Part shown: positions 1 through 64,000 of the stretch, piece after piece
Layout of the letters: the number at the start of each line of letters is the position of its first letter
How positions within the stretch are numbered: the stretch's first letter is position 1
Source of the DNA: Thermococcus sp. SY098
Lineage (GTDB): Archaea; Methanobacteriota_B; Thermococci; Thermococcales; Thermococcaceae
Length of the DNA stretch: 64,000 nucleotides
Direction: 5' to 3'
NCBI RefSeq assembly: GCF_035621495.1
Contig: NZ_CP141821.1
Coordinates: 772,760-836,759, forward strand
The notes under the pieces: model-generated
What the model was told of the DNA's origin: nothing
Database searches by the model: none
What the model saw: only the letters and a program-made list of their open reading frames with translations
Made by a program: the position numbers and the translations under genes

Positions 1-176
1 ATGAATGTGTTGGCTGTGGAGTTTGTGTCGGAAAGTGTCCAGAAAATGCACTGAGCATAAATCCAAAGACGAGAAAAATTGTCGTTGATTATGGGAGATG
101 CATTCACTGTGGGGAGTGTATGGAGGTATGTCCCCTGTTGAAAATCAAAAATCCAAGAGAAGGAAGTCAGCTTTAA
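1..176 (+). CDS. 4Fe-4S ferredoxin-type protein, C-terminal part (5' end outside window)
   Basis: The frame starting at base 3 is open from the window edge to a TAA at 174-176. It carries two CxxCxxCxxxCP clusters, about 22 residues apart (ECVGCGVCVGKCP and RCIHCGECMEVCP), the classic pattern for two [4Fe-4S] clusters in a bacterial-type ferredoxin domain. The domain is the C-terminus of a protein that begins outside the window, so it could be a free ferredoxin or the electron-transfer tail of a larger oxidoreductase or MinD/Nbp35-like ATPase. It overlaps the start of the next gene by about 49 bases, which suggests co-transcription. Confidence 0.85.
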   Translation, partial: ECVGCGVCVGKCPENALSINPKTRKIVVDYGRCIHCGECMEVCPLLKIKNPREGSQL

Positions 177-1060
177 TCATAATATTAGTTGTTATTTTCC
201 TTCTTCCGTTTGCTTCTTCCCAAGGGGAATATGACTACAACATTGAAAGCTACTCAATTTATTTTGATATAGTTAATGACAACACAATAAAGGAAACGAT
301 TGAAATCAGTTTAACAGCAAATACAAACTTCAGCAGGTATGTCTTTTACTCGGACTACCCCATAGAAAACCCTGATGCAATAGTTAAAATCAATGGAGAG
401 ATGAAGATTGTGAATGTAAGCGTGAGTAAAATAGTCGGCGGGATAAATGCCGTGTATGTAAAATTTCCACCAGTTAAAAAAGGGGATCGTATTACAATCA
501 AAATAAGCTTTTATTCTTCTGGGATGCTGCAAAATGTTCAAAATAAGAAGCAATTTGCTTATTATATAAGATTCAATCAGCCCGTCAATCTTTTCTATGT
601 AAGACTGTTTATCCCAAAAGGATATGCAATTCTCTCCCCGATAATACCATCTCCGGACATGGTAGAAAGCTCAGAAAACAGACTTGTCTTGGAATGGAGA
701 AGAGAGAACATTAAGGCAGGGGAGGAGTTCTATTTCATAGTTGGATTTTCCGGTGAAATCAAGGGATTTTCCCCTCTGTGGCTTGTGGTGATATTTGTAT
801 CTGCATTTGCAGGAGGGTTCTTTGCGGGAATGCTATATAAGGAGAGGAAAGGTAAAGAGAAAGTGGAGGTACTTAGGAGCGATGAAGAAAAAGTCATTGA
901 ACTCTTAAAGAATGGGCCTGTTTTGCAAAGTGAACTCGTTAAAAAGCTTGGTGTTTCAAAGGCAAAAGTCAGCCTTCTCCTAAAAGATATGGAGAAAAAA
1001 GGACTAATCGAGCGTGTTAAAGAGGGCAGAAGTTACCTCGTTAGACTCAAAGAAAGCTAA
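128..1060 (+). CDS. Membrane-anchored protein with C-terminal winged-helix DNA-binding domain
   Basis: About 310 residues. An N-terminal hydrophobic segment (about residues 15-30) looks like a signal anchor. It is followed by a beta-rich external region of about 180 residues. A second membrane segment (LWLVVIFVSAFAGGFFAGML) precedes a charged linker and a winged helix-turn-helix of about 75 residues that ends the protein. The layout resembles the COG2512 type of membrane-associated regulators, with an external sensor and a cytoplasmic DNA-binding tail. An in-frame ATG at 98 is possible; 128 is preferred because GGGGAG lies 11 bases upstream and the earlier start lies deeper in the ferredoxin gene. 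Start uncertain; ligand unknown. Confidence 0.75.
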   Translation: MSPVENQKSKRRKSALIIILVVIFLLPFASSQGEYDYNIESYSIYFDIVNDNTIKETIEISLTANTNFSRYVFYSDYPIENPDAIVKINGEMKIVNVSVSKIVGGINAVYVKFPPVKKGDRITIKISFYSSGMLQNVQNKKQFAYYIRFNQPVNLFYVRLFIPKGYAILSPIIPSPDMVESSENRLVLEWRRENIKAGEEFYFIVGFSGEIKGFSPLWLVVIFVSAFAGGFFAGMLYKERKGKEKVEVLRSDEEKVIELLKNGPVLQSELVKKLGVSKAKVSLLLKDMEKKGLIERVKEGRSYLVRLKES

Positions 1061-1108
1061 GGTTTATAAAGAATGAAAATTAGCCCATAAAACTGCGAGG
1101 TGAATGAA

Positions 1109-2420
<1,312 letters not shown>

Positions 2421-2421
2421 A

Positions 2422-3060
2422 GTGAGAATTAGGCTAATAGCTTTTGATTTAGAGGGAACATTAGTAAAATCAAAGTCAAGCTGGGTAGAACTGCACAAAC
2501 GCTTTGGTACTTGGGATAAGGGAAGAGAATATGCCGAGAGATTTTTTAAAGGAGAGTTTAATTATCAAACATGGGCGGATTTGGATGCATCTCTCTGGAA
2601 AGGACGTAAGAGGGAGGAAATACTGGAGTGGGCAAATTCTGTTGAGTACATGAATGGAGTTAAAGAGCTCTTTGAATTTTTGAGAGAGAACAACTTTAAA
2701 ATCGCCATAATCAGCGGAGGTTTAATGTGTCTTGCAAAAAGGGCTGCAGATGAGCTTAACGCAGATTATGTGTTTGCAAATGAGCTCATTTTCGATGAAG
2801 AAGGCAGGGTAACGGGAAAGGTCATTGCAAGGGTTGATTTCCAGAATAAAGGAGAAATTTTGGCAAAGCTAAAAGAAGACCTCAAGCCTTCATTAACGAT
2901 AGCTGTGGGAGATGGACACAACGATATTGCGATGTTCAAAGTAGCTGATGTCAGCATAGCAGTAAATCCTCACGAAGGTGTTGAATGGGACTATATTGCA
3001 AAGGATTTGAAGGAAGTGAAAGAAATCATCAGAAAGATTTTAGAAGAAAGAGATCAGTGA
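2422..3060 (+). CDS. HAD-family phosphatase, phosphoserine-phosphatase-like
   Basis: About 212 residues. HAD motif I is FDLEGTLV (nucleophile Asp, acid/base position Glu instead of the usual Asp), motif II is IAIISGG, the lysine is in the DFQNKGEIL segment, and motif III is VGDGHNDIAMF. This is the HAD-IB (SerB-like) architecture. The DxE variant of motif I is notable, because the second Asp normally acts as general acid/base. The GTG at 2422 is chosen over ATGs at 2395 and 2404, because GGAGGGA at 2410-2416 lies 5 bases upstream and the gene then begins 2 bases after the pcm stop. Substrate not determined. Confidence 0.85.
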   Translation: MRIRLIAFDLEGTLVKSKSSWVELHKRFGTWDKGREYAERFFKGEFNYQTWADLDASLWKGRKREEILEWANSVEYMNGVKELFEFLRENNFKIAIISGGLMCLAKRAADELNADYVFANELIFDEEGRVTGKVIARVDFQNKGEILAKLKEDLKPSLTIAVGDGHNDIAMFKVADVSIAVNPHEGVEWDYIAKDLKEVKEIIRKILEERDQ

Positions 3061-3107
3061 AGGGCGTGTTCATCACTCTTCAGCAAAGCAAAAGCTCATC
3101 ATCCCTT
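3050..3107 (-). ncRNA. C/D box sRNA (2'-O-methylation guide) no. 1
   Basis: Read on the minus strand, the order is C box ATGATGA (3102-3096), a 12-nt guide, D' box CTGA (3083-3080), a 3-nt spacer, C' box GTGATGA (3076-3070), a 12-nt guide, and D box CTGA (3057-3054). This is the exact compact layout of archaeal C/D sRNAs that bind L7Ae, Nop5 and fibrillarin. The guides are GCTTTTGCTTTG (D') and ACACGCCCTTCA (D). I could not name their rRNA or tRNA targets. The D box overlaps the 3' end of the HAD gene on the other strand. Confidence 0.9.
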
Positions 3108-3121
3108 TGAGTTATTTATTT

Positions 3122-3167
3122 CTTCACTGTTCCGCGGAGAGGGCGGGAGCTGGGCCTACCAGTAAAG
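3122..3167 (-). other. GC-rich segment with potential stem, possible structured RNA
   Basis: A GC-rich island between the peptidase gene and the C/D sRNA. On the minus strand CTTTACTG (3167-3160) can pair with CAGTGAAG (3129-3122), eight pairs with one G-U. The plus strand would have a C-A mismatch there instead. Inside, CCGC and GCGG (3146-3143 with 3135-3132) can form a 4-bp hairpin. It may be a processed 3' UTR, a separate ncRNA or a leader to the sRNA. No K-turn or ACA layout convinced me, so no class is assigned. Confidence 0.35.
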
Positions 3168-3191
3168 CATTAGCAATGAGAGTTTAAAAAT

Positions 3192-4319
3192 CTAAAGCCC
3201 GCTCATCTTTTGGAGCAATAGCCAGAACAAATCGCCATAAAAGACCGAGATTAAAAATCCCAAAAAGAGCGCCGGTGCAAAGGGCATGGCTTTTCTAACG
3301 ATGAACTCGTTTTCGAGCTTTCCTTCATCAACAAGCTTTTTGAGCTTTTCTATTTGCTCTTTTGTTAAGCCTTCAGCAGTAGGAGATGCTATAACATTTT
3401 CATAACTGAGCTTTAGGAGACTTAAATTCCCGGCAACTAAAGCTTTTTTGAATTTATCTGTGAAGCTTTCTCTATCTCTTAGAATTTCTCCATTCTTTTC
3501 GTAAATCCATTCTCCCAAAATGTCCCATTCTTTTAGCTCTTCAATAGGTTTTCGCTCTATGAGGATTTCCTCCCTGAGTACTTTAGTAAGAGAGAAGAAA
3601 ACTTTGAAAATGTAAAATATGACTAAAAGCTTAACAAAAGACCTCAAAAAGACAGATCCCGTAATATAAGTGAAAATTGCCAGTGATGCAACTCCAATTG
3701 TGTTACCAACTTTTTTATATTTTCCAAGTATTCCCACCAGTACCAAGGTCCCAATCCACCTAACCAGAGGATGCAATGCAACACCAAGGTAATATTGCAA
3801 AACCACAAAAAACCCCAACGAAACCATAATCCAGAGAGTTAGTTCAACAGTTAGCACCACATTTTCAGTAAAAACAGCCTTCAGCCTATCGGTTTTTTTC
3901 TTTACAATTAAGCTTGCAAGGGCATATATGAAGAGAAATGGAAAGACTCCGATTATGCTGTTAAAAAAGAGAGTCAAAGCATGCAGGGGATAATAAACGG
4001 CATAAGGAGCTTTTATTTTTGCATATTCCGAAGCATAAGGAAAGAGCGCAGAATATCCGGCCAAGATTATGACATCTCCACTTGCCCATCCTCCCATTAG
4101 ATACATGAGATATCCTATTAAAAACCCCGCCCCGAGACCGATCAATCCTGAGGATGCATAAAAGAGGTTTCCAACTTTAAGACCACTACAGATATAATAG
4201 ACTATTCCCAAAGCTACAAAAGGAAAAATATGCTTGTCGTCAATAAAGCCAGTTTTTATGTCAGTGTAGGAAGTTAGAACCCCCATAATAACCCCAAGAG
4301 CAATTAATAGAAATTGCAC
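3192..4319 (-). CDS. Archaeal prepilin peptidase (A24 family, EppA/FlaK-like)
   Basis: A 375-residue polytopic membrane protein. The two catalytic aspartates of A24 aspartic peptidases are visible: Asp in SYTDIKTGFIDDKH (about residue 20) and the GxGD-type motif GGWASGDV (about residue 82). About eight membrane segments surround a soluble region of about 90 residues (250-345) before a last membrane pair. The long length and soluble insert are unlike the short flagellin peptidase FlaK and fit EppA-like enzymes that process class III signal peptides. The two small genes just upstream (4329-4493 and 4529-4714) encode such substrates. The start is GTG with GAGGTGA 3 bases upstream. Confidence 0.88.
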   Translation of the reverse strand: MQFLLIALGVIMGVLTSYTDIKTGFIDDKHIFPFVALGIVYYICSGLKVGNLFYASSGLIGLGAGFLIGYLMYLMGGWASGDVIILAGYSALFPYASEYAKIKAPYAVYYPLHALTLFFNSIIGVFPFLFIYALASLIVKKKTDRLKAVFTENVVLTVELTLWIMVSLGFFVVLQYYLGVALHPLVRWIGTLVLVGILGKYKKVGNTIGVASLAIFTYITGSVFLRSFVKLLVIFYIFKVFFSLTKVLREEILIERKPIEELKEWDILGEWIYEKNGEILRDRESFTDKFKKALVAGNLSLLKLSYENVIASPTAEGLTKEQIEKLKKLVDEGKLENEFIVRKAMPFAPALFLGFLISVFYGDLFWLLLQKMSGL

Positions 4320-4328
4320 TATCTCACC

Positions 4329-4493
4329 TCAAAGGTTTTGTATGATTTCCTCTCTGATCGTTGCTGTATAATTGGAAATCACTCCATTTATACTCCTCAC
4401 ACTACTTAAAATAACCCGAAGAGTTATAGCAACAAGTATCAAAGCTACAGCAACCATAAACAGATATTCTAAGGCACTTTGAGCTCGTCTCAA
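4329..4493 (-). CDS. Class III signal-peptide pilin-like protein (small, 54 aa)
   Basis: A short gene that reads RRAQSALEYLFMVAVALILV directly after the start, then a short hydrophilic tail ending EEIIQNL. The basic pair, Gln at the cleavage point, and Leu-Glu-Tyr followed by a hydrophobic helix are the class III signal peptide (DUF361-type) signature. It is a clear sibling of the protein at 4529-4714. A TTG start at 4493 aligns with the sibling's Met and puts GGTGGG about 5 bases upstream; a GTG one codon earlier is possible. It sits 9 bases upstream of the peptidase gene and is probably in its operon. Confidence 0.85.
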   Translation of the reverse strand: MRRAQSALEYLFMVAVALILVAITLRVILSSVRSINGVISNYTATIREEIIQNL

Positions 4494-4528
4494 CACTCCC
4501 ACCAAGATAATTTACATTACCAACAAAT

Positions 4529-4714
4529 TTAAAGATTGCTGTACTCATTCTTTACCTGATTTGTAAGATTTGAAGTCACATTGGAGATTGTTTCTCCCAA
4601 TTGTTCTGCATTTCCTGAAGTTGATTGGGGATGAACACGATAAATTATGATGATCACCATAAGTGCTATTGCCATCATAAAAAGATACTCAAGTGCCCCT
4701 TGTGCTCTTCTCAT
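4529..4714 (-). CDS. Class III signal-peptide pilin-like protein (61 aa)
   Basis: The protein begins MRRAQGALEYLFMMAIALMV, a class III (EppA-type) signal peptide with cleavage expected just before the Gln. The hydrophobic helix would form a pilus core. The tail is short and rich in Asn and Thr (ISNVTSNLTNQ) with possible N-glycosylation sequons. GGGGTGG lies about 5 bases before the ATG. It is the first gene of a three-gene unit with the second pilin and the peptidase. A TATA-like TTTATAT lies near 4755 on the minus strand. Such small proteins are likely adhesive pilus or pseudopilus subunits; assembly ATPase genes are not in this window. Confidence 0.88.
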   Translation of the reverse strand: MRRAQGALEYLFMMAIALMVIIIIYRVHPQSTSGNAEQLGETISNVTSNLTNQVKNEYSNL

Positions 4715-4850
4715 CTATGCCACCCCACACTACTTTTTACAGTGGAAGGAAGATATAAACATATTTCCCCAAAATTGAGCGATGTTTACCAAAAATTGTG
4801 GGATTATAACATTTTTAAACATCCTGAGCATGGTATTGAATGGTGAGATA

Positions 4851-5204
4851 ATGAAAATATACAAGCTTTATGTGAGAGATGAATACTTGGAGATGATAAA
4901 AAGTGGAAAAAAGAAAATTGAAGTCAGAGTGGCTTATCCACAGATAAAGGGCATTAAACCAAAAGATAAGATAATCTTTAATGATCTTGTGCCTGCCGAA
5001 GTAATCAGTGTAAAAAGATATGAAACATTCAGGCAAGTGCTCAGAGAGGAACCAATTGAAAAAATTTTTCCGGACAACCCAAGCTTCGAAAAAGCCTTAG
5101 GGAGATTTCACGAGATGTATCCAAAGTGGAAGGAGAACCGCTACGGTGTAATTGCAATTAAATTCCGCATTCTGAGACCAAAACCGGTAGGTGAGCAAAA
5201 GTGA
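4851..5204 (+). CDS. ASCH domain protein
   Basis: About 117 residues. The start [20 protein letters not shown], the [10 protein letters not shown] segment and the KPKDKIIFN strand match the ASCH fold, a PUA-related RNA-binding domain proposed to act in coactivation, RNA processing or translation control. GGTGA at 4842-4846 lies 4 bases before the ATG at 4851; the longer frame from 4782 has no such signal. The next gene, a second ASCH protein, overlaps it in a GTGA arrangement, so the two are translationally coupled. Confidence 0.82.
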
Positions 5205-5773
5205 AGAACCTAAAATTCGACGGACGCTATAAGGATATGCTACTCAGCGGAAGAAAAAGAGCGACCATAAGATTAGGAAAAAAGATAAATCTAAAGCCTG
5301 GTGATGAGGTTTTGATACATTCTGGGGGATACGTATTGGGAAAAGGCATTATAAAGAGAGTTGAAACAAAGAAAGTTTCTGAGCTCACTGACGAAGATGC
5401 TCGTTTGGATGGATTTAAAAACAAAGAGGAGCTAATAAAAGCCCTGAAAGAGCATTACAAGCACCTAACTCCAAATACACCAGCAACAATAATAGAATTT
5501 GAGATAACCAAGCTCTTGGAGAAACCCATCCTTTCAGCGGACTTCCCATATGAGGGTAACAATCCAATAGAAATTGCCGAAAAGGCACTCAAATACCTTG
5601 ACAATCTAAGCTTTGAAGAAATTGCACTTTTGAACCTCTTCCTGAAAGAGGGAAGCCTCAGGAAAGCAGCATATAAGCTTGGAGGGTTAAACAAGAGATA
5701 TAAAATTAGAGAAGTTTTAAGAAAGGCATACGAAGAGCTCAAAAAGAAGGGTTTAATGGAACCAAAAATTTAA
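5201..5773 (+). CDS. ASCH domain protein with C-terminal helical/HTH-like extension
   Basis: A 190-residue protein. Residues 1-110 form an ASCH domain ([36 protein letters not shown]). Residues 120-190 form a helical region with a likely helix-turn-helix ([27 protein letters not shown], then [14 protein letters not shown]), reminiscent of regulators that read repeated elements. It begins with GTG overlapping the stop of the preceding ASCH gene. The pair may work on the same RNA. Its 3' end overlaps the convergent Lrp-like gene by 4 bases. Confidence 0.8.
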
Positions 5774-6054
5774 TACACCCATATTTGCTGTCTTGAATTC
5801 CAGTATTCTTTTAACTCCTCCTTTGTATGATGTTCTGCCACTGGATAAATTCTCACCGAATACACACCCCTCATTTGAGATATTTCAAGGGCAATGTCTC
5901 TTAAGCTTCTTTCGTTTTCAACGTTTATAACTGCGACCATATTTGAATCTCCTACAGTTTGGTATATCTCTTCTATTAGCCCTCTCTTCCATAGTTGTCT
6001 CTCAACTTCGGTAGCCTTTTCCTCAGCCGCACTTATGAACAGTATAACTTTCAT
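5770..6054 (-). CDS. Stand-alone Lrp/AsnC ligand-binding (RAM) domain protein
   Basis: 94 residues with the beta-alpha-beta ferredoxin-like layout of the Lrp/AsnC effector domain: a first strand KVILFISA, the IYQTVGDSNMVAVINV core around the effector pocket, and RDIALEISQMRGVYSVRIYP. There is no DNA-binding helix-turn-helix. Such stand-alone domains may oligomerise with full-length Lrp proteins or bind amino acids. The ribosome binding site GGAGGTGAG is strong. A second protein of the same kind is encoded just upstream at 6141-6434 on the same strand. Confidence 0.75.
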   Translation of the reverse strand: MKVILFISAAEEKATEVERQLWKRGLIEEIYQTVGDSNMVAVINVENERSLRDIALEISQMRGVYSVRIYPVAEHHTKEELKEYWNSRQQIWVY

Positions 6055-6140
6055 ACTCTCACCTCCATACTATGATATCTCTAAAACAATTTATACGCTC
6101 TATGCTAACTCTAAGTGGTGAAAAATTGCAAAATAAGACC

Positions 6141-6434
6141 TTAGAATACATAAAAAATGCTATCCTCCCGTATTTCATTGAACTGATGCTTTTCTGCAGA
6201 GTTTTTAAGTGCGTTGCTTGACAGTTTAACCGGGAAAAGTTTGAACTTTCCGCTTCCTATGAGTCTTATTAACTCCAAACTGAACTCTTTAAGCTCATTT
6301 TCGTCAGTAAATTCAATCTTAGCTATGAAATCGTACTCCCCATAGAGCCAGTACCCATTCACAGGGAGCTTTTTAAGGACTTCATCTCTTACCCCCCATA
6401 CCAGCAGTATAGCCTCGAGCTCAACCACCCCCAA
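6141..6434 (-). CDS. Lrp/AsnC ligand-binding-like domain protein
   Basis: 97 residues. The segment LPVNGYWLYGEYDFIAKIEF followed by a helix and KFKLFPVKLS matches the Lrp/AsnC effector-domain pattern. No DNA-binding domain is present. It is a divergent neighbour of the protein at 5770-6054, separated by about 85 bases. The start is uncertain: TTG at 6434 or GTG at 6428, with no clear ribosome binding site, so the mRNA may be leaderless. Confidence 0.6.
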   Translation of the reverse strand: MGVVELEAILLVWGVRDEVLKKLPVNGYWLYGEYDFIAKIEFTDENELKEFSLELIRLIGSGKFKLFPVKLSSNALKNSAEKHQFNEIREDSIFYVF

Positions 6435-6628
6435 GAGTTTTCAGCTATCAGATGCGGTAGGTGTATAAATCATTTTCGTATGCTTTTCGGATAAAATGGC
6501 AAAATTTAGAAAACTTTTTGGCAACTCTCCGTCATCTATGCAACATCGTTTTCATAGGCTCTAAATATTTAATCCATAAATAACAAAGAGTTTTAACCTG
6601 AGAATCGGAGATAAACACGGTGGTGTTA

Positions 6629-7327
6629 ATGATCAAGGCTGTGTTCTTCGATTTTGTTGGAACTCTTTTGAGCAAAGAGAGCGAAGCTGTTACCCATCTC
6701 AAAATCATGGAAGAAGTTCTGAAGAATGCGAATGCAGAAATTAGCACAAAACAGCTTTTGGAGGAATATGAGCAACTCACAAAAGAAGAGTTCAGCAAAC
6801 TGGCAGGAAAACCTTACAAACCAATACGCATTATAGAAGTTGAAATTACCGAAAGGCTTGCCAAAAAATACAATTTTGAAGTTCCAGAGGATTTCTGGCA
6901 AATCCACTTGAAAATGCACCAACTCTATGGAAAGCTTTACCCAGAGGTCGTTGAAACTCTAAAAGAGCTCAGAAAGAGAGGCTATCACGTTGGGCTTATT
7001 ACGGACTCAGATAATGACTATTTAAGGGCTCATTTAGAAGCATTGGGAATTTTTGACCTCTTTGACAGCATAACAACAAGTGAAGAGGCAGGATTCTTTA
7101 AACCGCATCCGAAAGTTTTCGAAACTGCACTTAAAAAAGCTGGAGTTAAAGGAGAGGAAGCGGTTTATGTTGGTGATAACCCTCTCAAAGACTGTGTTGG
7201 TGCAAGGCAAGTTGACATGATAAGCATCTTGCTTGACAAAACAGGAGAAAAGAGAGAGCTTTGGGGAGAGTGCGAGTTCATAATAAGCGACTTGAAGGAA
7301 GTTTTGGACATAGTATCTGAGATCTGA
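6629..7327 (+). CDS. HAD-superfamily hydrolase (PH0459-like)
   Basis: 232 residues. Motif I FFDFVGTLLS has Asp nucleophile but Val where the second Asp usually precedes Gly (DxxG form), motif II is VGLITDSDND, the lysine is in GFFKPHPKVF, and motif III is VYVGDNPLKDCVGA. A helical cap sits between motifs I and II, as in subfamily IA. It closely resembles the pyrococcal HAD phosphatase PH0459 from memory. GGTGGTG lies 4 bases upstream of the ATG at 6629, chosen over the GTG at 6620. Substrate unknown. A C/D sRNA lies on the opposite strand at its 3' end. Confidence 0.88.
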   Translation: MIKAVFFDFVGTLLSKESEAVTHLKIMEEVLKNANAEISTKQLLEEYEQLTKEEFSKLAGKPYKPIRIIEVEITERLAKKYNFEVPEDFWQIHLKMHQLYGKLYPEVVETLKELRKRGYHVGLITDSDNDYLRAHLEALGIFDLFDSITTSEEAGFFKPHPKVFETALKKAGVKGEEAVYVGDNPLKDCVGARQVDMISILLDKTGEKRELWGECEFIISDLKEVLDIVSEI

Positions 7328-7382
7328 GGTCAGCAACGGCAGGGTTCATCACAACTCAGCCAGCGAAATTACCATCATCCCT
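7326..7382 (-). ncRNA. C/D box sRNA no. 2, D' guide complementary to 23S rRNA helix 69-71 region
   Basis: On the minus strand: C box ATGATGG (7378-7372, last base non-consensus), 12-nt guide TAATTTCGCTGG, D' box CTGA (7359-7356), 3-nt spacer, C' box GTGATGA (7352-7346), 12-nt guide ACCCTGCCGTTG, D box CTGA (7333-7330). The D' guide can pair over nine Watson-Crick bases with AGCGAAAUU, a universally conserved 23S rRNA segment (around E. coli 1932-1940, from memory). By the D+5 rule this predicts methylation of the C in that segment (about C1934). The D guide target is not identified. Confidence 0.9.
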
Positions 7383-7388
7383 CTCTTT

Positions 7389-7949
7389 TCAGCTCAGCCT
7401 TTTCTTCGCCTCCCATAGCCTTTGAAAGGCTGTAATCCAAGCCAAGGCTGCAACAATGTAAACCCCCACATCCACTCTGTTAAAGAGTGCTGCAGTTATT
7501 AAAATCAGCAGTCTCTCAGCTCTCTCTGCAATACCCACAGCTAAAGTTCCACTTCCAGCAAGCTCTGCTCTGCATCTTTCGTAACTTACCAGATATGACC
7601 CGATTAGAGCTATGAACGCAATTTTCCAATCAACCAGATCACCATAAGAAATTCCAAATAAAACTGCCCCATCACTGACTCTGTCAGTTGTTGAATCTAA
7701 AAATGCCCCAAAACGGGAAGTTCTGCCAGTTAGTCTTGCTAAAGTGCCGTCAAGAGCATCAATTAGTGAGCCAAAGACTAAAGTCAGTGCTGCTAATCTC
7801 TGCTCTCCTATAGCAAAGAAGTAAGCAGCCAATAGGGAGATCAGCATCCCAATGAGGGTGAGCTGATTTGGAGTCAGACCGATTTTCGCCAGAGGCTTGA
7901 CAATTGTTTCCAAGTAACCTTTGAAAATTGATCTGTATTTATTGAGCAT
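7389..7949 (-). CDS. CDP-alcohol phosphatidyltransferase, likely archaetidylinositol phosphate synthase
   Basis: A 186-residue membrane enzyme. The CDP-alcohol phosphotransferase signature is complete: DALDGTLAR, then Gly, then FLDSTTD (four aspartates and two glycines at the family spacing). About six membrane helices are visible. These enzymes transfer a phosphorylated polar headgroup onto CDP-archaeol; the length and sequence style fit archaetidylinositol phosphate synthase. It overlaps the upstream Trm56 gene by 11 bases, and GAGGTCGGG precedes its ATG, so it is translated from the same mRNA. Confidence 0.85.
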
Positions 7950-8478
7950 TTTTCCCGACCTCTATCACTTTTTTCCCCCTCTCTTGGGGTATTATCTTAA
8001 GTTTAGCATTTTCGAATTCCTTTCTTAGTCCTTCCCCTTCTAAGAGTCTGTCCAAAAATACTGCTAACGCTGCAACCTCACTGTGAGGCTGGTTCCCAAT
8101 TGCAACGTTGTAGTGAGCAAGCTCGTAAACTTCCCTCGGGACTTTCTCTGCTCCTACAACAACTAAGATGTTTTCTCCATGTCTTAAATGCTCCCTGATT
8201 TTAGGCAGTGCATCATCCACATGAATTCCATACATCGTGAGGTGGACTATCTTCCCTTTCCATTCCCGCATTACCCTCTTCCAGTGAGGGTCAAATTTTA
8301 TAAAGAACGGCCCTCCCCAGCGCTTTATAACGTCCTCAACACTTTCCCTTACATGTTCGTCTTCATCAGCTGCAATTATTATCCCATCCGCTCCAAAAGC
8401 CCTTGCTGTCAACGCCACATGGGTGGTTATCCTTTTATCTCTCTCAGGTCTGTGTCCCAATCGTAACACTACTATCAT
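7939..8478 (-). CDS. trm56: tRNA (cytidine-56-2'-O)-methyltransferase
   Basis: 179 residues. The SPOUT-type enzyme methylates the 2'-O of C56 in the T-loop of archaeal tRNAs. The N-terminal [20 protein letters not shown] and the knot region [38 protein letters not shown] are characteristic. It starts in an ATGA overlap with the upstream lipoprotein gene and overlaps the lipid synthase gene downstream, giving a three-gene unit. The related protein at 10085-10516 further upstream may also have a SPOUT fold. Confidence 0.92.
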
Positions 8479-10079
8479 TTGTATACCCCCCTTAGAATGT
8501 ACCAGTACTTTCTGAAGTTATCGGGCCAAGGTTTATCCTTATAAAACTCATAAAGCGCTGTCATACTCCTTTCAATATCTTTATAGTTGTACTTCAGAAG
8601 CATCTCATTAAGCTCCTTTTCAGGAGCTGATGCAAATATAAAGAGAGCAAATATCTGCTCATTTTCATTCATCCTGTTGAGCATTAGAGTCAGCTTTGTC
8701 TTCAGCATGGGATTAAGTTTTTTCTCTACTTGTGTCATGAGCTTGTCCTTAAGATTTGCAAGGTAGTCAGGGCCAACATCAATATGCTCATGTCCCTTCA
8801 GCTCTTCTGGAGCCTGTGCAACAAGTTTAAAGTTTCCTTGAGTTAGGAGCTGATACACTCTTGGAAAATACGGAGTTGCAATGTACTCATCCCTTGTGCC
8901 AATAAAGCCGTGTTTGAAGTCAACAACATACCATCTTCCTCCAGAGTAGAATTCTGAGAGCGGATTTATAATGCAGTCTGTACCGTTGTATAGGCTGACG
9001 ATTCTTGAGGGGACGTTTATCGATTTCATCATTGCTGTAAAAAGGAGCTGCCCTTCAGCATAACTAATCTTATTCTGCTGAAGTATTTTCTGTGGGTCTA
9101 TTGATGCTGTCGTATCCCCAAATTTGTAGTGGGTTAGAATCCACGAGTATATTTTCTCCGCAGCTTCAACTTCGGATTTCGATTTAAGGACAAGCGGCAA
9201 AGCATAGTTCCTTAAAATGCTAACATTTGCATAAGGAGTGGAATTGAACCGTTCAATCCAGTAACCATCAACCAGGTATTTGTTTTCGATCCAGTAATAC
9301 TTATCACCATATGCCTTCCTTAAAGTTTCATTATTAGCAAACCACGGAGCCCAGGTGATCTCAATGTATCTGCTGACAATTTCCTTCTTTTCATTTCCAT
9401 TTTCAAAGTAGTTTACAATAACTGTCACATATCCGGAAACATACCTATACGGAGCATCTATTTGGTAGACTATCTTATATGACTGTCCTCCGTATATTTT
9501 CTCAGGAATTCTATTCCTGTTAATGATTTTCAAGCCATCAAGGAGATTAACGGAAACCTCCCCTATTTCTATTGGTGTCATACCACTGTTTTTTAGTTCA
9601 ACAGTTATGTTGAAGATTTTTCCACCGCTGACAGTTGAAGGGAGCTTTATATTCATGGAAAGCTCTCCAGGCGTCATTTTTGTTTCTGTTTCTTCTTTAA
9701 CAACAGTTATTGTGAACTCATGGTAGAACCCCTTCCACGTTCTATGAAGCTCATCAATGAGCTCCAGGGGAACTCCTATTGTATACACCCCGGGTTTATC
9801 CGGAGCTTTTACTATCCAAACAAGCTCTACTTTCTCCCCCACCTTTAACGGGGAAGGGAACTTAGGATTTTGGAGAATTTTAAAGTCTGGATTGTTAATC
9901 GCCAGATCTGCTCCAATGAAGGCAACTTTCCCTGTGTTGTTGATGGTCACAATTATATGGAACGTCCCCCCGGCTTTTACAACAGTCCTATCAATTTCAA
10001 AAGTCACCACAGCCGGTTGCTTAATCAGGCATCCCGATGCAAAAATAACTAAAATTAAAAGGAGAGCAAATTTTTTCAA
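8475..10079 (-). CDS. Lipoprotein with Ig-like repeats and degenerate transglutaminase-like domain
   Basis: 534 residues. A signal peptide ends in the lipobox FASGC (Cys17), so the protein is probably lipid-anchored on the outer face of the membrane. Two Ig-like/APHP-type beta domains follow (about 25-130 and 140-245). Then comes a transglutaminase-like region (about 300-400: [45 protein letters not shown]). Aligned by eye, the catalytic Cys is replaced by Tyr or Ser and the His by Asn/Pro, so it is probably not a protease. The C-terminal 100 residues are helical. It starts with TTG; AGGTGA lies upstream. Confidence 0.78.
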
Positions 10080-10084
10080 CTATC

Positions 10085-10516
10085 TCACCTTTTTAGCTCA
10101 TGAAGGAGGATTGCCAATTCTCCAAGCTCACCAATCTCCCACTTTACATTAATTGGCGTTCCCATTTCAATTTCTTTCTTACTAAGCCCCGGCTCAGTTC
10201 CACCAAAGATAAACATCACCTTCTTTTCTTTCGATCTTTCCCTTAACCCCTCCCAATTAGCTGGTTCCCCAAACTTCGTGATTGTATAGATTTCGTCGGG
10301 CTGAACTACCTCAATTGCGTCTGGCAGATCTCCCACGATTAAGACATTTTTGCCTCTTTTGAATGCTTCCTTATGTATCTCGGGCACTCCCATTTGTGCC
10401 GCAGTACCTGTAGGCTTTGAAATCACTAATAAGTCAACGTCAAAGCCAAATGCTATTTTAGCAAACTCCTCAAGCTTCCTTGTTGCATTGATGTTGTGAT
10501 ACACAACGATTATCAT
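10085..10516 (-). CDS. Conserved archaeal protein, possible SPOUT-type RNA methyltransferase (COG4080-like)
   Basis: 143 residues. It has alternating strands and helices (MIIVVYHNINATRKLEEFAK, LLVISKPTG, NVLIVGDLPDAIEVV) and ends in MFIFGGTEPGLSKKEIE plus a short helix. The Gly-rich loop and overall size resemble the small SPOUT-like COG4080 family, but I cannot confirm a knot. GGAGGTGAGGG precedes the ATG. It lies upstream of the lipoprotein gene, Trm56 and the lipid synthase on the same strand with 5 bases or overlaps between them, so it is likely the operon's first gene. It is divergent from the SAM hydrolase gene. Confidence 0.6.
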   Translation of the reverse strand: MIIVVYHNINATRKLEEFAKIAFGFDVDLLVISKPTGTAAQMGVPEIHKEAFKRGKNVLIVGDLPDAIEVVQPDEIYTITKFGEPANWEGLRERSKEKKVMFIFGGTEPGLSKKEIEMGTPINVKWEIGELGELAILLHELKR

Positions 10517-10566
10517 TCCCTCACCTCCAAAGGCTCTTTAAAGGATTGAACCTTAATAACCTTTAG

Positions 10567-11343
<777 letters not shown>

Positions 11344-11347
11344 TTGG

Positions 11348-11911
11348 ATGCCAAAACGCGGCTTATTTGTGGGTCGCTTTCAGCCTGTTCATAACGGACA
11401 CATAAAGGCACTTGAATTCGTTTTTTCTCAGGTTGATGAGGTGATAATAGGTATAGGAAGTGCGCAGGCAAGCCACACCCTGAAAAATCCATTTACAACA
11501 AGTGAAAGGATGGAGATGCTGATTAGAGCATTGGATGAGGCGGGGTTTAAAAGAAAGTATTATCTAATTCCTCTGCCGGATATAAACTTCAACGCAATCT
11601 GGGCAACCTATGTGGTCAGCATGGTTCCAAAATTTGACGTGGTGTTTACCGGTAATTCCCTGGTGGCCCAGCTTTTCCGTGAGAAAGGTTATGAAGTCAT
11701 AGTACAGCCAATGTTCAGGAAGGACATCCTTTCGGCTACAGAAATAAGAAAAAGAATGATCGAGGGCAAGCCTTGGGAAGAACTCGTTCCAAAGAGTGTT
11801 GCCGAATATATTAAGGAAATAAAAGGAGTCGAAAGGATAAGAATGCTGGCGACAAATCTTGAAAAAAATGAGAAAGAGCTTCAGGCGCCGATTAGGATTC
11901 CTGAGTTTTAG
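11348..11911 (+). CDS. Nicotinamide-nucleotide adenylyltransferase
   Basis: 187 residues. Makes NAD from NMN and ATP. The archaeal NMNAT signature is clear: RGLFVGRFQPVHNGHIKALE with the HxGH nucleotidyltransferase motif (HNGH), IGIGSAQASHT, and the C-terminal ILSATEIRKRMIEGKPWEEL with the ISSTxxR-like motif. GGAGGTGA lies 4 bases upstream of the ATG at 11348. The longer frame from 11309 lies inside the DUF62 gene and is rejected. The two genes connect SAM-derived adenosine and NAD metabolism in one transcript. Confidence 0.95.
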   Translation: MPKRGLFVGRFQPVHNGHIKALEFVFSQVDEVIIGIGSAQASHTLKNPFTTSERMEMLIRALDEAGFKRKYYLIPLPDINFNAIWATYVVSMVPKFDVVFTGNSLVAQLFREKGYEVIVQPMFRKDILSATEIRKRMIEGKPWEELVPKSVAEYIKEIKGVERIRMLATNLEKNEKELQAPIRIPEF

Positions 11912-11923
11912 CTCCAGCTTCTG

Positions 11924-12724
11924 CTAAAATCCATGAATTCCCCTCTTTCTCATCTTCCTCTCAAGCAGTATATAGCTAACTGTGCCTAAGGTAAAATATC
12001 CAAAAGAAAGCAGTAAAAACACTTTAATTTCAGATCCAATGTTGAGAATTGTTTTAGAACTCAACAACAAAGCTCTCAATAAATCAAGGCTCCATGTGAA
12101 TGGCAGAGAGTAGGCAAGGTATCGGAGGGGAATTGGAAGAATCGCTATTGGAAAATAAAGCCCACTTAAGAGGGGTGCAGCATTGCCAAGAAGTGAAACT
12201 ATTTCATCTCCTTCCTTAACAACAAGTGTCAGCCCAAATATAAGAAAAGCAAAGCCAAAAGAAGCTATCAAAGAAATTAGAAAGATTAGAATTGCCAAAA
12301 TAAGCTTTTCTATATTTAGATGCTGAACGTTTAAAAGCAAAGCTATGAGAATTAAGGGCAAAGAGCTCACTGTTGTTAGAGCAAAAGAAAGAAATGACCA
12401 CCCTAATATGTACTCCCAAGGTTTTAGTGGGGTTAATATAAGTTCCTCAAGCTGTCCAATTCTCATATGCTCTCTGAGAGCAAAAATCGAACTCCAAACT
12501 GACTCGATGTAGTTCCAGTACGCTATCCCTAAAACGTAATACTCCAATAGATTTTCTGTCCCAATAATGCTCGAAAAATTCAAAAGTCCAAGCTTATTTC
12601 CAAACCACATGGCGATTATTACAGGGAGAGCTCCCAATATGGGCATTAAAACGTTCCCATACCAGTCAATTTTGTACCTTTTTGCCGTCAACAGAGATGC
12701 CTTAGCCAAGTACAAAAACCTCAC
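11924..12724 (-). CDS. ABC-2 type transporter permease (subunit 2)
   Basis: 266 residues with about six membrane helices typical of ABC-2 exporters. The amphipathic N-terminus (LYLAKASLLTAKRYKID) precedes the first helix, and the conserved LEELILTPLKPWEYILG coupling segment follows the second. It belongs to an operon with a second permease and an ATPase (12721-14303). The start is a GTG overlapping the stop of the upstream permease (GTGA), preceded by GGAGG, rather than the GTG at 12736. Substrate unknown; drugs, lipids or polysaccharide parts are typical for the family. Confidence 0.85.
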   Translation of the reverse strand: MRFLYLAKASLLTAKRYKIDWYGNVLMPILGALPVIIAMWFGNKLGLLNFSSIIGTENLLEYYVLGIAYWNYIESVWSSIFALREHMRIGQLEELILTPLKPWEYILGWSFLSFALTTVSSLPLILIALLLNVQHLNIEKLILAILIFLISLIASFGFAFLIFGLTLVVKEGDEIVSLLGNAAPLLSGLYFPIAILPIPLRYLAYSLPFTWSLDLLRALLLSSKTILNIGSEIKVFLLLSFGYFTLGTVSYILLERKMRKRGIHGF

Positions 12725-13476
12725 CAAGCCTCCCACTCTCCATAAATTCTCAATTTCTGCTCAGCTTTTTTCAGCATTAAAGCACCAATTATGAAATAAA
12801 TAATCGTTACAGCTGTTAAAATGCCTAAATCCTTTATAATATCGCCGAGAGAGGCTCCTTTAAAAATCATTCTTCCAATCTTTATTGTGTAAGTTAATGG
12901 AACCGCATATGCAGCAAAGCGGATGAACTTGGGATAAGCACTCACATCGGCAGTGATTCCAGATGTTAGACCTAAAACCTCTTGAACGATGAAATTTATT
13001 CCACCAATTCTCCTAAACCACAGAATCAGAGCTCCCCAAAGAATTGAGAATACAAACATATACAGTCCTGAGACTACATAGAGGAGGAGCATCTTTAGAG
13101 ATAAAGCTTGAGAAATCCCAAGCATCCAAAAAATTAGCATTGTAACAGCCGTTATGTATACACATTCAACGAGCATCCAAAGACCTTTTCCAGTTAAAAA
13201 CTCAAGGAGGGAGATGGGAGACAAAGCGATACTTACCAATGTTCCCTCTTCCCGCTCCTCCTCAAAAGCTTCCTGCACACCAAAAAAGTACTGGTTAAGC
13301 CAGTACCACATAAGGGATCCTATTAAAACAGCCTCTCCAAACTCTACTGAAAAGGACTTAGCCGTAAGAATCCAGGGAGATATAATGAAAAAAGGTGTCA
13401 AAGCAAAGTTCAGCCAGACTATTCTATAGCGAAGTTGAATCTTAGCCTCCTTCTTAGCAATTGCCAATATTCTCAT
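12721..13476 (-). CDS. ABC-2 type transporter permease (subunit 1)
   Basis: 251 residues with about six membrane segments. It shares the ABC-2 layout with the downstream permease: amphipathic start (ILAIAKKEAKIQLRYRIVWL), helix pair, and the EEREEGTLVSIALSPISLLEF coupling helix region. Its ATG shares a base with the TAA stop of the ATPase gene (TAATG), so translation is coupled. Two different permeases suggest a heterodimeric exporter channel. Confidence 0.86.
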   Translation of the reverse strand: MRILAIAKKEAKIQLRYRIVWLNFALTPFFIISPWILTAKSFSVEFGEAVLIGSLMWYWLNQYFFGVQEAFEEEREEGTLVSIALSPISLLEFLTGKGLWMLVECVYITAVTMLIFWMLGISQALSLKMLLLYVVSGLYMFVFSILWGALILWFRRIGGINFIVQEVLGLTSGITADVSAYPKFIRFAAYAVPLTYTIKIGRMIFKGASLGDIIKDLGILTAVTIIYFIIGALMLKKAEQKLRIYGEWEAW

Positions 13477-14303
13477 TAGAGAATCCTCCTCAAAATCGCA
13501 TACAGATCATCACGTTCAATCATGATATTTTCTGCTCCAACTTCCGTAAGCTCCTTAATAACCTTAGTCAGCTCACTTTCGTCAACCGTCTTTTCAATTT
13601 TTTCTCCTCCAATAACAGCTTTTACTTTAACAGTTTTCATGTTTTTGAAGTTTCTAAGGGCATCATCAAGAATTATCTTGCCATCTTTCATAACTATTAA
13701 CCTTGAATTTGAAGGCAGGTTATGGAGTATGTGGCTCACGAGAACAATTGTTATTCCATCCCTGTTTAGCTCTTCAAGGAAGCTTACTATTTCAATCATT
13801 GACTTTGGATCAAGTCCGTTCAGAATTTCATCAAGAAAAAGGATTTTTGGAGAATGAATAAGAGATTTTGCAAGTAGAAGCTTTCTCCTCATACCAGTTG
13901 AATAGTTTTCAACCAGCATGTCTTTGACATCAATTAAGTTCAATCGCTCTAAAAGTGCCGAAGCTTTCTTTTTTGCATCTTTAACCCCATAAATACCACC
14001 AAATATTTCAAGATTCTCCATACCTGTGAGCTTCCAGTATAAGCTCCTCTCATTAGCCAAAGCTACACCAATGTGTTTAGCTAGTTCTTTCCATTCCTCA
14101 ACAACATCAAATCCCAGAACAGTGACTTCACCATTGTCTGGGATTAAGAGCCCAGTCATAATTTTAAGCAGTGTTGATTTCCCACTTCCATTTTCTCCTG
14201 CTATCACCACAAATTCACCCTGTTCAATTTCAAGATCAATATTTCTAAGTGCCACAACATCTCCAAAGCGCTTTGAGACATTTCTGATCTCGACAATCGG
14301 CAA
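13476..14303 (-). CDS. ABC transporter ATP-binding protein
   Basis: 275 residues. Walker A is GENGSGKST, the Q-loop region is EWKELAKHIGVALANERSLYWKL, the ABC signature is the variant YSTGMRRKLLLA, Walker B is KILFLDEI followed by LNGLDP, and the switch His is in IVLVSHIL. A C-terminal extension of about 65 residues (TVKVKAVIGGEKIE onward) resembles those of CcmA/NatA-type exporters. It powers the two ABC-2 permeases downstream. TTG at 14303 is preferred to GTG at 14312, because GGGGTG then lies 6 bases before it. Confidence 0.92.
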   Translation of the reverse strand: MPIVEIRNVSKRFGDVVALRNIDLEIEQGEFVVIAGENGSGKSTLLKIMTGLLIPDNGEVTVLGFDVVEEWKELAKHIGVALANERSLYWKLTGMENLEIFGGIYGVKDAKKKASALLERLNLIDVKDMLVENYSTGMRRKLLLAKSLIHSPKILFLDEILNGLDPKSMIEIVSFLEELNRDGITIVLVSHILHNLPSNSRLIVMKDGKIILDDALRNFKNMKTVKVKAVIGGEKIEKTVDESELTKVIKELTEVGAENIMIERDDLYAILRRIL

Positions 14304-14338
14304 GGGTGACACCCCAAATGAATTTTTCTTTCACTTTT

Positions 14339-15502
14339 TTAAGGCTTACGAGCAGCTTTGATAAATAATACTCCTATCAGCAAGAACAAAAGGAAGCTCG
14401 CCGCATAGGGTAATGTAGCGTGGATGCTTGCCAAAGCTCCAGCCACAAAAGGTGTAAAGAGACCTATAAGCCTGCGGTAGCTCGATATTGCTGCATGAAA
14501 CTCGCTTGCCTTTTCTTTTGGAATGAGCTTAAACATCCAAGAGCGGTAAAATGGAAAAGCCAATGTGTCTCCAAAGCGTCCTATAAAATAAGCAGCCAAC
14601 ACAAACCAAAATGAAGGTGAAAGTGACATAATCAAGGCATAGATGGAAAGGAGAAACATCCCACTTCCGATAGCCCTAAAGCCTTTATCTTTTGGAATCC
14701 TTTCGCTTACGTATGTTGCTATGATAGTTGCTACCGAAATTGCTCCTTCAATGAGCATTACTTCAAAAATTGTTTTGTGAAGCTTAAATATGACATAGTT
14801 GAGGAGGACAATTTCTGGAGCCAAAGACCATGCTAATGTAAACAAAGCTTCAATTAAAAGCAAAAATTTGAATTCTTTGTCTATTTTGAAAGTAAACTTC
14901 TCTGGACTTATCCTCTCCTCCTTGCTAACAGAAGGAAGGAATTTCCAAAGATAAGCGATAGTGAGGACGGAGAAAAGACCAAAGGCAAAGAAGGCTTTTC
15001 TGTAGTGTTCCACTGTGTTCCAAACATAGCCGAAGAGATAGCCGAGGATAAGAAAACCAATTAGTTGGCTGATTTCCGGTAAGCGAAGATGCCACGCGAA
15101 GATTTCCTCGTATTTGTCCTCCGGATAGATTATCTGCTCATAGGCTTGGTAAAGGGGGTAAAAGAGAGCTGAGATTTCTTCAATGGTGTAGCCCAAAAAG
15201 AGCATAAGAGGAGCAATTGGCCCTTTGGCAAAGCCGTAGAGGACGTAAGCGACACCATCGAGGGCATCTATCAGAATTAAACCAGTTTTAAGAGGATACT
15301 CGTTGAAGAAGCGACCAATTAGATAGGTCAAAGGAATTGAGACAATATTAACAGCAGTGAAAAACGCTCCAACCTCTAAGACCGAATAACCTGAGTACAT
15401 CATGTAAAGCGGAAGCAGATACCAGACTATAAGTTGTGGAGCTATGATTGTATGGTAAATCATGTAGGCTTTAGCATCCCTGGGAATTTCGCTCCAGCGC
15501 AT
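14339..15502 (-). CDS. MFS transporter
   Basis: 387 residues with about twelve predicted membrane segments in two halves and short loops, typical of the major facilitator superfamily. A charged loop (EERISPEKFTFKIDKEFKFL) separates the halves. The ATG at 15502 is preceded by AAGGTG at a spacing of 7; the TTG at 15520 is less likely. Substrate unknown. One of four MFS genes in the window (others at 20799, 27728 and 47261). It is divergent from the ATPase gene at 15612. Confidence 0.8.
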   Translation of the reverse strand: MRWSEIPRDAKAYMIYHTIIAPQLIVWYLLPLYMMYSGYSVLEVGAFFTAVNIVSIPLTYLIGRFFNEYPLKTGLILIDALDGVAYVLYGFAKGPIAPLMLFLGYTIEEISALFYPLYQAYEQIIYPEDKYEEIFAWHLRLPEISQLIGFLILGYLFGYVWNTVEHYRKAFFAFGLFSVLTIAYLWKFLPSVSKEERISPEKFTFKIDKEFKFLLLIEALFTLAWSLAPEIVLLNYVIFKLHKTIFEVMLIEGAISVATIIATYVSERIPKDKGFRAIGSGMFLLSIYALIMSLSPSFWFVLAAYFIGRFGDTLAFPFYRSWMFKLIPKEKASEFHAAISSYRRLIGLFTPFVAGALASIHATLPYAASFLLFLLIGVLFIKAARKP

Positions 15503-15570
15503 TAGGAGCACCTTCTTCAAAGCTATCGTGCTCCTGAATTTAAAAATTTAAAGGAAACCTGTCGCAAAAT

Positions 15571-15596
15571 ATTTATAAGTTGGTCATTCTAATGAC
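15571..15596 (+). promoter_or_regulatory. TATA box and 14-bp palindrome upstream of the DUF4143-type ATPase gene
   Basis: A TATA box (ATTTATAAG) at 15571-15579 is followed at 15583-15596 by the perfect palindrome GTCATT-CT-AATGAC. The palindrome lies between the TATA box and the expected transcription start, about 16 bases before the ATG. This is the classic position for a repressor operator in Thermococcales. The regulator is not identified. Confidence 0.6.
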
Positions 15597-15611
15597 TAAA
15601 ATGGTGGTATT

Positions 15612-16919
15612 ATGGTTCATCCAGATGACTATATTACAGAACATCTGCTTAATCTTCCAACCCTTCTCAAGCCATACAACAAACCAGAAAAGCGAGAGCT
15701 CTATGACTGGCTTGTCTCTAAGATTAATTCATATCTGAAATACGGGAAAGCTGATACAATCTTACTTCTTGGCATAAGAGGAGTTGGAAAGACAACGCTT
15801 TTAGCACAGCTCTACTTTGATGCAATTTCAAAAACGAATCCAAATCAAGTGCTCTATCTACCTCTTGATAGGCTCCAAGCTTTTGGGCTAAGCCTCCTGG
15901 ATGTAGTAGAAGCTTATAAAAGGATGATAAAGCCAGAAAAAGCTGTGATGCTCCTCGATGAAGCTCAGTATGAGGAAAGATGGGACTTGAAGCTCAAACT
16001 ACTCCACGATGAGAAGAAATTTCTTATTGTTGTAACGGGTTCCTCGGCGATGAGGCTCAGAGAAAGTCCCGATTTGGCAAGAAGAGCTCTTCATAGAGAG
16101 CTTTTCCCAATGACTTTCAGAGAATACTATCGCCTCAAAACTGGTGAGTCCCTTCCAGAACTCATGTGGAAGATCCTTAATTTGGAAGAAACTGAGCTCC
16201 CACCTCTCAGGAAAGAGATTGCCGAGTACGTAAGAGTTGGTTCCATGCCGCTTTCGCTTGAGATGGAAGAATGGGAAGTTTATGAGAGGCTCATCACGAT
16301 GCTTGATAGAGTTGTTTACCGTGACCTTAGAGAAGTCCATGAATTCGACGCTGAAACGCTTGACAAAGTCTTCAACCTGCTTTACTTAGTAGCAAATCCA
16401 AAGGCGGAAAGATTCAGCTACGAGAGACTTTCCAGAACACTTGGCTTAGCTAAAGGAACTGTTATAAAGCTTGTAGATGCTCTTGAGAAAGCTGGAATTG
16501 TTCAAAAAATTCCAATTCATGGCTCGCTTTCTAAGAACATCAGAAAAAATCCGAAGATAAAGTTTCTTGCAGTTCCGATAAAATCTGCCCTTCTTTACAA
16601 AGCTGGCATAAGCATCAACAAAGAAGAAGTCTTCGCATCTCTTCTTGAAGATGTCGTGGCATTCTACCTTTATTTGATTGCAAAGGCAAAAAGGGGAAGA
16701 CTGAGCTACGAGCCAAGTAAAGGAAGTGCTGATTTTGTGCTTGAGCTTGGTAGTGAAAAAATTGTTATTGAAGTTGGACTTGGAAAAGAAAAGAAAGGTC
16801 AAGTTGAGAGGACAATGGAAAGAGTTGGAGCAGAGAAAGGCATTGTAATCGGGAAAAGGTATCAGATTGATGAGAGAGTTGCCTTTTATCCATGGCAGGT
16901 GTTTGTGGTAGGGTTGTAG
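15612..16919 (+). CDS. ATPase with AAA and DUF4143-type domains (COG1373-like)
   Basis: 435 residues. A P-loop ATPase domain (Walker A GIRGVGKTT, Walker B VMLLDEAQYEERW, sensor VVTGSSAMRLR, RELFPMTFREY) is followed by a winged-helix-like middle (SYERLSRTLGLAKGTVIKLV) and a C-terminal nuclease-like fold with ADFVLELGSEKIVIEVG, a PD-(D/E)xK pattern. Families with this architecture are common in Thermococcales and often variable between strains. No partner gene adjoins it. GGTGG at 15603-15607 precedes the ATG. Confidence 0.88.
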   Translation: MVHPDDYITEHLLNLPTLLKPYNKPEKRELYDWLVSKINSYLKYGKADTILLLGIRGVGKTTLLAQLYFDAISKTNPNQVLYLPLDRLQAFGLSLLDVVEAYKRMIKPEKAVMLLDEAQYEERWDLKLKLLHDEKKFLIVVTGSSAMRLRESPDLARRALHRELFPMTFREYYRLKTGESLPELMWKILNLEETELPPLRKEIAEYVRVGSMPLSLEMEEWEVYERLITMLDRVVYRDLREVHEFDAETLDKVFNLLYLVANPKAERFSYERLSRTLGLAKGTVIKLVDALEKAGIVQKIPIHGSLSKNIRKNPKIKFLAVPIKSALLYKAGISINKEEVFASLLEDVVAFYLYLIAKAKRGRLSYEPSKGSADFVLELGSEKIVIEVGLGKEKKGQVERTMERVGAEKGIVIGKRYQIDERVAFYPWQVFVVGL

Positions 16920-16948
16920 GATACAAAATGCATAATCCATCCAAAAAA

Positions 16949-16991
16949 TTTTTAAGTAATCAAATGATTACATGTTATTAAGTGATAACAT
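16949..16991 (+). promoter_or_regulatory. Promoter with two adjacent perfect palindromes before the ArsR-family gene
   Basis: A TATA-like TTTTTAAG at 16949-16956 is followed by two palindromes: GTAATCA-AA-TGATTAC (16956-16971) and ATGTTAT-TAAGTG-ATAACAT (16972-16991). The second one reaches into the ATG at 16990. They cover the expected transcription start of the downstream ArsR-type regulator. The likely role is autorepression by that regulator, binding as a dimer at each site. Confidence 0.7.
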
Positions 16992-17283
16992 GAATGCTGA
17001 AGAACTCGCCAAAATGCTTGATGGACTCGGGCATCCGCTCAGACTCAAGATAGTTGCACTGCTTGCAAGGGAAAACAGGGCAATGTACTTAAATGAGATA
17101 GCAAACGGTCTTGGAATAAACAGGGCATTGGCTAAAGTTCACCTCAAAAAGCTTGAAGCTGCAGGAATTGTCAAGAGTAAAGTGGTGCTTGATGAGGAGA
17201 GAGGAAAAGCCCTGAGATTTTATGAGCTTGTGCCGTTTAATATTCATCTTTCACCTGATGTCTTGAAGGAGGTGATAGAATGA
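16990..17283 (+). CDS. ArsR-family winged-helix transcriptional regulator
   Basis: 97 residues. The HTH is HPLRLKIVALL, YLNEIANGLGINRALAKVHLKKLEAAGIVKS, with a wing RGKALRFYEL. This is the ArsR/HTH_20 pattern without an added effector domain; no cysteine pair for metal binding is visible. The ATG at 16990 is chosen over the in-frame ATG at 16972, because 16972 lies inside the operator and has no ribosome binding site, whereas AAGTGAT precedes 16990. The next gene starts in an ATGA overlap and encodes a membrane protein, suggesting the regulator controls or senses membrane state. Confidence 0.88.
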   Translation: MNAEELAKMLDGLGHPLRLKIVALLARENRAMYLNEIANGLGINRALAKVHLKKLEAAGIVKSKVVLDEERGKALRFYELVPFNIHLSPDVLKEVIE

Positions 17284-17570
17284 GAACCCGAGACATTGTT
17301 ATTTTAGCAAGCTGGGTAGCCGCAATAATTATCTCAGCTGTCATAATTATAAAAGGTGGGGCAACATACGCAAACATAGGAATAGCGTTGCTTCTTTTCC
17401 TTATGGCAAGCGGAATATCTTTTGCAGTCGGATACTCACTATACGATACTGAAGAGCTAAAACTGTCCAGAGAGCTCTCAGCATTGACTTCAAGGCTTGA
17501 GGAAATTGAGAAAAATATCAAAAGCATAGAGGAAAAGGTTGAAAAGATCGAGAAGTTTTTGGAGGAGTAA
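17280..17570 (+). CDS. Small membrane protein with coiled-coil tail
   Basis: 96 residues. Two membrane helices (about 5-22 and 30-50) are followed by a charged, coiled-coil-like tail rich in Glu and Lys (TSRLEEIEKNIKSIEEKVEK). It starts ATGA-coupled to the ArsR-type gene, so the two are made together. Nothing identifies a transport or catalytic role. It may act as a membrane partner or anti-regulator for the upstream DNA-binding protein. Confidence 0.72.
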   Translation: MRTRDIVILASWVAAIIISAVIIIKGGATYANIGIALLLFLMASGISFAVGYSLYDTEELKLSRELSALTSRLEEIEKNIKSIEEKVEKIEKFLEE

Positions 17571-17579
17571 TCCTTGTTT

Positions 17580-18680
17580 TTATTTTAAACACTTCACATA
17601 TATTAGCGCAGGCTCGCCCCACTCGGGATAGGGATCAATGAGCGCGACACTCACGAAGCCGGTCTTTTCGTAGAACCTCCTCGTTGCATCGTAGGGTTTG
17701 TATGAGAGATCGCCGGATGTCTTGACGACGAGGACTTCAAATCCATGCTCCTTTGCCCACTCCTCGATGAAGTTCAATAGCTTAGAACCAATACCTTTCC
17801 CTCTGTGTTCTCTTCTTACCGCCATCCAGAGGATTTCAAGGGCTTTTTCATTAAGAGGCTTGATAGTTATGAAACCAAGGACTTCTTTGTCGAGGGTTAT
17901 GAATGTGATCTCACTTTTTAAATCCTCTTCAATAGCCCTGAGTCCAGCTTCATTGAACCACTCTGGCAAATTGCGGGCTATTTCAAGACATGTCTTTCTT
18001 TCGTCATCGATCTGTAGAGATTTGATGATCATATCCAACACCCTTAGTTTTTTTTCCAGCCACAGCCAGCCAGTCATTCCAACCAAATTAGCCGCTGAGT
18101 GAAGGGCATAGGCTGGAATCAAAGAACCACTGATGGCTCTGAAGTAACCAGCAACAAGACCCATTAAGAATGCATCCAGCACAATGAAAATCCTGAATCC
18201 TTTGGGAGCATCACGAAAAGCCAGTATGTGAACGAGACCAAAGATAATCGCTGCGAAAACTATCGCAACCCAGAAACTCGTATGGCAAAGGAGATAACCT
18301 TCAATGAGGCCTCTGTAAAGTGTCTCTTCGCCGAGAGGTGCGAGGACGAGCATTAAAATGGCAATCTTAAACGTAGTGTCTGGTAAAAAGTCTGGTCTGT
18401 AGTTTTGAACCAGCTTGTAGGCTATTGGAGCTGTGATTGCAGATAAGCCTAGTCCAGCAAAGAAGGCTTTTGGAACGTACATCAAGTTGAATCTGAAACC
18501 GTATTCACTCAAGTTTCCAATGAGGGAAATCACAGCTACTGATAGCAGGAAAAAGCTCGCCTGTGTTACCACCCCAATTATAAACGGATCATCTTTTTTC
18601 TTTGAGACTTCCCCAGCTATTATGAAGCTTGGTATTAAAACAAAAAGCCAAAAGGCGAGAGCTGTAACCAGCTCAAGCAT
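17580..18680 (-). CDS. CPBP-family membrane protease fused to a GNAT acetyltransferase
   Basis: 366 residues in two parts. Residues 1-215 have about eight membrane helices and the CPBP (Abi/CAAX-like) motifs EETLYRG, FGLVH and ALHSAAN, the glutamates and histidines of this intramembrane metalloprotease family. Residues 225-366 form a GNAT N-acetyltransferase domain with the acetyl-CoA motif RREHRGKGIGSKLLNF, and end with a typical RRFYEKTGF segment. The frame is uninterrupted, so the fusion is real in this sequence. The membrane part would hold the acetyltransferase at the membrane. Neither substrate is known. Confidence 0.85.
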   Translation of the reverse strand: MLELVTALAFWLFVLIPSFIIAGEVSKKKDDPFIIGVVTQASFFLLSVAVISLIGNLSEYGFRFNLMYVPKAFFAGLGLSAITAPIAYKLVQNYRPDFLPDTTFKIAILMLVLAPLGEETLYRGLIEGYLLCHTSFWVAIVFAAIIFGLVHILAFRDAPKGFRIFIVLDAFLMGLVAGYFRAISGSLIPAYALHSAANLVGMTGWLWLEKKLRVLDMIIKSLQIDDERKTCLEIARNLPEWFNEAGLRAIEEDLKSEITFITLDKEVLGFITIKPLNEKALEILWMAVRREHRGKGIGSKLLNFIEEWAKEHGFEVLVVKTSGDLSYKPYDATRRFYEKTGFVSVALIDPYPEWGEPALIYVKCLK

Positions 18681-18685
18681 TTCTA

Positions 18686-19552
18686 TTACCTCTCAAAATT
18701 TATCTCAATAAGCTTTCCACCAGTCATTTCAAGAATTTTGTTTTCAAAATCTTCGAGAGTCATGTTCCTAAACTCCAGTTCGGCTGAAATTTTCATGACA
18801 TACTCTTCTTCACGCTTATCACAGCTTCCCTCGAATGGTTTTGTAACAATAATCTTCTTCAATTTGCCAGATCTGTCGTCAACTTCTCCAATTAGAATCC
18901 AGCATAATGACTGCCTTTCATTGCTCATGCACTCAAGTTCAGCATTTAACCAAGTGTTGTTTTTAAGAGTTAACACCAACAGCCCTCCACAGGATTCCCT
19001 TGTCATGCTCATATTGAAGTTCAGCATTTTTTCGATTTCTTTGCTAACATTTCTATAGTATCTCAAAACAGTCATCTGAGCCATTGAATCAGAAATTCCA
19101 AAAACTCTATGGGATGTATGATTAACGCGGTATTCAACCCAAAAATTCCTGAGCTTTGTTAAGTTATTGCGATAATATGCCTGAAGTTTTATATATACAA
19201 TGTCTTTGTCTTTTGGTCTTGCATAGTCTTTATGCCATACCCAGAAGACCCTTGTTTTTACATCATAGCTTGCATCTAAGTTCCAAGCTGAAATGGATCC
19301 AACAGTTATAAAAGCATTTTTACCTCTCAATTTTTCAAAGAGTTCTGTACTGGTCTGCTTAAAATAGTCAATAGCGGCATATACATCCATACCATATTCA
19401 TCCCATAAAATCTTAGTGAACTGTTCCTGCTGGTTTTTGTAGTAAGAAAGCTCCCGTTCAAAGTCTTGAATTTTGGAATACATTTCTATTGGGAGGATTA
19501 GTAGGATAAGCATGACAATCCCAACTAGTACCATTTTGTATCCCCTGCTCAT
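18686..19552 (-). CDS. Membrane-anchored extracellular protein of unknown function
   Basis: 288 residues. An N-terminal hydrophobic anchor (MVLVGIVMLILLILPIEMYS) precedes a coiled-coil-like stretch and a mainly beta external region with several Asn-X-Ser/Thr sequons (NLTK, NHTS, NVSK, NMS, NMT) and four cysteines. No family recognised. It is followed 5 bases downstream by the CPBP-GNAT gene in the same orientation and probably shares its transcript. GGTGAG precedes the ATG. Confidence 0.7.
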   Translation of the reverse strand: MSRGYKMVLVGIVMLILLILPIEMYSKIQDFERELSYYKNQQEQFTKILWDEYGMDVYAAIDYFKQTSTELFEKLRGKNAFITVGSISAWNLDASYDVKTRVFWVWHKDYARPKDKDIVYIKLQAYYRNNLTKLRNFWVEYRVNHTSHRVFGISDSMAQMTVLRYYRNVSKEIEKMLNFNMSMTRESCGGLLVLTLKNNTWLNAELECMSNERQSLCWILIGEVDDRSGKLKKIIVTKPFEGSCDKREEEYVMKISAELEFRNMTLEDFENKILEMTGGKLIEINFER

Positions 19553-19617
19553 AGACTCACCATTAGTTTTAATGCTCCAAAGTTTATAAAATTACACACG
19601 TATGTGGTTATGCTTGC

Positions 19618-20040
19618 CTATTGAGCAAATTCTTTAAGAATCCTTACAACTTCATCCCTCAAATTCCTCGGCAAGTACTCATCATTAAGATAGCTCTCAA
19701 CATCTTTAAGCCTCTTTTTAATCCACTCAACATTGCATTCTTTGAGAGCAAACTTAAGCTCCTCTTCGAGCGCCTTTAGATGGCATTCATAGACTGTTTC
19801 AGGGTTTTCGACTATAACGTTCGACGTTACTTCTAGGCCTCTCTTCTTGAGACACTCAATTTCAACGAGTTCATGAAACAGTAAGTATTCATTTGACAAG
19901 ATGTCCCCAGGCGTGTATTTATCGTCCTCATAACTCTCTGCAGTTAGGTAGGTGTAAAGCTCTTCAGGGGAGACATTGAACTCTTTTCCAAGCTTTTTTG
20001 ACAGTTCATTTATTCGTTTTTTGATTTTGGTTCCCATCAT
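19618..20040 (-). CDS. Conserved protein with HELVE motif, unknown function
   Basis: About 140 residues, mostly helical and acidic. The central segment LLFHELVEIECLKKRG contains an HExxE arrangement that could bind metal, but no second metal ligand is obvious. The next helices carry ECHLKALEEELKFAL, with another His and acidic residues. It may be a small helical-bundle hydrolase or a regulatory protein. I do not recognise the family. ATG at 20040 is chosen because the TTG at 20046 has no ribosome binding site, and the next ATG at 20037 is equally possible. It is divergent from the GNAT gene at 20077. Confidence 0.6.
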   Translation of the reverse strand: MMGTKIKKRINELSKKLGKEFNVSPEELYTYLTAESYEDDKYTPGDILSNEYLLFHELVEIECLKKRGLEVTSNVIVENPETVYECHLKALEEELKFALKECNVEWIKKRLKDVESYLNDEYLPRNLRDEVVRILKEFAQ

Positions 20041-20076
20041 CAACAAATATTTTTAAGGCGTTGGATTTAAGCTTTT
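20041..20076. promoter_or_regulatory. Divergent promoters between the HELVE protein and GNAT genes
   Basis: Only 36 bases separate the two start codons. On the plus strand TTTTTAAG at about 20049-20056 sits 25 bases before the TTG at 20077, so the GNAT mRNA is probably leaderless. On the minus strand AGCTTAAATCC (about 20074-20064) sits 25-30 bases before the ATG at 20040. The two core promoters interleave, so their use may be mutually exclusive. Confidence 0.5.
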
Positions 20077-20802
20077 TTGATAATAAGAAGAGCAAGAATT
20101 AAAGATGAGGATATTTTGAAAGAAATACACTCTGGAGAACCTCCATGGGAAAACTTTGAAACTTACCTAAAAGCTATTAGAAACTCTGGTGGAGACATAT
20201 TTCTTTACGAAAATAAAGGGGAAATTGAGCTTTTACCATTCAATGGGAAAGCTCACATCCATGTTCTCTGGGTTCAAGAGGGATATAGAGGCAAAGGTAT
20301 CGGTTCAAAGCTTTTAGCATTCGCCGAGGAATGGGCAAAGAAACGAGGTCTGAAAGGACTAAGCGTCATTCCAGAAGACAAGAATGCCATGAGATTTTAT
20401 GAGAAAAATGGATTTGAATTTAAAGACTGGCAAGTGAAGGGTATAAAGGATGTTGAAGGATGCGATGTAAAAGTAGAGTCCCATTATGACAATCCTCCAA
20501 AGTTTCCGAACATTTCAGCCGTTTATACTTCCGGTCTTTTCCTTTGGAACCTCCACAAAAAAGCTCCCCGAGTTAGATTTGGGGACTTTACAATACTTCT
20601 TATTGATGAAGGAAACTGTGTAAATGCTGTTATCTATGGGAAGATACTCAACAGAAGAATTGTGAAAGTTGCTGAGTGTCTTGCTGGAAAAATCAGGAAA
20701 AGAATGTTCCTTCAGGTTTGGATGAAAGATTGGAAGATTTTAGAGGAAGAAGGGTTTAAGAGAATCGGTAAAGTTGAGTGGATGGAGAAGATTTTCACTT
20801 AA
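20077..20802 (+). CDS. GNAT family N-acetyltransferase
   Basis: 241 residues. The acetyl-CoA site is clear (VQEGYRGKGIGSKLLAFAEE) and is followed by NAMRFYEKNGFEF. The second half (about 130-241) has a second beta-alpha fold with no intact acetyl-CoA motif. The TTG start gives IIRRARIKDEDILKE, the usual GNAT first strand. The GNAT core resembles that in the CPBP fusion at 17580-18680 (the KGIGSKLL-EEWAK region), suggesting an intragenomic family. Substrate unknown. It ends in a 4-base overlap with the convergent MFS gene. Confidence 0.82.
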   Translation: MIIRRARIKDEDILKEIHSGEPPWENFETYLKAIRNSGGDIFLYENKGEIELLPFNGKAHIHVLWVQEGYRGKGIGSKLLAFAEEWAKKRGLKGLSVIPEDKNAMRFYEKNGFEFKDWQVKGIKDVEGCDVKVESHYDNPPKFPNISAVYTSGLFLWNLHKKAPRVRFGDFTILLIDEGNCVNAVIYGKILNRRIVKVAECLAGKIRKRMFLQVWMKDWKILEEEGFKRIGKVEWMEKIFT

Positions 20803-21977
20803 GTGCATCTATCAATTCTCTGCTCACTATATATTAAGATGAAAAAGCCTACTGCATTCAAAACACCCAATCCACACACTCCTGCAGCCAGCATTGAAAC
20901 ATCAACGCCATGCTCAATCAACCATGCAAAACTCAGCTGTGATAAGGGAATTATAAGGGTAGCCAATGCATCAAAAGCTCCTCTGTAAGTGCCGAGCTTT
21001 TCAAGCGGGATTATCCTCTGAAACAGACTGTCAAAGGAGACGTTTAGAATCCCTCCTCCAAAGTTCAAAAGCAAAATTCCAGCAAAGAGCAAAACTAACG
21101 AAGGTAAGCCTAAAAGCAAGACTGCAACACTTTCAAGGAGCATCCCTATGAAGAGAGGTTTTGAGATCCCAATTTTACGCTTGTGAGCAAAAAGAGCTAT
21201 TCCAGCAGCACCAGCCAAGCTTCCTAAACTCCCAACAGACTTCAGCAGACCATAAATGGCTTCCTTTTTACTCAAATTTCTGAGAGTGTTAAAGACAAAA
21301 ATCCTTGCTGGGGCTATTGCAAAGTTGAAGAGCAGGATTAATGCGATTCCTGCAAAAACAACTCTATGAGAAGTTTTGGGCTGGGCTGATCCACTTCTCT
21401 CTCCAATTGTCTCTTCTCGTCTCACTGCAACGTTGATGTATGGAATGAGAAGCAGAGCCCCAATTAAAAGGAAGAGCACATCCAGAAGCATAAGCTTAAT
21501 CCCAAAGAGGTAAGCAAGATAACCCACAACAGGAAACGCAAGAAGAGAAGTTACCTCCCCGACAGTTTGTACTTTTGCGTTGAGCTTTTGAAGCTCAGAC
21601 TCCTCAAAAGTCATGGAAGCTATAAGCGTAAAGCCGAAGTATCTATGAAGAATATCAAGAGCCGAGATTAGTGAAATTAAGAGGTAAAATGCCCAAATGT
21701 TTGAGGCGAACTTTATTATTGTTAGAGCAAAGAAAGACTGAAGGAACAATGCGAGAAAAGCGAGCCTAACTTTTTTCTCAGTCTTATCAAGAAAGCGACC
21801 CATTAAAGGTGGTGCTATAACCCAGGGGAGCATGGAGGCTAAAGAATAGCCCGCCACGCTGAGGAGGGAACTCGTTTGGTTAAGGAGATGCCAAGGTAGG
21901 GCTATGCTTTCAATTGCATCTCCAGTGATTCTGAGCACAGTTGTGAGAAGTAAAAGGGTGTAGAGTTTAGATTTCAT
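20799..21977 (-). CDS. MFS transporter
   Basis: 392 residues with about twelve membrane segments. A typical MFS loop GRFLDKTEKKVRLA lies between helices 2 and 3, and a charged central loop REETIGERSGSAQPKTSH separates the halves. The pattern fits the drug-efflux-like (MFS_1/MFS_3) type. ATG at 21977 is preferred to 21986, because GGTGG then lies 5 bases upstream. Substrate unknown. Confidence 0.8.
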   Translation of the reverse strand: MKSKLYTLLLLTTVLRITGDAIESIALPWHLLNQTSSLLSVAGYSLASMLPWVIAPPLMGRFLDKTEKKVRLAFLALFLQSFFALTIIKFASNIWAFYLLISLISALDILHRYFGFTLIASMTFEESELQKLNAKVQTVGEVTSLLAFPVVGYLAYLFGIKLMLLDVLFLLIGALLLIPYINVAVRREETIGERSGSAQPKTSHRVVFAGIALILLFNFAIAPARIFVFNTLRNLSKKEAIYGLLKSVGSLGSLAGAAGIALFAHKRKIGISKPLFIGMLLESVAVLLLGLPSLVLLFAGILLLNFGGGILNVSFDSLFQRIIPLEKLGTYRGAFDALATLIIPLSQLSFAWLIEHGVDVSMLAAGVCGLGVLNAVGFFILIYSEQRIDRCT

Positions 21978-22055
21978 CGAAGCCACCAGTGAGTTCTCTT
22001 TTACTTTTGAGATTACCTCAGATAAAAGTTATAAGCTTTCTGGAGAACTCTGAAT

Positions 22056-22532
22056 ATGCCGTTCACTCCTTTCCACTTCGGACCAGCACTATTGTTTGCA
22101 GCCCTTTTTGGATATTTAGATTTCTGGACTTTCATGATTGCTAATGTGATTGTAGACTTTGAACCCCTCTTGGTTTTGATCCTTGGCTTAGATTTGCGCT
22201 ATGGCTATCCGCTTCACGGCTTCTTCCACACTTTTATTGGAGGCTCTCTGGTTGCCTTAGCTCTGGCAGAGGTTATGACAAAAGTTTACAAACACTTAAG
22301 AAGAAAGACGGACATCAGAAAGCTTAGAATTACAGCCTTAAGCGGGGTCTGGCTTCACATAGTTCTTGATTCATTCCTCTACACGGACATAAAGCCCCTC
22401 TTCCCTCTGAGCTGGAATCCGTTTTATGGAGTGTTTTCAGCTTTTGATGTCTACAGCTTTTGTGCATTGGCTTTTCTCCTGGGGATGCCGCTATATTCGC
22501 TGATGAACCTAAAGCTCCATCCTAAACACTAA
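22056..22532 (+). CDS. Membrane-bound YdjM-like metal-dependent hydrolase family protein
   Basis: 158 residues with about four membrane helices. Conserved polar residues within or near membranes, FTPFHFGPA, NVIVDFEPLL, YPLHGFFHTFIGG and WLHIVLDSF, give several His and Asp residues in the spacing of the YdjM-type family. The activity of this family is not established. Its 3' end overlaps the convergent GNAT gene by 24 bases. The start has a weak ribosome binding site. Confidence 0.72.
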   Translation: MPFTPFHFGPALLFAALFGYLDFWTFMIANVIVDFEPLLVLILGLDLRYGYPLHGFFHTFIGGSLVALALAEVMTKVYKHLRRKTDIRKLRITALSGVWLHIVLDSFLYTDIKPLFPLSWNPFYGVFSAFDVYSFCALAFLLGMPLYSLMNLKLHPKH

Positions 22533-23327
22533 AACGTCAGGCTCCCTAAAGTCAGTCCAGTTCTTAAAACCGAGCTCCTTTAGGGGCTCGATTAAATCAT
22601 CTCTATCCTCGGGGAGCATTATATCAATGCTGTCATAACCGATTTTCTTGGCTTCAAAGCTCATTGCGGGCAAAAGCGTTTTTATGCTCTCAGTTGAAAG
22701 CTTGAAAGGTGTGAATGTCGGTTCATTTTCGTATATTGGAACATAGAAAAACTTAAGCCCTTCGTATTCCCTAATTTCTGCCTTTTTGTTCAGCCACTTC
22801 AGACTTTCCTCACATCTGTGCAGGAACTTCCAGCCGTAGGGGATGTAATCTTTATAGTCGAGCTCTTCTAAAGAGTGAATTTTTGAAGGTTTTGGGTGTT
22901 CTCCCTCCCCAAGTGCTCTCTGAATGTAATAAAACCGCCCCACAATCTTAAAACCATCCTTCTTCGCCATTGCAATACTCTCTTTGTTGAGGAAGTATGT
23001 TGAAAACTCCAGTGCATCTATAACACCTTTCTCTGCGAGTGCCTTCCCTTTTTGTAGCATAAAGTTGTGCAAAACTCTTCCAAAGCCACGCTTTTGATAG
23101 CTGGGATGAACCCTAAGACCTTCAAGCCAGCCGACTTTGTTGGGTAGGATAGTGAGCTTTGCCGTTCCGATAACTTTTCCTTCCAGCTCGAGAACATAGA
23201 AGTTTCCGTCTTTTAGCCAGGTCTCAAAAACTCGAGCAAGATAATCTTCACCTTCCCAGGTTAACTTTGCAATTTCCTCGATGAATGGCTTATCTTCGGG
23301 TTTAACTTCCCTGATAAGAGGCTTCAT
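22509..23327 (-). CDS. GNAT family N-acetyltransferase (two-domain)
   Basis: 272 residues. The N-terminal GNAT domain shows the acetyl-CoA motif VHPSYQKRGFGRVLHNFMLQ and NKESIAMAKKDGFKIVGRF. A second domain (about 150-272) lacks the motif and has a strand-rich C-terminal tail. Duplicated GNAT folds of this layout are common in archaea. ATG at 23327 is preferred over 23339, with GGGGAT upstream. Substrate unknown. Confidence 0.82.
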   Translation of the reverse strand: MKPLIREVKPEDKPFIEEIAKLTWEGEDYLARVFETWLKDGNFYVLELEGKVIGTAKLTILPNKVGWLEGLRVHPSYQKRGFGRVLHNFMLQKGKALAEKGVIDALEFSTYFLNKESIAMAKKDGFKIVGRFYYIQRALGEGEHPKPSKIHSLEELDYKDYIPYGWKFLHRCEESLKWLNKKAEIREYEGLKFFYVPIYENEPTFTPFKLSTESIKTLLPAMSFEAKKIGYDSIDIMLPEDRDDLIEPLKELGFKNWTDFREPDVLVFRMEL

Positions 23328-23382
23328 TCGTATCCCCAAACATTTTTATGAATTTCGAGATATAAATCTTTGAGGTGCTGAG

Positions 23383-23433
23383 ATGATTCCTCGGAGGGTT
23401 GAAAAAGCGAGGATGCTGAAGAAGTTTTTTTAG
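23383..23433 (+). CDS. Short ORF (16 aa) with good ribosome binding site, perhaps gene remnant
   Basis: GAGGTG at 23373-23378 lies 4 bases before an ATG that opens MIPRRVEKARMLKKFF and stops at TAG 23431-23433. An ATATAAAT stretch just upstream (23360-23367) is TATA-like but too close for normal spacing. The start signals are better than chance, but the peptide is tiny and stops at once after a run of T. It could be the surviving 5' end of a deleted gene or a leader peptide. Confidence 0.3.
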   Translation: MIPRRVEKARMLKKFF

Positions 23434-23461
23434 AAAAAAGATAAGAGCAAGTCATTAAGAT

Positions 23462-24202
23462 CTAAACTTTCCTTGCAACCACTATTATCCTTGGGGCGTT
23501 TAGTGAGAGTTCCCTTCCATCAAAGCCTCCATAAACCTTTTCTATCTCAAAACCCGCTCTTTTTAGGAGTTCTTTTAGTTCCGTGAACGTGTAGATCCTC
23601 ACTGAAAAAGAAAATTCTCTCCTCTTGGTGTCTCTAATGAGTATTCTTTTCGTGTTTGCTCTGCCGGAAAAAACATCAAAGTCCGTTATGTCGATCATCA
23701 TATCCTTTCCTTTCTCGAGCACATAATACCGTTGCATGTTCTTTACAAAAAAGTCCCTGTTTGGAACATCAAGAACAAAGAGCCCGCTGGGTTTTAGAGC
23801 AGCATACACATTCTTCAGCACTTTAAAGTTTTCCTTGTCACTAAAGTAGCCGAAGCTGGTGAAAAGCAAGAGTACATTATCAAACTCATTCTTGAAGTCG
23901 AGCTCTCGCATATCCCCTTTCATGAACTTAACGCTCACTCCCCTCTCTTCCGCAGTTTTTCGCGCAATCTCGAGAAAGCCGTCCATTATGTCAACGCCAA
24001 CTACTTCATGTCCCAGCTCTGCCAGCTTTATTGCATGCCTCCCAAAGCCGCAGGCCAAATCTAAAATCCTCTTTGGCTCCTCCAATTCAAGAGCTTTTAC
24101 CAGAAACTCGACTTCCTTTTGTGTTCTCTCCTCAGTCAGCTTTTCAGAGTAGAAGTACATGTAATCGTCAACGTCAAAGACTTCCTCAATATTAAATGTC
24201 AT
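23462..24202 (-). CDS. Class I SAM-dependent methyltransferase
   Basis: 246 residues. Motif I RILDLACGFGRHAIKLAELG, the acidic strand VVGVDIMDGFLEIARK, the GDMREL motif and the VLLLFTSFGYF motif IV region are clear. The long C-terminal half (SVRIYTFTELKELLKRAGFEIEKVYGG) is typical of the UbiE/SmtA-like class. Substrate unknown. GGGGGAATACAGG precedes the ATG. It lies beside two further methyltransferases of similar type (25230-25943 and 26015-26635). Confidence 0.88.
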   Translation of the reverse strand: MTFNIEEVFDVDDYMYFYSEKLTEERTQKEVEFLVKALELEEPKRILDLACGFGRHAIKLAELGHEVVGVDIMDGFLEIARKTAEERGVSVKFMKGDMRELDFKNEFDNVLLLFTSFGYFSDKENFKVLKNVYAALKPSGLFVLDVPNRDFFVKNMQRYYVLEKGKDMMIDITDFDVFSGRANTKRILIRDTKRREFSFSVRIYTFTELKELLKRAGFEIEKVYGGFDGRELSLNAPRIIVVARKV

Positions 24203-24223
24203 CCTGTATTCCCCCTAAGATGT

Positions 24224-25233
24224 TCACAACTTCCATAATCCGCTTGCTAAATAATCAACAAGCATTTGTGTTTTTGAGCTATTTACAGTTTTCTCTTTTT
24301 CTTGATATCCAGGCACAACAGCAACACCAGCCACAAAAATCCTATCTTCAACCCGCTTGACAACCTCCACCCATCCGTTCTCCCAGAGTTCCTTTTTCCA
24401 GACTAACTTTCCATCAAAGTCCAGCTTGGCAACAATGGCATCCCGTTGAGTTCTCCACCAACAAGTATTCCGTCATTGAGGATTTGAATTGCCGTTCCAG
24501 TACCCTCTCCGAGCGTTGCTTCCCACTCTCCAATTAGAGAAATCCAGAACTCCCCGTTCTTGTCGCCCGTAATGAGAATTTTGCCGTTTAAATCCGTGAC
24601 ATCAAGGGCTATTCCTTCTCCAAGGTGTTTTTCTCCGAGTGTATTTCCTTCCCTATCAAGCTCAAAAGCTATTACACTCCAGCCAGTATCTTTCACGCTC
24701 CCTATCAGATTGAAGCCTCTTTTACCCTTAATAATGCCTCCAAAAATTGCATCCTCCCATGTACCGAGCGTTCTCTTCCAGAGCAGATCACCCATAAGGT
24801 CTGTTTTCATTAGAAAAAAGCTCCTTTTGCTGCCGTCCGAGGCTTCACCGCCCAGAAGAACACCGTTACTAAGGGGGACTATGGAATACACGCACTCGTT
24901 GCCCAGAATGCGGTACTTCCTCTCCCAGATTTTGTTTCCATTCCCATCTACCTTTGCAAGGTAAGCCTTCCAGCTCTCCCCGCCGTCTGGAGTAGCTATT
25001 CCTTCAACAGCGCCGCCTATGAGGTAGCCATCGTCCACCTTGGCTATCGAATGCCCCTCCCAGTCATCTTTGCCGCCAAAGAGCTTGAACCACTCAAGCT
25101 TCTCTTCATAGTTCAATTTGATGAGCATAATATTGTAGTTCTCATTCTTCACGCTACCAATGATTAAAATGCCATCTTCCATAGATATTCCAGCTACTGG
25201 AACGGTTTCTTTTCCGAAGGTGTAGGTTTTCAT
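24224..25233 (-). pseudogene. Beta-propeller-like protein gene disrupted by a frameshift
   Basis: The intact upstream frame reads a set of repeated beta modules (GYLIGGAVEG, GVLLGGEASDGS, GNKIWERKYRILG, GDLLWKRTLGTWEDAIFGG), typical of PQQ/delta-60-type propellers, and stops at 24403. After a C run at 24442-24444 the neighbouring frame continues in the same style (AIVAKLDFDGKLVWKKELWE, then a 50-residue tail) to a TGA at 24224-24226. A single missing base in the G run of the coding strand would restore an intact protein of about 336 residues. It starts in an ATGA overlap with the methyltransferase upstream. Either a true inactivating change or a sequencing error. Confidence 0.75.
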
Positions 25234-25943
25234 GGTTTGGCCCCCACAGTTACAACACTAAAAGTCCCCAGATAGTGCGTTTCCACTTCAAAACCGACTT
25301 TTCTAAGGATGAACTCCACAATCCACGGTGACCAGATGTTAATTTTCACCCTGAAGAAGTAGCCCTTCTCAAGGTTAATGAAAAGCCGCTCTACCTGTCC
25401 TTTCACGGTGTTGAGGGAAACGTGGAACTGGATAAACGGCTCCTCAACGAGCACGTGCTTATAGCCCTCATGCAAAAGCTTAACCCAGTCCGCATAGTCA
25501 ACAAATAAGATGCCATTTGGCTTTAGCACCCTGAAAGCCTCTTGGACAATCTTATCGAAATCATAAACACTCAGGTGGGGTAGAGAATTTCCCAAAAGCG
25601 CAACCAGGTCAAAGCTTTCATCAGGAAAATCGAGCTTCTTGGCGTCCATAATCCGGAACTCTGCTTTATATCTGAGCTCCTTTGCGATTGCTTTTGCCTT
25701 TTCCACGAGTTCTTCTTGGACATCGATTCCAACAACCTCAAATCCCAGCTCTTCGAGAGCAAAGGTCGAGATTCCCATGCCACAGCCGATGTCCAAAGCT
25801 TTGCCGCTTTTTATTGGGAGAAACCTTTCAAGCAGTTCTTTCTGCTTTTCCATTCTCTTTTTTCCAACTTCAGTTCTTGGATCATACATCCAGAGCTTTT
25901 CCTTATAGGTTGGCTCAAATGTGCAGCCGAGGTTTCTGAACAT
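25230..25943 (-). CDS. Class I SAM-dependent methyltransferase
   Basis: 237 residues. Motif I KALDIGCGMGISTFALEELG, the acidic VVGIDVQEELVEKAK, the FRIMDAKKLDFPDESFDLVALLG motif II-III region, and VLKPNGILFVDYADWVKL are clear. The C-terminal part (VEFILRKVGFEVETHYLG) closes the Rossmann sheet. Substrate unknown. It leads a two-gene unit with the frameshifted propeller gene. It is divergent from the methyltransferase at 26015. Confidence 0.88.
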   Translation of the reverse strand: MFRNLGCTFEPTYKEKLWMYDPRTEVGKKRMEKQKELLERFLPIKSGKALDIGCGMGISTFALEELGFEVVGIDVQEELVEKAKAIAKELRYKAEFRIMDAKKLDFPDESFDLVALLGNSLPHLSVYDFDKIVQEAFRVLKPNGILFVDYADWVKLLHEGYKHVLVEEPFIQFHVSLNTVKGQVERLFINLEKGYFFRVKINIWSPWIVEFILRKVGFEVETHYLGTFSVVTVGAKP

Positions 25944-26014
25944 AGCTTCACCCGAAATTACTACATGAGAAAGTTTTAAAACTCTTTTGGATTAGTTAGA
26001 AGAGGTGGACTTGA

Positions 26015-26635
26015 GTGGAATTCCTCAAACTCTACTACGATGAAGCCCTCAAAGTTTTTTATGAAGCTGGCGGGAGTGAAGAGGAGCTTTACTGGCTCGT
26101 CAGCAGTATGTTAGTTAGATATCCAGCATACAGAGATGAGCTTAAGGTTAGGAGAAAATTGACGGATTGGATAGTCCAAGAGGTTAAAGGGAAAATTCTT
26201 GACGTCGGTTGTGGTCTTGGGATTTTGACGTTCAGGATAGCACTTAAAGAGGAAGTTGAAAAAGTTATGGGTATTGATAAGAGTCAGGAATTAGTAGATT
26301 TCTGCAACCGTTTGAGAGACAGAATCACCAGGAAAGCTGAGTTTTTATATGGCGATTTCTTAGAGGTTAAGCTCGGAGAAGAATTTGACTTCATTGTTTT
26401 TCTCTACACGCTTCACGACTATGAGCCAAAGCCTTTTCTGGAGAAAGCGCTTGAAATATTGAGTCAAGATGGAAAGATTATTATCGGCGATTTTGACATA
26501 GATGGACTTAGAGAAAAAATCAGAACATTTGCACAAAAGAATGAACTGAAAATCGCTAAGGATATCACCGTTGGAAAGACAAAGACGCATGGAGAGTTTT
26601 ATGAAGCATTTTTAATGGTCATTGAAGGTGGTTGA
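26015..26635 (+). CDS. Class I SAM-dependent methyltransferase
   Basis: 206 residues. The SAM motif is KILDVGCGLGILTFRIALK, the acidic strand is VMGIDKSQELVDFCNRL, and motif IV is DFIVFLYTLHDYEPKPFLEKA, followed by IIIGDFDIDGL. The N-terminal 55 residues are helical. Substrate unknown. The start is GTG with GAGGTG 7 bases upstream. A broken gene begins 1 base after the stop and was probably its operon partner. Confidence 0.86.
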   Translation: MEFLKLYYDEALKVFYEAGGSEEELYWLVSSMLVRYPAYRDELKVRRKLTDWIVQEVKGKILDVGCGLGILTFRIALKEEVEKVMGIDKSQELVDFCNRLRDRITRKAEFLYGDFLEVKLGEEFDFIVFLYTLHDYEPKPFLEKALEILSQDGKIIIGDFDIDGLREKIRTFAQKNELKIAKDITVGKTKTHGEFYEAFLMVIEGG

Positions 26636-26636
26636 G

Positions 26637-26937
26637 ATGTGGCTCGGAAAAGGTCGTGAAATAATAAACCCACAGGAGGCAAAACTGAAAAAGAACCTTA
26701 CGAGAAGTATTTAATAGTCTTCACAGATATCGCCGCAAATTATGCCAAGCAATTGCTGAATGATGCGGAACTTAAAGAAGAGTGCACTTATGTTCGTCGA
26801 GCTTTTGTCGGTGAGTACAAAGGGAAGAAAATCTATGTCCTAAATCCCTACTTTGGGTCGGATTCGGAAATAGAAAACTAAAAAGAGCTGAAAGACTCTT
26901 AGTCAAAGCTGCTTTGGAGACATTGATATCATTTTGA
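26637..26937 (+). pseudogene. Broken small gene (two frameshifts), downstream of a methyltransferase
   Basis: An ATG 1 base after the preceding stop opens MWLGKGREIINPQEAK, which then stops at 26714. After a run of A (26681-26684) another frame continues plausibly (TEKEPYEKYLIVFTDIAANY ... EYKGKKIYVLNPYF) to 26881. The third frame continues KLKRAERLLVKAALETLISF to a TGA at 26935-26937. Together they give one coherent protein of about 100 residues if two small indels are undone. The family is not recognised. Codon choice and amino acids look native, so the decay is recent or an assembly artefact. Confidence 0.65.
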
Positions 26938-27036
26938 AATATTGGGTTAAATTTCTTCGAATTTTCGTTCATTTCAATTTCCATCTTCAAAAAACTAATA
27001 AATCAAAAGATAAGACAGAATATAAGGGTGGTATTC

Positions 27037-27711
27037 GTGGATAATGGCGTGGAAAACCTTATCAGGCTTTGGGAGTCCCTTGCCCCAGGAGAGAGCATTT
27101 TGGCTGAATATGATTCTCTGGTGCTTCCTTACAAAGGATTTCACTATCTAATCAGCTGGGCTGAGAAAAGAGGACACTCAATAATGATTATTGATGTCCT
27201 TGATACGTTATATCTCTACAAAACCCAGCTCAAGCTTGCCGGAGTTGACACCGGCATCATTGACAACGCATCAGTGGTTAAAATTGGGGGCAGGCTCAAC
27301 GTTGGAAACGTGTTGAAAAGGCTTCCAGCAAATGATATCCCCAAACTCCTCAAAGATTTTGAGGGATTTTACAGTGAATACCTCCGGAAAGTTCAAAATC
27401 AATCTGGTATAGTTATAGTATTGGGGCTCTCAAAACTTCTGCTTCTTGCAGAATCCAAGTTTGAGGGGCTCATGGTAATTGATCTCTTAATCAAATACAC
27501 GGGAGCCATAAATAGAATAGCGTTTTATTTTGTAAATGTTGATGTGCTGGAGAACAGCTCCCGCTATTTAATTCCGCTTTTAGAGGAACTTGCAACCACC
27601 GTGATAAGGGTGGAAAGAGCAAGAAAAGAGGAGGATATAGAACCTTATGTCTATGTTACCGTTGCAAAGGCTATTAATGCGGAGCTTGAAGGGTTTAAGA
27701 TTAAGCTTTAA
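27037..27711 (+). CDS. DUF257 family protein (Thermococcales-specific, RecA/KaiC-like fold)
   Basis: 224 residues. The opening NLIRLWESLAPGESILAEYD, the HSIMIIDVLDTLYLYKTQLK strand-helix, and the IVIVLGLSKLLLL segment follow the DUF257 pattern. The fold is thought to be a RecA/KaiC-like core that has lost its Walker A loop. GTG at 27037 is chosen over GTG at 27028, because GGTGG then lies 5 bases before it. A related protein is encoded at 34312-35070, and a similar one follows the KaiC gene at 60486. Function unknown. Confidence 0.75.
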   Translation: MDNGVENLIRLWESLAPGESILAEYDSLVLPYKGFHYLISWAEKRGHSIMIIDVLDTLYLYKTQLKLAGVDTGIIDNASVVKIGGRLNVGNVLKRLPANDIPKLLKDFEGFYSEYLRKVQNQSGIVIVLGLSKLLLLAESKFEGLMVIDLLIKYTGAINRIAFYFVNVDVLENSSRYLIPLLEELATTVIRVERARKEEDIEPYVYVTVAKAINAELEGFKIKL

Positions 27712-27727
27712 ATTTTCTTTTAAACTT

Positions 27728-28846
27728 CTATTCTTCCCTACTTAGAGAGACTTTAACCAGAACAAAACAGAAGAAGTTTGTAATAGCTTTAAATACAAAA
27801 GGCACTCCAGCTCCAGAGCCCAGTAAAAACCCACCAAAAGCTGGTGCCGGAATTGAAATTAGTGTTGTCATTGCATTGATGGTTCCAAATGCTGACGCCC
27901 TCATATCTTTGAAGTATTTTTCAATTATCAATGGGAGAGCAGCAAAGCCAACCATTCCAAAAGCTTTCCATGCTAAATAAGCCAAAACAAGAATCCAGCC
28001 TTTTCCAAGTGAAAATGCCAAAAGAGATGTTGCAACAACCAAATAGCTCAAACTCAAAGCATTGACAGGTTCAAATCTGTCCACAAAAATACCAGCAAAG
28101 GTTCCTCCAAATGCTATTACCAGCGTTTGAGCTGAAATTAGGAATCCGTAATCAAGGACAGAATATCCAAGTTCTCTCAGGTAAAGCGGGACAATCCATT
28201 GCACTGCTTCGGTGGAGAATGCATTAAGGGAGTATAAGAAGAGTAAAGCTGTGAAAGATTTTGATCTTAAAAGGTTAAAGTTAAATGAATTTTGAACTCG
28301 TTGTCTCTTGGTGTCTTCCAAAAATACCAGCAAAAGGAGAGAAATTAACAAACCAAGAAAGCCCATGAAGACAGCAACATCGTATTTACCCATCTCATAG
28401 AGCTTGGCACCTGCTGGAGCCGTCAATGCTGGAGGAATGGAAGGCAATACTCTTTGAACGAGCATATAAGTTAAGCCTTTTCTCCTTTGAGCTTGCTCCA
28501 CTATGAAGAGAGACTTTGCTGGTATGCCAATACCAGAGCCAAGACTCATAAGCGGATAAACCAAAGACACAAGGAGGGTATTATGGAGTAGAATTAATAG
28601 TGGGGGAAAAGCATAAATGCCATATCCTATGAGCAAAGTTCGTTTATATCCGAGTATGTCAGCTATTTTACCTCCAATAATGTTCCCAAAGGCTCTCATC
28701 AAAAGTGCAAGGGTAAAAATTAAGCCTATTTGAGTTTTGCTAATTCCCAAATCGAGAAGAAAGTACTGGATGTACATAATCCAGAGCGCATTCGAGAAAA
28801 CTAATATTATGTTTGAAAGCGTAATTAAGGAGAGATTTCTGTTCAT
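27728..28846 (-). CDS. MFS transporter
   Basis: 372 residues with about twelve membrane helices. The loop GGKIADILGYKRTLLIGYG between helices 2 and 3 and FAGIFVDRFEPVNALSL in the second half are typical MFS motif A forms. A charged central loop (FLEDTKRQRVQNSFNFNLLR) separates the halves. AGGAGAG precedes the ATG. Substrate unknown. Confidence 0.82.
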   Translation of the reverse strand: MNRNLSLITLSNIILVFSNALWIMYIQYFLLDLGISKTQIGLIFTLALLMRAFGNIIGGKIADILGYKRTLLIGYGIYAFPPLLILLHNTLLVSLVYPLMSLGSGIGIPAKSLFIVEQAQRRKGLTYMLVQRVLPSIPPALTAPAGAKLYEMGKYDVAVFMGFLGLLISLLLLVFLEDTKRQRVQNSFNFNLLRSKSFTALLFLYSLNAFSTEAVQWIVPLYLRELGYSVLDYGFLISAQTLVIAFGGTFAGIFVDRFEPVNALSLSYLVVATSLLAFSLGKGWILVLAYLAWKAFGMVGFAALPLIIEKYFKDMRASAFGTINAMTTLISIPAPAFGGFLLGSGAGVPFVFKAITNFFCFVLVKVSLSREE

Positions 28847-28947
28847 TTTGCTCTCCTTTAGAGAGTTTTAAACACTTTGCTATTTTATTTTTTCTTTTGA
28901 AAGTCTTACCCTTTATGGAAAGGAAGTCAGAAAAAACTTAAAATCAA

Positions 28948-29510
28948 TTAAAACCCATTAAAACTGACAACTTCTTCCAGCTTCTTTCTTTCATATTTCG
29001 GCTTTGGATCTGCAGGATAGCCAACTGGAAGGATTACTTGAAGCTTGTATTCTTTGGGAGCATTGAGTAGCTTTTCCACAGCTCTTGGATTTGGCGGTGT
29101 GTATGTCACAGTTCCCAAACCAAGTTCTTCCAGTGCAAGAAGGAGGTAACCCACAGCAATCCACGTTGAGTGCAGCCAATACGGGGCTTTGGTATAACCG
29201 AAGACGAGGATAAGATAAGGCGCTTCACTTAAAAAGGCTTTTCTGGTGAGAATCCCTTCTCTTTAAGCCACTCTCCAAGCTTTCCGCTTACTTTTTCATA
29301 GAACTTCTTCTCTTCAATCTCACATACTTCTCTAACCCTCTCCTTAATCCAAAGATCATCTACAATTACAAAATGCCACGGCTGGGCATTCATACCAGAT
29401 GGGGCCTCTTTTGCAGCCTCTATTGCCTTCAAGATATCTTCAAAAGGAGGTTTCTCTGGGAGGAACTTTCTTACAGTCTTTCTTCTTCTTGCAAGCTCCA
29501 AAACTTTCAT
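28948..29510 (-). pseudogene. Nitroreductase-family gene disrupted by a frameshift
   Basis: The 5' part (to 29229) reads ELARRRKTVRKFLPEKPPFE and APSGMNAQPWHFVIVDD, the FMN-binding start of nitroreductases, but stops after FSPEKPF. The next frame continues LSEAPYLILVFGYTKAPYW and then GYLLLALEELGLGTVTYTPP, PKEYKLQVILPVGYPADPKP and KKLEEVVSFNGF, the normal nitroreductase second half, ending at 28948. One extra T in the T5 run of the coding strand (plus A run near 29231-29235) would restore a protein of about 187 residues. Homopolymer location suggests either slippage mutation or a sequencing error. Confidence 0.85.
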
Positions 29511-29615
29511 CCAATCACCATAAGTTCCTCAATAACTCAAAGATAAAACAATAACGGTAATGTCATGCTTCAAGTAGCTATTGAAAATAATTAAGTTAAG
29601 AAAGAGAAGCAACGA

Positions 29616-30368
29616 TCATCCAATGTGTCCCATTTCCATTGGTGTATTTATTATCTGCTCATACTGATCCTGAGGCAGCACCTGAGGCTGGTATGCTATG
29701 CCATAGTTCTCAAGGGTTCTGACGAATGCCCTGAGGTGATTTCTTGAGCCCATCATGAGGTTCTCATAAACGAACTTTATATCTTCGTTGTCGCTCTTTG
29801 CGAGCCATTCTTCAAGGTCTTTAATGTCCACTTCCTCTATAAGGGCTCCAACTTTTAGGGCATCCTCAACACTTTTGCTCCCCTCAGCGACGAGCTTGTC
29901 ATAAAGGGCTTGAATCTCTGGATTTGTAAACTCGCCGATGCCGTTGTCTCCAACGGGGTCAGTTAGATTATACTTCTCGATCAAAGCCAGCACCATGTCC
30001 ATATGCGTCTGCTCGCTCCTTGTGGCGATGTTGTAAAATATCTGCAATCCCCACTTTTCATAAAGCGTCAAGTAAACGTCCCTTGCAAGCTTCTCCTCCT
30101 CACGCATCCAGAGGATTCCATCAATCTCATCTTGCGTAAGCTCTTCAACCGGATATGAACTAACCAGATCAGCAACTGCTTGATAGCCTGCAGGTGTTGT
30201 AACCGCTCCGCCTCCAGCACCAGCATTTTCAAGATTTGTCGGTTGCTGAGTTGCAGTTTTGGTGACCGTTATTGTCTGAGTGATTGTTTCTGTGGTGGTT
30301 AAACAGCCAGCCGCTATTGTAAGCAGCATAACTCCAACCAGCATCAGACCAAACAATTTCTTTTTCAT
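29616..30368 (-). CDS. DUF2202 ferritin-like lipoprotein
   Basis: 250 residues. The lipobox IAAGC puts the anchoring Cys at residue 22, followed by a Thr-rich linker. The C-terminal 170 residues are the helical DUF2202 domain with putative di-iron ligands in EEKLARDVYLTLYEKWG, ATRSEQTHMDMVLALIEKYN, EEVDIKDLEEWL and ENLMMGSRNHLRAFVRTLE. It may handle oxygen or metal at the outer membrane face. ATG at 30368 is used because GGAGGT lies 7 bases upstream. A close paralogue is encoded at 33035-33757. Confidence 0.88.
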   Translation of the reverse strand: MKKKLFGLMLVGVMLLTIAAGCLTTTETITQTITVTKTATQQPTNLENAGAGGGAVTTPAGYQAVADLVSSYPVEELTQDEIDGILWMREEEKLARDVYLTLYEKWGLQIFYNIATRSEQTHMDMVLALIEKYNLTDPVGDNGIGEFTNPEIQALYDKLVAEGSKSVEDALKVGALIEEVDIKDLEEWLAKSDNEDIKFVYENLMMGSRNHLRAFVRTLENYGIAYQPQVLPQDQYEQIINTPMEMGHIG

Positions 30369-30384
30369 GTTCACGACCTCCATC

Positions 30385-30428
30385 CATATGTAACTTTAAT
30401 ATTACATATGTAGTTCGACTTTATAAAT
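30385..30428 (-). promoter_or_regulatory. Promoter with 26-bp inverted repeat before the DUF2202 gene
   Basis: The inverted repeat CATATGTAA-(8 nt)-TTACATATG spans 30385-30410 and has perfect 9-bp arms. On the minus strand the TATA box TTTATAAAG lies just upstream at 30427-30419. The expected transcription start falls inside the repeat, so a dimeric repressor bound there would block transcription of the DUF2202 gene. The repeat ends 76 bases before the plus-strand gene at 30487, so it might also affect that gene. Confidence 0.6.
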
Positions 30429-30486
30429 CTTTTGGTTCACAGAATTAGACAATATCCTTATATTCTCAAACATAGAAGGTTTAGCT

Positions 30487-31176
30487 ATGAAAGCTGGTAC
30501 CAAAATCGCCTTGATATTCATTGTTCTTGCAAATATAATGAAAAAGTCGCCTGTGTACCTTCTTCTCTATCTTTTTGCTTTTGCAATATTGTCTCAAAGA
30601 GCCTGGAAATCTCTTCCTAAACTTCTTCTCTGGGCGTTAATAGTTGGGTTTTCAGCTGAAATTGTCGGCACACATGCATGCTTACCTTTCGGATGCTATG
30701 AATACGTAAATTTGAGACCCCAAGTTTTTGGTGTTGGGTTGTTTGTCCCCTTTGCGTGGGGAATTTTTGGAGCAGTTGCATATCTAACAGCAAGCTATTT
30801 CTTCAGGAACTGGAGTAAGAGACTCCTTTTTGCTGCTCTTCTGATGGTCATTATTGATCTCTCTGTTGACCCAATAATGACCTCTTGGAAAGCCTGGATC
30901 TGGAAGAGAACAACAGCCATAAACTGGTTCGGAATCCCGTGGACAAATTATCTGGGCTGGTTTGTGGTATCATTGATGTTTTTCTACCTGTATGAACGTT
31001 TTTCAAGGGTTGAAGTTGAGGATGCGCTTTTAAAGCTCGGCCCTCCGATTTATCTTCTGGAAATGTTAACATTCATGATTTATGCCCCACAGAGCGTAAG
31101 GTTTCCTACAGAAATTGCATTTTTGATCTCTTTAGCTGTGATTCTTCCGCTGTATTTATGGAGGCGAATGAAATGA
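30487..31176 (+). CDS. Carotenoid-biosynthesis-type membrane protein (PF04240/CruF-like)
   Basis: 229 residues with about seven membrane segments. The motifs GFSAEIVGTHACLPFGCYEY, VGLFVPFAWGIFG, VIIDLSVDPIMT and GIPWTNYLGWFVVS match the PF04240 family, known from CruF and haloarchaeal bisanhydrobacterioruberin hydratases. Thermococcales are not known for carotenoids and no other carotenoid gene is visible here. It may have another isoprenoid substrate. It ends in an ATGA overlap with the nitrilase-family gene. Confidence 0.78.
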   Translation: MKAGTKIALIFIVLANIMKKSPVYLLLYLFAFAILSQRAWKSLPKLLLWALIVGFSAEIVGTHACLPFGCYEYVNLRPQVFGVGLFVPFAWGIFGAVAYLTASYFFRNWSKRLLFAALLMVIIDLSVDPIMTSWKAWIWKRTTAINWFGIPWTNYLGWFVVSLMFFYLYERFSRVEVEDALLKLGPPIYLLEMLTFMIYAPQSVRFPTEIAFLISLAVILPLYLWRRMK

Positions 31177-31850
31177 GGGTGGCTCTAATTCCAATGAAAG
31201 TTGAAGCTGGGAACTTTGATGCCAACTGGAAGGAGTTTAAAAGGAGGTTCGAGAAGGCGCTGGAGCACAGCCCTGACATCATGGTTTTCCCAGAGTACTG
31301 CCTCACAGGCTTTGATGAGTGGGACTTCAGCGGAGCAGAGCTCTATGATGAGATTGTAGACAGGGTGAGCGCACTTGCAAAGGAGAACTCTGTCTATGTA
31401 ATACTCGGTCTTCTTGAGCCATACAAGCGTTGCGTTTACAACTCTGCGCTGCTCTTCAACCGAGAAGGTGAGGTTATCTTAAAGCATCGCAAGTTTCAGG
31501 AGCCAATGAAGTTCTGCACTGGCAACACAGTAAGGACCGCAAGAACAGAGTTTGGTAAGGTGGCAATAATAATCTGCGGCGACCTCTACAATAAGAGAAT
31601 AGCCAAGTGGATCAAACGCAAAAAACCCGACTATATATTTGTACCAATGGACCGCTCTCCATGGGGCAATTTTAATTTAGAAGAAGAGATTGAGTGCATG
31701 AGCAGAAGGGTTAAGCTATTAGGAGCCAAGACTTTTATAGTTAACTCATACGGCCACTGGGGCAGCTTCGGCGGCACATGGATCTTTGATGAAAATGGAA
31801 AGCTTCTGACATCATCCAAGGGGAAAGAAATTCTGGTGGTAAAAATTTGA
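31173..31850 (+). CDS. Carbon-nitrogen hydrolase (nitrilase superfamily)
   Basis: 225 residues. The Glu-Lys-Cys triad is present: FPEYCLTGFDEW, LKHRKFQEP and AIIICGDLYNKRIAK. The C-terminal motif NSYGHWGSFGGTWIFDENGK is typical. It probably hydrolyses an amide or an omega-amino compound; the exact substrate is unknown. ATG at 31173 is preferred over 31158, because GGAGGCGA lies 5 bases upstream and the start then overlaps the stop of the CruF-like gene. Confidence 0.88.
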   Translation: MRVALIPMKVEAGNFDANWKEFKRRFEKALEHSPDIMVFPEYCLTGFDEWDFSGAELYDEIVDRVSALAKENSVYVILGLLEPYKRCVYNSALLFNREGEVILKHRKFQEPMKFCTGNTVRTARTEFGKVAIIICGDLYNKRIAKWIKRKKPDYIFVPMDRSPWGNFNLEEEIECMSRRVKLLGAKTFIVNSYGHWGSFGGTWIFDENGKLLTSSKGKEILVVKI

Positions 31851-31935
31851 TTCCATTTAGGGTTCTATTTTCAATCAATATTGGTTGGAGACATAACCTA
31901 AAAGTTTAAAATTTTCAATTTCACACTTCTGTACC

Positions 31936-32730
31936 ATGAAACGGGGAATAGTTGTAGCATGGATACTGTTCATAGTGTTTGCTTCAATGCCGTTTATCGT
32001 AAACTGGTCACTGAAAAAAAGCAGTGAAGTTTCTCCCGTTCCGAAAGCACCTTCAGAAAACATCACAGTAGGGGGTGTCATTTATGTGGGCTATGTTACA
32101 TCGCATACTGGCTCGGATATGCTCTGCGTTGTTCCGGGTGAAGCCTATGTTCCAAATGCTGGTAAAGAGGTCACCCTAAATGTCACCGTAAAGTTCAAGC
32201 ATGCCCAGCCGTGCCCATATTCAGACTGGAAGATAGTGGCTGAAAACTTGAAGAATGTTGAAATCGTCAAAGAAACCAAGACGGAACTTAAAGATCCTTA
32301 CACCGCTTTCAAACAGTACATTGTAAAAGTCCTTGGCAACGGAAGCATTGACATTGTCTTCAAATACGGAACCGGGTGTCCATACGGAACGGAAGAGAGG
32401 GTAACAGTGAAGTTCTACATTGGTACACCTCCAGAAAATGTTAATGTAAGTACCTCAAATCCTGAAGAACTGCTTGCAACAAATGTCTTTAATATAACGG
32501 GGATTGTAAAGGAAATTAACCTTAATGGTAAATACGTGGTTGTTGGCAATACAACCGTCTACATAAAAGGCAGATGGCACGATGAATACGGAGAGGAGTA
32601 TCAATGGAAAGTTATGCTCGGAGAAGTTCTAAAGGTCGGAGAAAATGTCAAAATAGTCGCAACTGAAGAGAATGGCAAACTCGTTGCCAGCGAAATCATC
32701 GTAAATGGACATAAATACACCAAGGGGTGA
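31936..32730 (+). CDS. Membrane-anchored extracellular protein, beta-rich, unknown function
   Basis: 264 residues. An N-terminal anchor (IVVAWILFIVFASMPFIV) is followed by a beta-rich external region with cysteines in MLCVVPGE, HAQPCPYSDW and GTGCPYGTEE, and several N-glycosylation sequons. The last 70 residues (NITGIVKEINLNGKYVVVGN onward, ENVKIVATEENGKLVASEII) look like an OB-type domain. Five bases later a DUF4405 gene begins, so the two may form a membrane complex. No family recognised. Confidence 0.7.
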   Translation: MKRGIVVAWILFIVFASMPFIVNWSLKKSSEVSPVPKAPSENITVGGVIYVGYVTSHTGSDMLCVVPGEAYVPNAGKEVTLNVTVKFKHAQPCPYSDWKIVAENLKNVEIVKETKTELKDPYTAFKQYIVKVLGNGSIDIVFKYGTGCPYGTEERVTVKFYIGTPPENVNVSTSNPEELLATNVFNITGIVKEINLNGKYVVVGNTTVYIKGRWHDEYGEEYQWKVMLGEVLKVGENVKIVATEENGKLVASEIIVNGHKYTKG

Positions 32731-32734
32731 TGAT

Positions 32735-32968
32735 ATGAGGATGTGGGTCTCTCTTGCGCTTTTCGTTACATGGCTCATCACGGGGATAACAGGGGTAATA
32801 CTCCTTGTTGCCCCGCTGGCAGTGCAATATGGAATAAACCTGCCCGTTGATACGGCAGATACAATACATTCTTATGTCGGCTTCATGTTCTTCGGTCTCT
32901 CTTTCGTGCACCTGGCACTTAACTGGGGAGCTATGAAAACCTACTTCCGGAGGATGTTCAAGAAGTAA
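32735..32968 (+). CDS. Small membrane protein, DUF4405-type
   Basis: 77 residues with two membrane helices. WVSLALFVTWLITGITGVILL and HSYVGFMFFGLSFVHLALNW carry two His residues inside or next to the second helix (HSY and VHL), as in DUF4405 proteins related to cytochrome-b-like heme or metal sites. ATG at 32735 has GGTGA 4 bases upstream; the longer frame from 32705 lies in the preceding gene. It is encoded directly after the extracellular OB-type protein. Confidence 0.78.
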   Translation: MRMWVSLALFVTWLITGITGVILLVAPLAVQYGINLPVDTADTIHSYVGFMFFGLSFVHLALNWGAMKTYFRRMFKK

Positions 32969-33034
32969 TTTAATTTCTTTTCAATATTTGTCCATATTCT
33001 GAGAAATCCAAAAAGATTAAATTGAAAGCCAAAA

Positions 33035-33757
33035 TTAGGGTTTTCCACCCATTCCTTGACCCTTTTCCATTGGACTGCTGATTATTTGTTCATATTCATC
33101 CTTCGGCAAAACCTGTGGCTCGTACGTTACTCCTCTGTTCTTCAGTTGACTTACAAATGCCCTGAGGTGATTTCTTGAGCCCATCATAAGGTTCTCATAT
33201 ACTGTTATTATGTCAAGCTTATTCGTTTCCGCGATCCTTTCTTGGAGGTCGATGATATCGACTTCCTCTATTAGGGCACCAACTTTTAGAGCATCAATTT
33301 CGCTCTTCATGCCCTGCTCTATCAGTTTGTTGTATAAGTCTTGGAGCTTTTTATTTTTGAACTCTCCTATCTTTGAATCTGCTGTTGGATCGGGCAAATT
33401 GTACTTCTTAAGCAGCATCCTAACGGACTCAACATGGGTTGTTTCACTTTTGGCAATATTGCTGAATATCTGCAATCCCCACTTTTCGTAGAGTTTAGTG
33501 TAAACATCATGAGCGAGCTTTTCTTCCTCAACCATATACAGAAGACCATCCTTTTCAGCTTCAGTTAGCTCTCCAGCCGGTAAGGACTCAATGTAAGACT
33601 GCAGCTCCTGGGTATTTACATTGCCATTTGTGTCAGCGGTTAAAGGAATTGTATCAGTTACCGTTGCAGTTTCGGTCTTTGTTTCCCCTATACAGCCAGA
33701 AGAGCTCACTACTCCAAGCAAGATCATGATAACAAACAATGCCAGTAGCTTTCTCAT
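33035..33757 (-). CDS. DUF2202 ferritin-like lipoprotein (paralogue)
   Basis: 240 residues. Lipobox SSSGC puts the Cys at 22, followed by a Thr-rich linker and a DUF2202 domain with the same ligand-like segments: EEEKLAHDVYTKLYEKWG, AKSETTHVESVRMLLKKYN, EEVDIIDLQERI and ENLMMGSRNHLRAFVSQLKN. It is a close paralogue of the protein at 29616-30368. The two lie about 2.7 kb apart and bracket the CruF-like, nitrilase, OB-type and DUF4405 genes. ATG at 33757 is preferred; GGGGAT lies upstream. Confidence 0.88.
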   Translation of the reverse strand: MRKLLALFVIMILLGVVSSSGCIGETKTETATVTDTIPLTADTNGNVNTQELQSYIESLPAGELTEAEKDGLLYMVEEEKLAHDVYTKLYEKWGLQIFSNIAKSETTHVESVRMLLKKYNLPDPTADSKIGEFKNKKLQDLYNKLIEQGMKSEIDALKVGALIEEVDIIDLQERIAETNKLDIITVYENLMMGSRNHLRAFVSQLKNRGVTYEPQVLPKDEYEQIISSPMEKGQGMGGKP

Positions 33758-33866
33758 TTTAATCCCCAATTAAGTAAATTATCCCTGGAACTTAAAAGGA
33801 TTTCTTTACTTCCAACAAAAAGTTAAAATTCTGTCTACAAGAGAAGAACACTGAGGGGTGATTCAA

Positions 33867-34322
33867 ATGGTCGTTCCAAAGTTCATAACCGACAAGGTTG
33901 CCTTTTCCCCTATGCCATATCCTGAAGAGATTGCAGAACTTGCAAAGGAGTTCCAAGCCGTTGTGGTGCTTACATACGAATATGAGCTCTACTATGATTT
34001 GAAGGAGTGGGAAAAACATGGGGTGGAAGTCCTTTACAGTCCCATTGAGGATTTCTCAGCTCCTACACTGGAGCAACTGATCAATATCGTCAGATGGATA
34101 GATGAAAAAGCTAAAGATGGAAAGAAAGTCCTGATTCACTGCTTTGGAGGAAGTGGGAGAAGCGGAACAATTGCAGTTGCTTATTTAATGTATTCTCAGG
34201 GTTTGAGCCTGAGAGATGCCCTTACAAGGGTTCGTTCACTTAAGCCCTCAGCAGTCGAAACTTGGAGCCAGATGGACATCCTCAGGAAGTTTGAAAGATA
34301 CCTAAAGGGAGTTACTGGGTAA
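33867..34322 (+). CDS. Dual-specificity/tyrosine phosphatase-like protein
   Basis: 151 residues. The P-loop is VLIHCFGGSGRSGTIAVAYL, i.e. the CX5R(S/T) catalytic signature with HC and R. The general acid Asp is probably in VLYSPIEDFSAPTLEQL. The protein resembles the small archaeal dual-specificity phosphatases. ATG at 33867 has GAGGGGTGAT 6 bases upstream; the GTG at 33858 is too close to that site. The 3' end overlaps the convergent DUF257-like gene by 11 bases. Confidence 0.92.
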   Translation: MVVPKFITDKVAFSPMPYPEEIAELAKEFQAVVVLTYEYELYYDLKEWEKHGVEVLYSPIEDFSAPTLEQLINIVRWIDEKAKDGKKVLIHCFGGSGRSGTIAVAYLMYSQGLSLRDALTRVRSLKPSAVETWSQMDILRKFERYLKGVTG

Positions 34323-35070
34323 CCTTTTTAAATGAGAATTTGCCACCTTTTTCTTCCTTTGTCTCTCCGATAAGGAACTCGAATATCTCCGGACTGAATT
34401 CTGGTGTTAGGGCTTTTGATATAATTACGTCTTCAACCATACCTTTTTTGGTCACCTGACTCTTGAAATCGATTACATAATCACTTATATCAACAACCCT
34501 TGCAACAAAATGCTTGGAGACGGCATCTTTATTCACCAAGAGAATCGTTACAGAATTAGGAAACATATCCATGAACTTTGCCAAATCAAAGTATAGCAGC
34601 TTTAGTGCAGTGTTCTCTCCAAAGAAAAACGCCAGTCCATCAAGAGTGTATATGACCCTAACCAGCAGCCTATCACCCAAGTTTGGAAGGATTTTTTCTT
34701 GATATATCAGGAATGTCTTTGGATTAAGTGTTTCCTCTCCGACATGACCTGAAAAGGTATACACGAATGGGTACCGTGGCATAATACCGTATCTTGATGA
34801 GAAGTAATCTATAACGAAGAGATTTCCCTCTTTTCCCTCAGAAACCAAGTCCAAACCCGCGAATTGAGCTCCTCTTATGAGCCTGCCGATGGGATAGCTG
34901 TAGTTTGAGATTATTCCCAAATCGCCTTTTTTGATCCTTTTTGCAAGAATGTGCAATGCAAAGTACTGTGCAAATGAATATGTGTCATATAATATTGCCA
35001 TTGCAGAACCTTGTGACAATCCTCCGCCCATAACTTCATCCAACTCGTTATACAGAGTTTTAACCATCAT
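34312..35070 (-). CDS. DUF257 family protein (KaiC/RecA-like fold without Walker A)
   Basis: 252 residues. The start VKTLYNELDEVMGGGLSQGSAMAILYD has the KaiC-like GGxxxG...LIxxD arrangement but lacks GxxxxGK(S/T). Strands LGIISNYSYPIGRL and LLVRVIYTLDGLAFFFGE and FMDMFPNSVTILLVNKD continue the RecA-like fold. It is a member of the DUF257 group, related to the proteins at 27037 and 60486. ATG at 35070 is used because GGTGAG lies upstream. Function unknown. Confidence 0.72.
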   Translation of the reverse strand: MMVKTLYNELDEVMGGGLSQGSAMAILYDTYSFAQYFALHILAKRIKKGDLGIISNYSYPIGRLIRGAQFAGLDLVSEGKEGNLFVIDYFSSRYGIMPRYPFVYTFSGHVGEETLNPKTFLIYQEKILPNLGDRLLVRVIYTLDGLAFFFGENTALKLLYFDLAKFMDMFPNSVTILLVNKDAVSKHFVARVVDISDYVIDFKSQVTKKGMVEDVIISKALTPEFSPEIFEFLIGETKEEKGGKFSFKKVTQ

Positions 35071-35237
35071 CTGCCTCACCTACATCTCTCTTAATAGAAC
35101 TGCAGTTTCTAAGGATAAAAAAACTTTTTGTAAAAATAACTTCAATCACTTAAAAGATATGCGAAAATTAAACCGGATATCAAAAATTCATTTTAAATTT
35201 TAAAAAATCGATCAGCATAAGGATTAGGGCAAAAAAT

Positions 35238-35984
35238 TCAAATATTGACTATTAATCCATCATAAGCAACCTTAACTTTGTTCCCATATCTTTTTTTAAC
35301 ATACGCCAAGAGCTGGAGAAAAGGCATGTTTTTATGTGAAATATGTGAAAGATACACATCCTCTGCAATCTCACTTCCAACTTCAGCTCCTTCATCAACG
35401 TTATTGTGATATGGATCATCAACACCTGGGGCATAGGTAGCATCAACAACGGCAACATCCGGGGATTTCTCCCTTAAAATAGCCATAGTTTCTGGAGGTA
35501 TTCCTTTTGTGTCATAAAGCAGGGCAAACCTCTTTCCATCCTCTTCGATTAAAAAACCCAAAGTCTCAATTTCATGATTCAGCCTGAGAGCAGTGATTTT
35601 CAGTGAGTCAATTTTTAGGACATCACCAGCCTTAATTGTCTTCGGCTTTAAGTTTTTGGGATCATTTAGAATTAATGCGTCCGCATGACCCTTAGGAGCG
35701 TAGAGCTCCGTTTCTTGTGCTATCCATCTGAGCTTATACAGTCCATAGATGTGATCATGGTGCCAGTGTGTGAGAAGGATTGCCTTTAGAGGAACATGGA
35801 GGAGATCTCTTATGTCGGTCCCTACATCAATCAAAATCGCTTCGTTGTTTTTGGTTATTACCGCCAGTGTTGAGGGCTTTCTTTGAGCAAAACCTAATCT
35901 ACGAGCTTCTTCACAGGTTTTACACGTGCAGAGGTGGGCTGGAATCCCTTCGGATCCTCCTGTCCCTATGAAATAGACTATCAT
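35238..35984 (-). CDS. MBL-fold metallo-hydrolase (PhnP-like)
   Basis: 248 residues. The zinc-site motif is LLTHWHHDHIYGL, with further ligands in the LYDTKG and YLSHISHKN regions. The N-terminal GTGGSEGIPAHLCTCKTCEEAR has a cysteine group (CTC-x2-C) found in the phosphodiesterase PhnP subgroup of MBL enzymes. Likely a cyclic phosphodiester or ribose-phosphate hydrolase. AGGTGATT precedes the ATG. Confidence 0.85.
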   Translation of the reverse strand: MIVYFIGTGGSEGIPAHLCTCKTCEEARRLGFAQRKPSTLAVITKNNEAILIDVGTDIRDLLHVPLKAILLTHWHHDHIYGLYKLRWIAQETELYAPKGHADALILNDPKNLKPKTIKAGDVLKIDSLKITALRLNHEIETLGFLIEEDGKRFALLYDTKGIPPETMAILREKSPDVAVVDATYAPGVDDPYHNNVDEGAEVGSEIAEDVYLSHISHKNMPFLQLLAYVKKRYGNKVKVAYDGLIVNI

Positions 35985-36018
35985 TAAATCACCTATTTCA
36001 TGACCATGAAATAGTTAT

Positions 36019-36375
36019 TTAAATCTTTCTTAGTTTAGTCTTCAGTGCTTTTACATACCACTCAAAGCCGTTTTCATCAACTAAGTGAAGCTCAAAAGGA
36101 TGATCATAGGGCAAACCAGCTTTTTCCTCTATCTTAACAATGATAGACGCTCTTTGTTTTACGTTTTCAGGCATTTTTTTAACTTTTATTAAGATATCAA
36201 CATCACTTCCAGCCGTAAACCTTCCTTCAAGCACGCTACCAAATACATACACCTCGCATTCACCCAAAATTTCTTCACATGCTCTTTTTATCAGGGGAAG
36301 GTAGTGTTTGTAATTTTTTATCATCTCGTACCTTTGCTTTCCCTTTTTAAGCAACCAAGATCTTATGCTGACCAT
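36019..36375 (-). CDS. MNT nucleotidyltransferase-domain antitoxin
   Basis: 118 residues. The nucleotidyltransferase motif VYVFGSVLEGRFTAGSDVDILI has GS and DxD. It ends DENGFEWYVKALKTKL. Together with the HEPN gene upstream it forms a HEPN/MNT toxin-antitoxin pair. In the studied pairs the MNT protein adds AMP to the HEPN toxin. GGTGGGAT precedes its ATG, which lies 2 bases after the HEPN stop. Confidence 0.9.
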   Translation of the reverse strand: MVSIRSWLLKKGKQRYEMIKNYKHYLPLIKRACEEILGECEVYVFGSVLEGRFTAGSDVDILIKVKKMPENVKQRASIIVKIEEKAGLPYDHPFELHLVDENGFEWYVKALKTKLRKI

Positions 36376-36377
36376 AT

Positions 36378-36776
36378 TTATCCCACCAGATCCCTCACAA
36401 ATTGAAGAATTAGTTCAGCCGCAGCTTTTATAGCTTCGGCATCATAATCTTTGTACACAACAGGCTCATATCTTGTGTCTATATACGCATCTTCTAATGC
36501 CTTAATATCATTTCTGTGCTTCCGTATGAATTCCCTAACTTTCTCTTCCTTTCCAAATGCTTCTCCCAGTGCTTCAAGTAAAAGTCGAATTGAATGAGTT
36601 TTAAGTTTCTCTCCGGTATATTCAAGTAGAACCGCCTTCAATTCAAGCTGAACAGCTTGTTCGAAGTTAAAAGATGCTATGTCATATTCGCCCTTCTTAA
36701 ATAAATATTCCCCAGATTCCCAAAGTGCCTTTGCCCTCCTCTTCAGAATCTCAATCTCCTCGTAGTGCAATAACAT
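36378..36776 (-). CDS. HEPN-domain protein, toxin partner of MNT pair
   Basis: 132 residues, all helical. The HEPN layout is seen in EILKRRAKALWESGEYLFKKG, YDIASFNFEQAVQLELKAVL and the C-terminal helix with the RKHRNDIKALEDAYIDTRY region. The RxxxxH ribonuclease motif of active HEPN toxins is not clear, so it may be a minimal or PF05168-type HEPN. The MNT gene follows after 2 bases in the same operon. ATG at 36776 is preferred to the TTG at 36782. Confidence 0.88.
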   Translation of the reverse strand: MLLHYEEIEILKRRAKALWESGEYLFKKGEYDIASFNFEQAVQLELKAVLLEYTGEKLKTHSIRLLLEALGEAFGKEEKVREFIRKHRNDIKALEDAYIDTRYEPVVYKDYDAEAIKAAAELILQFVRDLVG

Positions 36777-36823
36777 CACCAAAATGGCTTTTAACTTCTA
36801 AATCTTAATAACTTTTGGTTAAA

Positions 36824-37279
36824 ATGAAGCCAAAGCTTATAGCTGATATGATGCTTGGCCGCTTAGCAAGGTGGTTAAGACTTTACGGCTATGATACAGT
36901 GTATGGGGTTAAAGATGATGACGAAATCATTGAGATTGCTAAAAAAGAGGGGAGAATAATTCTTACAAGAGACGAGGAGCTGGCAAAGAGAGCAAAAAAT
37001 GCCATTCTGATAAGCTCAAATAAATTTGAAGAGCAGATAAAACAGCTCATGAAGCTTGGATTCACATTTAATGAGCTGTTTCCAGAGAATGCAAGATGTC
37101 CAAAGTGTAATGGACTGATAAAGGAAATATCCAAAGAGAAAATAAAAAATAGGGTTCCCCCAAGAGTCTACGAGAAATACAACGAATTCTATATCTGCAC
37201 TAAATGCGGCCAAATTTACTGGCCTGGAAGACAATGGGAGGAGATGGTAAAAATAGACAAGAGATTGAGGGGAAGTTAA
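36824..37279 (+). CDS. Mut7-C RNase-domain protein (PIN-like, DUF82)
   Basis: 151 residues. The N-terminal KLIADMMLGRLARWLRLYGYD and the acidic IILTRDEELAKR are typical of Mut7-C, a PIN-like domain with metal-binding acidic residues. A zinc ribbon follows (RCPKCNGLI and YICTKCGQIYW). It may be a ribonuclease acting on cellular RNA. The ATG at 36824 is used because the TTG at 36815 lacks a ribosome binding site; the mRNA may be leaderless. The stop shares a base with the start of mptE (TAATG). Confidence 0.88.
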   Translation: MKPKLIADMMLGRLARWLRLYGYDTVYGVKDDDEIIEIAKKEGRIILTRDEELAKRAKNAILISSNKFEEQIKQLMKLGFTFNELFPENARCPKCNGLIKEISKEKIKNRVPPRVYEKYNEFYICTKCGQIYWPGRQWEEMVKIDKRLRGS

Positions 37280-38025
37280 TGAGGTTTGAAGAATGGGAGC
37301 CCTTTTATAACGAGATTGTTCAGATAATGGGCTATGATATAGAAAAGGACAGGGAATCAGCCAGAATACTTCAGGATTTGCTCCTCAAGAACAAAAACTA
37401 CATAAAACCCTATTATCTGAGAGAAATGATTGAAAGCAAAAAGGTGTACATTTTTGGAGCTGGGCCAAGTTTGGAGCTTGCTTTGAAGTACCTGTCATTT
37501 AAAGATGGGATTAAGATTTCTGCAGACGGGGCAACTTCTGCGCTTTTAGAGTTTGGATTAGTCCCAGACATCGTCGTTACAGATCTTGACGGATGTTTTG
37601 AAGACATAAAGAGAGCTGACATACTTGGGGCATACATTGTGGTGCATGCCCATGGAGACAACATTGAGAAACTAAAAGAATACGTCCCACAGCTTGAAAA
37701 AGTTCTCGGAACATGCCAGACAGAACCTTTAGACATAGTTTACAACTTCGGCGGCTTTACTGATGGAGATAGAGCCGTCTTCCTGGCAGAAGAATTTGGA
37801 GCAAAAGAAATAGTTTTGGTTGGATTTGATTTTGGGGATGTTGTTGGAAAGTGGAGCAAGCCACATCTAAAGGAACACACACATATCTGGGAGTCCAAAA
37901 GGAAAAAGTTTGAATTTGCCCAGAAGCTCTTAGAGTGGCTGAAAAAGAATGGAAGGGCGAAGATAAAGCGTATAGTGTGTCATCCAATTGATTATGCGAT
38001 ATCTGAATGCTACATTGAAAGATAG
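37279..38025 (+). CDS. mptE: 6-hydroxymethyl-7,8-dihydropterin pyrophosphokinase
   Basis: 248 residues. The DUF115 motifs VYIFGAGPSLELAL, VTDLDGCFED, IVVHAHGDNIEKL, YNFGGFTDGDRAVFLAEEFG and IVLVGFDFGDVVG are clear. It matches archaeal MptE, the pterin pyrophosphokinase in tetrahydromethanopterin-like and pterin synthesis. In Thermococcales it makes a pterin cofactor, probably tungstopterin-related or modified folate. ATG at 37279 overlaps the Mut7-C stop, with GAGGGGA 5 bases upstream. Confidence 0.93.
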   Translation: MRFEEWEPFYNEIVQIMGYDIEKDRESARILQDLLLKNKNYIKPYYLREMIESKKVYIFGAGPSLELALKYLSFKDGIKISADGATSALLEFGLVPDIVVTDLDGCFEDIKRADILGAYIVVHAHGDNIEKLKEYVPQLEKVLGTCQTEPLDIVYNFGGFTDGDRAVFLAEEFGAKEIVLVGFDFGDVVGKWSKPHLKEHTHIWESKRKKFEFAQKLLEWLKKNGRAKIKRIVCHPIDYAISECYIER

Positions 38026-38080
38026 CTCAGCCACTCCCGTACTCATCACGTATCAGATGGTCAAAGTGTCATCATCGCTA
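38022..38080 (-). ncRNA. C/D box sRNA no. 3
   Basis: On the minus strand: C box ATGATGA (38075-38069), 12-nt guide CACTTTGACCAT, D' box CTGA (38056-38053), 3-nt spacer, C' box GTGATGA (38049-38043), 12-nt guide GTACGGGAGTGG, D box CTGA (38030-38027). The 12-3-12 layout matches the other two sRNAs in the window. It sits in the short gap between mptE and the convergent gene at 38096. Targets are not identified. Confidence 0.92.
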
Positions 38081-38095
38081 AGACCGCTTTTAAGA

Positions 38096-38920
38096 TCACA
38101 GTTCCTTGATCTTTCTGACTTTGTTCCCCTTTATGTCAATATACCCAACCTTCTCGAGCTCCCTCAGAATGCTGTAGAGAGACTTCTCGGTTGCATTGAT
38201 TACCATCACACCTTTTTCCGTTGGAATTTCAAATGGAAATATCCTCAAAAACTCCTTAATGATAACATCTACAGGGACTTTTTCATTTCTAAGAGCTTTC
38301 AGAATTTCGTTGGCAACTATTGATTTCCCAATCAAAGCGAAGTATACATTCATTACATCTTTTTCTGGGAAATACTTTGCCGCAATCTGCAGGGCTTGAT
38401 TTACCCTTTCAATTCTGAGTTCCTTTATCTCAATCTCCCACTCAGGAACTAAATCGATAAAAGCAAACTGCTTTGCAACTTTTTCGATGACATCAACCTG
38501 CTTTGCCAATTCATAAGGGAAGCGGAATTGAAATTTTAGCTTTGTGGCATCAATCCCCTCCTTCAGCTTTACCTTGTTCTCCCTAATATCCAGAGCAGAA
38601 TTCTTCATGAGCTGGTCTATTATATCCCCCATCCAATAGCCTTCGCTCAGCAGAGTCTCAAAGGTCTCTCCTTCTTTTAAGTGCTCAAGTGCATGGAGGA
38701 TTTGCTCCTTAAACGACTGAAACCCCCTCACGATGACCTCTTTTTCCTCACCACTTAGAGCATCGATCTGTGCTCTAATCTCTTCGAGAGTCCCCTCAAT
38801 CATGTAGCCAATAAAAGTTTCATAGCTGAGCCTTTCTTTAACTTTAAATCTTATCCCATTATTTTTCAGTTCGTTAATGAAGGCATCTTTCACAGCCTCA
38901 TTTTTAGTTGCAAACCTCAT
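38096..38920 (-). CDS. Conserved Thermococcales protein with C-terminal HTH-like end, unknown function
   Basis: 274 residues. The protein is helical with a charged N-terminal domain, a middle region, and an HTH-like C-terminus (INATEKSLYSILRELEKVGYIDIKGNKVRKIKEL). The second part carries many charged residues and a QALQIAAKYF helix. No catalytic motif is seen. ATG at 38920 is chosen because GGTGATCAC precedes it; the longer frame from 38968 starts in the promoter of the next gene. Not recognised. Confidence 0.6.
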   Translation of the reverse strand: MRFATKNEAVKDAFINELKNNGIRFKVKERLSYETFIGYMIEGTLEEIRAQIDALSGEEKEVIVRGFQSFKEQILHALEHLKEGETFETLLSEGYWMGDIIDQLMKNSALDIRENKVKLKEGIDATKLKFQFRFPYELAKQVDVIEKVAKQFAFIDLVPEWEIEIKELRIERVNQALQIAAKYFPEKDVMNVYFALIGKSIVANEILKALRNEKVPVDVIIKEFLRIFPFEIPTEKGVMVINATEKSLYSILRELEKVGYIDIKGNKVRKIKEL

Positions 38921-38983
38921 GTGATCACCAGAAACGGAAAGGATAAAAAGGCTTATAGACTTTTGCATGATAGGTGAGCAATT

Positions 38984-39196
38984 ATGAGTGAACCCCTACT
39001 TGACGAGACCTTAAAAAAGTGGAAAGATAGGAAAATCGCGCTGGCAGTTAATGGAGAGCATTCATTCATCGGGATTCTCAGGGAATTTGACGGAGAGTCT
39101 CTCCTCCTCGAAGATGTTACAGATGTTGTTGGAAACAAGGGAAAGCAGCTTTTAGTCAGAATTGACGATGTGAGCTGGATAATGCTCATGGAGTGA
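38984..39196 (+). CDS. Small Sm-like (LSm-type) RNA-binding protein
   Basis: 70 residues. The Sm fold pattern is present: KWKDRKIALAVNGEHSFIGIL, then REFDGESLLLEDVTDV and QLLVRIDDVSWIML. It resembles the archaeal Sm-like proteins but lacks a clear Sm2 motif. AGGTGAGC precedes the ATG. The MobB gene starts 5 bases after its stop. It is divergent from the gene at 38096-38920, with TATA boxes presumably in the 63 bases between. Confidence 0.72.
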   Translation: MSEPLLDETLKKWKDRKIALAVNGEHSFIGILREFDGESLLLEDVTDVVGNKGKQLLVRIDDVSWIMLME

Positions 39197-39201
39197 TAAA
39201 T

Positions 39202-39930
39202 ATGAAAGCTGTTGCATTTGTGGGATATAAAAAGAGCGGAAAGACTGCAAGTTTACAAAGGGTTGCTAAAGTGCTAAAAGAGAGGGGTTACAAAATAGGC
39301 ATAGCAAAAAGCATGCATGCAGATCTTGACAAGGAGGGAAGTGATACATGGAAGTTCAGGCAGATGGCAGACTATGTCCTCGTTAAAGCCCAAGATACCG
39401 ATGCTCTTCTGTTCAAAGCAGATGATATAAATGCATTCTTCTCAGTTATGCCGGAAGTGGATTTCCTTTTACTTGAAGGATTTAAGGACATAAAGCACGT
39501 ACCTAAGATTATCTGTGCCAGGGATGGGAGGGATGTCGAAGAGCTGAACGAGGGGCTTGCCATAGCCGTGAGTGGGATTATAGCCAATGAAGAGAGGGGA
39601 AGGATTGATGGTTTGCCAATAATAAACGCTTTTGAAGAACCAGAGAAGCTCGCTGACTTGATTGAGAAAAAAGCATTCATGCTCCCCAACATTGACTGCC
39701 ATATGTGCGGATTCACATGCTATGAGATGGCAAAGTTCATCATTAAAGGCGAAAAAACTCTCAACGACTGTAAGGTCATAAGCTCGAAGCCAAAAGTTGT
39801 TGTCAAGATTGATGGAAAGACTCTTCCAATGAAGGACTGGGTGCAGGAAATGGTGGAGAAAACAATAAGAGGTCTGCTTTCCTCGATGAAGGGATACAGA
39901 GACGGAAAGATCGAGATCAAGATCGAATAA
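39202..39930 (+). CDS. mobB: Molybdopterin-guanine dinucleotide biosynthesis protein MobB with C-terminal cysteine cluster
   Basis: 242 residues. The P-loop is VGYKKSGKTASLQRVAKVL, and the MobB pattern is SMHADLDKEGSDTWKFRQM and LLLEGFKDIKHVPKIIC. The C-terminal NIDCHMCGFTCYEMAK and LNDCKV give four Cys (CxxCxxxC...C), a pattern for an Fe-S or metal site. It assists guanine nucleotide binding to molybdopterin/tungstopterin. ATG at 39202 has GGAGTGAT upstream. It overlaps the convergent JAMM gene by 14 bases. Confidence 0.88.
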   Translation: MKAVAFVGYKKSGKTASLQRVAKVLKERGYKIGIAKSMHADLDKEGSDTWKFRQMADYVLVKAQDTDALLFKADDINAFFSVMPEVDFLLLEGFKDIKHVPKIICARDGRDVEELNEGLAIAVSGIIANEERGRIDGLPIINAFEEPEKLADLIEKKAFMLPNIDCHMCGFTCYEMAKFIIKGEKTLNDCKVISSKPKVVVKIDGKTLPMKDWVQEMVEKTIRGLLSSMKGYRDGKIEIKIE

Positions 39931-40318
39931 CCTCAACTTCCACCTCCTTAATTTTCCCGTCTTTTAAGATGAACGCCCCATAATTCCCTTTGTTGTCCAC
40001 GATAAGCCATACATTTCTCCAGAGCTTCATTCCCCTAATATCCCTCTCGCTGGGAATAGGTTTGCATAAATGGGAGTGAAAGATTCCTACAGGCTCAAGG
40101 TTCTTCTCATCTGCATAGTCAAGAACCTCAACAATCTCAAGAGGATTTATTTCAAAAGCGGTTGGAGAATTCAGCTTGTTCTTTGTGAAAATAACTTCTT
40201 TAACGACGATGACATCATTTTGTTGTTTTCCCAACAGGAAACCGCATATCTCAATTTTGCTTTCCTTAGCCCTCTCTAAAATCATGAATAGATGTTCATA
40301 TTTGATGATCAGCCTCAT
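39917..40318 (-). CDS. JAMM/MPN (Mov34) metalloprotease-like protein
   Basis: 133 residues. The JAMM motif is complete: Glu in SKIEICGFLLG, then HSHLCKPIPSERD (H-x-H-x(7)-S-x2-D). The family includes archaeal desampylases that cleave SAMP/ubiquitin-like conjugates. Its length fits a single catalytic MPN domain. It could remove small-archaeal-modifier conjugates; no SAMP gene is seen in this window. Confidence 0.88.
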   Translation of the reverse strand: MRLIIKYEHLFMILERAKESKIEICGFLLGKQQNDVIVVKEVIFTKNKLNSPTAFEINPLEIVEVLDYADEKNLEPVGIFHSHLCKPIPSERDIRGMKLWRNVWLIVDNKGNYGAFILKDGKIKEVEVEVIRS

Positions 40319-40464
40319 GGATGTTCATTTTTCGTCAATGACAGTTAAGTTTTTCTGTTCATTAATGATCGTTTTAATACAAAAACGTTTAAATATTTGA
40401 CACACTCATCAAATGAGGACTGCAATGTCATAACACTAATGGTGATATACAGGAGGGTGAAAGC

Positions 40465-40611
40465 ATGCTGGCAAGAATAGTCTACTACAAACCAAATTCG
40501 CTTCCAGAAGAGGAAATTGTGGTTGTAAACAGCTTTGAAAAAGCTGTTGAAATTGCGAGAAGGAAGATAAGAATGATTGGAGCAGTTAAAGTCGAAGTTG
40601 AGATCATATAA
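40465..40611 (+). CDS. Small conserved-looking protein (48 aa), unknown function
   Basis: A short gene with GGAGGGTGA at 40452-40460, 4 bases before the ATG. It reads MLARIVYYKPNSLPEEEIVV followed by FEKAVEIARRKIRMIGAVKV and ends EVEII. The beta-helix-beta pattern looks like a small folded domain. An AT-rich promoter region with TTTAAATATT (about 40389-40397) lies upstream. No family recognised. It is convergent with the phosphoglycerate mutase gene. Confidence 0.75.
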   Translation: MLARIVYYKPNSLPEEEIVVVNSFEKAVEIARRKIRMIGAVKVEVEII

Positions 40612-40643
40612 CGCTCCGCTTTTGCCTTCTTCTCCCCACTTTT

Positions 40644-41351
40644 TTATCTAATCAGCTTATTTATAAAGCCCTTTTCTGTAAGATACCCTTTCCTAATGAG
40701 CTCCCTGTTTTTGTACTCATAAATTAAGGGTATCCCCGTAGGTATATTGAGTCTAAGCACCTCCTCCTTTGTGAGATTTTCAATATGCATTACAACTGAC
40801 CTTAGACTGTTTCCATGGGCTGAAACCAAGACATTCTTACCTTTCTCAAGCTCTGGGATTATTCTTTCTTTTAGGTAAGGTATCGTTCTCTTAGCGGTAT
40901 CTTTTAAACTCTCCCCTCCCGGTGGTGCTATGTCATAGCTTCGCCTCCAGAGCAGAACTTGTTCATCCCCATAAACCTTTCTTGCATAATCCTTGTTCCA
41001 GCCTTGGAGCTTTCCGTAATAACGCTCATTAAGCTGCCAAGCCTTATAAACAGGAATGTAATTTCTTCCGTGTTCTCCGTAAACAGTACCCCATTCCTTC
41101 ATCATTCCATTTTCATGTTCAATCTTTGCAACTCCGTGCTTGTTTCTGCTCATTATCAGCATTGCCGTCTGAATAGCTCTCACAAGCTCAGAAGTAAAAA
41201 TCACATCAAACTTGTAATCCTTCAGAAGATCGCCAGCCTTTAATGCCTCTTGAATACCATTTTCGCTTAAAGGAATATCCACCCAGCCTGTAAAAATGTT
41301 CAGCTTGTTCCACAAGCTTTCGCCATGTCTGACTAAAACCAATAATGCCAT
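40644..41351 (-). CDS. gpmA: 2,3-bisphosphoglycerate-dependent phosphoglycerate mutase
   Basis: 235 residues. The histidine-phosphatase signature LVLVRHGESLWN, the dPGM-specific segment NIFTGWVDIPLSENG, the middle LNERYYGKLQGWNK and WRRSYDIAPPGGESL, and VLVSAHGNSLRSVVMH are all present. It interconverts 3- and 2-phosphoglycerate in glycolysis/gluconeogenesis. Thermococcales normally use the cofactor-independent enzyme, so this gene is unusual. ATG at 41351 has GGTGG 5 bases upstream. Confidence 0.92.
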   Translation of the reverse strand: MALLVLVRHGESLWNKLNIFTGWVDIPLSENGIQEALKAGDLLKDYKFDVIFTSELVRAIQTAMLIMSRNKHGVAKIEHENGMMKEWGTVYGEHGRNYIPVYKAWQLNERYYGKLQGWNKDYARKVYGDEQVLLWRRSYDIAPPGGESLKDTAKRTIPYLKERIIPELEKGKNVLVSAHGNSLRSVVMHIENLTKEEVLRLNIPTGIPLIYEYKNRELIRKGYLTEKGFINKLIR

Positions 41352-41429
41352 TAAATCCACCTAACAAAAATTCGAGAGAAAGGTTAAAAGGGTTTTGAAG
41401 TAACCCACAAAATTAAATTAAGAGGAGAA

Positions 41430-43844
<2,415 letters not shown>

Positions 43845-43921
43845 TAACACCACCTCACTTCTTTTTGATGAGCAGATGATCGTGAGTAGCTAAAACAAAA
43901 ATCTGAAAAAATGAAACTCCT

Positions 43922-44425
43922 TCACTCCACTTTAACCTCAAATCCTTCTCCTTCCTTCTTTGTTGGGTGCTTCTTTGGAATCCTGATCTCAAGGACGCCG
44001 TTGTTGTACTTTGCTTTTGCTTTCTCCGGAATAACTTCCTCTGGAAGTCTGATGACTCTTCTGTAACCGCTGTAGTACCTTTCAACCCTTATTGCCCCTT
44101 CTCTCTCAAGTTCCTTCTCTCTCCTTACTTGAGCTTCAATATAGACAGCGTCATCAGTTACCCTAACCTTAATGTCTTCTTTCCTTACACCTGGGAGCTC
44201 AGCTGTGATTATGAACTCGTTGCCGTTGTCAAAGATGTCAACGAACGGCTCTCTCCAGACCCCTTCAATTCTCTCCTCAAAATACTCTGGCTCGCTCCAT
44301 CTTCTGTAGCTCCAGAGCCTTGGGCCTCTGAAGAACTCGTTGAAGATGCTGTCAATTTCCTCCTGAATCTCTCTCATTATGTCAAACGGATCCCAGATGT
44401 CCCACCTTCTCACCCTTCTCACCAT
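43922..44425 (-). CDS. hsp20: Small heat shock protein Hsp20
   Basis: 167 residues. The alpha-crystallin domain (about 60-150) has the EPFVDIFDNGNEFIITAELP start, GVRKEDIKVRVTDDAVYIEA and YNNGVLEIRIPKK end. The N-terminal arm is Trp- and Arg-rich. The C-terminal IxI-like anchor motif is weak. It holds unfolded proteins during heat stress. ATG at 44425 has GGTGA 6 bases upstream. The VAT gene lies downstream; they are probably one heat-shock operon. Confidence 0.95.
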   Translation of the reverse strand: MVRRVRRWDIWDPFDIMREIQEEIDSIFNEFFRGPRLWSYRRWSEPEYFEERIEGVWREPFVDIFDNGNEFIITAELPGVRKEDIKVRVTDDAVYIEAQVRREKELEREGAIRVERYYSGYRRVIRLPEEVIPEKAKAKYNNGVLEIRIPKKHPTKKEGEGFEVKVE

Positions 44426-44443
44426 ACCTCTCACCCCCATTAT

Positions 44444-44486
44444 TTTTGGTTACCAATAGTTACTAAAATATTCAATCTTTATAAAG
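44444..44486 (-). promoter_or_regulatory. hsp20 promoter with Phr-like operator
   Basis: On the minus strand a TATA box CTTTATAAAG lies at 44486-44477, with the gene about 50 bases downstream. Between it and the start is a near-palindromic stretch (44468-44444) with two spaced GTAAC units on the coding strand, AGTAACTATTGGTAACC. It lies over the expected transcription start. Position and flavour match sites bound by the Thermococcales heat-shock repressor Phr (known to act on hsp20 and the neighbouring AAA ATPase genes in Pyrococcus). Exact consensus match was not checked. Confidence 0.6.
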
Positions 44487-44540
44487 TTTTCGTGCCAGGG
44501 GGCAACCATCGGTGAACTTAAGTGTTCATCTCCCTAAACC

Positions 44541-44554
44541 GCAAGGTTTATAAG
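44541..44554 (+). promoter_or_regulatory. Promoter for tRNA pair
   Basis: A TATA box TTTATAAG at 44547-44554, with a purine-rich BRE-like GCAAGG before it, sits about 31 bases before tRNA-Phe. The tRNA pair is read from here. The downstream tRNA-Gly is only 7 bases away, so one precursor probably carries both. Confidence 0.65.
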
Positions 44555-44584
44555 CCAGAATCTTTCCTTTATTCTTTGGACGGT

Positions 44585-44661
44585 GGGGCGGTAGCTCAGC
44601 CTGGGAGAGCGCCGGACTGAAGATCCGGGTGTCGGGGGTTCAAATCCCCCTCGCCCCACCA
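44585..44661 (+). tRNA. tRNA-Phe(GAA)
   Basis: A full cloverleaf: acceptor GGGGCGG with TCGCCCC (last pair G-U), D-arm GCTC...GAGC, anticodon stem CCGGA/TCCGG with loop CTGAAGA (anticodon GAA), T-arm GGGGG-TTCAAAT-CCCCC. Discriminator A and an encoded CCA end at 44661. The GC-rich stems fit a hyperthermophile. No intron. Confidence 0.97.
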
Positions 44662-44668
44662 CTTTTGT

Positions 44669-44746
44669 GCGGTGGTAGTCTAGCCTGGTCCAGGACGCCG
44701 GCCTTCCAAGCCGGCGACCCGGGTTCAAATCCCGGCCACCGCACCA
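44669..44746 (+). tRNA. tRNA-Gly(TCC)
   Basis: Acceptor GCGGTGG with CCACCGC, D-arm with GTC...GAC, anticodon stem CCGGC/GCCGG with loop CTTCCAA (anticodon TCC), T-arm CCGGG-TTCAAAT-CCCGG. Discriminator A and encoded CCA end at 44746. It reads Gly GGA/GGG codons. It is separated from tRNA-Phe by 7 bases and lies about 29 bases before the next gene. Confidence 0.97.
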
Positions 44747-44775
44747 CAATCTGTTCTGAGGTTTTGGTGATCCAA

Positions 44776-45522
44776 ATGGATATAGATGGTATTAGAGCTG
44801 AAATTAGGGAGAAAATCTGGAGACTGCTGGAGGAAACTGGAGAAGCAATGCCACCAAAACCAATTCGAGGGAGGATACCCAACTTTAGAGGTGCCGAAAT
44901 TGCTGCAAAAAAGTTATCTTCACTTGAGGAGTGGAAAAAAGCTGAGGTCGTTAAGATAAATCCTGACAGTCCACAGAGACCAGTAAGGGTGCAAGCACTG
45001 AAGGAGGGAAAACTGCTCATCATGCCAACTCCAAGGATAAAGAGAGGGTTCCTCCTTATAAATCCAAGTTTAATTCCTAAGAGTTACTACTCTTTTGCTT
45101 CCACAATTAGAGGCGCTTTTAAATTTGGAAAACTGCTACCCACTCTAAGGGACATTGAAAAAGAAATTCCAAAAATTGATCTTGTGGTTGAAGGCAGCGT
45201 TGCCGTTGATAGAAACTGCAACAGGCTGGGAAAGGGAGAGGGGTATGGGGACATAGAGTGGGGGATTCTTTCTCTACTGGGCAAAGTGGATAAGAACACC
45301 CCAATTGCAACAACGGTGTCTGAGATCCAGATAGTGAAGAATATTCCAAAGAAGCCCCATGATCTTCCACTTAACATAATTGTGACTCCAAAGAGAGTTA
45401 TAAGATGTAACCGATGCGATAAGCCATTTGGAATAATTCCGGAAAGTTTGAAAAAAGAGAAAATCAATGAGATACCTCTGCTTGATGAACTGATAAGACT
45501 CGGCTACTTCAAAGTAAGATGA
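44776..45522 (+). CDS. 5-formyltetrahydrofolate cyclo-ligase family protein (archaeal type)
   Basis: 248 residues. The N-terminal IREKIWRLLEETGEAMPP, then RIPNFRGAEIAAKKL, LLIMPTPRIKRGFLLINPS, and the GKGEGYGDIEWGILSLLG loop match the MTHFS (COG0212-like) family. A zinc-like CNRCDKPFG segment near the C-terminus is extra. Archaeal members may act in modified folate or thiamine-type metabolism rather than true MTHFS. ATG at 44776 has GGTGAT 5 bases upstream; any longer frame runs through the tRNA genes. Confidence 0.82.
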   Translation: MDIDGIRAEIREKIWRLLEETGEAMPPKPIRGRIPNFRGAEIAAKKLSSLEEWKKAEVVKINPDSPQRPVRVQALKEGKLLIMPTPRIKRGFLLINPSLIPKSYYSFASTIRGAFKFGKLLPTLRDIEKEIPKIDLVVEGSVAVDRNCNRLGKGEGYGDIEWGILSLLGKVDKNTPIATTVSEIQIVKNIPKKPHDLPLNIIVTPKRVIRCNRCDKPFGIIPESLKKEKINEIPLLDELIRLGYFKVR

Positions 45523-45537
45523 AGTTTACATCGGATC

Positions 45538-46869
45538 TCACCAGCCCTGCACTATTTTCAAAACTTTGTCATCAACTTTCCCGTTTTCAACGTCTTCAAT
45601 TGCTTGTTCCAGTTTATCCAAGCCCTCATCCAGAAGCTCCTTCTCTATCGTCAAAGGTGGCTGGATTCTGAGGACATTCCCATGGAGAAAAGCCAATATT
45701 AGACCAAGCTCATAAGCTCTCCAAACCACTTTCTTAGCCTCATCGAAAGCCCTTTCCTTTGTTTCTCTGTTTTTCACTAAATCTATACCAATCATCAGAC
45801 CTTTTCCCCTGACATCACCAATAAGTTCATGCTCTTTCTGCATTTTTTTGAGTCTTCTCATGGTGTACTCTCCAAGCTCTTCAGCTCTTTTGAGCAAATT
45901 CTTTTCTTCAATTTCTTCAATAACTGCTAAAGCTGCTCTGCTTGTTACTGGGTTCCCACTGAGTGTAAACGTATGCCCCAAAGCCGGTAAAGACTCCATG
46001 ATCTCTTCTCGTCCAATGATAGCGCTTATTGGCAATCCTCCACCCAAAGGTTTTGCAATAGTTATTATGTCTGGTGTAACTCCAAAGTGCTCAATTGCAA
46101 ACCATTTTCCTGTCCTTCCTAACCCGCTTTGAACTTCGTCAACAACTAAGAGAATTCCGTATTCGTCAAGAATTTTCTTCAGCTTTCTAAAATAGTCATC
46201 AGGCGGGACTATCATCCCAGCATCTCCCTGGATAGGCTCAGCAAACAAAGCAGCGACCCCTTCTGCATACACTTCACGTTCAAATTTATATTCAAGGTAG
46301 GATATGCACTCAAAGTGACATCTTTTTCTCTCCTGTCCGAAGGGACATCTGTAACAGTCAGGAAATGGGATGTAGTGGATATCACTTAGCTCACCAACCA
46401 GTGCCCTAATTTCAAAATCAAGCCCAGTTATGCTCATAGCACCATACGTTGCCCCGTAATAGCTTCCTAAATATCCCAGGAGTGTCCTCCTCCCTGTGTA
46501 TGCTCTTGCAAACTTTATTGCACCATCATTTGCATCACTGCCACTCAATCCCAAGACGACTTTAGCACTTTTTATTGGTGAGATCTCAACAAGTTTCTCC
46601 GCCAACAAAAGGGGTTCTACAGGAAAACCATAGATGAATGTGAAGTGAACCAATTTGTCCGTCTGCTCTTTTATAGCTTTTACAACCCGATTGTTGTTAT
46701 GCCCGACGTTTTGGACGGCAGCATCAGAGAGAAAGTCTATGTATTCTCTTCCTTCAATGTCCCAAACTTTGGCGTTTTCCGCTTTAACACCAACAATGGG
46801 GGCATAGGTAACACGGGCTGCTTTTGGAAACACTTTTAAATATCGAAAGATAATCTCGTCTCTTTTCAT
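45538..46869 (-). CDS. Class III PLP-dependent aminotransferase (possibly amino acid racemase)
   Basis: 443 residues. Fold type I class III features: [47 protein letters not shown], the Asp in [16 protein letters not shown], and the PLP lysine in [15 protein letters not shown]. Related Thermococcales enzymes include ornithine aminotransferase and Leu/Met or Ala/Ser racemases, so the substrate is open. Two Cys pairs in a loop ([19 protein letters not shown]) could bind metal. ATG at 46869 is preferred; the upstream 24 residues of the longer frame have no family match. Confidence 0.86.
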
Positions 46870-46937
46870 AATTATCGCCACAGCATAAGTAAGATTAACA
46901 TCTAAATAGGATTTTTGGCTATGGGTTTGAACAAATG

Positions 46938-47264
46938 TCAAACTTTTAAATTCATACGAACGTCTTCATCCAGCAGGAGAAAAAGAGCCAATGCCGACAG
47001 TATGGCAAGTGTAAAGGAAGATAGTGTAAGTCCCATTATGCCCCACAACAGACCAAACAGAAAATCCAAAAGAGCCACATAAGTGGCGGTTGTTATTGCG
47101 ATATCTCTTCCAAGAAAAATTCCAAAGCTAATCAGGAGATGAATTGAACCAATACCCCAAAATCCCAGAAACATGAGCTTGTCACCAATGCTTAGCAAGC
47201 CCAACCCATAGAAGTATATGCTCATTAAAAGAAAGAAAAGAATTAAGATGGGCTTTGGTTTCAT
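46938..47264 (-). CDS. Small multi-pass membrane protein, unknown function
   Basis: 108 residues with about four membrane helices and a short charged C-terminus ([13 protein letters not shown]). It overlaps the stop of the upstream MFS gene in an ATGA arrangement (start 47264, stop 47261), so it is co-translated with that transporter and may be an accessory subunit. No family recognised. Confidence 0.75.
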
Positions 47265-48454
47265 TCTCCGAACTCCTCCACGGGCATCTTCATTCTTGAA
47301 ACCGCAATCAATGTTAGTATACCCACCAGGGGCATGAATGCCAGTTCACCAAATGCCAATCCAACGCTATGCCTTGCCAGTAGATCCGTAATTGAAGGTG
47401 CTACTATGTTTGCCGTGTTTGAAATAAGCCCCAATGCGAATGAAGCCCTTGGATAAACACTCTTTGGATATGTTGCCGGTGCTGATGTCCAGAATGCTGG
47501 ACCCGTTCCTTGAATTGTTCCAACAAGCCAGACTGCCGCTAAAGCAATAGTATAGTTTCCGCTGAGCATTGCTTTGGCGTAGACAATCAGTCCCACAAAA
47601 GATAACATATATGATATTACCATAACCTGGACAATGGCCCTAAATAGACCTCTTGAGGTTGGATTCTTCCTTGAAAGCAGATATCCTATGTATCCAAATA
47701 CAATTGACCAAATCGCTTTTGAAATATTGAGGTTCGTGCTGAGTGTTGCTACATGAGCCTTTGTCCAGCCCATGTCATAGGCGATTGATGCCGAGAAGCC
47801 AACAATCGTGAAGATTACCCACAAAGCCGGGAAGAACGTGAATCCCAAAACCCAGGTAAACTTGAGTTTCCAGACGTTTATCTTTGCTTCTCCCCTTTCA
47901 TGGATTATTTCAAAGTCCTCTGTAAAGAGCCACCATATCAGTAGAACTGCGTACATTATGAGGACTGTAACTAAAAAGCCACCCTTCCATCCAAATGCAT
48001 GGATTAAATATTTAGCACTCATTGAGCCAAAAACACCGCCCCAGAAGATTCCAGAGAGGATTATACCCTTTGCAAATGGTCTTTCAGCAACAAAGTACCT
48101 TGCTATCTGAGTGCTGAAGAGTGGAACGAGAGTAACCACGAAACCTTGGATGAATCTTAAGAAAACTACAACATACCAGTTTGGAGCGTAAGGAATGAGC
48201 AGTTGCGGAACTGCAGCCCAGCTTAGGGCTATTGCAACGCTCCTCTTAAAGCTCCCTTCATAAATTCTTGTGTGCCCCAAAAGAAATGCGACAAAAAGAC
48301 CAAAAACATAGGCTATGTGTTGCAGATCAAAGGCATCGCTGCTGATTCCAAAATGGGCAATCACATCTGGCTTAGCGACGCTCATCATGGTGAGCGTTCC
48401 AAATCCAGCGGTCATGACAATTGTATTCAGGATTACAGACCTCCAGCGATTCAT
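47261..48454 (-). CDS. MFS transporter
   Basis: 397 residues, twelve membrane segments. The loop LGHTRIYEGSFKRSVAIALS stands at the usual loop 2-3 place. The middle loop EDFEIIHERGEAKINVWKLK separates the halves, and FWTSAPATYPKSVYPRASF is a conserved late segment. The architecture fits nitrate/oxalate-like or phthalate-type carriers. A small membrane protein is translationally coupled downstream. Substrate unknown. Confidence 0.82.
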   Translation of the reverse strand: MNRWRSVILNTIVMTAGFGTLTMMSVAKPDVIAHFGISSDAFDLQHIAYVFGLFVAFLLGHTRIYEGSFKRSVAIALSWAAVPQLLIPYAPNWYVVVFLRFIQGFVVTLVPLFSTQIARYFVAERPFAKGIILSGIFWGGVFGSMSAKYLIHAFGWKGGFLVTVLIMYAVLLIWWLFTEDFEIIHERGEAKINVWKLKFTWVLGFTFFPALWVIFTIVGFSASIAYDMGWTKAHVATLSTNLNISKAIWSIVFGYIGYLLSRKNPTSRGLFRAIVQVMVISYMLSFVGLIVYAKAMLSGNYTIALAAVWLVGTIQGTGPAFWTSAPATYPKSVYPRASFALGLISNTANIVAPSITDLLARHSVGLAFGELAFMPLVGILTLIAVSRMKMPVEEFGE

Positions 48455-48466
48455 TTTCTCACCCCA

Positions 48467-48730
48467 CTAAATTTTTCCAAAGAACATCAGCAAGCCAAAT
48501 ATAATAAACAGCACTCCTGCTCCTTTGTGGATCATCTCCACGGGTAGAGCTTCTCCAATTTTTTCACCAACAAAAGCACCTATCAAATTCACCAGAGCGA
48601 GTCCCAAAATAGCGCCGGTAAAAGCTTTGGCCCATCCATATTTTGATGCAAATGCGATTGTAGCCAACTGTGTTTTATCACCAAGCTCGGCAAGGAATAT
48701 TGCAACAAAGACATAGAGCACTTCTTTCAT
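48467..48730 (-). CDS. GDT1/TMEM165-family (UPF0016) half-size transporter
   Basis: 87 residues with three membrane helices. It has the UPF0016 signature ELGDKTQLATIAFASKYG in the first helix. Full-length GDT1 proteins have two such units, so this one probably works as a dimer and moves Mn2+ or Ca2+ ions. ATG at 48730 has GGAGG upstream. It follows 13 bases after the start codon of the MFS gene on the same strand. Confidence 0.88.
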   Translation of the reverse strand: MKEVLYVFVAIFLAELGDKTQLATIAFASKYGWAKAFTGAILGLALVNLIGAFVGEKIGEALPVEMIHKGAGVLFIIFGLLMFFGKI

Positions 48731-48770
48731 TTGACCTCCTCCCAAAGATGTGAAAAAGGGAAATGAAACT

Positions 48771-49946
48771 TCAAAGCTCTTCCAAAGCTTTCTTCATCCT
48801 TTTCATAGCTTCAATGAGCTTTTCTTTCTTTGTTGCATAGCTTATCCGTACGTATCCTTCTCCATTCTTTCCAAACGCCGTTCCCGGGATTACAACTACC
48901 TTAGCTTTCTCCAAAAGCCATTCACTGAACTCCTCACTTGTCATTCCAGTTTCTTTTATGTTGGCAAAGATGTAAAATGCACCTTTAGGTTCGAATGCAG
49001 AAATATAGGGCATCTCTTTAATTGCATCGAGAACTATCTTTCTTCTCTCAGCATATTCTCGTCTCATCTTCTCAACAGCTTCCCAGCTCTTTGGACTCCT
49101 TAGAGCTTCAATTCCTGCAACCTGAACAAAGGATGAAACGTTTCCGATAACATATGCATGGAGCTTTATCATGTCCTTAATAATGTCCTTTGGTGCGATT
49201 GCAAAGCCCAAACGCCAGCCGGTCATTGCAAATGTTTTGGAGAAGCTATTTGCCAAAATCGTATTGTCCGGGGCATATTTAAGCATTGGGTAGTGCTTTG
49301 CACCCTCATAAAGAAAGTGCTCATAAGGTTCATCGCTGAGGATGTAGAGATTATAGTCTTCAGCAATATCCGCAATAGCTTTTGCGGTTTTTTCATCTAT
49401 TGTAGCACCAGTTGGATTGTTGGGATAGTTAATCACGATCATCCTTGTCCTCTTTGTTATGAGCTCCAAAAGCTCGTCTGGATCAGGCTGAAAACCATTT
49501 TCCTCTCTTAATGGAAGCCTTACTATTCCCGCCTCGGCAAGCTTAGCATCTTCAGCGTAACAGACAAACGCAGGATCTGGGATTATGACCTCATCGCCTC
49601 TTTCAAGAAGCGTCTCAAATGCCAGATAAGTTGCTTCATAAGCACCAGCAGTTACTATAATGTTGTCAGTTGGAACACCTAAGTTGTATCTTTCTTTGTA
49701 ATATTCACTTATGGCTTGTCTAAGCTCTGGGATTCCAGCGTTTGGAGTGTAATGAGTCCATCCTTCATCTAATGCCCTCTTTGCGGCTTCCTTAATATTA
49801 TCTGGTGTGTCAAAGTCAGGTTCTCCAATTCCAAGAGAAATTACATTTTCTATTTTTCTTGCTTTTTCAAAAAGCTCTCTGATCTTTGAGCGTTGAATTA
49901 AGTTGACACGCTCCGCTATAAAATATCTGTGTCTCTTATAACGCAT
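48771..49946 (-). CDS. Aspartate/aromatic aminotransferase (class I PLP enzyme)
   Basis: 391 residues. Class I motifs: SLGIGEPDFDTPDNIKEAAK, HYTPNAGIPELRQAISEYY, IVINYPNNPTGAT, the PLP Asp/Tyr in ILSDEPYEHFLYEG, PLP lysine in ANSFSKTFAMTGWRLGFA, and the carboxylate Arg in GYVRISYATKK. It transfers amino groups between amino and keto acids. ATG at 49946 has GGGGGG upstream. It is one of several aminotransferases near here (others at 45538 and 62447). Confidence 0.92.
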   Translation of the reverse strand: MRYKRHRYFIAERVNLIQRSKIRELFEKARKIENVISLGIGEPDFDTPDNIKEAAKRALDEGWTHYTPNAGIPELRQAISEYYKERYNLGVPTDNIIVTAGAYEATYLAFETLLERGDEVIIPDPAFVCYAEDAKLAEAGIVRLPLREENGFQPDPDELLELITKRTRMIVINYPNNPTGATIDEKTAKAIADIAEDYNLYILSDEPYEHFLYEGAKHYPMLKYAPDNTILANSFSKTFAMTGWRLGFAIAPKDIIKDMIKLHAYVIGNVSSFVQVAGIEALRSPKSWEAVEKMRREYAERRKIVLDAIKEMPYISAFEPKGAFYIFANIKETGMTSEEFSEWLLEKAKVVVIPGTAFGKNGEGYVRISYATKKEKLIEAMKRMKKALEEL

Positions 49947-50080
49947 AATCATCCCCCCGTGGCATTTAGAGGGTGAATTAATATTCTTATAAACTTATCG
50001 AGAAGGATTTTCTGCTTTTTGATATATTAGTGAAACAAAATTCAATAAAATACAGACATTATGGCAAATTTTCAGAAAAG

Positions 50081-50503
50081 TCAAAGAGCCTCAACTATGG
50101 CTGCCTGTTCAAAAAGCCTCTTCACCTTTTCCACGTCACAGTCAACAAAGTGAATCTCCTTTAGTGAGTTCTTTTTAAGAAAGTCTTCAAGGGTCTTCCG
50201 GGCATTTTGACCAAAAGCCACAATGAAGTTTTCACCCTCTTTGGCTCCAACTTTTTTTATTGCTTCTCCAATTTGCAGAGTCCCTGCAAGCCTGAGAAGA
50301 ATTTCCCCCTTCACTGTTTTTGCTTTATTTGTTCCCCGCTCAAATGACTTTAACGCCAAGATAGTAGCGAACACGAGTTGTTCCCAGCATTCAACATTTG
50401 CTATTTGCATATTATCACCAAGCTCTTCAAAGATCCACGAAACATCTCCGAGCACAATTTTACTAATTGCGATTTCATGCTTGCCCAATTTTACTACCTT
50501 CAA
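50081..50503 (-). CDS. cgi121: KEOPS complex subunit Cgi121
   Basis: About 140 residues. The conserved core is NVECWEQLVFATILALKSFE, then KTVKGEILLRLAGTLQIGEA and IKKVGAKEG, which is the Cgi121 signature. As part of KEOPS it helps bind tRNA for t6A synthesis. TTG at 50503 is chosen because GGAGGTG lies 5 bases upstream; the ATG at 50572 would add 23 poorly conserved residues. It is a single gene here, away from other KEOPS genes. Confidence 0.85.
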   Translation of the reverse strand: MKVVKLGKHEIAISKIVLGDVSWIFEELGDNMQIANVECWEQLVFATILALKSFERGTNKAKTVKGEILLRLAGTLQIGEAIKKVGAKEGENFIVAFGQNARKTLEDFLKKNSLKEIHFVDCDVEKVKRLFEQAAIVEAL

Positions 50504-50717
50504 CCTTACACCTCCAGTTTCAATATAAATGCAAGATATTAAACTCTTTCCCTCGCACTCAATAATATCCAATGATAAAAAATCCTCAATTATTCTGCCA
50601 GTTTTTTAAAATTTTTTGAAATTTATATTATTATAATATTAAGACCAAAGCAAAAAATATTTAACTACTTAAAGCAAATGAAAAAATTAGCAGCTTCATG
50701 TACTTGGAGGTTCAGCG

Positions 50718-50909
50718 ATGACAAAGATGAAAATAATTAGCGTGCAGATACCGCAAGGTCTTCTGAATGCTATTGATACCCTCGTAAAGAGGGGGGTTTA
50801 TCCCAATAGAAGTGAGGTTATAAGAGAAGCTATCAGGGAGCTGATAAAGAAAGAGCTCTACAAACTTGAGACAGAAGAAAGAACAACTCCTGAGTACATA
50901 CTCGAATAA
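50718..50909 (+). CDS. Ribbon-helix-helix regulator (CdrS-like), first gene of the ftsZ unit
   Basis: 63 residues. The RHH pattern is KIISVQIPQGLLNAIDTLVK, then GVYPNRSEVIREAIRELIKK and ELYKLE. Strand residues and the NRSE turn are typical of CopG-type DNA-binding proteins. Its place directly before ftsZ matches the CdrS regulator gene known to be linked to ftsZ in haloarchaea. GGAGGT lies 6 bases before the ATG, with a TATA-like AATATTTAA at about 50657-50664. It probably controls its own operon. Confidence 0.85.
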   Translation: MTKMKIISVQIPQGLLNAIDTLVKRGVYPNRSEVIREAIRELIKKELYKLETEERTTPEYILE

Positions 50910-50956
50910 GGGTTTGTGATCAATTAGTTAACAATTAAGCCCGGGGGTTAAAGGCA

Positions 50957-52189
50957 ATGGTGTGGAAACTCTTGGAACAGGCGGGTATTAACTTGGACTT
51001 TGATGAAAACACAAAAGAAAAATTTGGGGAATATGAGGAAAACTTAGAGGGTCTGATTAAGATTGCAATCATTGGAGTTGGAGGTTCTGGGAACAATACC
51101 ATAACACGACTCTATGAGCTTGGTGTCCAAGGTGCAGAATTAATTGCGATGAATACCGATGCCCAACACTTGGCGAGAACTAAAGCTCATAAAAAAATCC
51201 TTCTCGGGAAGAACATAACTCACGGCAAGGGTTCTGGTGGAGATCCAAGAATAGGATACTTAGCAGCTGAAGCAAGTGCCCAAGAAATTGCCGAGGTAGT
51301 TAGGGATGTTGATTTGGTCTTCATAACAGCTGGAATGGGTAATGGTACTGGAACTGGAGCCGCACCAGTTGTTGCAAGGATAATCAAAGAGGTAGCAAGA
51401 AACAATGGACGATATCAAGAACCGCTTGTTGTGAGTGTTGTAACATTTCCATTCTCAACTGAAGGAACAAGAAGAATAGAGAAGGCAAAAGCAGGTATAC
51501 AAGCTTTGCTCCAGTATTCGGATACTGTGGTAATAATTGAAAATGATAAGCTTTTGGAACTCGTTCCAAATCTGCCACTCTCGGCTGCATTTAGATTTGC
51601 GGATGAGATTATAGCGAGAATGGTCAAGGGCATAACGGAAACAATAAAGCTCCCTTCTATAGTCAATATAGATTTTGCTGACGTCTACAGCGTCATGAAG
51701 AATGGTGGCGCTGCTTTGATAGGTATAGGCGAGAGCGACTCAAAGAACAGGGCTGTTGATGCTGTAGTTAACGCTCTTAACAACAAAATGCTTGAAGTTG
51801 AGTTCGGAAGCGGCGAAGCGGCATTAATTCACTTTACGGTTGGCCCAGATGTAAAGCTTGGTGAAGTCCATGAGGCAATGAAGATAGTTTATGAGAAGTT
51901 AGGTACGAAGTCAGAGATAAAATGGGGTGCAATGATTGATGAAGACTTGGGCAAAACCGTTAGGGCAATGGTTATAATGACCGGAGTCAACTCCCCTCAC
52001 ATTTTAAGCGGTGAAGTTAACGCGCTTCAAGACAGCAACAGAATTCTTATGCCCACAGATACCCTAAGGATGATCACGAAGGATACCAAGCTTGAAAGGA
52101 TCTTCGAGAGGACGATGAAAAGTGAAAAATCTAAACCACCCGTAAATGAAGATGTAGAAAGGATCTTTAGAGATATTTACCAGTTTTGA
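50957..52189 (+). CDS. ftsZ: Cell division protein FtsZ
   Basis: 410 residues. The tubulin/FtsZ GTPase motifs are present: [17 protein letters not shown], then [16 protein letters not shown] (G-box signature), [15 protein letters not shown], and the T7 loop [15 protein letters not shown] that completes the active site of the neighbour. It polymerises into the division ring. A 35-residue N-terminal extension precedes the core. It is probably transcribed with the RHH gene upstream, 47 bases away, and the ParA gene downstream. Confidence 0.96.
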
Positions 52190-52231
52190 TGTTTCTTCCT
52201 CTTTCTCTCTATTAGATTACAAGGTGATAGC

Positions 52232-53008
52232 ATGGCAAAAGTCATTAGTATAGCCAATCAAAAAGGTGGAGTCGGAAAAACAACAATAACAATGAATCTT
52301 GGCTTTGCTCTCGCGAATATGGGCAGAAAGGTTCTCTTAGTCGATATAGACCCACAATTTAACTTGACTTTTGGATTAATAGGGATGGAGGTTCTTAACT
52401 ATGAGGACAACAACGTTGGGACATTAATGACAAGGGAAAGCAGAGTTGAGGATTCCATAGTTGAAATCAGAGAAAATCTGCATTTGATACCCTCTCACCT
52501 GAATCTCTCTGCCAAAGAGATTGAGATAATTAATGCATACAATCGTGAAAGGCGCTTAGAAAAAGCCTTGAAATCAGTCCTCCCAGAGTACGATTATGTT
52601 TTAATTGACAACCCACCAAGTATGGGGATATTCCTTGTAAACTCACTCACAACTTCAGATTATGTTTTGATTCCCCTTGAGCTTAGCTATTTTGGAGTTA
52701 TCGGGATGCAGCTTATGTTCAACCTTATGAAAATGATTAAAGAGGAGACCAACGAGAACCTTACACTTCTTGGATTGATTCCCAATAAATTCACAAGACA
52801 GACAAAAGTCCCAGCTACACGGCTGAAAGAGTTAAAAGAGACGTATCCAAATGCTCCATTGCTGACAACCATACCTAAGTCAGTTGCTCTTGAAAAAGCT
52901 CAATCTCAAGGGGTCAGCATATTTGAATTCGAGGGTGATGGGAGAGCAGCGAAAGCGTTTTTAAAGCTTGCAAAAGAGGTGATTGCTCTTGTCGAAGGAG
53001 AAAGGTAA
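52232..53008 (+). CDS. ParA/MinD-family ATPase
   Basis: 258 residues. The deviant Walker A is NQKGGVGKTTITMNLGFALA, Walker A' is VLLVDIDPQFNLTFGL, Walker B is YVLIDNPPS. The C-terminal ERLEKALKSVLPEYD and DYVLIPLELSYFGVIG segments match Soj-type ParA. It partitions DNA or positions the division machinery. AGGTGATAGC precedes the ATG. An RHH-type partner gene overlaps its 3' end. Confidence 0.93.
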   Translation: MAKVISIANQKGGVGKTTITMNLGFALANMGRKVLLVDIDPQFNLTFGLIGMEVLNYEDNNVGTLMTRESRVEDSIVEIRENLHLIPSHLNLSAKEIEIINAYNRERRLEKALKSVLPEYDYVLIDNPPSMGIFLVNSLTTSDYVLIPLELSYFGVIGMQLMFNLMKMIKEETNENLTLLGLIPNKFTRQTKVPATRLKELKETYPNAPLLTTIPKSVALEKAQSQGVSIFEFEGDGRAAKAFLKLAKEVIALVEGER

Positions 53009-53327
53009 AATTCCACAGCTATTTTCTGGCTCAATTGACGAGCTCACAAGACCTAAGACAAAGAAAGCTGATAAAAGAAGAGAGGAGCTTAAGAAAATCA
53101 AGAAGCAGAAAACATTATACATCAGCCAAGACACAAATTTAAAATTAATTGAGCTTTACGCTGAAGAAAGCAGAAGACAGAGCAATATTGTGGAAGATGC
53201 TGTAAATCTGTACTACTATCTCAAAAAGGCGATGGGCGAAAAGAACTTTGATGAGCTAATGAGCGCTGTGCTTAGAGAGGATCCAGAGTTTTTAAGAAGC
53301 TATCTGGAGAAAGCCAAGCTCATTTAA
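52989..53327 (+). CDS. ParA-linked RHH-like DNA-binding protein
   Basis: About 112 residues. A basic linker (KTKKADKRREELKKIKKQK) precedes a ribbon-helix-helix-like segment TLYISQDTNLKLIELYAEES and SNIVEDAVNLYYYLKKA. The C-terminal part is helical. The position after ParA suits a ParB/CopG-type centromere-binding partner. The start is TTG at 52989 with AGAGGTGA 6 bases upstream, overlapping the ParA stop by 20 bases. Confidence 0.72.
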   Translation: MSKEKGKIPQLFSGSIDELTRPKTKKADKRREELKKIKKQKTLYISQDTNLKLIELYAEESRRQSNIVEDAVNLYYYLKKAMGEKNFDELMSAVLREDPEFLRSYLEKAKLI

Positions 53328-53364
53328 TCACCACTAACCCAGCAGCTCAAATCAGGAGATAAAA

Positions 53365-53817
53365 TCACTCACAGAATATTTCCACTATCCTCTTTATTAT
53401 TCTGCTTGTTTTTGCGACGTCACTTTTGTAGAGATAGGGAATTCTTATAACCTCCGCATTTATGCCGTGCTGCCTCAGTTGTCTTTTAAGCTCTTCACAT
53501 TTAAAATCCTGATCAGGCCCCAAAGCTACAACGTCCGGGTTTATCTTCTTCACGAGCTCAAAACTTATCCCATCAGGCTCCCCAATGTAAACCTCATCCA
53601 CCATCTTTAAGGCTTTCAAAACTTCAGCCCTTTCGTGCATCGAGTTTATTGGAGGTCTTCCTTTCCTCTTAACGACAGTTTCATCATGTGCCACTATCAC
53701 AATGAGTTCATCTCCAAGCTGCTTTGCTTGACTCAAAAAATGGATATGCCCAACATGAAGAATATCAAAAACTCCCCCGACGAGGACTCTTATCTTCTTT
53801 TCTCTCTCCGTACTCAT
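53365..53817 (-). CDS. ribL: Archaeal FAD synthase RibL-type cytidylyl/adenylyltransferase
   Basis: 150 residues. The HIGH-like motif [21 protein letters not shown], the [18 protein letters not shown] segment, and [18 protein letters not shown] match RibL, which adenylates FMN with ATP. The C-terminal [13 protein letters not shown] fits the ISSTxI motif. ATG overlaps the stop of the PUA gene by an ATGA. It belongs to the operon with pyrF and DUF4443 genes. Confidence 0.85.
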
Positions 53818-54332
53818 GGTCTCACCGTCAGCTCCCAGATTTTGTCCTTTGCGTGGTGGATTACCTTTACGGCTTTTCCCCTGTTTTTTTCTTTCATCTC
53901 TCTGCCGCTCATCAACGCAATTCCAATGGCAAGGGGTCTCCCATAATTTTCTTCAACAACAAATACAAAATCGCCTTCTTCTATCTCTTCATCGACATCA
54001 ACTATTCCGGGAGCCATTACATCGGCACCTTTTAGGATGAACGGGACAGCACCTTCATCAACAACAACTCTTCGCTTCCATTTCCTCAAGTCTTCCTCAT
54101 TGGACAGCTCATATAGGGCAATTACAAGCGGAAATACCAAGTTCTGACGTTTTATAAACATTGGCTTCCCATTTACAAAAAGTATTTGGGTGGTTTTATC
54201 AAATTCTGCAATTTGAACATCATCTTTTTTATTTATCAGCTTCTTAGCAACTTCCTCCCCAAAAATTGAACTCATCTCCCGTATTATCTCTTTAATTTCC
54301 TTCTTGCTTAAAGGATGCTTAATCTTCAGCAT
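53814..54332 (-). CDS. PUA-domain RNA-binding protein
   Basis: 172 residues. The N-terminal DUF1947-like region ([39 protein letters not shown]) is followed by the PUA domain ([40 protein letters not shown]). The order is that of archaeal proteins related to Nip7 and MCT-1. It may act in ribosome biogenesis or translation initiation. It overlaps pyrF by 14 bases and RibL by 4. Confidence 0.88.
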
Positions 54333-54948
54333 TCAGCTCACCCCAAAGGCTTTTAACAGCTTCTCTCGGATTATCAGCATTATAAATTGCTCTCCCAACA
54401 ATTATGTAGTCAGCACCAGCTTTTAAAGCTTCTTTAGCTTTCCCACCCTGAGCACCTATTCCCGGAGTGAAGATTTTTATATCCCCATCAAGCTTTTCTC
54501 TGATGTATCTTATTCTTTCAGGCTTCGTCCCGGGAGCTATAACTCCAAAAGGCCTAAGCTCATTTGCCATTTCTATAAGTCTGTCAGTAATCGGCTGCAT
54601 GAATTCCTCAGCTCCAGGATGGCTCATCTCCACAACGATAATCGTATTGCCCTCCTCCATAACCGCCCTGACACTGTCCCTTCCAACAAAGCCATGAACA
54701 ATTATATAATCTGCTCCATTATCAAAAACTTTCTTTGCAATGAGTTTGTTTGTATTTGGAATATCAGCAACTTTTAAGTCAGCTATAACCGGTAAGCCCG
54801 TTTTCTCTTTTAGCTCCCCGATTATTCCAACCCCGCTTCCAAGAATGAGAGGCCAGTTGATCTTTATCGCCCAAAGGTAGTCCTTAGTTTCCTCTGCTAT
54901 TTTCAATGCCCTCTTTCTCTCATAAACGTCCAATGCCAAGATAATCAT
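54319..54948 (-). CDS. pyrF: Orotidine 5'-phosphate decarboxylase
   Basis: 209 residues. The OMPDC signatures are LALDVYERKRALKIAEE, PVIADLKVADIPNTNKLIAK with the Asp-Lys-x-x-Asp-like catalytic array, and IFTPGIGAQGGKAKEALKAG, ADYIIVGRAIYNADNP. It makes UMP. It overlaps the start of the PUA gene and the end of DUF4443, so the set is one operon. GAGGTGGG precedes the ATG. Confidence 0.95.
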   Translation of the reverse strand: MIILALDVYERKRALKIAEETKDYLWAIKINWPLILGSGVGIIGELKEKTGLPVIADLKVADIPNTNKLIAKKVFDNGADYIIVHGFVGRDSVRAVMEEGNTIIVVEMSHPGAEEFMQPITDRLIEMANELRPFGVIAPGTKPERIRYIREKLDGDIKIFTPGIGAQGGKAKEALKAGADYIIVGRAIYNADNPREAVKSLWGELNAED

Positions 54949-55544
54949 TTGCCCACCTCAAGGATTTCCCTGGGGAGTTCATTCTTTTTAAGTGTTAATG
55001 CAACATGAATTGCGCTTTTAATTGCATCTGCTCTATTTTCAGCCCATGTAACAACGATCAGATCCCCCTCTTTTGGACTAAGTTTTTTTAAGTCTTCAGC
55101 AAGCTTGGGGAGAGTTTCCTTTAATGGCCTTTCATCTTCGGGGAATACAATTTCACCCGCTTTGTAAACCAAAATCATAGCACCTTTGGCAAAATAGCGA
55201 ATAGCTTCGTCTCTGAGTTCTATGCTTTTAAATTGGGGTGGGTTCTTAACAAGGACAGCATAAGTGGGCATGTTTTCAACTTTTTCAACTTCAGCCGGCT
55301 CAGAGAACAAAGTTAGTATTTGGGACAGAACATTAAGACCTTTTTCATTCAAATAATGCCCTTTTTGTTTTGACTCAATTAATTCAAGCTTTGCAAGCTT
55401 CTTCAAAAGAGTTCTAACGCTTCCTTCACCGAGATCAAGACCCTCAGAAATCTGTTTTCTTCCCCTCGGAGTCTTTAATAGAAAAAGTGTTGCAACTGCA
55501 TCTTCAAGGGTAAACTCAGGATAAGCTCCTCTTTTCCAGCTCAT
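54945..55544 (-). CDS. DUF4443-type winged-helix regulator
   Basis: 199 residues. A winged helix (FTLEDAVATLFLLKTPRGRK, QISEGLDLGEGSVRTLLKKLAKLELIE) is followed by a C-terminal sensor domain (YAVLVKNPPQFKSIELRDEA, GDLIVVTWAENRADAIKSAI). This is the DUF4443 layout. It leads the pyrF operon and so may respond to pyrimidines, but no ligand is known. ATG at 55544 has GAGGTGAGG upstream; the 55601 start is not supported. Confidence 0.8.
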   Translation of the reverse strand: MSWKRGAYPEFTLEDAVATLFLLKTPRGRKQISEGLDLGEGSVRTLLKKLAKLELIESKQKGHYLNEKGLNVLSQILTLFSEPAEVEKVENMPTYAVLVKNPPQFKSIELRDEAIRYFAKGAMILVYKAGEIVFPEDERPLKETLPKLAEDLKKLSPKEGDLIVVTWAENRADAIKSAIHVALTLKKNELPREILEVGK

Positions 55545-55657
55545 TTCCTCACCTCTCAGAATTGTCTCGCTCAGCTGATAAATAAATGTTTTTATCACCA
55601 AACATGCTTGATAGTAGTACTACCTGAGAACAAAGTTAAAATAAAAGACAAAATGCC

Positions 55658-57346
55658 TTAGAATATTAACGGTGCTCTGTATTCACCCCAAACTTCTCTT
55701 AAAACATCAGTGACTTCTCCGAGTGTCGCCAAGTGTCTGTGTGCTTCAATTATATATGGCATTAGGTTAACATCCTCCTTCTCTGCAGCATTCCTCAGCT
55801 TATCCAAAGCCTCCTCTACCTTCTTGTTGTCCCTCTCACTCCTCAGCTTCTTCAAACGCTCAATCTGCTTGTCCCTAATACTTGGATCAACCTTGAGAAT
55901 CTCAACCTCAATTGGCTCATCCACAACAAACTTGTTGACACCAACGATAATCCTCTTGCCCTCCTCGACTTCTTTCTGATACTTGTAAGCAGAATCTGCA
56001 ATCTCTTTCTGGATATAGCCGCGCTCAATAGCCCTCATCATTCCACCCATGCGCTCAATCTTCTCAATGTACTTCATAGCTTCCTCCTCGATATGATCGG
56101 TAAGCCACTCAATGTAATACGCTCCACCCAACGGATCAATCGTGTCAACAACACCGCTTTCATAAGCAATAATCTGCTGCGTTCTTAATGCAATCCTAAC
56201 GCTCTTTTCCGTTGGAAGAGATAGTGCTTCATCATAACTGTTCGTATGCAAGCTTTGGGTTCCACCCAACACAGCGGCTAAAGCCTGAATCGTGACCCTA
56301 ATGATGTTGTTCTCCGGCTGCTGAGCTGTGAGAGTTGAACCAGCAGTTTGCGTGTGGAATCTAAGGAGCATTGACTTTGGATTCTTTGCGCCGAATTTCT
56401 CCTTCATTATCTTAGCCCACAACCTTCTCGCTGCCCTGAATTTAGCAATCTCCTCAAGGAAGTTGTTGTGAGCATTGAAGAAGAAGCTCAATCTTGGGGC
56501 AAACTTATCAACGTCCATTCCCCTCTCAATAACAGCCTTTACATATTCGATACCATCTGCCAATGTGAAGGCAACCTCTTGGACTGCATTTGCACCAGCT
56601 TCTCTGATGTGATACCCACTAATGCTGATTGGATTCCACTTTGGAACATTCTCAGCACAGTACATGATAATATCCGTAGTTAAGCGCATTGAGGGCTGTG
56701 GTGGGAAGATGTAAGTCCCCCTCGCAATGTACTCCTTGAGAATATCATTCTGCACAGTTCCCCTTAAAACGTGCTGCGGAACGCCCTGCTTTTCAGCAAC
56801 GAGGATGTACATTGCCAAAAGGTTTGCTGCAGTTGAGTTTATTGTCATTGAAGTTGAAACCTTATCAAGAGGGATTCCATCAAAGAGAATCTCCATATCC
56901 CAGAGGGAGTCAATAGCAACTCCAACCTTACCAACCTCACCCTCAGCCATTGGATGGTCGCTGTCATAGCCGAGCTGAGTTGGCAAGTCAAAGGCTACAC
57001 TCAAACCTGTTTGCCCTTGTTCCAAGAGGTACTTGTAACGTTTGTTTGACTCCTCAGCGGTGGCATAGCCGGCATATTGTCTCATCGTCCAGAATCTTCC
57101 CCTATACATTGTCGCATAAACGCCACGAGTGAAGGGGTACTGTCCCGGAAAGCCCAGCTTCTCCATGTAGTCCCAATTTTCTCCAAGATCAGCTGGGGTG
57201 TAGACTCTTTTAATTTCAAAGCCATCATCAGTCATAAACTTCTCTTTTCTCTCTGGTCTTTTTGCAATAAGTGGCTTAACCACATTTTCTTCCCACTCTT
57301 GTTCAGCTTTTCTAATCTCTTCAAGCTTTTTTCTATCAAAGGTCAT
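55658..57346 (-). CDS. Methylmalonyl-CoA mutase, large subunit catalytic part
   Basis: 562 residues. The TIM-barrel catalytic domain is complete: [91 protein letters not shown] and [18 protein letters not shown]. The cobalamin-binding domain is not fused, so a separate small subunit gene is needed. It rearranges methylmalonyl-CoA and succinyl-CoA. ATG at 57346 is chosen. The B12 subunit gene is not in this window. It is divergent from the MBL gene. Confidence 0.95.
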
Positions 57347-57473
57347 CGGGATCACCAGATGAGCTTTTAGCTCTCAACATATAAAAACCTTTTACATAAC
57401 TAAAGGTTGAACTTGATATTGGATATTTTATCCATGTGCAGAAAAACTTAACTTAATGCAAGTGAATCTCATT

Positions 57474-58346
57474 ATGATGATAATTTACGGAATAGGTCTT
57501 GACAGCTCAGCAAAGATTACTTTTCAAAGTCACGCTCACAGTGATCATTTTGTTAGTGGAAATACTATATTCTCCACGAAAGCTACCAAATTTCTAAGCC
57601 ATCTAAAGAAAAGTGGACTTTATAAAGTTGTAAAGTTTGGAAAAACGTTTTACTTAGGTGACTACAAAGCCAAGCTTTATCCCGCTGGTCACATCTTAGG
57701 CTCCGCTCAAATTTATATTGAATTCGATGAGTTTTCTCTGCTTTATACTGGAGACGTCAAGTGGTTTAAGCTGAGAACTGCTGAAAAGAGCAAGTTTAGA
57801 AAGGCCGATGTTCTAATAATCGAAGCAACTTTCGGTGTTCCTATGTATAACTTTCCTTCACCAAAAGAAGCAGAAAAAAAGCTTATTGCTTTTGTTGAGA
57901 GTGCTCTTGACAAGCGAAAAACACCCACCCTTTATGCAAACCAGATAGGCAAAGCCCAAGAGCTTTTGAAGATTCTTGAGGTTCACGGCTATACCGTGAA
58001 AGCCTCAAGGAGCATAATTAAAGTCGCAAAGATTTATGAAAAATTTGGAATTAAATTTCAAAATATAGATAGGGACGGAGAAGTGCTCTTGAGAGGCTTC
58101 ACACGCCCCAAGCCCGATGATTCAGCTTCCTCCTATGAGCTTCATGTTTCTGGATTTGGCAATTTAAAGCTCAGCAACCATGCTGATTTTTGGGAACTTA
58201 TCAAAATTATAGAGAAAGTCAGGCCAGAAAAGATCTACACTGTTTATGGATATGCGGAAAATTTTGCAAAAATTTTAAGAGGTTTGGGGTATGATGCGAC
58301 TGCCATAGACAAAGATTGTTGTTTATCATGTTACAAAAATATTTAA
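57474..58346 (+). CDS. MBL-fold protein, RNase-like/exonuclease family (COG1236-like)
   Basis: 290 residues. The MBL motif is TFQSHAHSDHFVSGN, with LYPAGHILGSAQIYIE, LYTGDVKWFKL and LSNHADFWELI supplying further ligands. This is the beta-CASP-linked subgroup (mRNA 3'-end processing-like or DNA ligase-associated exonuclease). The beta-CASP insert is short. Likely a nuclease. ATG at 57474 is chosen; 57456 lacks a ribosome binding site. Confidence 0.82.
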   Translation: MMIIYGIGLDSSAKITFQSHAHSDHFVSGNTIFSTKATKFLSHLKKSGLYKVVKFGKTFYLGDYKAKLYPAGHILGSAQIYIEFDEFSLLYTGDVKWFKLRTAEKSKFRKADVLIIEATFGVPMYNFPSPKEAEKKLIAFVESALDKRKTPTLYANQIGKAQELLKILEVHGYTVKASRSIIKVAKIYEKFGIKFQNIDRDGEVLLRGFTRPKPDDSASSYELHVSGFGNLKLSNHADFWELIKIIEKVRPEKIYTVYGYAENFAKILRGLGYDATAIDKDCCLSCYKNI

Positions 58347-58369
58347 GGGCTAATGTGTAAACCTCTATC

Positions 58370-58786
58370 ATGAAATATAGCAAATATAAACGGTACAATC
58401 CTCGCAAGCACATCTTCCTGAACTACCTCCTCCTTACGCACAAAAAGAGGATTATTCGGAAGAAAGAGCTTGTTTACGATATGAAGATACAAAAGCTTCA
58501 GGACATAATAGATGCTTTAAGTGGATGGGTGGAAGCTGCAGAGATTGAAAGAAATTTAAAACATGCTTTTCTGCATGATCTGGAGATGTTCAGGAAGTTT
58601 CTACTAACTTTCCTCACTCGATCTACACTAAACAGCATTAATTACTATACCCTGAAGGCGTGGGAAAGCAGAATTGATACACTTGCAAATGAAATTTCCA
58701 GACGAAAAAATCCATTTTTTAAGCTCCTATATTCAAGATTTAAGCTTTCTTTGGATGAATTCTACAGAGAGCTGGGCATTAGATGA
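58370..58786 (+). CDS. Basic helical protein upstream of KaiC operon, unknown function
   Basis: 138 residues, strongly basic at the N-terminus (KYSKYKRYNPRKH, THKKRIIRKKELVY) and helical after that (LQDIIDALSGWVEAAEIERN, HDLEMFRKFLLTFLTRSTLN). No motif is recognised. The high lysine/arginine content suggests nucleic acid or phospholipid contact. It is 46 bases before the KaiC gene on the same strand and may belong to its operon. There is no good ribosome binding site, so its mRNA may be leaderless. Confidence 0.6.
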   Translation: MKYSKYKRYNPRKHIFLNYLLLTHKKRIIRKKELVYDMKIQKLQDIIDALSGWVEAAEIERNLKHAFLHDLEMFRKFLLTFLTRSTLNSINYYTLKAWESRIDTLANEISRRKNPFFKLLYSRFKLSLDEFYRELGIR

Positions 58787-58832
58787 TTATGTTTAAATAT
58801 CTCAACAACAAAATTCTGGTAGGGTGAGAAAT

Positions 58833-60191
58833 ATGAAAACGGGAATAGAGTTCTTTGATGAAACTATCATCAGAGAGGGGTTTCCAGAAGGCTCCTTGAT
58901 CATAGTGGCTGGAGAACCAGGAACTGGAAAAACGATTTTCACATCAACTATAATACACAATGGACTTGAAAAATTCGGAGAGAAAGGTATGTATATCTCG
59001 CTTTCAGAAACAAAAGAGGATTTTTATGACGAGATGAAAAGGCTCGGCATGGATTTTGAAAAGTACGAGAAAAGTGGACTCTTTAGGTTTATGGATTTGG
59101 TTACTGTTACACCTGATGTCATTGAAAAGGAAATTGAGCTGATCATGAAAGAAATCTTGAGCTTTCGTCCAAAACGTATTGTCATAGATTCAATAACTGC
59201 ACTTACACAGCTTTTAGGCACAGAAAAAACAAGAATCTTCTTGCATACAACATTAGGAAGATTCATTAAGTCCTTTGGAGCAGTTGCGTTCCTGATTGCA
59301 GAAAAGCCTTTGGGAAAAGAAACAATCGGGCATGGTGTTGAAGAATTCGTGGTGGATGGCGTTATAGTGCTCAAGTACATAAGCCTCGGAGAAGTCAGGA
59401 GGAGAGTAATGGAAATTCCAAAGATGAGAAAAAGAAGTATTGAGAAATCCCAGTATGAATATGTAATAACAGATCGTGGAATTGAGTTTTTAGCAATCCC
59501 CGATCTCATTAGGGGGGAGGAAGATGCTTCAGAAGAAAAAGTAAGCACCGGCATTAAGGAACTCGACGCAATTTTAGATGGAGGCGTTTACAGGGGATCA
59601 ATAACATTAATTGTCGGGATGACTGGAACTGGAAAAACTACTTTCGGCTTACACTTTGCAATAGCAAATGCTCTTCAGGGGAGAAAAGCGATATACATCT
59701 CCTTTGAAGAATCTGTAGGGCAGCTAAAGAGGGCAGCAAGAAGGTATGGAATGCCAGTTGATGAAGTTTTGGATAAGACATTGAAGATGTTCAGCTGGGT
59801 TCCCGAAGCAAAAACACCAGTTCACACATTCCTTAAGATTAGAGAAATTATTGATGAGCATATGCCAGAAGTTCTTGTGATTGACAGCCTGACCTCACTC
59901 AGAGAGCATATGAACGAAATAGAGCTTGAAAAGATGCTTAGATACCTAAGTCTTATAATAAAGCAACACAAAGTAGCTACCTACATAACCCTTAATGCAG
60001 AAACAGACTTTGAAACAGTGCCATTCACCAAAGCAAGCACTCTCTCAGACAACATCATTGGGCTGAAATATGTCATAAAAAACGAGCTCATAGAAAGACG
60101 GTTGGCGGTTATTAAGGCCAGAGGATCAAATCATTCCAGGAAAATCCACAAATATGATATAACCGACAAGGGGGTGATGATCTATGAGTAG
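58833..60191 (+). CDS. Two-domain KaiC/RadA-like ATPase
   Basis: 452 residues with two KaiC-like RecA domains. Domain 1: Walker A VAGEPGTGKTIFTSTII, ISLSETKEDFYDEMKRLGMD, Walker B RIVIDSITALTQL. Domain 2: Walker A VGMTGTGKTTFGLHFA, ISFEESVGQLKRAARRYGM with the EE catalytic pair, Walker B VLVIDSLTSL. Such proteins act as signalling ATPases in archaea. ATG at 58833 has GGTGAG 4 bases upstream. Two small partner genes follow, overlapping or 2 bases apart. Confidence 0.92.
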   Translation: MKTGIEFFDETIIREGFPEGSLIIVAGEPGTGKTIFTSTIIHNGLEKFGEKGMYISLSETKEDFYDEMKRLGMDFEKYEKSGLFRFMDLVTVTPDVIEKEIELIMKEILSFRPKRIVIDSITALTQLLGTEKTRIFLHTTLGRFIKSFGAVAFLIAEKPLGKETIGHGVEEFVVDGVIVLKYISLGEVRRRVMEIPKMRKRSIEKSQYEYVITDRGIEFLAIPDLIRGEEDASEEKVSTGIKELDAILDGGVYRGSITLIVGMTGTGKTTFGLHFAIANALQGRKAIYISFEESVGQLKRAARRYGMPVDEVLDKTLKMFSWVPEAKTPVHTFLKIREIIDEHMPEVLVIDSLTSLREHMNEIELEKMLRYLSLIIKQHKVATYITLNAETDFETVPFTKASTLSDNIIGLKYVIKNELIERRLAVIKARGSNHSRKIHKYDITDKGVMIYE

Positions 60192-60483
60192 TGCTGAGGA
60201 GATAGTGGTCAGAGCTGTGACCTACGCTGTGGAAAAAGCTAACCCTACTCTCAAAAATCTTTTGGAGTTCCATCTAAAGACCACGACAGGAAAAGGCTAT
60301 GAGCTTGCGTATGAGGATCCAAAAAGATTTAAAGAAGCCGTTTCAAAGCTTTTCGGAGAATACAGCGGAAGATTACTTGAAATGCTGATCATAAGCTACT
60401 TCAAAGAGAAGGTCGGACTAAAGGAGAACATAGAGGACCTTGAAGATCTTGTAAGATACGTTAAGAGAATTTATGGGGAATAA
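60184..60483 (+). CDS. Small output-domain protein linked to KaiC (NitrOD5-like)
   Basis: 99 residues, helical, with VRAVTYAVEKANPTLKNLLE, TTTGKGYELAYEDPKRFKEAV and LFGEYSGRLLEMLIISYFKE. It resembles small archaeal domains reported next to KaiC-like ATPases (NitrOD5-like). Its start overlaps the KaiC stop by 8 bases and the DUF257-like gene begins 2 bases after it, so the three are co-translated. Function unknown. Confidence 0.65.
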   Translation: MSSAEEIVVRAVTYAVEKANPTLKNLLEFHLKTTTGKGYELAYEDPKRFKEAVSKLFGEYSGRLLEMLIISYFKEKVGLKENIEDLEDLVRYVKRIYGE

Positions 60484-60485
60484 AA

Positions 60486-61196
60486 ATGGAAGTCAATCCT
60501 CTTGAAATTTTAAAGGAATCTTCCAAAAGAATAAGCCCAACTCTCATTGAATATGAGATCGGAAGCGAAATCGAGATAATTCTCTATACTCTAATAAAAA
60601 AGCTCAGACAAGAATACCAGAACTTCATAATAATATCGTTCCATGATGCATACCTTGTCCTAAGGAGATATCTTGAAAATGTGTTCTCAGAGACGGAGGT
60701 GAACACAGCATTCGATGGTGTCCACTTGATTTCAGTGAATCCCATTCTTGAGACTGAAGAAAATCGGCCACAGGATATAATTAAAAGCACACATCACGAT
60801 ATCATTGTTGGACGAATCCTTGAGGCAACTTCAAAGATAAATGGCGAGTCTTTATTCATAATATTGGGACTGGACTTTTTTGGAATAAGAATAGGAAAGG
60901 ATGAGCTCATAGACTTATTCCCGGCATTAGTATCGACCATAGGACGAAAAAAGAACAACAATGTAATAATGACGCTCAATGTTAAGGTCTTTCCTCAAAG
61001 CCTTGTAGAGATTGTGAACAGCTTTGCATTCAACGTAGCCCATGTTGGGATTGAACTTCAGGACAAGGAGATCAGGAGGTATATAACCCTTATTCGCACG
61101 GTATTTTTAGAGTATAACCTCAAGAAGTGGTACTACACACTCCTTGGAAAAAAGCTTGTGTTTAAGAGTGTGAACTCTGAGGGGCTAATTTTTTAA
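60486..61196 (+). CDS. DUF257-like degenerate RecA-fold protein, KaiC operon partner
   Basis: 236 residues. The pattern of strands LIEYEIGSEIEIILYTLIKK, FIIISFHDAYLVLRRYLEN, SLFIILGLDFFGIRIGKDEL and VIMTLNVKVFPQSLVEIVNS resembles the DUF257 proteins at 27037 and 34312 and a KaiC core that has lost the Walker A loop. It completes a three-gene set of KaiC, small output domain and degenerate RecA-fold protein. Possible regulator or partner of the KaiC ATPase. Confidence 0.65.
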   Translation: MEVNPLEILKESSKRISPTLIEYEIGSEIEIILYTLIKKLRQEYQNFIIISFHDAYLVLRRYLENVFSETEVNTAFDGVHLISVNPILETEENRPQDIIKSTHHDIIVGRILEATSKINGESLFIILGLDFFGIRIGKDELIDLFPALVSTIGRKKNNNVIMTLNVKVFPQSLVEIVNSFAFNVAHVGIELQDKEIRRYITLIRTVFLEYNLKKWYYTLLGKKLVFKSVNSEGLIF

Positions 61197-61242
61197 GCCC
61201 CATCTTTTCTTTAGTTTTAAATCCACAAAGAAGGTGATAATA

Positions 61243-62214
61243 ATGGAGATCAACTTAGATGAGCAGAGGGTTGTGAAGGATATAACGCTAAAACATGGAA
61301 TGAGTGTGAACGAAATAACAAAACAGCTCTTCGAGAGTGGCGGCTTCGTTGCAAAGAAGTTCGCAATAGCGGTTGACATACTTGAGAGGATGATAAAAGA
61401 TAAAGATACATTCAAGTTTCTGAGCTTTCCAGCATGCATAATGGCAACAGGAACAAGAGGAATAATTGTAGATCTGATTAAAAATAAGCTCTTCGATGCC
61501 GTAATTACGACCTGCGGAACGTTAGATCACGATTTAGCGAGACTATGGAAGCCCTACTATCATGGAAGCTTTCTGATGGATGATAGAGAACTTCACAAAC
61601 AGGGAATAAACAGATTGGGAAACGTCTTAGTCCCCAACGACAGCTACTGGATTGTCGAGGAAAAATTGCAAGGAATCTTCCAAGATATCTATGATTCGGG
61701 CAAAAGAAGATTAGCAACGTATGAGCTTGTGTGGGAAATTGGAAAACGTTTGGAGAATGAAGAAGGCAAAGAGAACAGCTTCACTTACTGGGCATATAAA
61801 AATAAAATTCCAGTTTTCATTCCGGGCATTACTGATGGGGCAGTTGGCTACCAGCTCTGGCTTTTCATGCAAGATAAAGAGGACTTCATCGTCGATGTTT
61901 TCAAAGATGAAACAAAGCTCGATGAGATAATGGCATCGCTGGCTTCAAACAACAAGAAGAGCGGTGCCTTGATGATTGGTGGAGGGATTTCAAAGCACCA
62001 CACAATATGGTGGAATCAGTTTTGGAAGGAGGGTCTTGACTATGCTGTCTATATAACGACAGCAGTTGAATGGGATGGCTCATTGAGCGGTGCAAGGATG
62101 AGAGAAGCAGTTTCATGGGGCAAAGTTAAGGAAGATGCAAGGTACGTTACCGTTGAAGGTGATGCGACGGTTTTACTTCCCTTTATGATTGCATCTCTAC
62201 TGGAAAGGCTTTAA
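61243..62214 (+). CDS. dys: Deoxyhypusine synthase
   Basis: 323 residues. The NAD-dependent enzyme puts the aminobutyl group of spermidine onto aIF5A. The family segments are SFPACIMATGTRGIIVDLI, ITTCGTLDHDLAR, GSFLMDDRELHKQGINRLGN, VFIPGITDGAVGYQLWLF, and the catalytic Lys in IGGGISKHHTIWWN; ITTAVEWDGSLSGARMREAVSWGK closes the NAD site. ATG at 61243 has AGGTGATA upstream. The length is typical for archaeal enzymes. Confidence 0.95.
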   Translation: MEINLDEQRVVKDITLKHGMSVNEITKQLFESGGFVAKKFAIAVDILERMIKDKDTFKFLSFPACIMATGTRGIIVDLIKNKLFDAVITTCGTLDHDLARLWKPYYHGSFLMDDRELHKQGINRLGNVLVPNDSYWIVEEKLQGIFQDIYDSGKRRLATYELVWEIGKRLENEEGKENSFTYWAYKNKIPVFIPGITDGAVGYQLWLFMQDKEDFIVDVFKDETKLDEIMASLASNNKKSGALMIGGGISKHHTIWWNQFWKEGLDYAVYITTAVEWDGSLSGARMREAVSWGKVKEDARYVTVEGDATVLLPFMIASLLERL

Positions 62215-62290
62215 TTTTGATCCCAACTTTTAATTTTTAATGCACTTAGGTATCAAAACATTATTAAACTCCAAAAGCCAATTCTCTAAT

Positions 62291-62386
62291 GCCCGGGGAG
62301 CACCGCCGAAGGCGGAGTCTATGAACTTGGGCGGGTTATTGCCCCCATCACTTCTCGGAAATTAGTCTAAAGCTGGATAGACCCCC
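62291..62386 (+). ncRNA. GC-rich structured RNA candidate between convergent genes
   Basis: A GC-rich island in an AT-rich convergent gap. On the plus strand CCGGGGAG (62293-62300) pairs with CTTCTCGG (62351-62358), eight pairs including two G-U. Inside are CCGCC-GAA-GGCGG (62303-62315) and GGGC-(8 nt)-GCCC (62329-62344). A further hairpin GTCTA-(8 nt)-TAGAC lies at 62365-62382. The G-U pairs favour the plus strand. No tRNA, C/D or clear H/ACA pattern was found. Similar GC-rich islands in Pyrococcus were the basis for finding Hgc-type ncRNAs. Confidence 0.5.
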
Positions 62387-62446
62387 AAAGTGCCAATAAA
62401 TGCATGTAAAAAGCTGAAATTAAAAACGAGAAGAAAAGAAAAGGGC

Positions 62447-63694
62447 TCACATACCAAGCTCTTCTTTAATTGTCTCAGCAAGCTTTTGGATTCCAATCTT
62501 AATCTTCTCTTCGTCAACGTATGTGAAGTTCAAACGCATTGTGTTCTTGACATCTCTGTACGCAAAGAACGCCTCTCCTGGGACATAGGCAACTCCTTTT
62601 GCAACTGCCTTTTCAAGCATCTTCTTTGTGTCAATGCTTTCTGGAACCGTTGCCCAGACGAACATGCCACCCTCAGGTTTTGTCCACTTAACCCCCTCTG
62701 GCATGTAGTCCTCAAGGGCGTCAAGCATTGCGTCCCTCTTTGGCTTGTAGAACTTTATTATCCTCGGTATGTGCTTTTCCAAGAGCCCCTTTTCAAGGAA
62801 CTTCCATGCAATAACCTGACCAAATGGATTTGTACAGAGATCGACTGCCTGTTTGGCAATCTCAATCTTCCTTATGAAGTGCGGCTCCCCTGCTATCCAG
62901 CCGAGTCTAAATCCTGGAGCAAGAATCTTTGAGAATGTTCCAAAGTAGAATACCCTTCCCTCGGTGTCAAACTTCTTTATCGGTGGAACTGGTTTGCCTG
63001 AGTAACGGAGCTCACCATATGGATCATCCTCAATGACCAAGAAGTCATATTCACTTGCAAGCTCTACAAGGTACTTTCTTCTCTCTTCGCTCATTGTTAC
63101 ACCTGCTGGGTTCTGGAATGTTGGAACAGTGTAAACAAACTTAACCTTCTTATTCTCTGCTTTGAGTTTTCTCAGTTTTTCTTCAAGAAGGTCAACCCTC
63201 ATTCCCTCATCGTCAAGGGGGATCTGAATGAAGTTCGGCTCATAGTACTTGAAGGCATTTAAAGCTGCTAAATATGTTGGCGCTTCAACAACTATCAAGT
63301 CTCCAGGATTAATGAAGGTCCTTCCAATTAGATCCAAAGCTTGCTGTGAGCCAGAGACAACCATTATATCCACTTTTGAAATCGGGATTCCGTATCTATC
63401 CCGTAACCACTCTGCGATTTTAAGCCTTAATGGGGTGAACCCCTTTGTTGTCCCGTACTGTAAAGCCTTATCGGCATGCTCCTCAATGACTTCTTGAGCA
63501 ATCTGCTTAATTTCCTCCTTTGGAAACGTTGCGGGGTTAGGTAATCCTCCCGCCATAGAGATTACATCAGAAGTCTCAACGAGCTTTAAAAGCTCTCTAA
63601 TTTCAGATGCTTTCATCTGCAAAGCTTTTTCTGAGAAGTAACTCTCATAATCCAGTACTTTGGATTCCAACTTTTTTTGAAGCATCTCTTCCAT
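62447..63694 (-). CDS. Class I PLP aminotransferase (2-aminoadipate/aromatic-type)
   Basis: 415 residues. Motifs: VISMAGGLPNPATFPKEEI, LQYGTTKGFTPLRLKIAEW, VSGSQQALDLIGRTFINPGD, PTFQNPAGVTMSEERR, EDDPYGELRYSG with the PLP Asp, and PLP Lys in FGTFSKILAPGFRLGW. The carboxylate Arg is in MRLNFTYVD. The sequence style matches archaeal LysN/aromatic aminotransferases, with 2-aminoadipate, Phe, Tyr or kynurenine as typical substrates. ATG at 63694 has GGGGGTTA upstream. Confidence 0.92.
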   Translation of the reverse strand: MEEMLQKKLESKVLDYESYFSEKALQMKASEIRELLKLVETSDVISMAGGLPNPATFPKEEIKQIAQEVIEEHADKALQYGTTKGFTPLRLKIAEWLRDRYGIPISKVDIMVVSGSQQALDLIGRTFINPGDLIVVEAPTYLAALNAFKYYEPNFIQIPLDDEGMRVDLLEEKLRKLKAENKKVKFVYTVPTFQNPAGVTMSEERRKYLVELASEYDFLVIEDDPYGELRYSGKPVPPIKKFDTEGRVFYFGTFSKILAPGFRLGWIAGEPHFIRKIEIAKQAVDLCTNPFGQVIAWKFLEKGLLEKHIPRIIKFYKPKRDAMLDALEDYMPEGVKWTKPEGGMFVWATVPESIDTKKMLEKAVAKGVAYVPGEAFFAYRDVKNTMRLNFTYVDEEKIKIGIQKLAETIKEELGM

Positions 63695-63929
63695 AGTATA
63701 ACCCCCACTTTGTTATGATGTACAAATTTGAACATATCCCCAGTTTTATACATGGAAAACTTTGTGGCGATTAAATATAAAGCTTTCGGCATTGGTCGTG
63801 AATGCCTTTTATGTTTGTAAAGAAAAAAGTGATCTTTTTTTTAAGTACATCAAAGTCCCATTACGAACATCAATGTACAGAAAAAGTGAAGAGAGTGCAA
63901 ATATAAAAAGTGCTGGTCAAAGGGTGAAA

Positions 63930-63977
63930 TATATAAAGCCCCACGAGAAAAATAAGCCTTAACAAAAACTGGAGGGA
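63930..63977 (+). promoter_or_regulatory. Strong promoter and ribosome binding site for the last, partial gene
   Basis: The TATA box TATATAAAG lies at 63930-63938 with a purine-rich BRE-like GGGTGAAA before it. A transcription start near 63960 is expected, followed by GGAGGGA at 63971-63977 and ATG at 63983. The stretch 63695-63929 otherwise holds only the AT-rich promoter side of the aminotransferase gene. I see no other gene in this 288-base gap. Confidence 0.65.
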
Positions 63978-63982
63978 GCAAC

Positions 63983-64000
63983 ATGACGCTGGTTAAAGAA
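63983..64000 (+). CDS. Start of a gene truncated by the window end
   Basis: Six codons (MTLVKE) follow a textbook GGAGGGA ribosome binding site 5 bases upstream and a strong TATA box at 63930. The product cannot be identified from this fragment. The strength of the promoter suggests a well-expressed gene. Confidence 0.7.

Follow-up and report, generated by a model that had tools for sequence, protein, structure and literature searches.

A conserved cdrS–ftsZ2–segAB gene order in Thermococcaceae and a candidate division–segregation operon

In most Thermococcaceae genomes, the genes for a CdrS-like ribbon-helix-helix (RHH) regulator and the FtsZ paralogue FtsZ2 are followed, in the same direction, by a ParA/Soj-type ATPase gene and an overlapping gene for a small partner, and the four together, cdrS-ftsZ2-segA-segB, are with moderate probability a division–segregation operon with graded expression. 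The window, i.e., the whole stretch of DNA analysed, is 64,000 nucleotides long and covers positions 772,760–836,759 of the single contig of 2,033,621 bases that makes up the genome of Thermococcus sp. SY098. In the open reading frame (ORF) listing of the window, the CdrS-like RHH protein, FtsZ, the ParA/Soj-type ATPase, and the partner of 112 amino acids (aa) follow each other on the plus strand, and the co-directional four-ORF block claimed in the initial annotation holds in coordinates, order, and strand. The features are listed below.

50615–50649, no strand assigned: A/T-rich imperfect inverted repeat I2, 17-nt arms, 76% complementary, upstream of the cdrS promoter
50654–50673, plus strand: near-invariant promoter core (BRE/TATA region), AAAATATTTAACTACTTAAA, from the 76-locus comparison; exact site found in this genome
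50718–50909, plus strand: CdrS-like RHH regulator, 63 aa, with GGAGG at 50706–50710 (ORF and profile matches)
50957–52189, plus strand: FtsZ, CdrS-linked paralogue (called FtsZ2), 410 aa (ORF, profile matches, and neighbours)
52190–52231, plus strand: ftsZ2–segA gap with a 19-nt pyrimidine run at 52192–52210 and GGTG at 52223–52226 (sequence and 74-locus comparison)
52232–53008, plus strand: SegA-like ParA/Soj-type ATPase, 258 aa (ORF, profile, and PDB matches)
52989–53327, plus strand: SegB-like partner, 112 aa, TTG start, 20-nt overlap with segA (ORF and conserved alignment)

The product of the first gene (50718–50909) matched the Pfam model RHH_1 (E 1.9e-8, 34.4 bits, cut-off 20.5), and its top NCBIfam match was CdrS (NF058555, TransRegCdrSHalo; E 4.8e-11). 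Since the NF058555 score of 42.5 bits stays below the equivalog cut-off of 100, the protein is referred to as CdrS-like. Its gene lies directly upstream of an ftsZ in the window and in the compared loci. The second product (50957–52189) is an FtsZ, with a TIGR00065 score of 367.5 bits above the equivalog cut-off of 295.2, and a profile search of the SY098 genome gave three tubulin-superfamily matches. The cdrS–ftsZ2 pair was present in 16 of the 21 outgroup genomes of the phylum; in these 16, the CdrS-linked copy is 50–54% identical, the other full-length FtsZ copies listed being 41–50% identical and two contig-end fragments 50 and 53%. The regulator had been described as haloarchaeal in type: a CdrS-like gene does lie beside its FtsZ, but the pair is no haloarchaeal speciality, being reported as archaea-wide (PMC7439475) and found in those 16 outgroups. 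In haloarchaea, cdrS and ftsZ2 are reported to be co-expressed and to act in division control, and there as in other archaea a small RHH gene immediately precedes an FtsZ paralogue and points the same way (PMC7439475, PMC8406309). The window differs in carrying two further co-directional genes after ftsZ2 and in the distance between cdrS and ftsZ2, 47 nt as compared with 3 nt reported for H. volcanii (PMC8406309).

A total of 94 Thermococcaceae genomes were searched (thresholds: cdrS, E <= 1e-8; partner, E <= 1e-3; ParA relative, E <= 1e-30), and cdrS was found in 91, the partner in 84, and a ParA relative in 91. The cdrS and partner genes were located on one strand within 4 kb in 74 genomes, and ftsZ2 and parA lay between them in all 74 (73 fetched loci and the window); the conservation of the proposed block, 74 of 94 genomes, is far beyond chance. 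These genomes span five genera (g1, g2, g3, g4, and g6), with gaps of 18–82 nt between cdrS and ftsZ2 and 22–87 nt between ftsZ2 and segA. The remaining 20 genomes include five in which the genes are split between contigs (G036, G047, G053, G057, and G064, the last with cdrS and the first half of parA on one contig), G089 with neither cdrS nor the partner in an assembly 75% complete, G035 with cdrS and no partner, and 13 genomes of genus g5, among which cdrS was detected in 11 and the partner was near it in none of the 11. Outside g5, the order holds in every genome with cdrS and segB on one contig. Judged by this gene content, segAB is an add-on module and not an obligatory part of the cdrS–ftsZ2 block, since the pair is absent beside ftsZ2 in G035 and g5.

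The overlap of the last two genes at 52989 was also upheld. It amounts to 20 nt in the window, and in 72 of 74 loci the partner starts with a TTG within eight codons before a conserved IPKL-type motif and overlaps parA by 11–20 nt; the two deviating loci have an ATG 12 nt past parA (L067) or no start codon within eight codons (L038). TTG 52989 is thus well supported as the partner start in the window. Conservation of a rare start codon within parA across so many loci agrees with translational coupling of parA and the partner, which is predicted on this ground.

The promoter region of cdrS was compared over 76 loci, 72 with the pair and four without it. The sequence TATTTAAC was found 56–63 nt before the cdrS ATG in all 76 loci and AAARTATTTAACTA in 74, and the mean pairwise identity of the promoter 20-mer was 0.94 as compared with 0.44–0.65 for neighbouring 20-mers. 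In each of 10 genomes searched, the closest match to the 20-mer precedes cdrS, in G093 tied with one other site at two mismatches. By allowing up to three mismatches, 44 sites were obtained in the 10 genomes (reversed control, 16), of which 10 are those before cdrS; the other 34 carry two or three mismatches, and a CdrS regulon is not claimed despite the excess over the control. An identical 20-mer, three mismatches from the core, was observed 5–6 kb from cdrS in G024 (C1:2064822–2064841, minus strand) and G035 (C1:379882–379901, plus strand), where a second gene is possibly under control similar to that of cdrS. The region of repeat I2, upstream of the promoter, is moderately conserved over the 76 aligned loci; the repeat may be a regulator site or part of the promoter of the divergent Cgi121 gene. 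Scans not made for archaea gave near-chance numbers of sigma-70 promoters (10 as against 6.7 in shuffled sequences) and terminators (one as against 2.2), and no RNA family reached the gathering threshold in positions 45000–58500 of the window or in four loci.

The gap between ftsZ2 and parA is biased towards pyrimidines. With its last 14 nt set aside, pyrimidines make up 78% of it and G 4% (74 loci), as compared with 47% pyrimidine in the cdrS–ftsZ2 gap (59 loci), and pyrimidine runs of at least 10 nt occur in 29 of 74 gaps as against 10% in shuffled sequences. The longest T runs are 3–6 nt and therefore not classical long T tracts; GGTG is present in all 74 gaps. The gap is a candidate for a leaky terminator combined with a ribosome-binding site, and Methanococcus maripaludis is reported to terminate transcription inside operons (PMC10450193). 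A BRE/TATA-like string was found in 15 of the 74 gaps, all in g3 or g4, and was absent from the other 59 including the window. By these strings, segAB may have its own promoter in the gap.

In g4, the cdrS leader is complementary to the cdrS–ftsZ2 gap over up to 13 nt, with a mean of 7.9 as against 5.5 after shuffling and at least 9 nt in 43% as against 0.9%. The 13-nt complementarity was observed in L037, L057, L059, and L080 as inverted copies of a motif around TTTCAGCGGCTT, which was not seen in the window. Own pairs lie barely above pairs formed across loci (7.5), so that no covariation is apparent; the motif copies are candidates for paired regulator sites or for RNA pairing.

The place behind ftsZ2 also carries a record of gain and loss. 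In the window the partner is followed by a convergent cytidylyltransferase-like (ribL-like) gene. The same ribL-like gene directly follows ftsZ2 in three g5 loci (L098, L100, and L102; of 13 genomes), in G035 (L099), and, with no pair, in four of four genomes of the sister family f2, at a ribL-like identity of 34–38%. G035 is a small Thermococcus-type genome (contig of 1,522,818 bases) in which the stop codons of ftsZ2 and the ribL-like gene adjoin; a search of it at E <= 1e-30 gave no ParA relative. In a tree of 35 selected FtsZ2 rows (31 of the family and four of the outgroup), in which several branches are long, those to the outgroup included, and some forks are open, g5 nests within the family and G035 within g4; three changes of the label "with the pair" are required. 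We read these as a single gain followed by two losses: the pair probably entered the junction of ftsZ2 and the ribL-like gene once and disappeared from it twice, as far as the tree and gene neighbours tell. The partner was detected in none of the 21 outgroup genomes, and ParA matches in nine of them never shared a contig with an ftsZ match, the assemblies being fragmented.

Related pairs occur apart from ftsZ2. In five of 13 g5 genomes a diverged pair is located elsewhere (ParA 55–57%, partner 34–37% identical), and in each of the five the two genes overlap by 11 nt. The M. jannaschii plasmid pDSM2661_1 (L186) carries a pair that resembles that of the window in identity (ParA 49%; partner 30%, E 1e-7) and in gene overlap, also 11 nt, and differs in being plasmid-borne and in having no ftsZ among the six annotated neighbours shown; a T. 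nautili plasmid (L185) carries a lone partner relative (39%). The plasmid pair together with the lone gene suggests that a SegAB-like cassette is able to move between plasmids and chromosomes.

Genus g5 has, in addition, a pair of another kind. A second ParA (39–42%) was found in 12 of 13 g5 genomes, and its overlapping partner of about 100 aa in all 13 (in G086 as an 18-residue fragment) and in none of the 81 others; the loci are L101, L134–L146, and L182, for instance L134:1498–2552 on the minus strand. The N-terminus of this second partner reads ALGRGLEALIS, with variants, which we take to resemble the ParA-contacting motif of bacterial ParB. In distribution the second pair is complementary to the ftsZ2-linked pair, but this complementarity is restricted to one clade and therefore represents one event. 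In six further loci (L201, L222, L234, L236, L241, and L264), titled Thermoplasmata, Thermoplasmatales, uncultured archaeon, and Micrarchaeota MAG, the end of a ParA gene is overlapped by the next gene, whose product of 90–92 aa has an N-terminal GL(D/E)xL(I/L)S; such proteins may represent a more widespread kind of archaeal ParA partner.

The initial annotation had proposed that the whole set may be one operon, and the comparison sustains this in part: the conserved order and the near-invariant promoter before cdrS agree with it, and the BRE/TATA-like strings in 15 of 74 gaps do not. An unlikely alternative, if the most serious of those considered, is that segAB is a passenger module that entered a harmless tail-to-tail slot behind ftsZ2, is expressed from its own promoter independently of division, and owes its position to inheritance only. 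Such an origin would agree with the convergent junction, the strings in the gap, the similar pairs that five g5 genomes and a plasmid carry apart from ftsZ2, and the two clean losses, by which the pair is separable, but it is opposed by the co-direction, the gap of at most 87 nt, the 59 gaps free of a BRE/TATA-like string, and an order that 74 genomes from five genera share. The division–segregation operon is supported because order and strand are kept in 74 of 94 genomes with short gaps and segA and segB overlap in 72 of 74, and because the promoter is near-invariant and the gap string is absent in 59 of 74. Together with the history proposed for it, it is further supported by the f2 junction without the pair, the overlapping pairs of five g5 genomes and the M. 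jannaschii plasmid, and the FtsZ2 tree, as well as by the published haloarchaeal work on cdrS and ftsZ2 (PMC7439475, PMC8406309) and on segB and segAB deletions in S. acidocaldarius (PMC12284271).

The ATPase (52232–53008) matched the Pfam family AAA_31 with an E-value of 3.7e-56 (190 bits) and carries a P-loop of the ParA type, KGGVGKTT. Its closest solved relatives in the PDB are annotated as ParA or Soj segregation proteins, and the best 80 ParA relatives listed in a scan of 84,980 species are mostly bacterial. Chain 7dut (220 aa, titled Soj), which we take to be SegA of S. solfataricus, is absent among its 14 PDB matches at E <= 1e-15; with the plasmid ParA relative as query, 7dut was matched at E 1.7e-14 and the best Soj at 4.8e-37. 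By these matches, the SegA-like ATPase is closer to bacterial Soj than to Sulfolobus SegA. The Pfam MipZ model was matched at 46.5 bits (cut-off 20.7) and was rejected as the best family against the 190 bits of AAA_31. It is improbable that the ParA-type protein acts on FtsZ2 in the manner of bacterial MipZ or PomZ, with the partner as DNA anchor, for ring placement and not for segregation: the adjacency to ftsZ2 in 74 genomes and a MipZ score above the cut-off would suit such a spatial regulator, but MipZ is far from the best family, the closest proteins of solved structure are Soj segregation proteins, g5 and the plasmid have related pairs with no ftsZ beside them, and G035 and g5 divide without a linked pair.

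The partner was described in the initial annotation as a second RHH-type protein, and this assignment found no significant match. No Pfam model was matched by the frame from 52983 or 52989 to 53327 even at E 10, ParB hence included. PDB profile searches gave non-significant matches only, among unrelated proteins, including 2kel (E 0.34), which we take to be an RHH protein, and the omega repressor 1irq (E 0.65), and a profile comparison with CdrS was no better than five column-shuffled controls. A structure model made from three input sequences was poor (mean pLDDT 62.9, one long helix). No PDB chain named SegB was obtained in searches up to E 10, and among 66 pattern-matching viral stretches none was confirmed as a relative. 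A match in G084 (E 5.5e-4) was rejected as a partner gene, because it sits in a frame of 259 aa. That the partner is mainly an operon repressor or a general DNA-packing protein, with the ATPase merely modulating its DNA binding and with no dedicated segregation role, is the least probable of the explanations and hardly credible: the protein is basic and small with weak repressor-type matches (phrog_876, E 0.02; 1irq) and T. kodakarensis is polyploid (PMC5120986), so that active segregation may be dispensable in Thermococcus, but these matches are not significant and are equalled by unrelated ones, and a partition pair is favoured by the parallel to SegAB and by the way the partner gene overlaps that of a ParA-type ATPase.

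In Sulfolobales and some Euryarchaeota, the SegAB cassette likewise consists of a ParA-type ATPase gene and, after it and overlapping it, a gene for about 110 aa (PMC12284271, PMC5120986); the pair differs from that cassette in its place behind cdrS–ftsZ2. To Sulfolobus the link of the ATPase is weak, and that of the partner to SegB was undetected by sequence. From the arrangement and the relation to the M. jannaschii plasmid pair, membership in SegAB is probable. The published Sulfolobus SegB motif, which may not be that of the partner, was not enriched in the window (four as against 6.7 expected). With bacterial ParA/Soj of ParABS and with MipZ the ATPase shares the superfamily, but the partner lacks a ParB match, and the pair lies beside ftsZ and far from cdc6 (about 0.35–0.8 Mb in the six linked genomes among eight compared, contigs taken as circular), unlike parAB of many bacteria, which lies near the origin. 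One of the genomes, G079, is presumably T. sibiricus, and if so, the published Thermococcus segAB would be an exception with the pair away from ftsZ2. In T. sibiricus a search for SegB sites is reported to have given few, none near its segAB, and according to the same paper no further gene regularly accompanies segAB (PMC12284271). Deletion of segB or segAB in S. acidocaldarius is reported there to raise the number of anucleate cells.

No report of ftsZ2 next to segAB in Thermococcales was found in a literature search that covered text, mainly of freely accessible papers; the order could be listed in supplements such as the FlaGs source data (PMC12284271) or Table S1 (PMC7439475). In that search, segAB and FtsZ2 came together in one paper, whose passages covered here name FtsZ2 only within a cited title, and "Thermococc" is absent from the main text of the CdrS papers (PMC7439475, PMC8406309). 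The CdrS–FtsZ2 linkage and SegAB have each been published; within the literature searched, what appears to be unreported is that the two are combined in a conserved order, with the gain and the losses proposed for it.

For the division–segregation operon the following course is proposed. A message for CdrS and FtsZ2, made together as in haloarchaea, would start from the single conserved promoter, and part of the transcripts would read through the pyrimidine-rich, probably leaky terminator into segA–segB, giving lower and coupled amounts of ATPase and partner. As in the model for SegAB of Sulfolobales, the partner would label sites on the chromosome, and ATP-driven cycles of the ATPase would move or compact the DNA. 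Shared transcription under CdrS control would keep the segregation capacity in step with the division capacity. We infer that the genes are co-transcribed with partial termination, that the partner binds DNA, that CdrS controls the promoter, and that the pair acts in segregation; gene order would lead to a shared transcript and this in turn to functional coupling. Counting against the operon reading, G035 and g5 live without an ftsZ2-linked segAB, the partner has no sequence tie to Sulfolobus SegB or to RHH proteins and the ATPase is nearer to Soj, the Sulfolobus SegB motif is not enriched, and the pair is distant from cdc6.

It is also conceivable, if rather doubtful, that the segregation genes, besides sharing a transcript with cdrS and ftsZ2, exert feedback on division, with either the partner or CdrS binding the promoter and the ATPase on segregating DNA timing or placing the FtsZ2 ring, and that in g5 the different ParA pair with the ParB-like motif took over. 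If true, such feedback would be an archaeal counterpart of the bacterial segregation–division checkpoints that arose when a partition cassette was captured.

Genome G024, which we take to be T. kodakarensis, carries the ftsZ2-linked pair. In a 2016 review, most SegAB carriers then known are described as monoploid or diploid, and T. kodakarensis as having 7–19 chromosome copies (PMC5120986). The location of a division-ring gene and its regulator before a likely segregation pair in most Thermococcaceae offers a handle on how chromosome separation may be tied to division. The conserved block allows this to be tested in a genus amenable to genetics (T. kodakarensis), and the natural losses provide strains for comparison.

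Follow-up and report, generated by a model that had tools for sequence, protein, structure and literature searches.

A KaiC-type ATPase, a NitrOD5 protein and a degenerate KaiC-fold protein encoded by an apparently mobile three-gene unit of Thermococcaceae, probably as one signalling complex

In the 64,000-nucleotide stretch of Thermococcus sp. SY098 DNA that we analyzed (hereafter, the window), three tightly packed genes encode a two-domain KaiC-type protein, a NitrOD5 protein, and a third protein, P3, which is predicted to be a degenerate relative of KaiC. Comparison of related loci indicates that KaiC-NitrOD5-P3 moves between Thermococcaceae as one cassette, and because the three genes travel together between species, we consider it moderately probable that they encode a single ATP-driven signalling complex with a KaiC-type autokinase at its core. 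The four open reading frames listed in an earlier note on this DNA (for a basic protein, KaiC, and proteins of 99 and 236 residues) are all present on the + strand, and the features of the region are as follows.

58370-58786, + strand: open reading frame for a basic protein of 138 residues (pI 10.0), family not assigned, with no Pfam or NCBIfam match
58792-58799, + strand: TATA-box-like TTTAAATA, read from the sequence; the likely start codon of KaiC follows about 34-41 nt downstream
58824-60191, + strand: predicted two-domain KaiC-family ATPase/autokinase, 455 residues (PF06745, 5.9e-102; solved KaiC proteins, to 1.5e-65)
60184-60483, + strand: NitrOD5 protein, 99 residues, all-helical, orthologue of PH0832 (PF11537, 2.8e-33; 2P9X, 1.4e-25)
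60486-61196, + strand: P3, predicted degenerate KaiC/RecA-fold protein, 236 residues (profile comparison, AlphaFold2 model, and Foldseek)

In the window sequence, the KaiC and NitrOD5 genes overlap by 8 nt and a gap of 2 nt separates NitrOD5 from P3; the earlier note had called the three genes translationally coupled, and this close packing recurs in relatives. With regard to KaiC, the start is most likely ATG 58833 (452 residues) rather than GTG 58824, because this ATG and the GGTGAG preceding it align with those of near relatives. Here, GTG 58824 falls inside this Shine-Dalgarno-like GGTGAG, and the KaiC residue numbers given below (e.g., Ser405/Thr406) count from it. A T/A-rich box similar to TTTAAATA appears 5' of KaiC in most relatives of type I, even though the genes preceding KaiC differ, and the TATA-like element probably marks the start of the KaiC transcription unit. 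The basic 138-residue protein had been taken as a member of the same operon, but its gene is confined to genera g1 and g4 (6 genomes of 61), and a separate TATA-like box precedes KaiC. On these two grounds, it was rejected as a component of the unit and is probably a neighbor outside of it. A functional tie to the adjacent deoxyhypusine synthase was likewise rejected, because the unit sits elsewhere in other genera.

Two KaiC domains, CI (approximately residues 4-223) and CII (approximately residues 238-453), are recognized by PF06745 in two separate stretches, and solved KaiC proteins match the window KaiC across both rings. The Walker A motifs are GEPGTGKT (residues 30-37) and GMTGTGKT (residues 265-272), and both of them, including their lysines, are invariant in 22 KaiC relatives of types I and II. 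Also invariant in these 22 sequences are Glu62, Glu295/Glu296, and Ser405/Thr406, as well as Lys200/Arg202/Arg204 and Lys431/Arg433/Ser435. Moreover, Glu295/Glu296 and Ser405/Thr406 align with the CII glutamate pair and the phosphosites of solved KaiC, which in the S. elongatus protein we take to be E318/E319 and S431/T432, respectively. In CI, the second catalytic glutamate is kept (Glu62) and the first is serine or alanine (Ser61 in the window KaiC), and therefore CI may be a weak ATPase. Judged from its residues, the KaiC of the unit nonetheless looks active, and the active sites that had been attributed to it are borne out, as the two Walker A motifs and the glutamate pair of CII do not vary.

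At 30 and 75 °C, P. horikoshii PH0833 and a KaiC3 from T. litoralis have been reported to autophosphorylate independently of KaiA (Schmelling et al., PMC5520375). At L094, the NitrOD5 gene, whose product is 100% identical to PH0832, overlaps a KaiC gene that, going by the locus numbers, is taken to be PH0833. The three proteins of this locus are apparent orthologues of those in the window (67% identity for KaiC, 51% for NitrOD5, and 48% for P3). With autophosphorylation on record for PH0833, it is no novelty that a KaiC of this type acts as a kinase. The NitrOD5 structure has been solved as well (PH0832, PDB 2P9X), and we found no study of P3 in the literature on PH0833/PH0832 or T. litoralis KaiC3.

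The 99-residue protein scores 114.3 bits against PF11537, for which the cut-off is 27, and its model superposes on 2P9X with a TM score of 0.93. In the structure search, the significant match was to 2P9X of its own family alone. A DEATH-like relation of NitrOD5 has been proposed (PMC5847659); in our comparison, pyrin domains gave E-values of 1.5 and 5.8 with TM scores of 0.2-0.3. NitrOD5 repeatedly adjoins KaiC-type ATPases, namely in type I and type II loci, in another archaeal family, and beside a GvpD-like ATPase.

The 236-residue protein, P3, had been described in the earlier note both as DUF257-like and as a degenerate RecA-fold partner, and only the latter description was supported. P3 matches no Pfam or NCBIfam family, PF03192 included, and a profile of 20 P3 sequences compared with DUF257 by hhalign gave probabilities of 0.3-0.8%; DUF257 identity was thereby ruled out. 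While DUF257 proteins (PF03192; PDB 2EKD, PH0250) are also Thermococcales proteins, of about 220 residues, they share no sequence or profile similarity with P3, and the DUF257 profile does not match the KaiC profile. In contrast, the P3 profile aligns with KaiC over CII with 65.7% probability (E=5.8e-5). The AlphaFold2 model of P3 is of moderate confidence (mean pLDDT 62, pTM 0.62), and all 50 Foldseek matches listed for it are KaiC-type, the best being PH0284 (3.8e-7, TM 0.60). In the profile alignment with KaiC, the Walker A segment GTGKT is replaced by GS[DE][IV]E, whereby the Walker A lysine is gone, and the position of the CII glutamate pair reads x-D with an invariant aspartate. By profile and model, P3 is thus predicted to be a KaiC/RecA-fold protein that has lost nucleotide-binding and catalytic residues.

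Conservation of the triad was one half of the refutation test set in the earlier note, and the triad proved to be kept and co-inherited. P3 is present in 31 of 115 Thermococci genomes, being full-length or nearly so in 28 of them (P3 in G021 is split); the copies outside these 28 are remnants. NitrOD5 directly precedes P3 in all 27 cases of an intact P3 with upstream sequence. The gene order is KaiC, NitrOD5, P3 on the same strand, and the NitrOD5-P3 spacing ranges from -1 to +21 nt. As for exceptions to this order, the G005 sequence starts inside P3 at a contig end, the G102 stretch has no KaiC match, and KaiC is split in G011. In the 115 genomes, the P3/NitrOD5 co-occurrence counts are 27/1/15/72 (Fisher p=1.6e-14), where the genomes are related to each other and not independent. 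The unit is dispensable, as most Thermococci are without it, and split or decayed copies exist (L090, L098, L102, and L104).

KaiC-NitrOD5 pairs without P3 are found at L126, L180, L181, and L188, and the pair is commoner than the triad. Moreover, the dN of P3 is about threefold that of KaiC (0.16-0.17 versus 0.054). These two observations make the role of P3 the weakest part of the mechanism proposed below, and they lend some weight to a reading in which the working core is a KaiC-NitrOD5 switch and P3 is a fast-evolving accessory, perhaps outside the working complex and serving as an assembly factor or a target specificity factor, or being a decaying KaiC-domain duplicate. Type II units, which carry a second NitrOD5-like protein in place of P3, point the same way. 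However, P3 is kept in 28 genomes at a constant position and has 31 invariant columns among the 20 sequences, and we hold this accessory reading to be rather unlikely.

Several observations lead us to conclude that the unit is transferred as a cassette. Its neighborhoods differ between genera, one copy is carried on a 49-kb T. peptonophilus plasmid (NZ_CP014751.1), and another (L119) adjoins an archaeal phage-type integrase gene. The KaiC and P3 distances are correlated (Mantel r 0.84, reached in 0 of 2000 permutations, as computed without a species-tree control), and in the KaiC tree the monophyly of genus g2 is rejected (p-AU 0.0023), contrary to vertical descent in this genus. A viral origin was rejected, as no P3 relatives were found in the viral collection IMG/VR.

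Such patchiness and mobility (plasmid and integrase contexts), taken with the combination of an ATPase and a death-fold-like adaptor, the latter by the DEATH-like relation mentioned above, might suggest a module for anti-virus defence or some other conflict. Yet an effector domain is absent, P3 has no relatives in the viral collection, and PADLOC gave no match for NitrOD5 or P3, a weak match of KaiC to mad8, and one weak match among 10 neighbors. With no supporting match for NitrOD5 or P3, a defence module was rejected, and we regard this explanation as highly improbable.

Relatives beyond the triad follow a wider pattern. Type II loci, from genus g3, encode a KaiC of about 41% identity, NitrOD5, and the second NitrOD5-like protein; in units L100, L122, L129, L134, and L138, the latter has 85-89 residues and a conserved LGEFP motif. 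L180 and L181, which come from two genomes of a different archaeal family, have the KaiC-NitrOD5 pair and lack P3, and at L182 a GvpD-like ATPase adjoins NitrOD5. Close to the L180 pair lies a T2SSF/TadC-like gene, and this neighbor fits the pilus-linked KaiC-DEATH-like pairs (arCOG01174 with arCOG03758) described beside type IV pilus genes (PMC4858521). Both of these contexts would suit a unit that regulates a surface appendage, either a type IV pilus or an archaellum, in the manner of FlaH/ArlH. Near the type I units examined, however, pilus genes were not seen (Pfam on part of the neighbors), which leaves an appendage regulator a very doubtful explanation; the genes around the unit point to no common pathway.

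For the one signalling complex that we favor, the following mechanism can be put forward. KaiC would form a hexameric double ring and autophosphorylate at Ser405/Thr406 in response to ATP/ADP or to some other input. As an adaptor, NitrOD5 might then dock on the KaiC ring when the latter is in one particular state of phosphorylation or nucleotide binding, whereby NitrOD5 would take the place that KaiB has in other systems; in this respect, the authors of PMC4858521 have suggested that a DEATH-like protein might replace KaiB. P3, for its part, may bind or cap the ring via a KaiC-type subunit interface and, itself catalytically dead, serve to regulate it or as a platform for output.

With cyanobacterial KaiABC, the window KaiC shares the two KaiC domains, the CII glutamate pair, the Ser-Thr phosphosite pair, and the Lys/Arg residues after the phosphosite strand. 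Unlike it, the window KaiC is without the C-terminal KaiA-binding tail, ending at residue 455 and matching to residue 478 of a 519-residue KaiC. Moreover, a search for KaiB (PF07689) in the SY098 genome gave no match, with the S. elongatus control being positive. A classical KaiABC clock was thus ruled out (no KaiB and no KaiA tail). As regards the phosphorylation rhythm of the cyanobacterial clock, autokinase activity alone is reported for orthologues of the window KaiC (PMC5520375). It is a rather far-fetched extension that the mobile three-gene cassette constitutes a phosphorylation timer or hourglass free of KaiA and KaiB, with NitrOD5 in the role of KaiB and the dead KaiC, P3, capping the ring.

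Archaeal signalling modules of KaiC with DEATH-like partners were proposed in 2016-17 (PMC4858521; PMC5847659), and KaiC as a hub by Makarova et al. (2017), as cited in PMC5847659. The earlier note had spoken of an uncharacterised complex, which stands insofar as we found no description of the triad and falls with respect to its parts, given the autophosphorylation of PH0833 (PMC5520375), the PH0832 structure, and these proposals. Leaving aside Makarova et al. (2017), considered here as far as it is cited, we found no published account of the mobile triad, nor of P3 being derived from KaiC; part of these findings may already be in print. KaiC hubs, KaiC-DEATH-like pairs, and inactivated KaiC proteins have been proposed before, and what is new is a triad that is both fixed and mobile and includes a pseudo-KaiC. 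The archaeal KaiC-DEATH-like pairs come without a fixed third gene, whereas in Thermococcaceae a degenerate KaiC-fold gene is added and the genes are jointly mobile. Archaea have been proposed to signal largely via KaiC-type ATPases, yet few of these pathways have been worked out in full. The present unit is self-contained, comprising an autokinase with reportedly active orthologues, a partner with a solved orthologue, and a newly recognized pseudo-KaiC, and it is small enough for in vitro reconstitution. As KaiC expression constructs from P. horikoshii and T. litoralis are available (PMC5520375), the partner hypothesis is directly testable.

Some further observations concern other genes in the window and its relatives. 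Two more DUF257 proteins had been claimed for the window, of which the one at 27028-27711 was confirmed (1.2e-40). The other, a 255-residue protein at 34312-35079 on the - strand, is instead degenerate and weakly KaiC-like (PF06745, 18.8 bits, below the cut-off). Searches of the whole 2.03-Mb genome gave 13 DUF257 (PF03192) genes, with one in the window (27070-27702) and with neither P3 nor the gene at 34312 among them, and 14 KaiC-domain (PF06745) matches, the window KaiC alone having two. Upstream of the basic protein gene, 57456-58346 encodes an exonuclease-like protein of metallo-beta-lactamase fold, which resembles the models for ligase-associated exonuclease, aCPSF1, and type VII Cas14 at scores below threshold. 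The neighbors of type II units resemble Dph2 and RNA methyltransferases, as judged by eye. A peroxiredoxin gene is found near the unit at L121 and L124, on a chromosome and on a plasmid, and at L091 and related g6 loci a TnpB-like gene or its remnants lie closely 5' of KaiC, with similarity seen within this set only.
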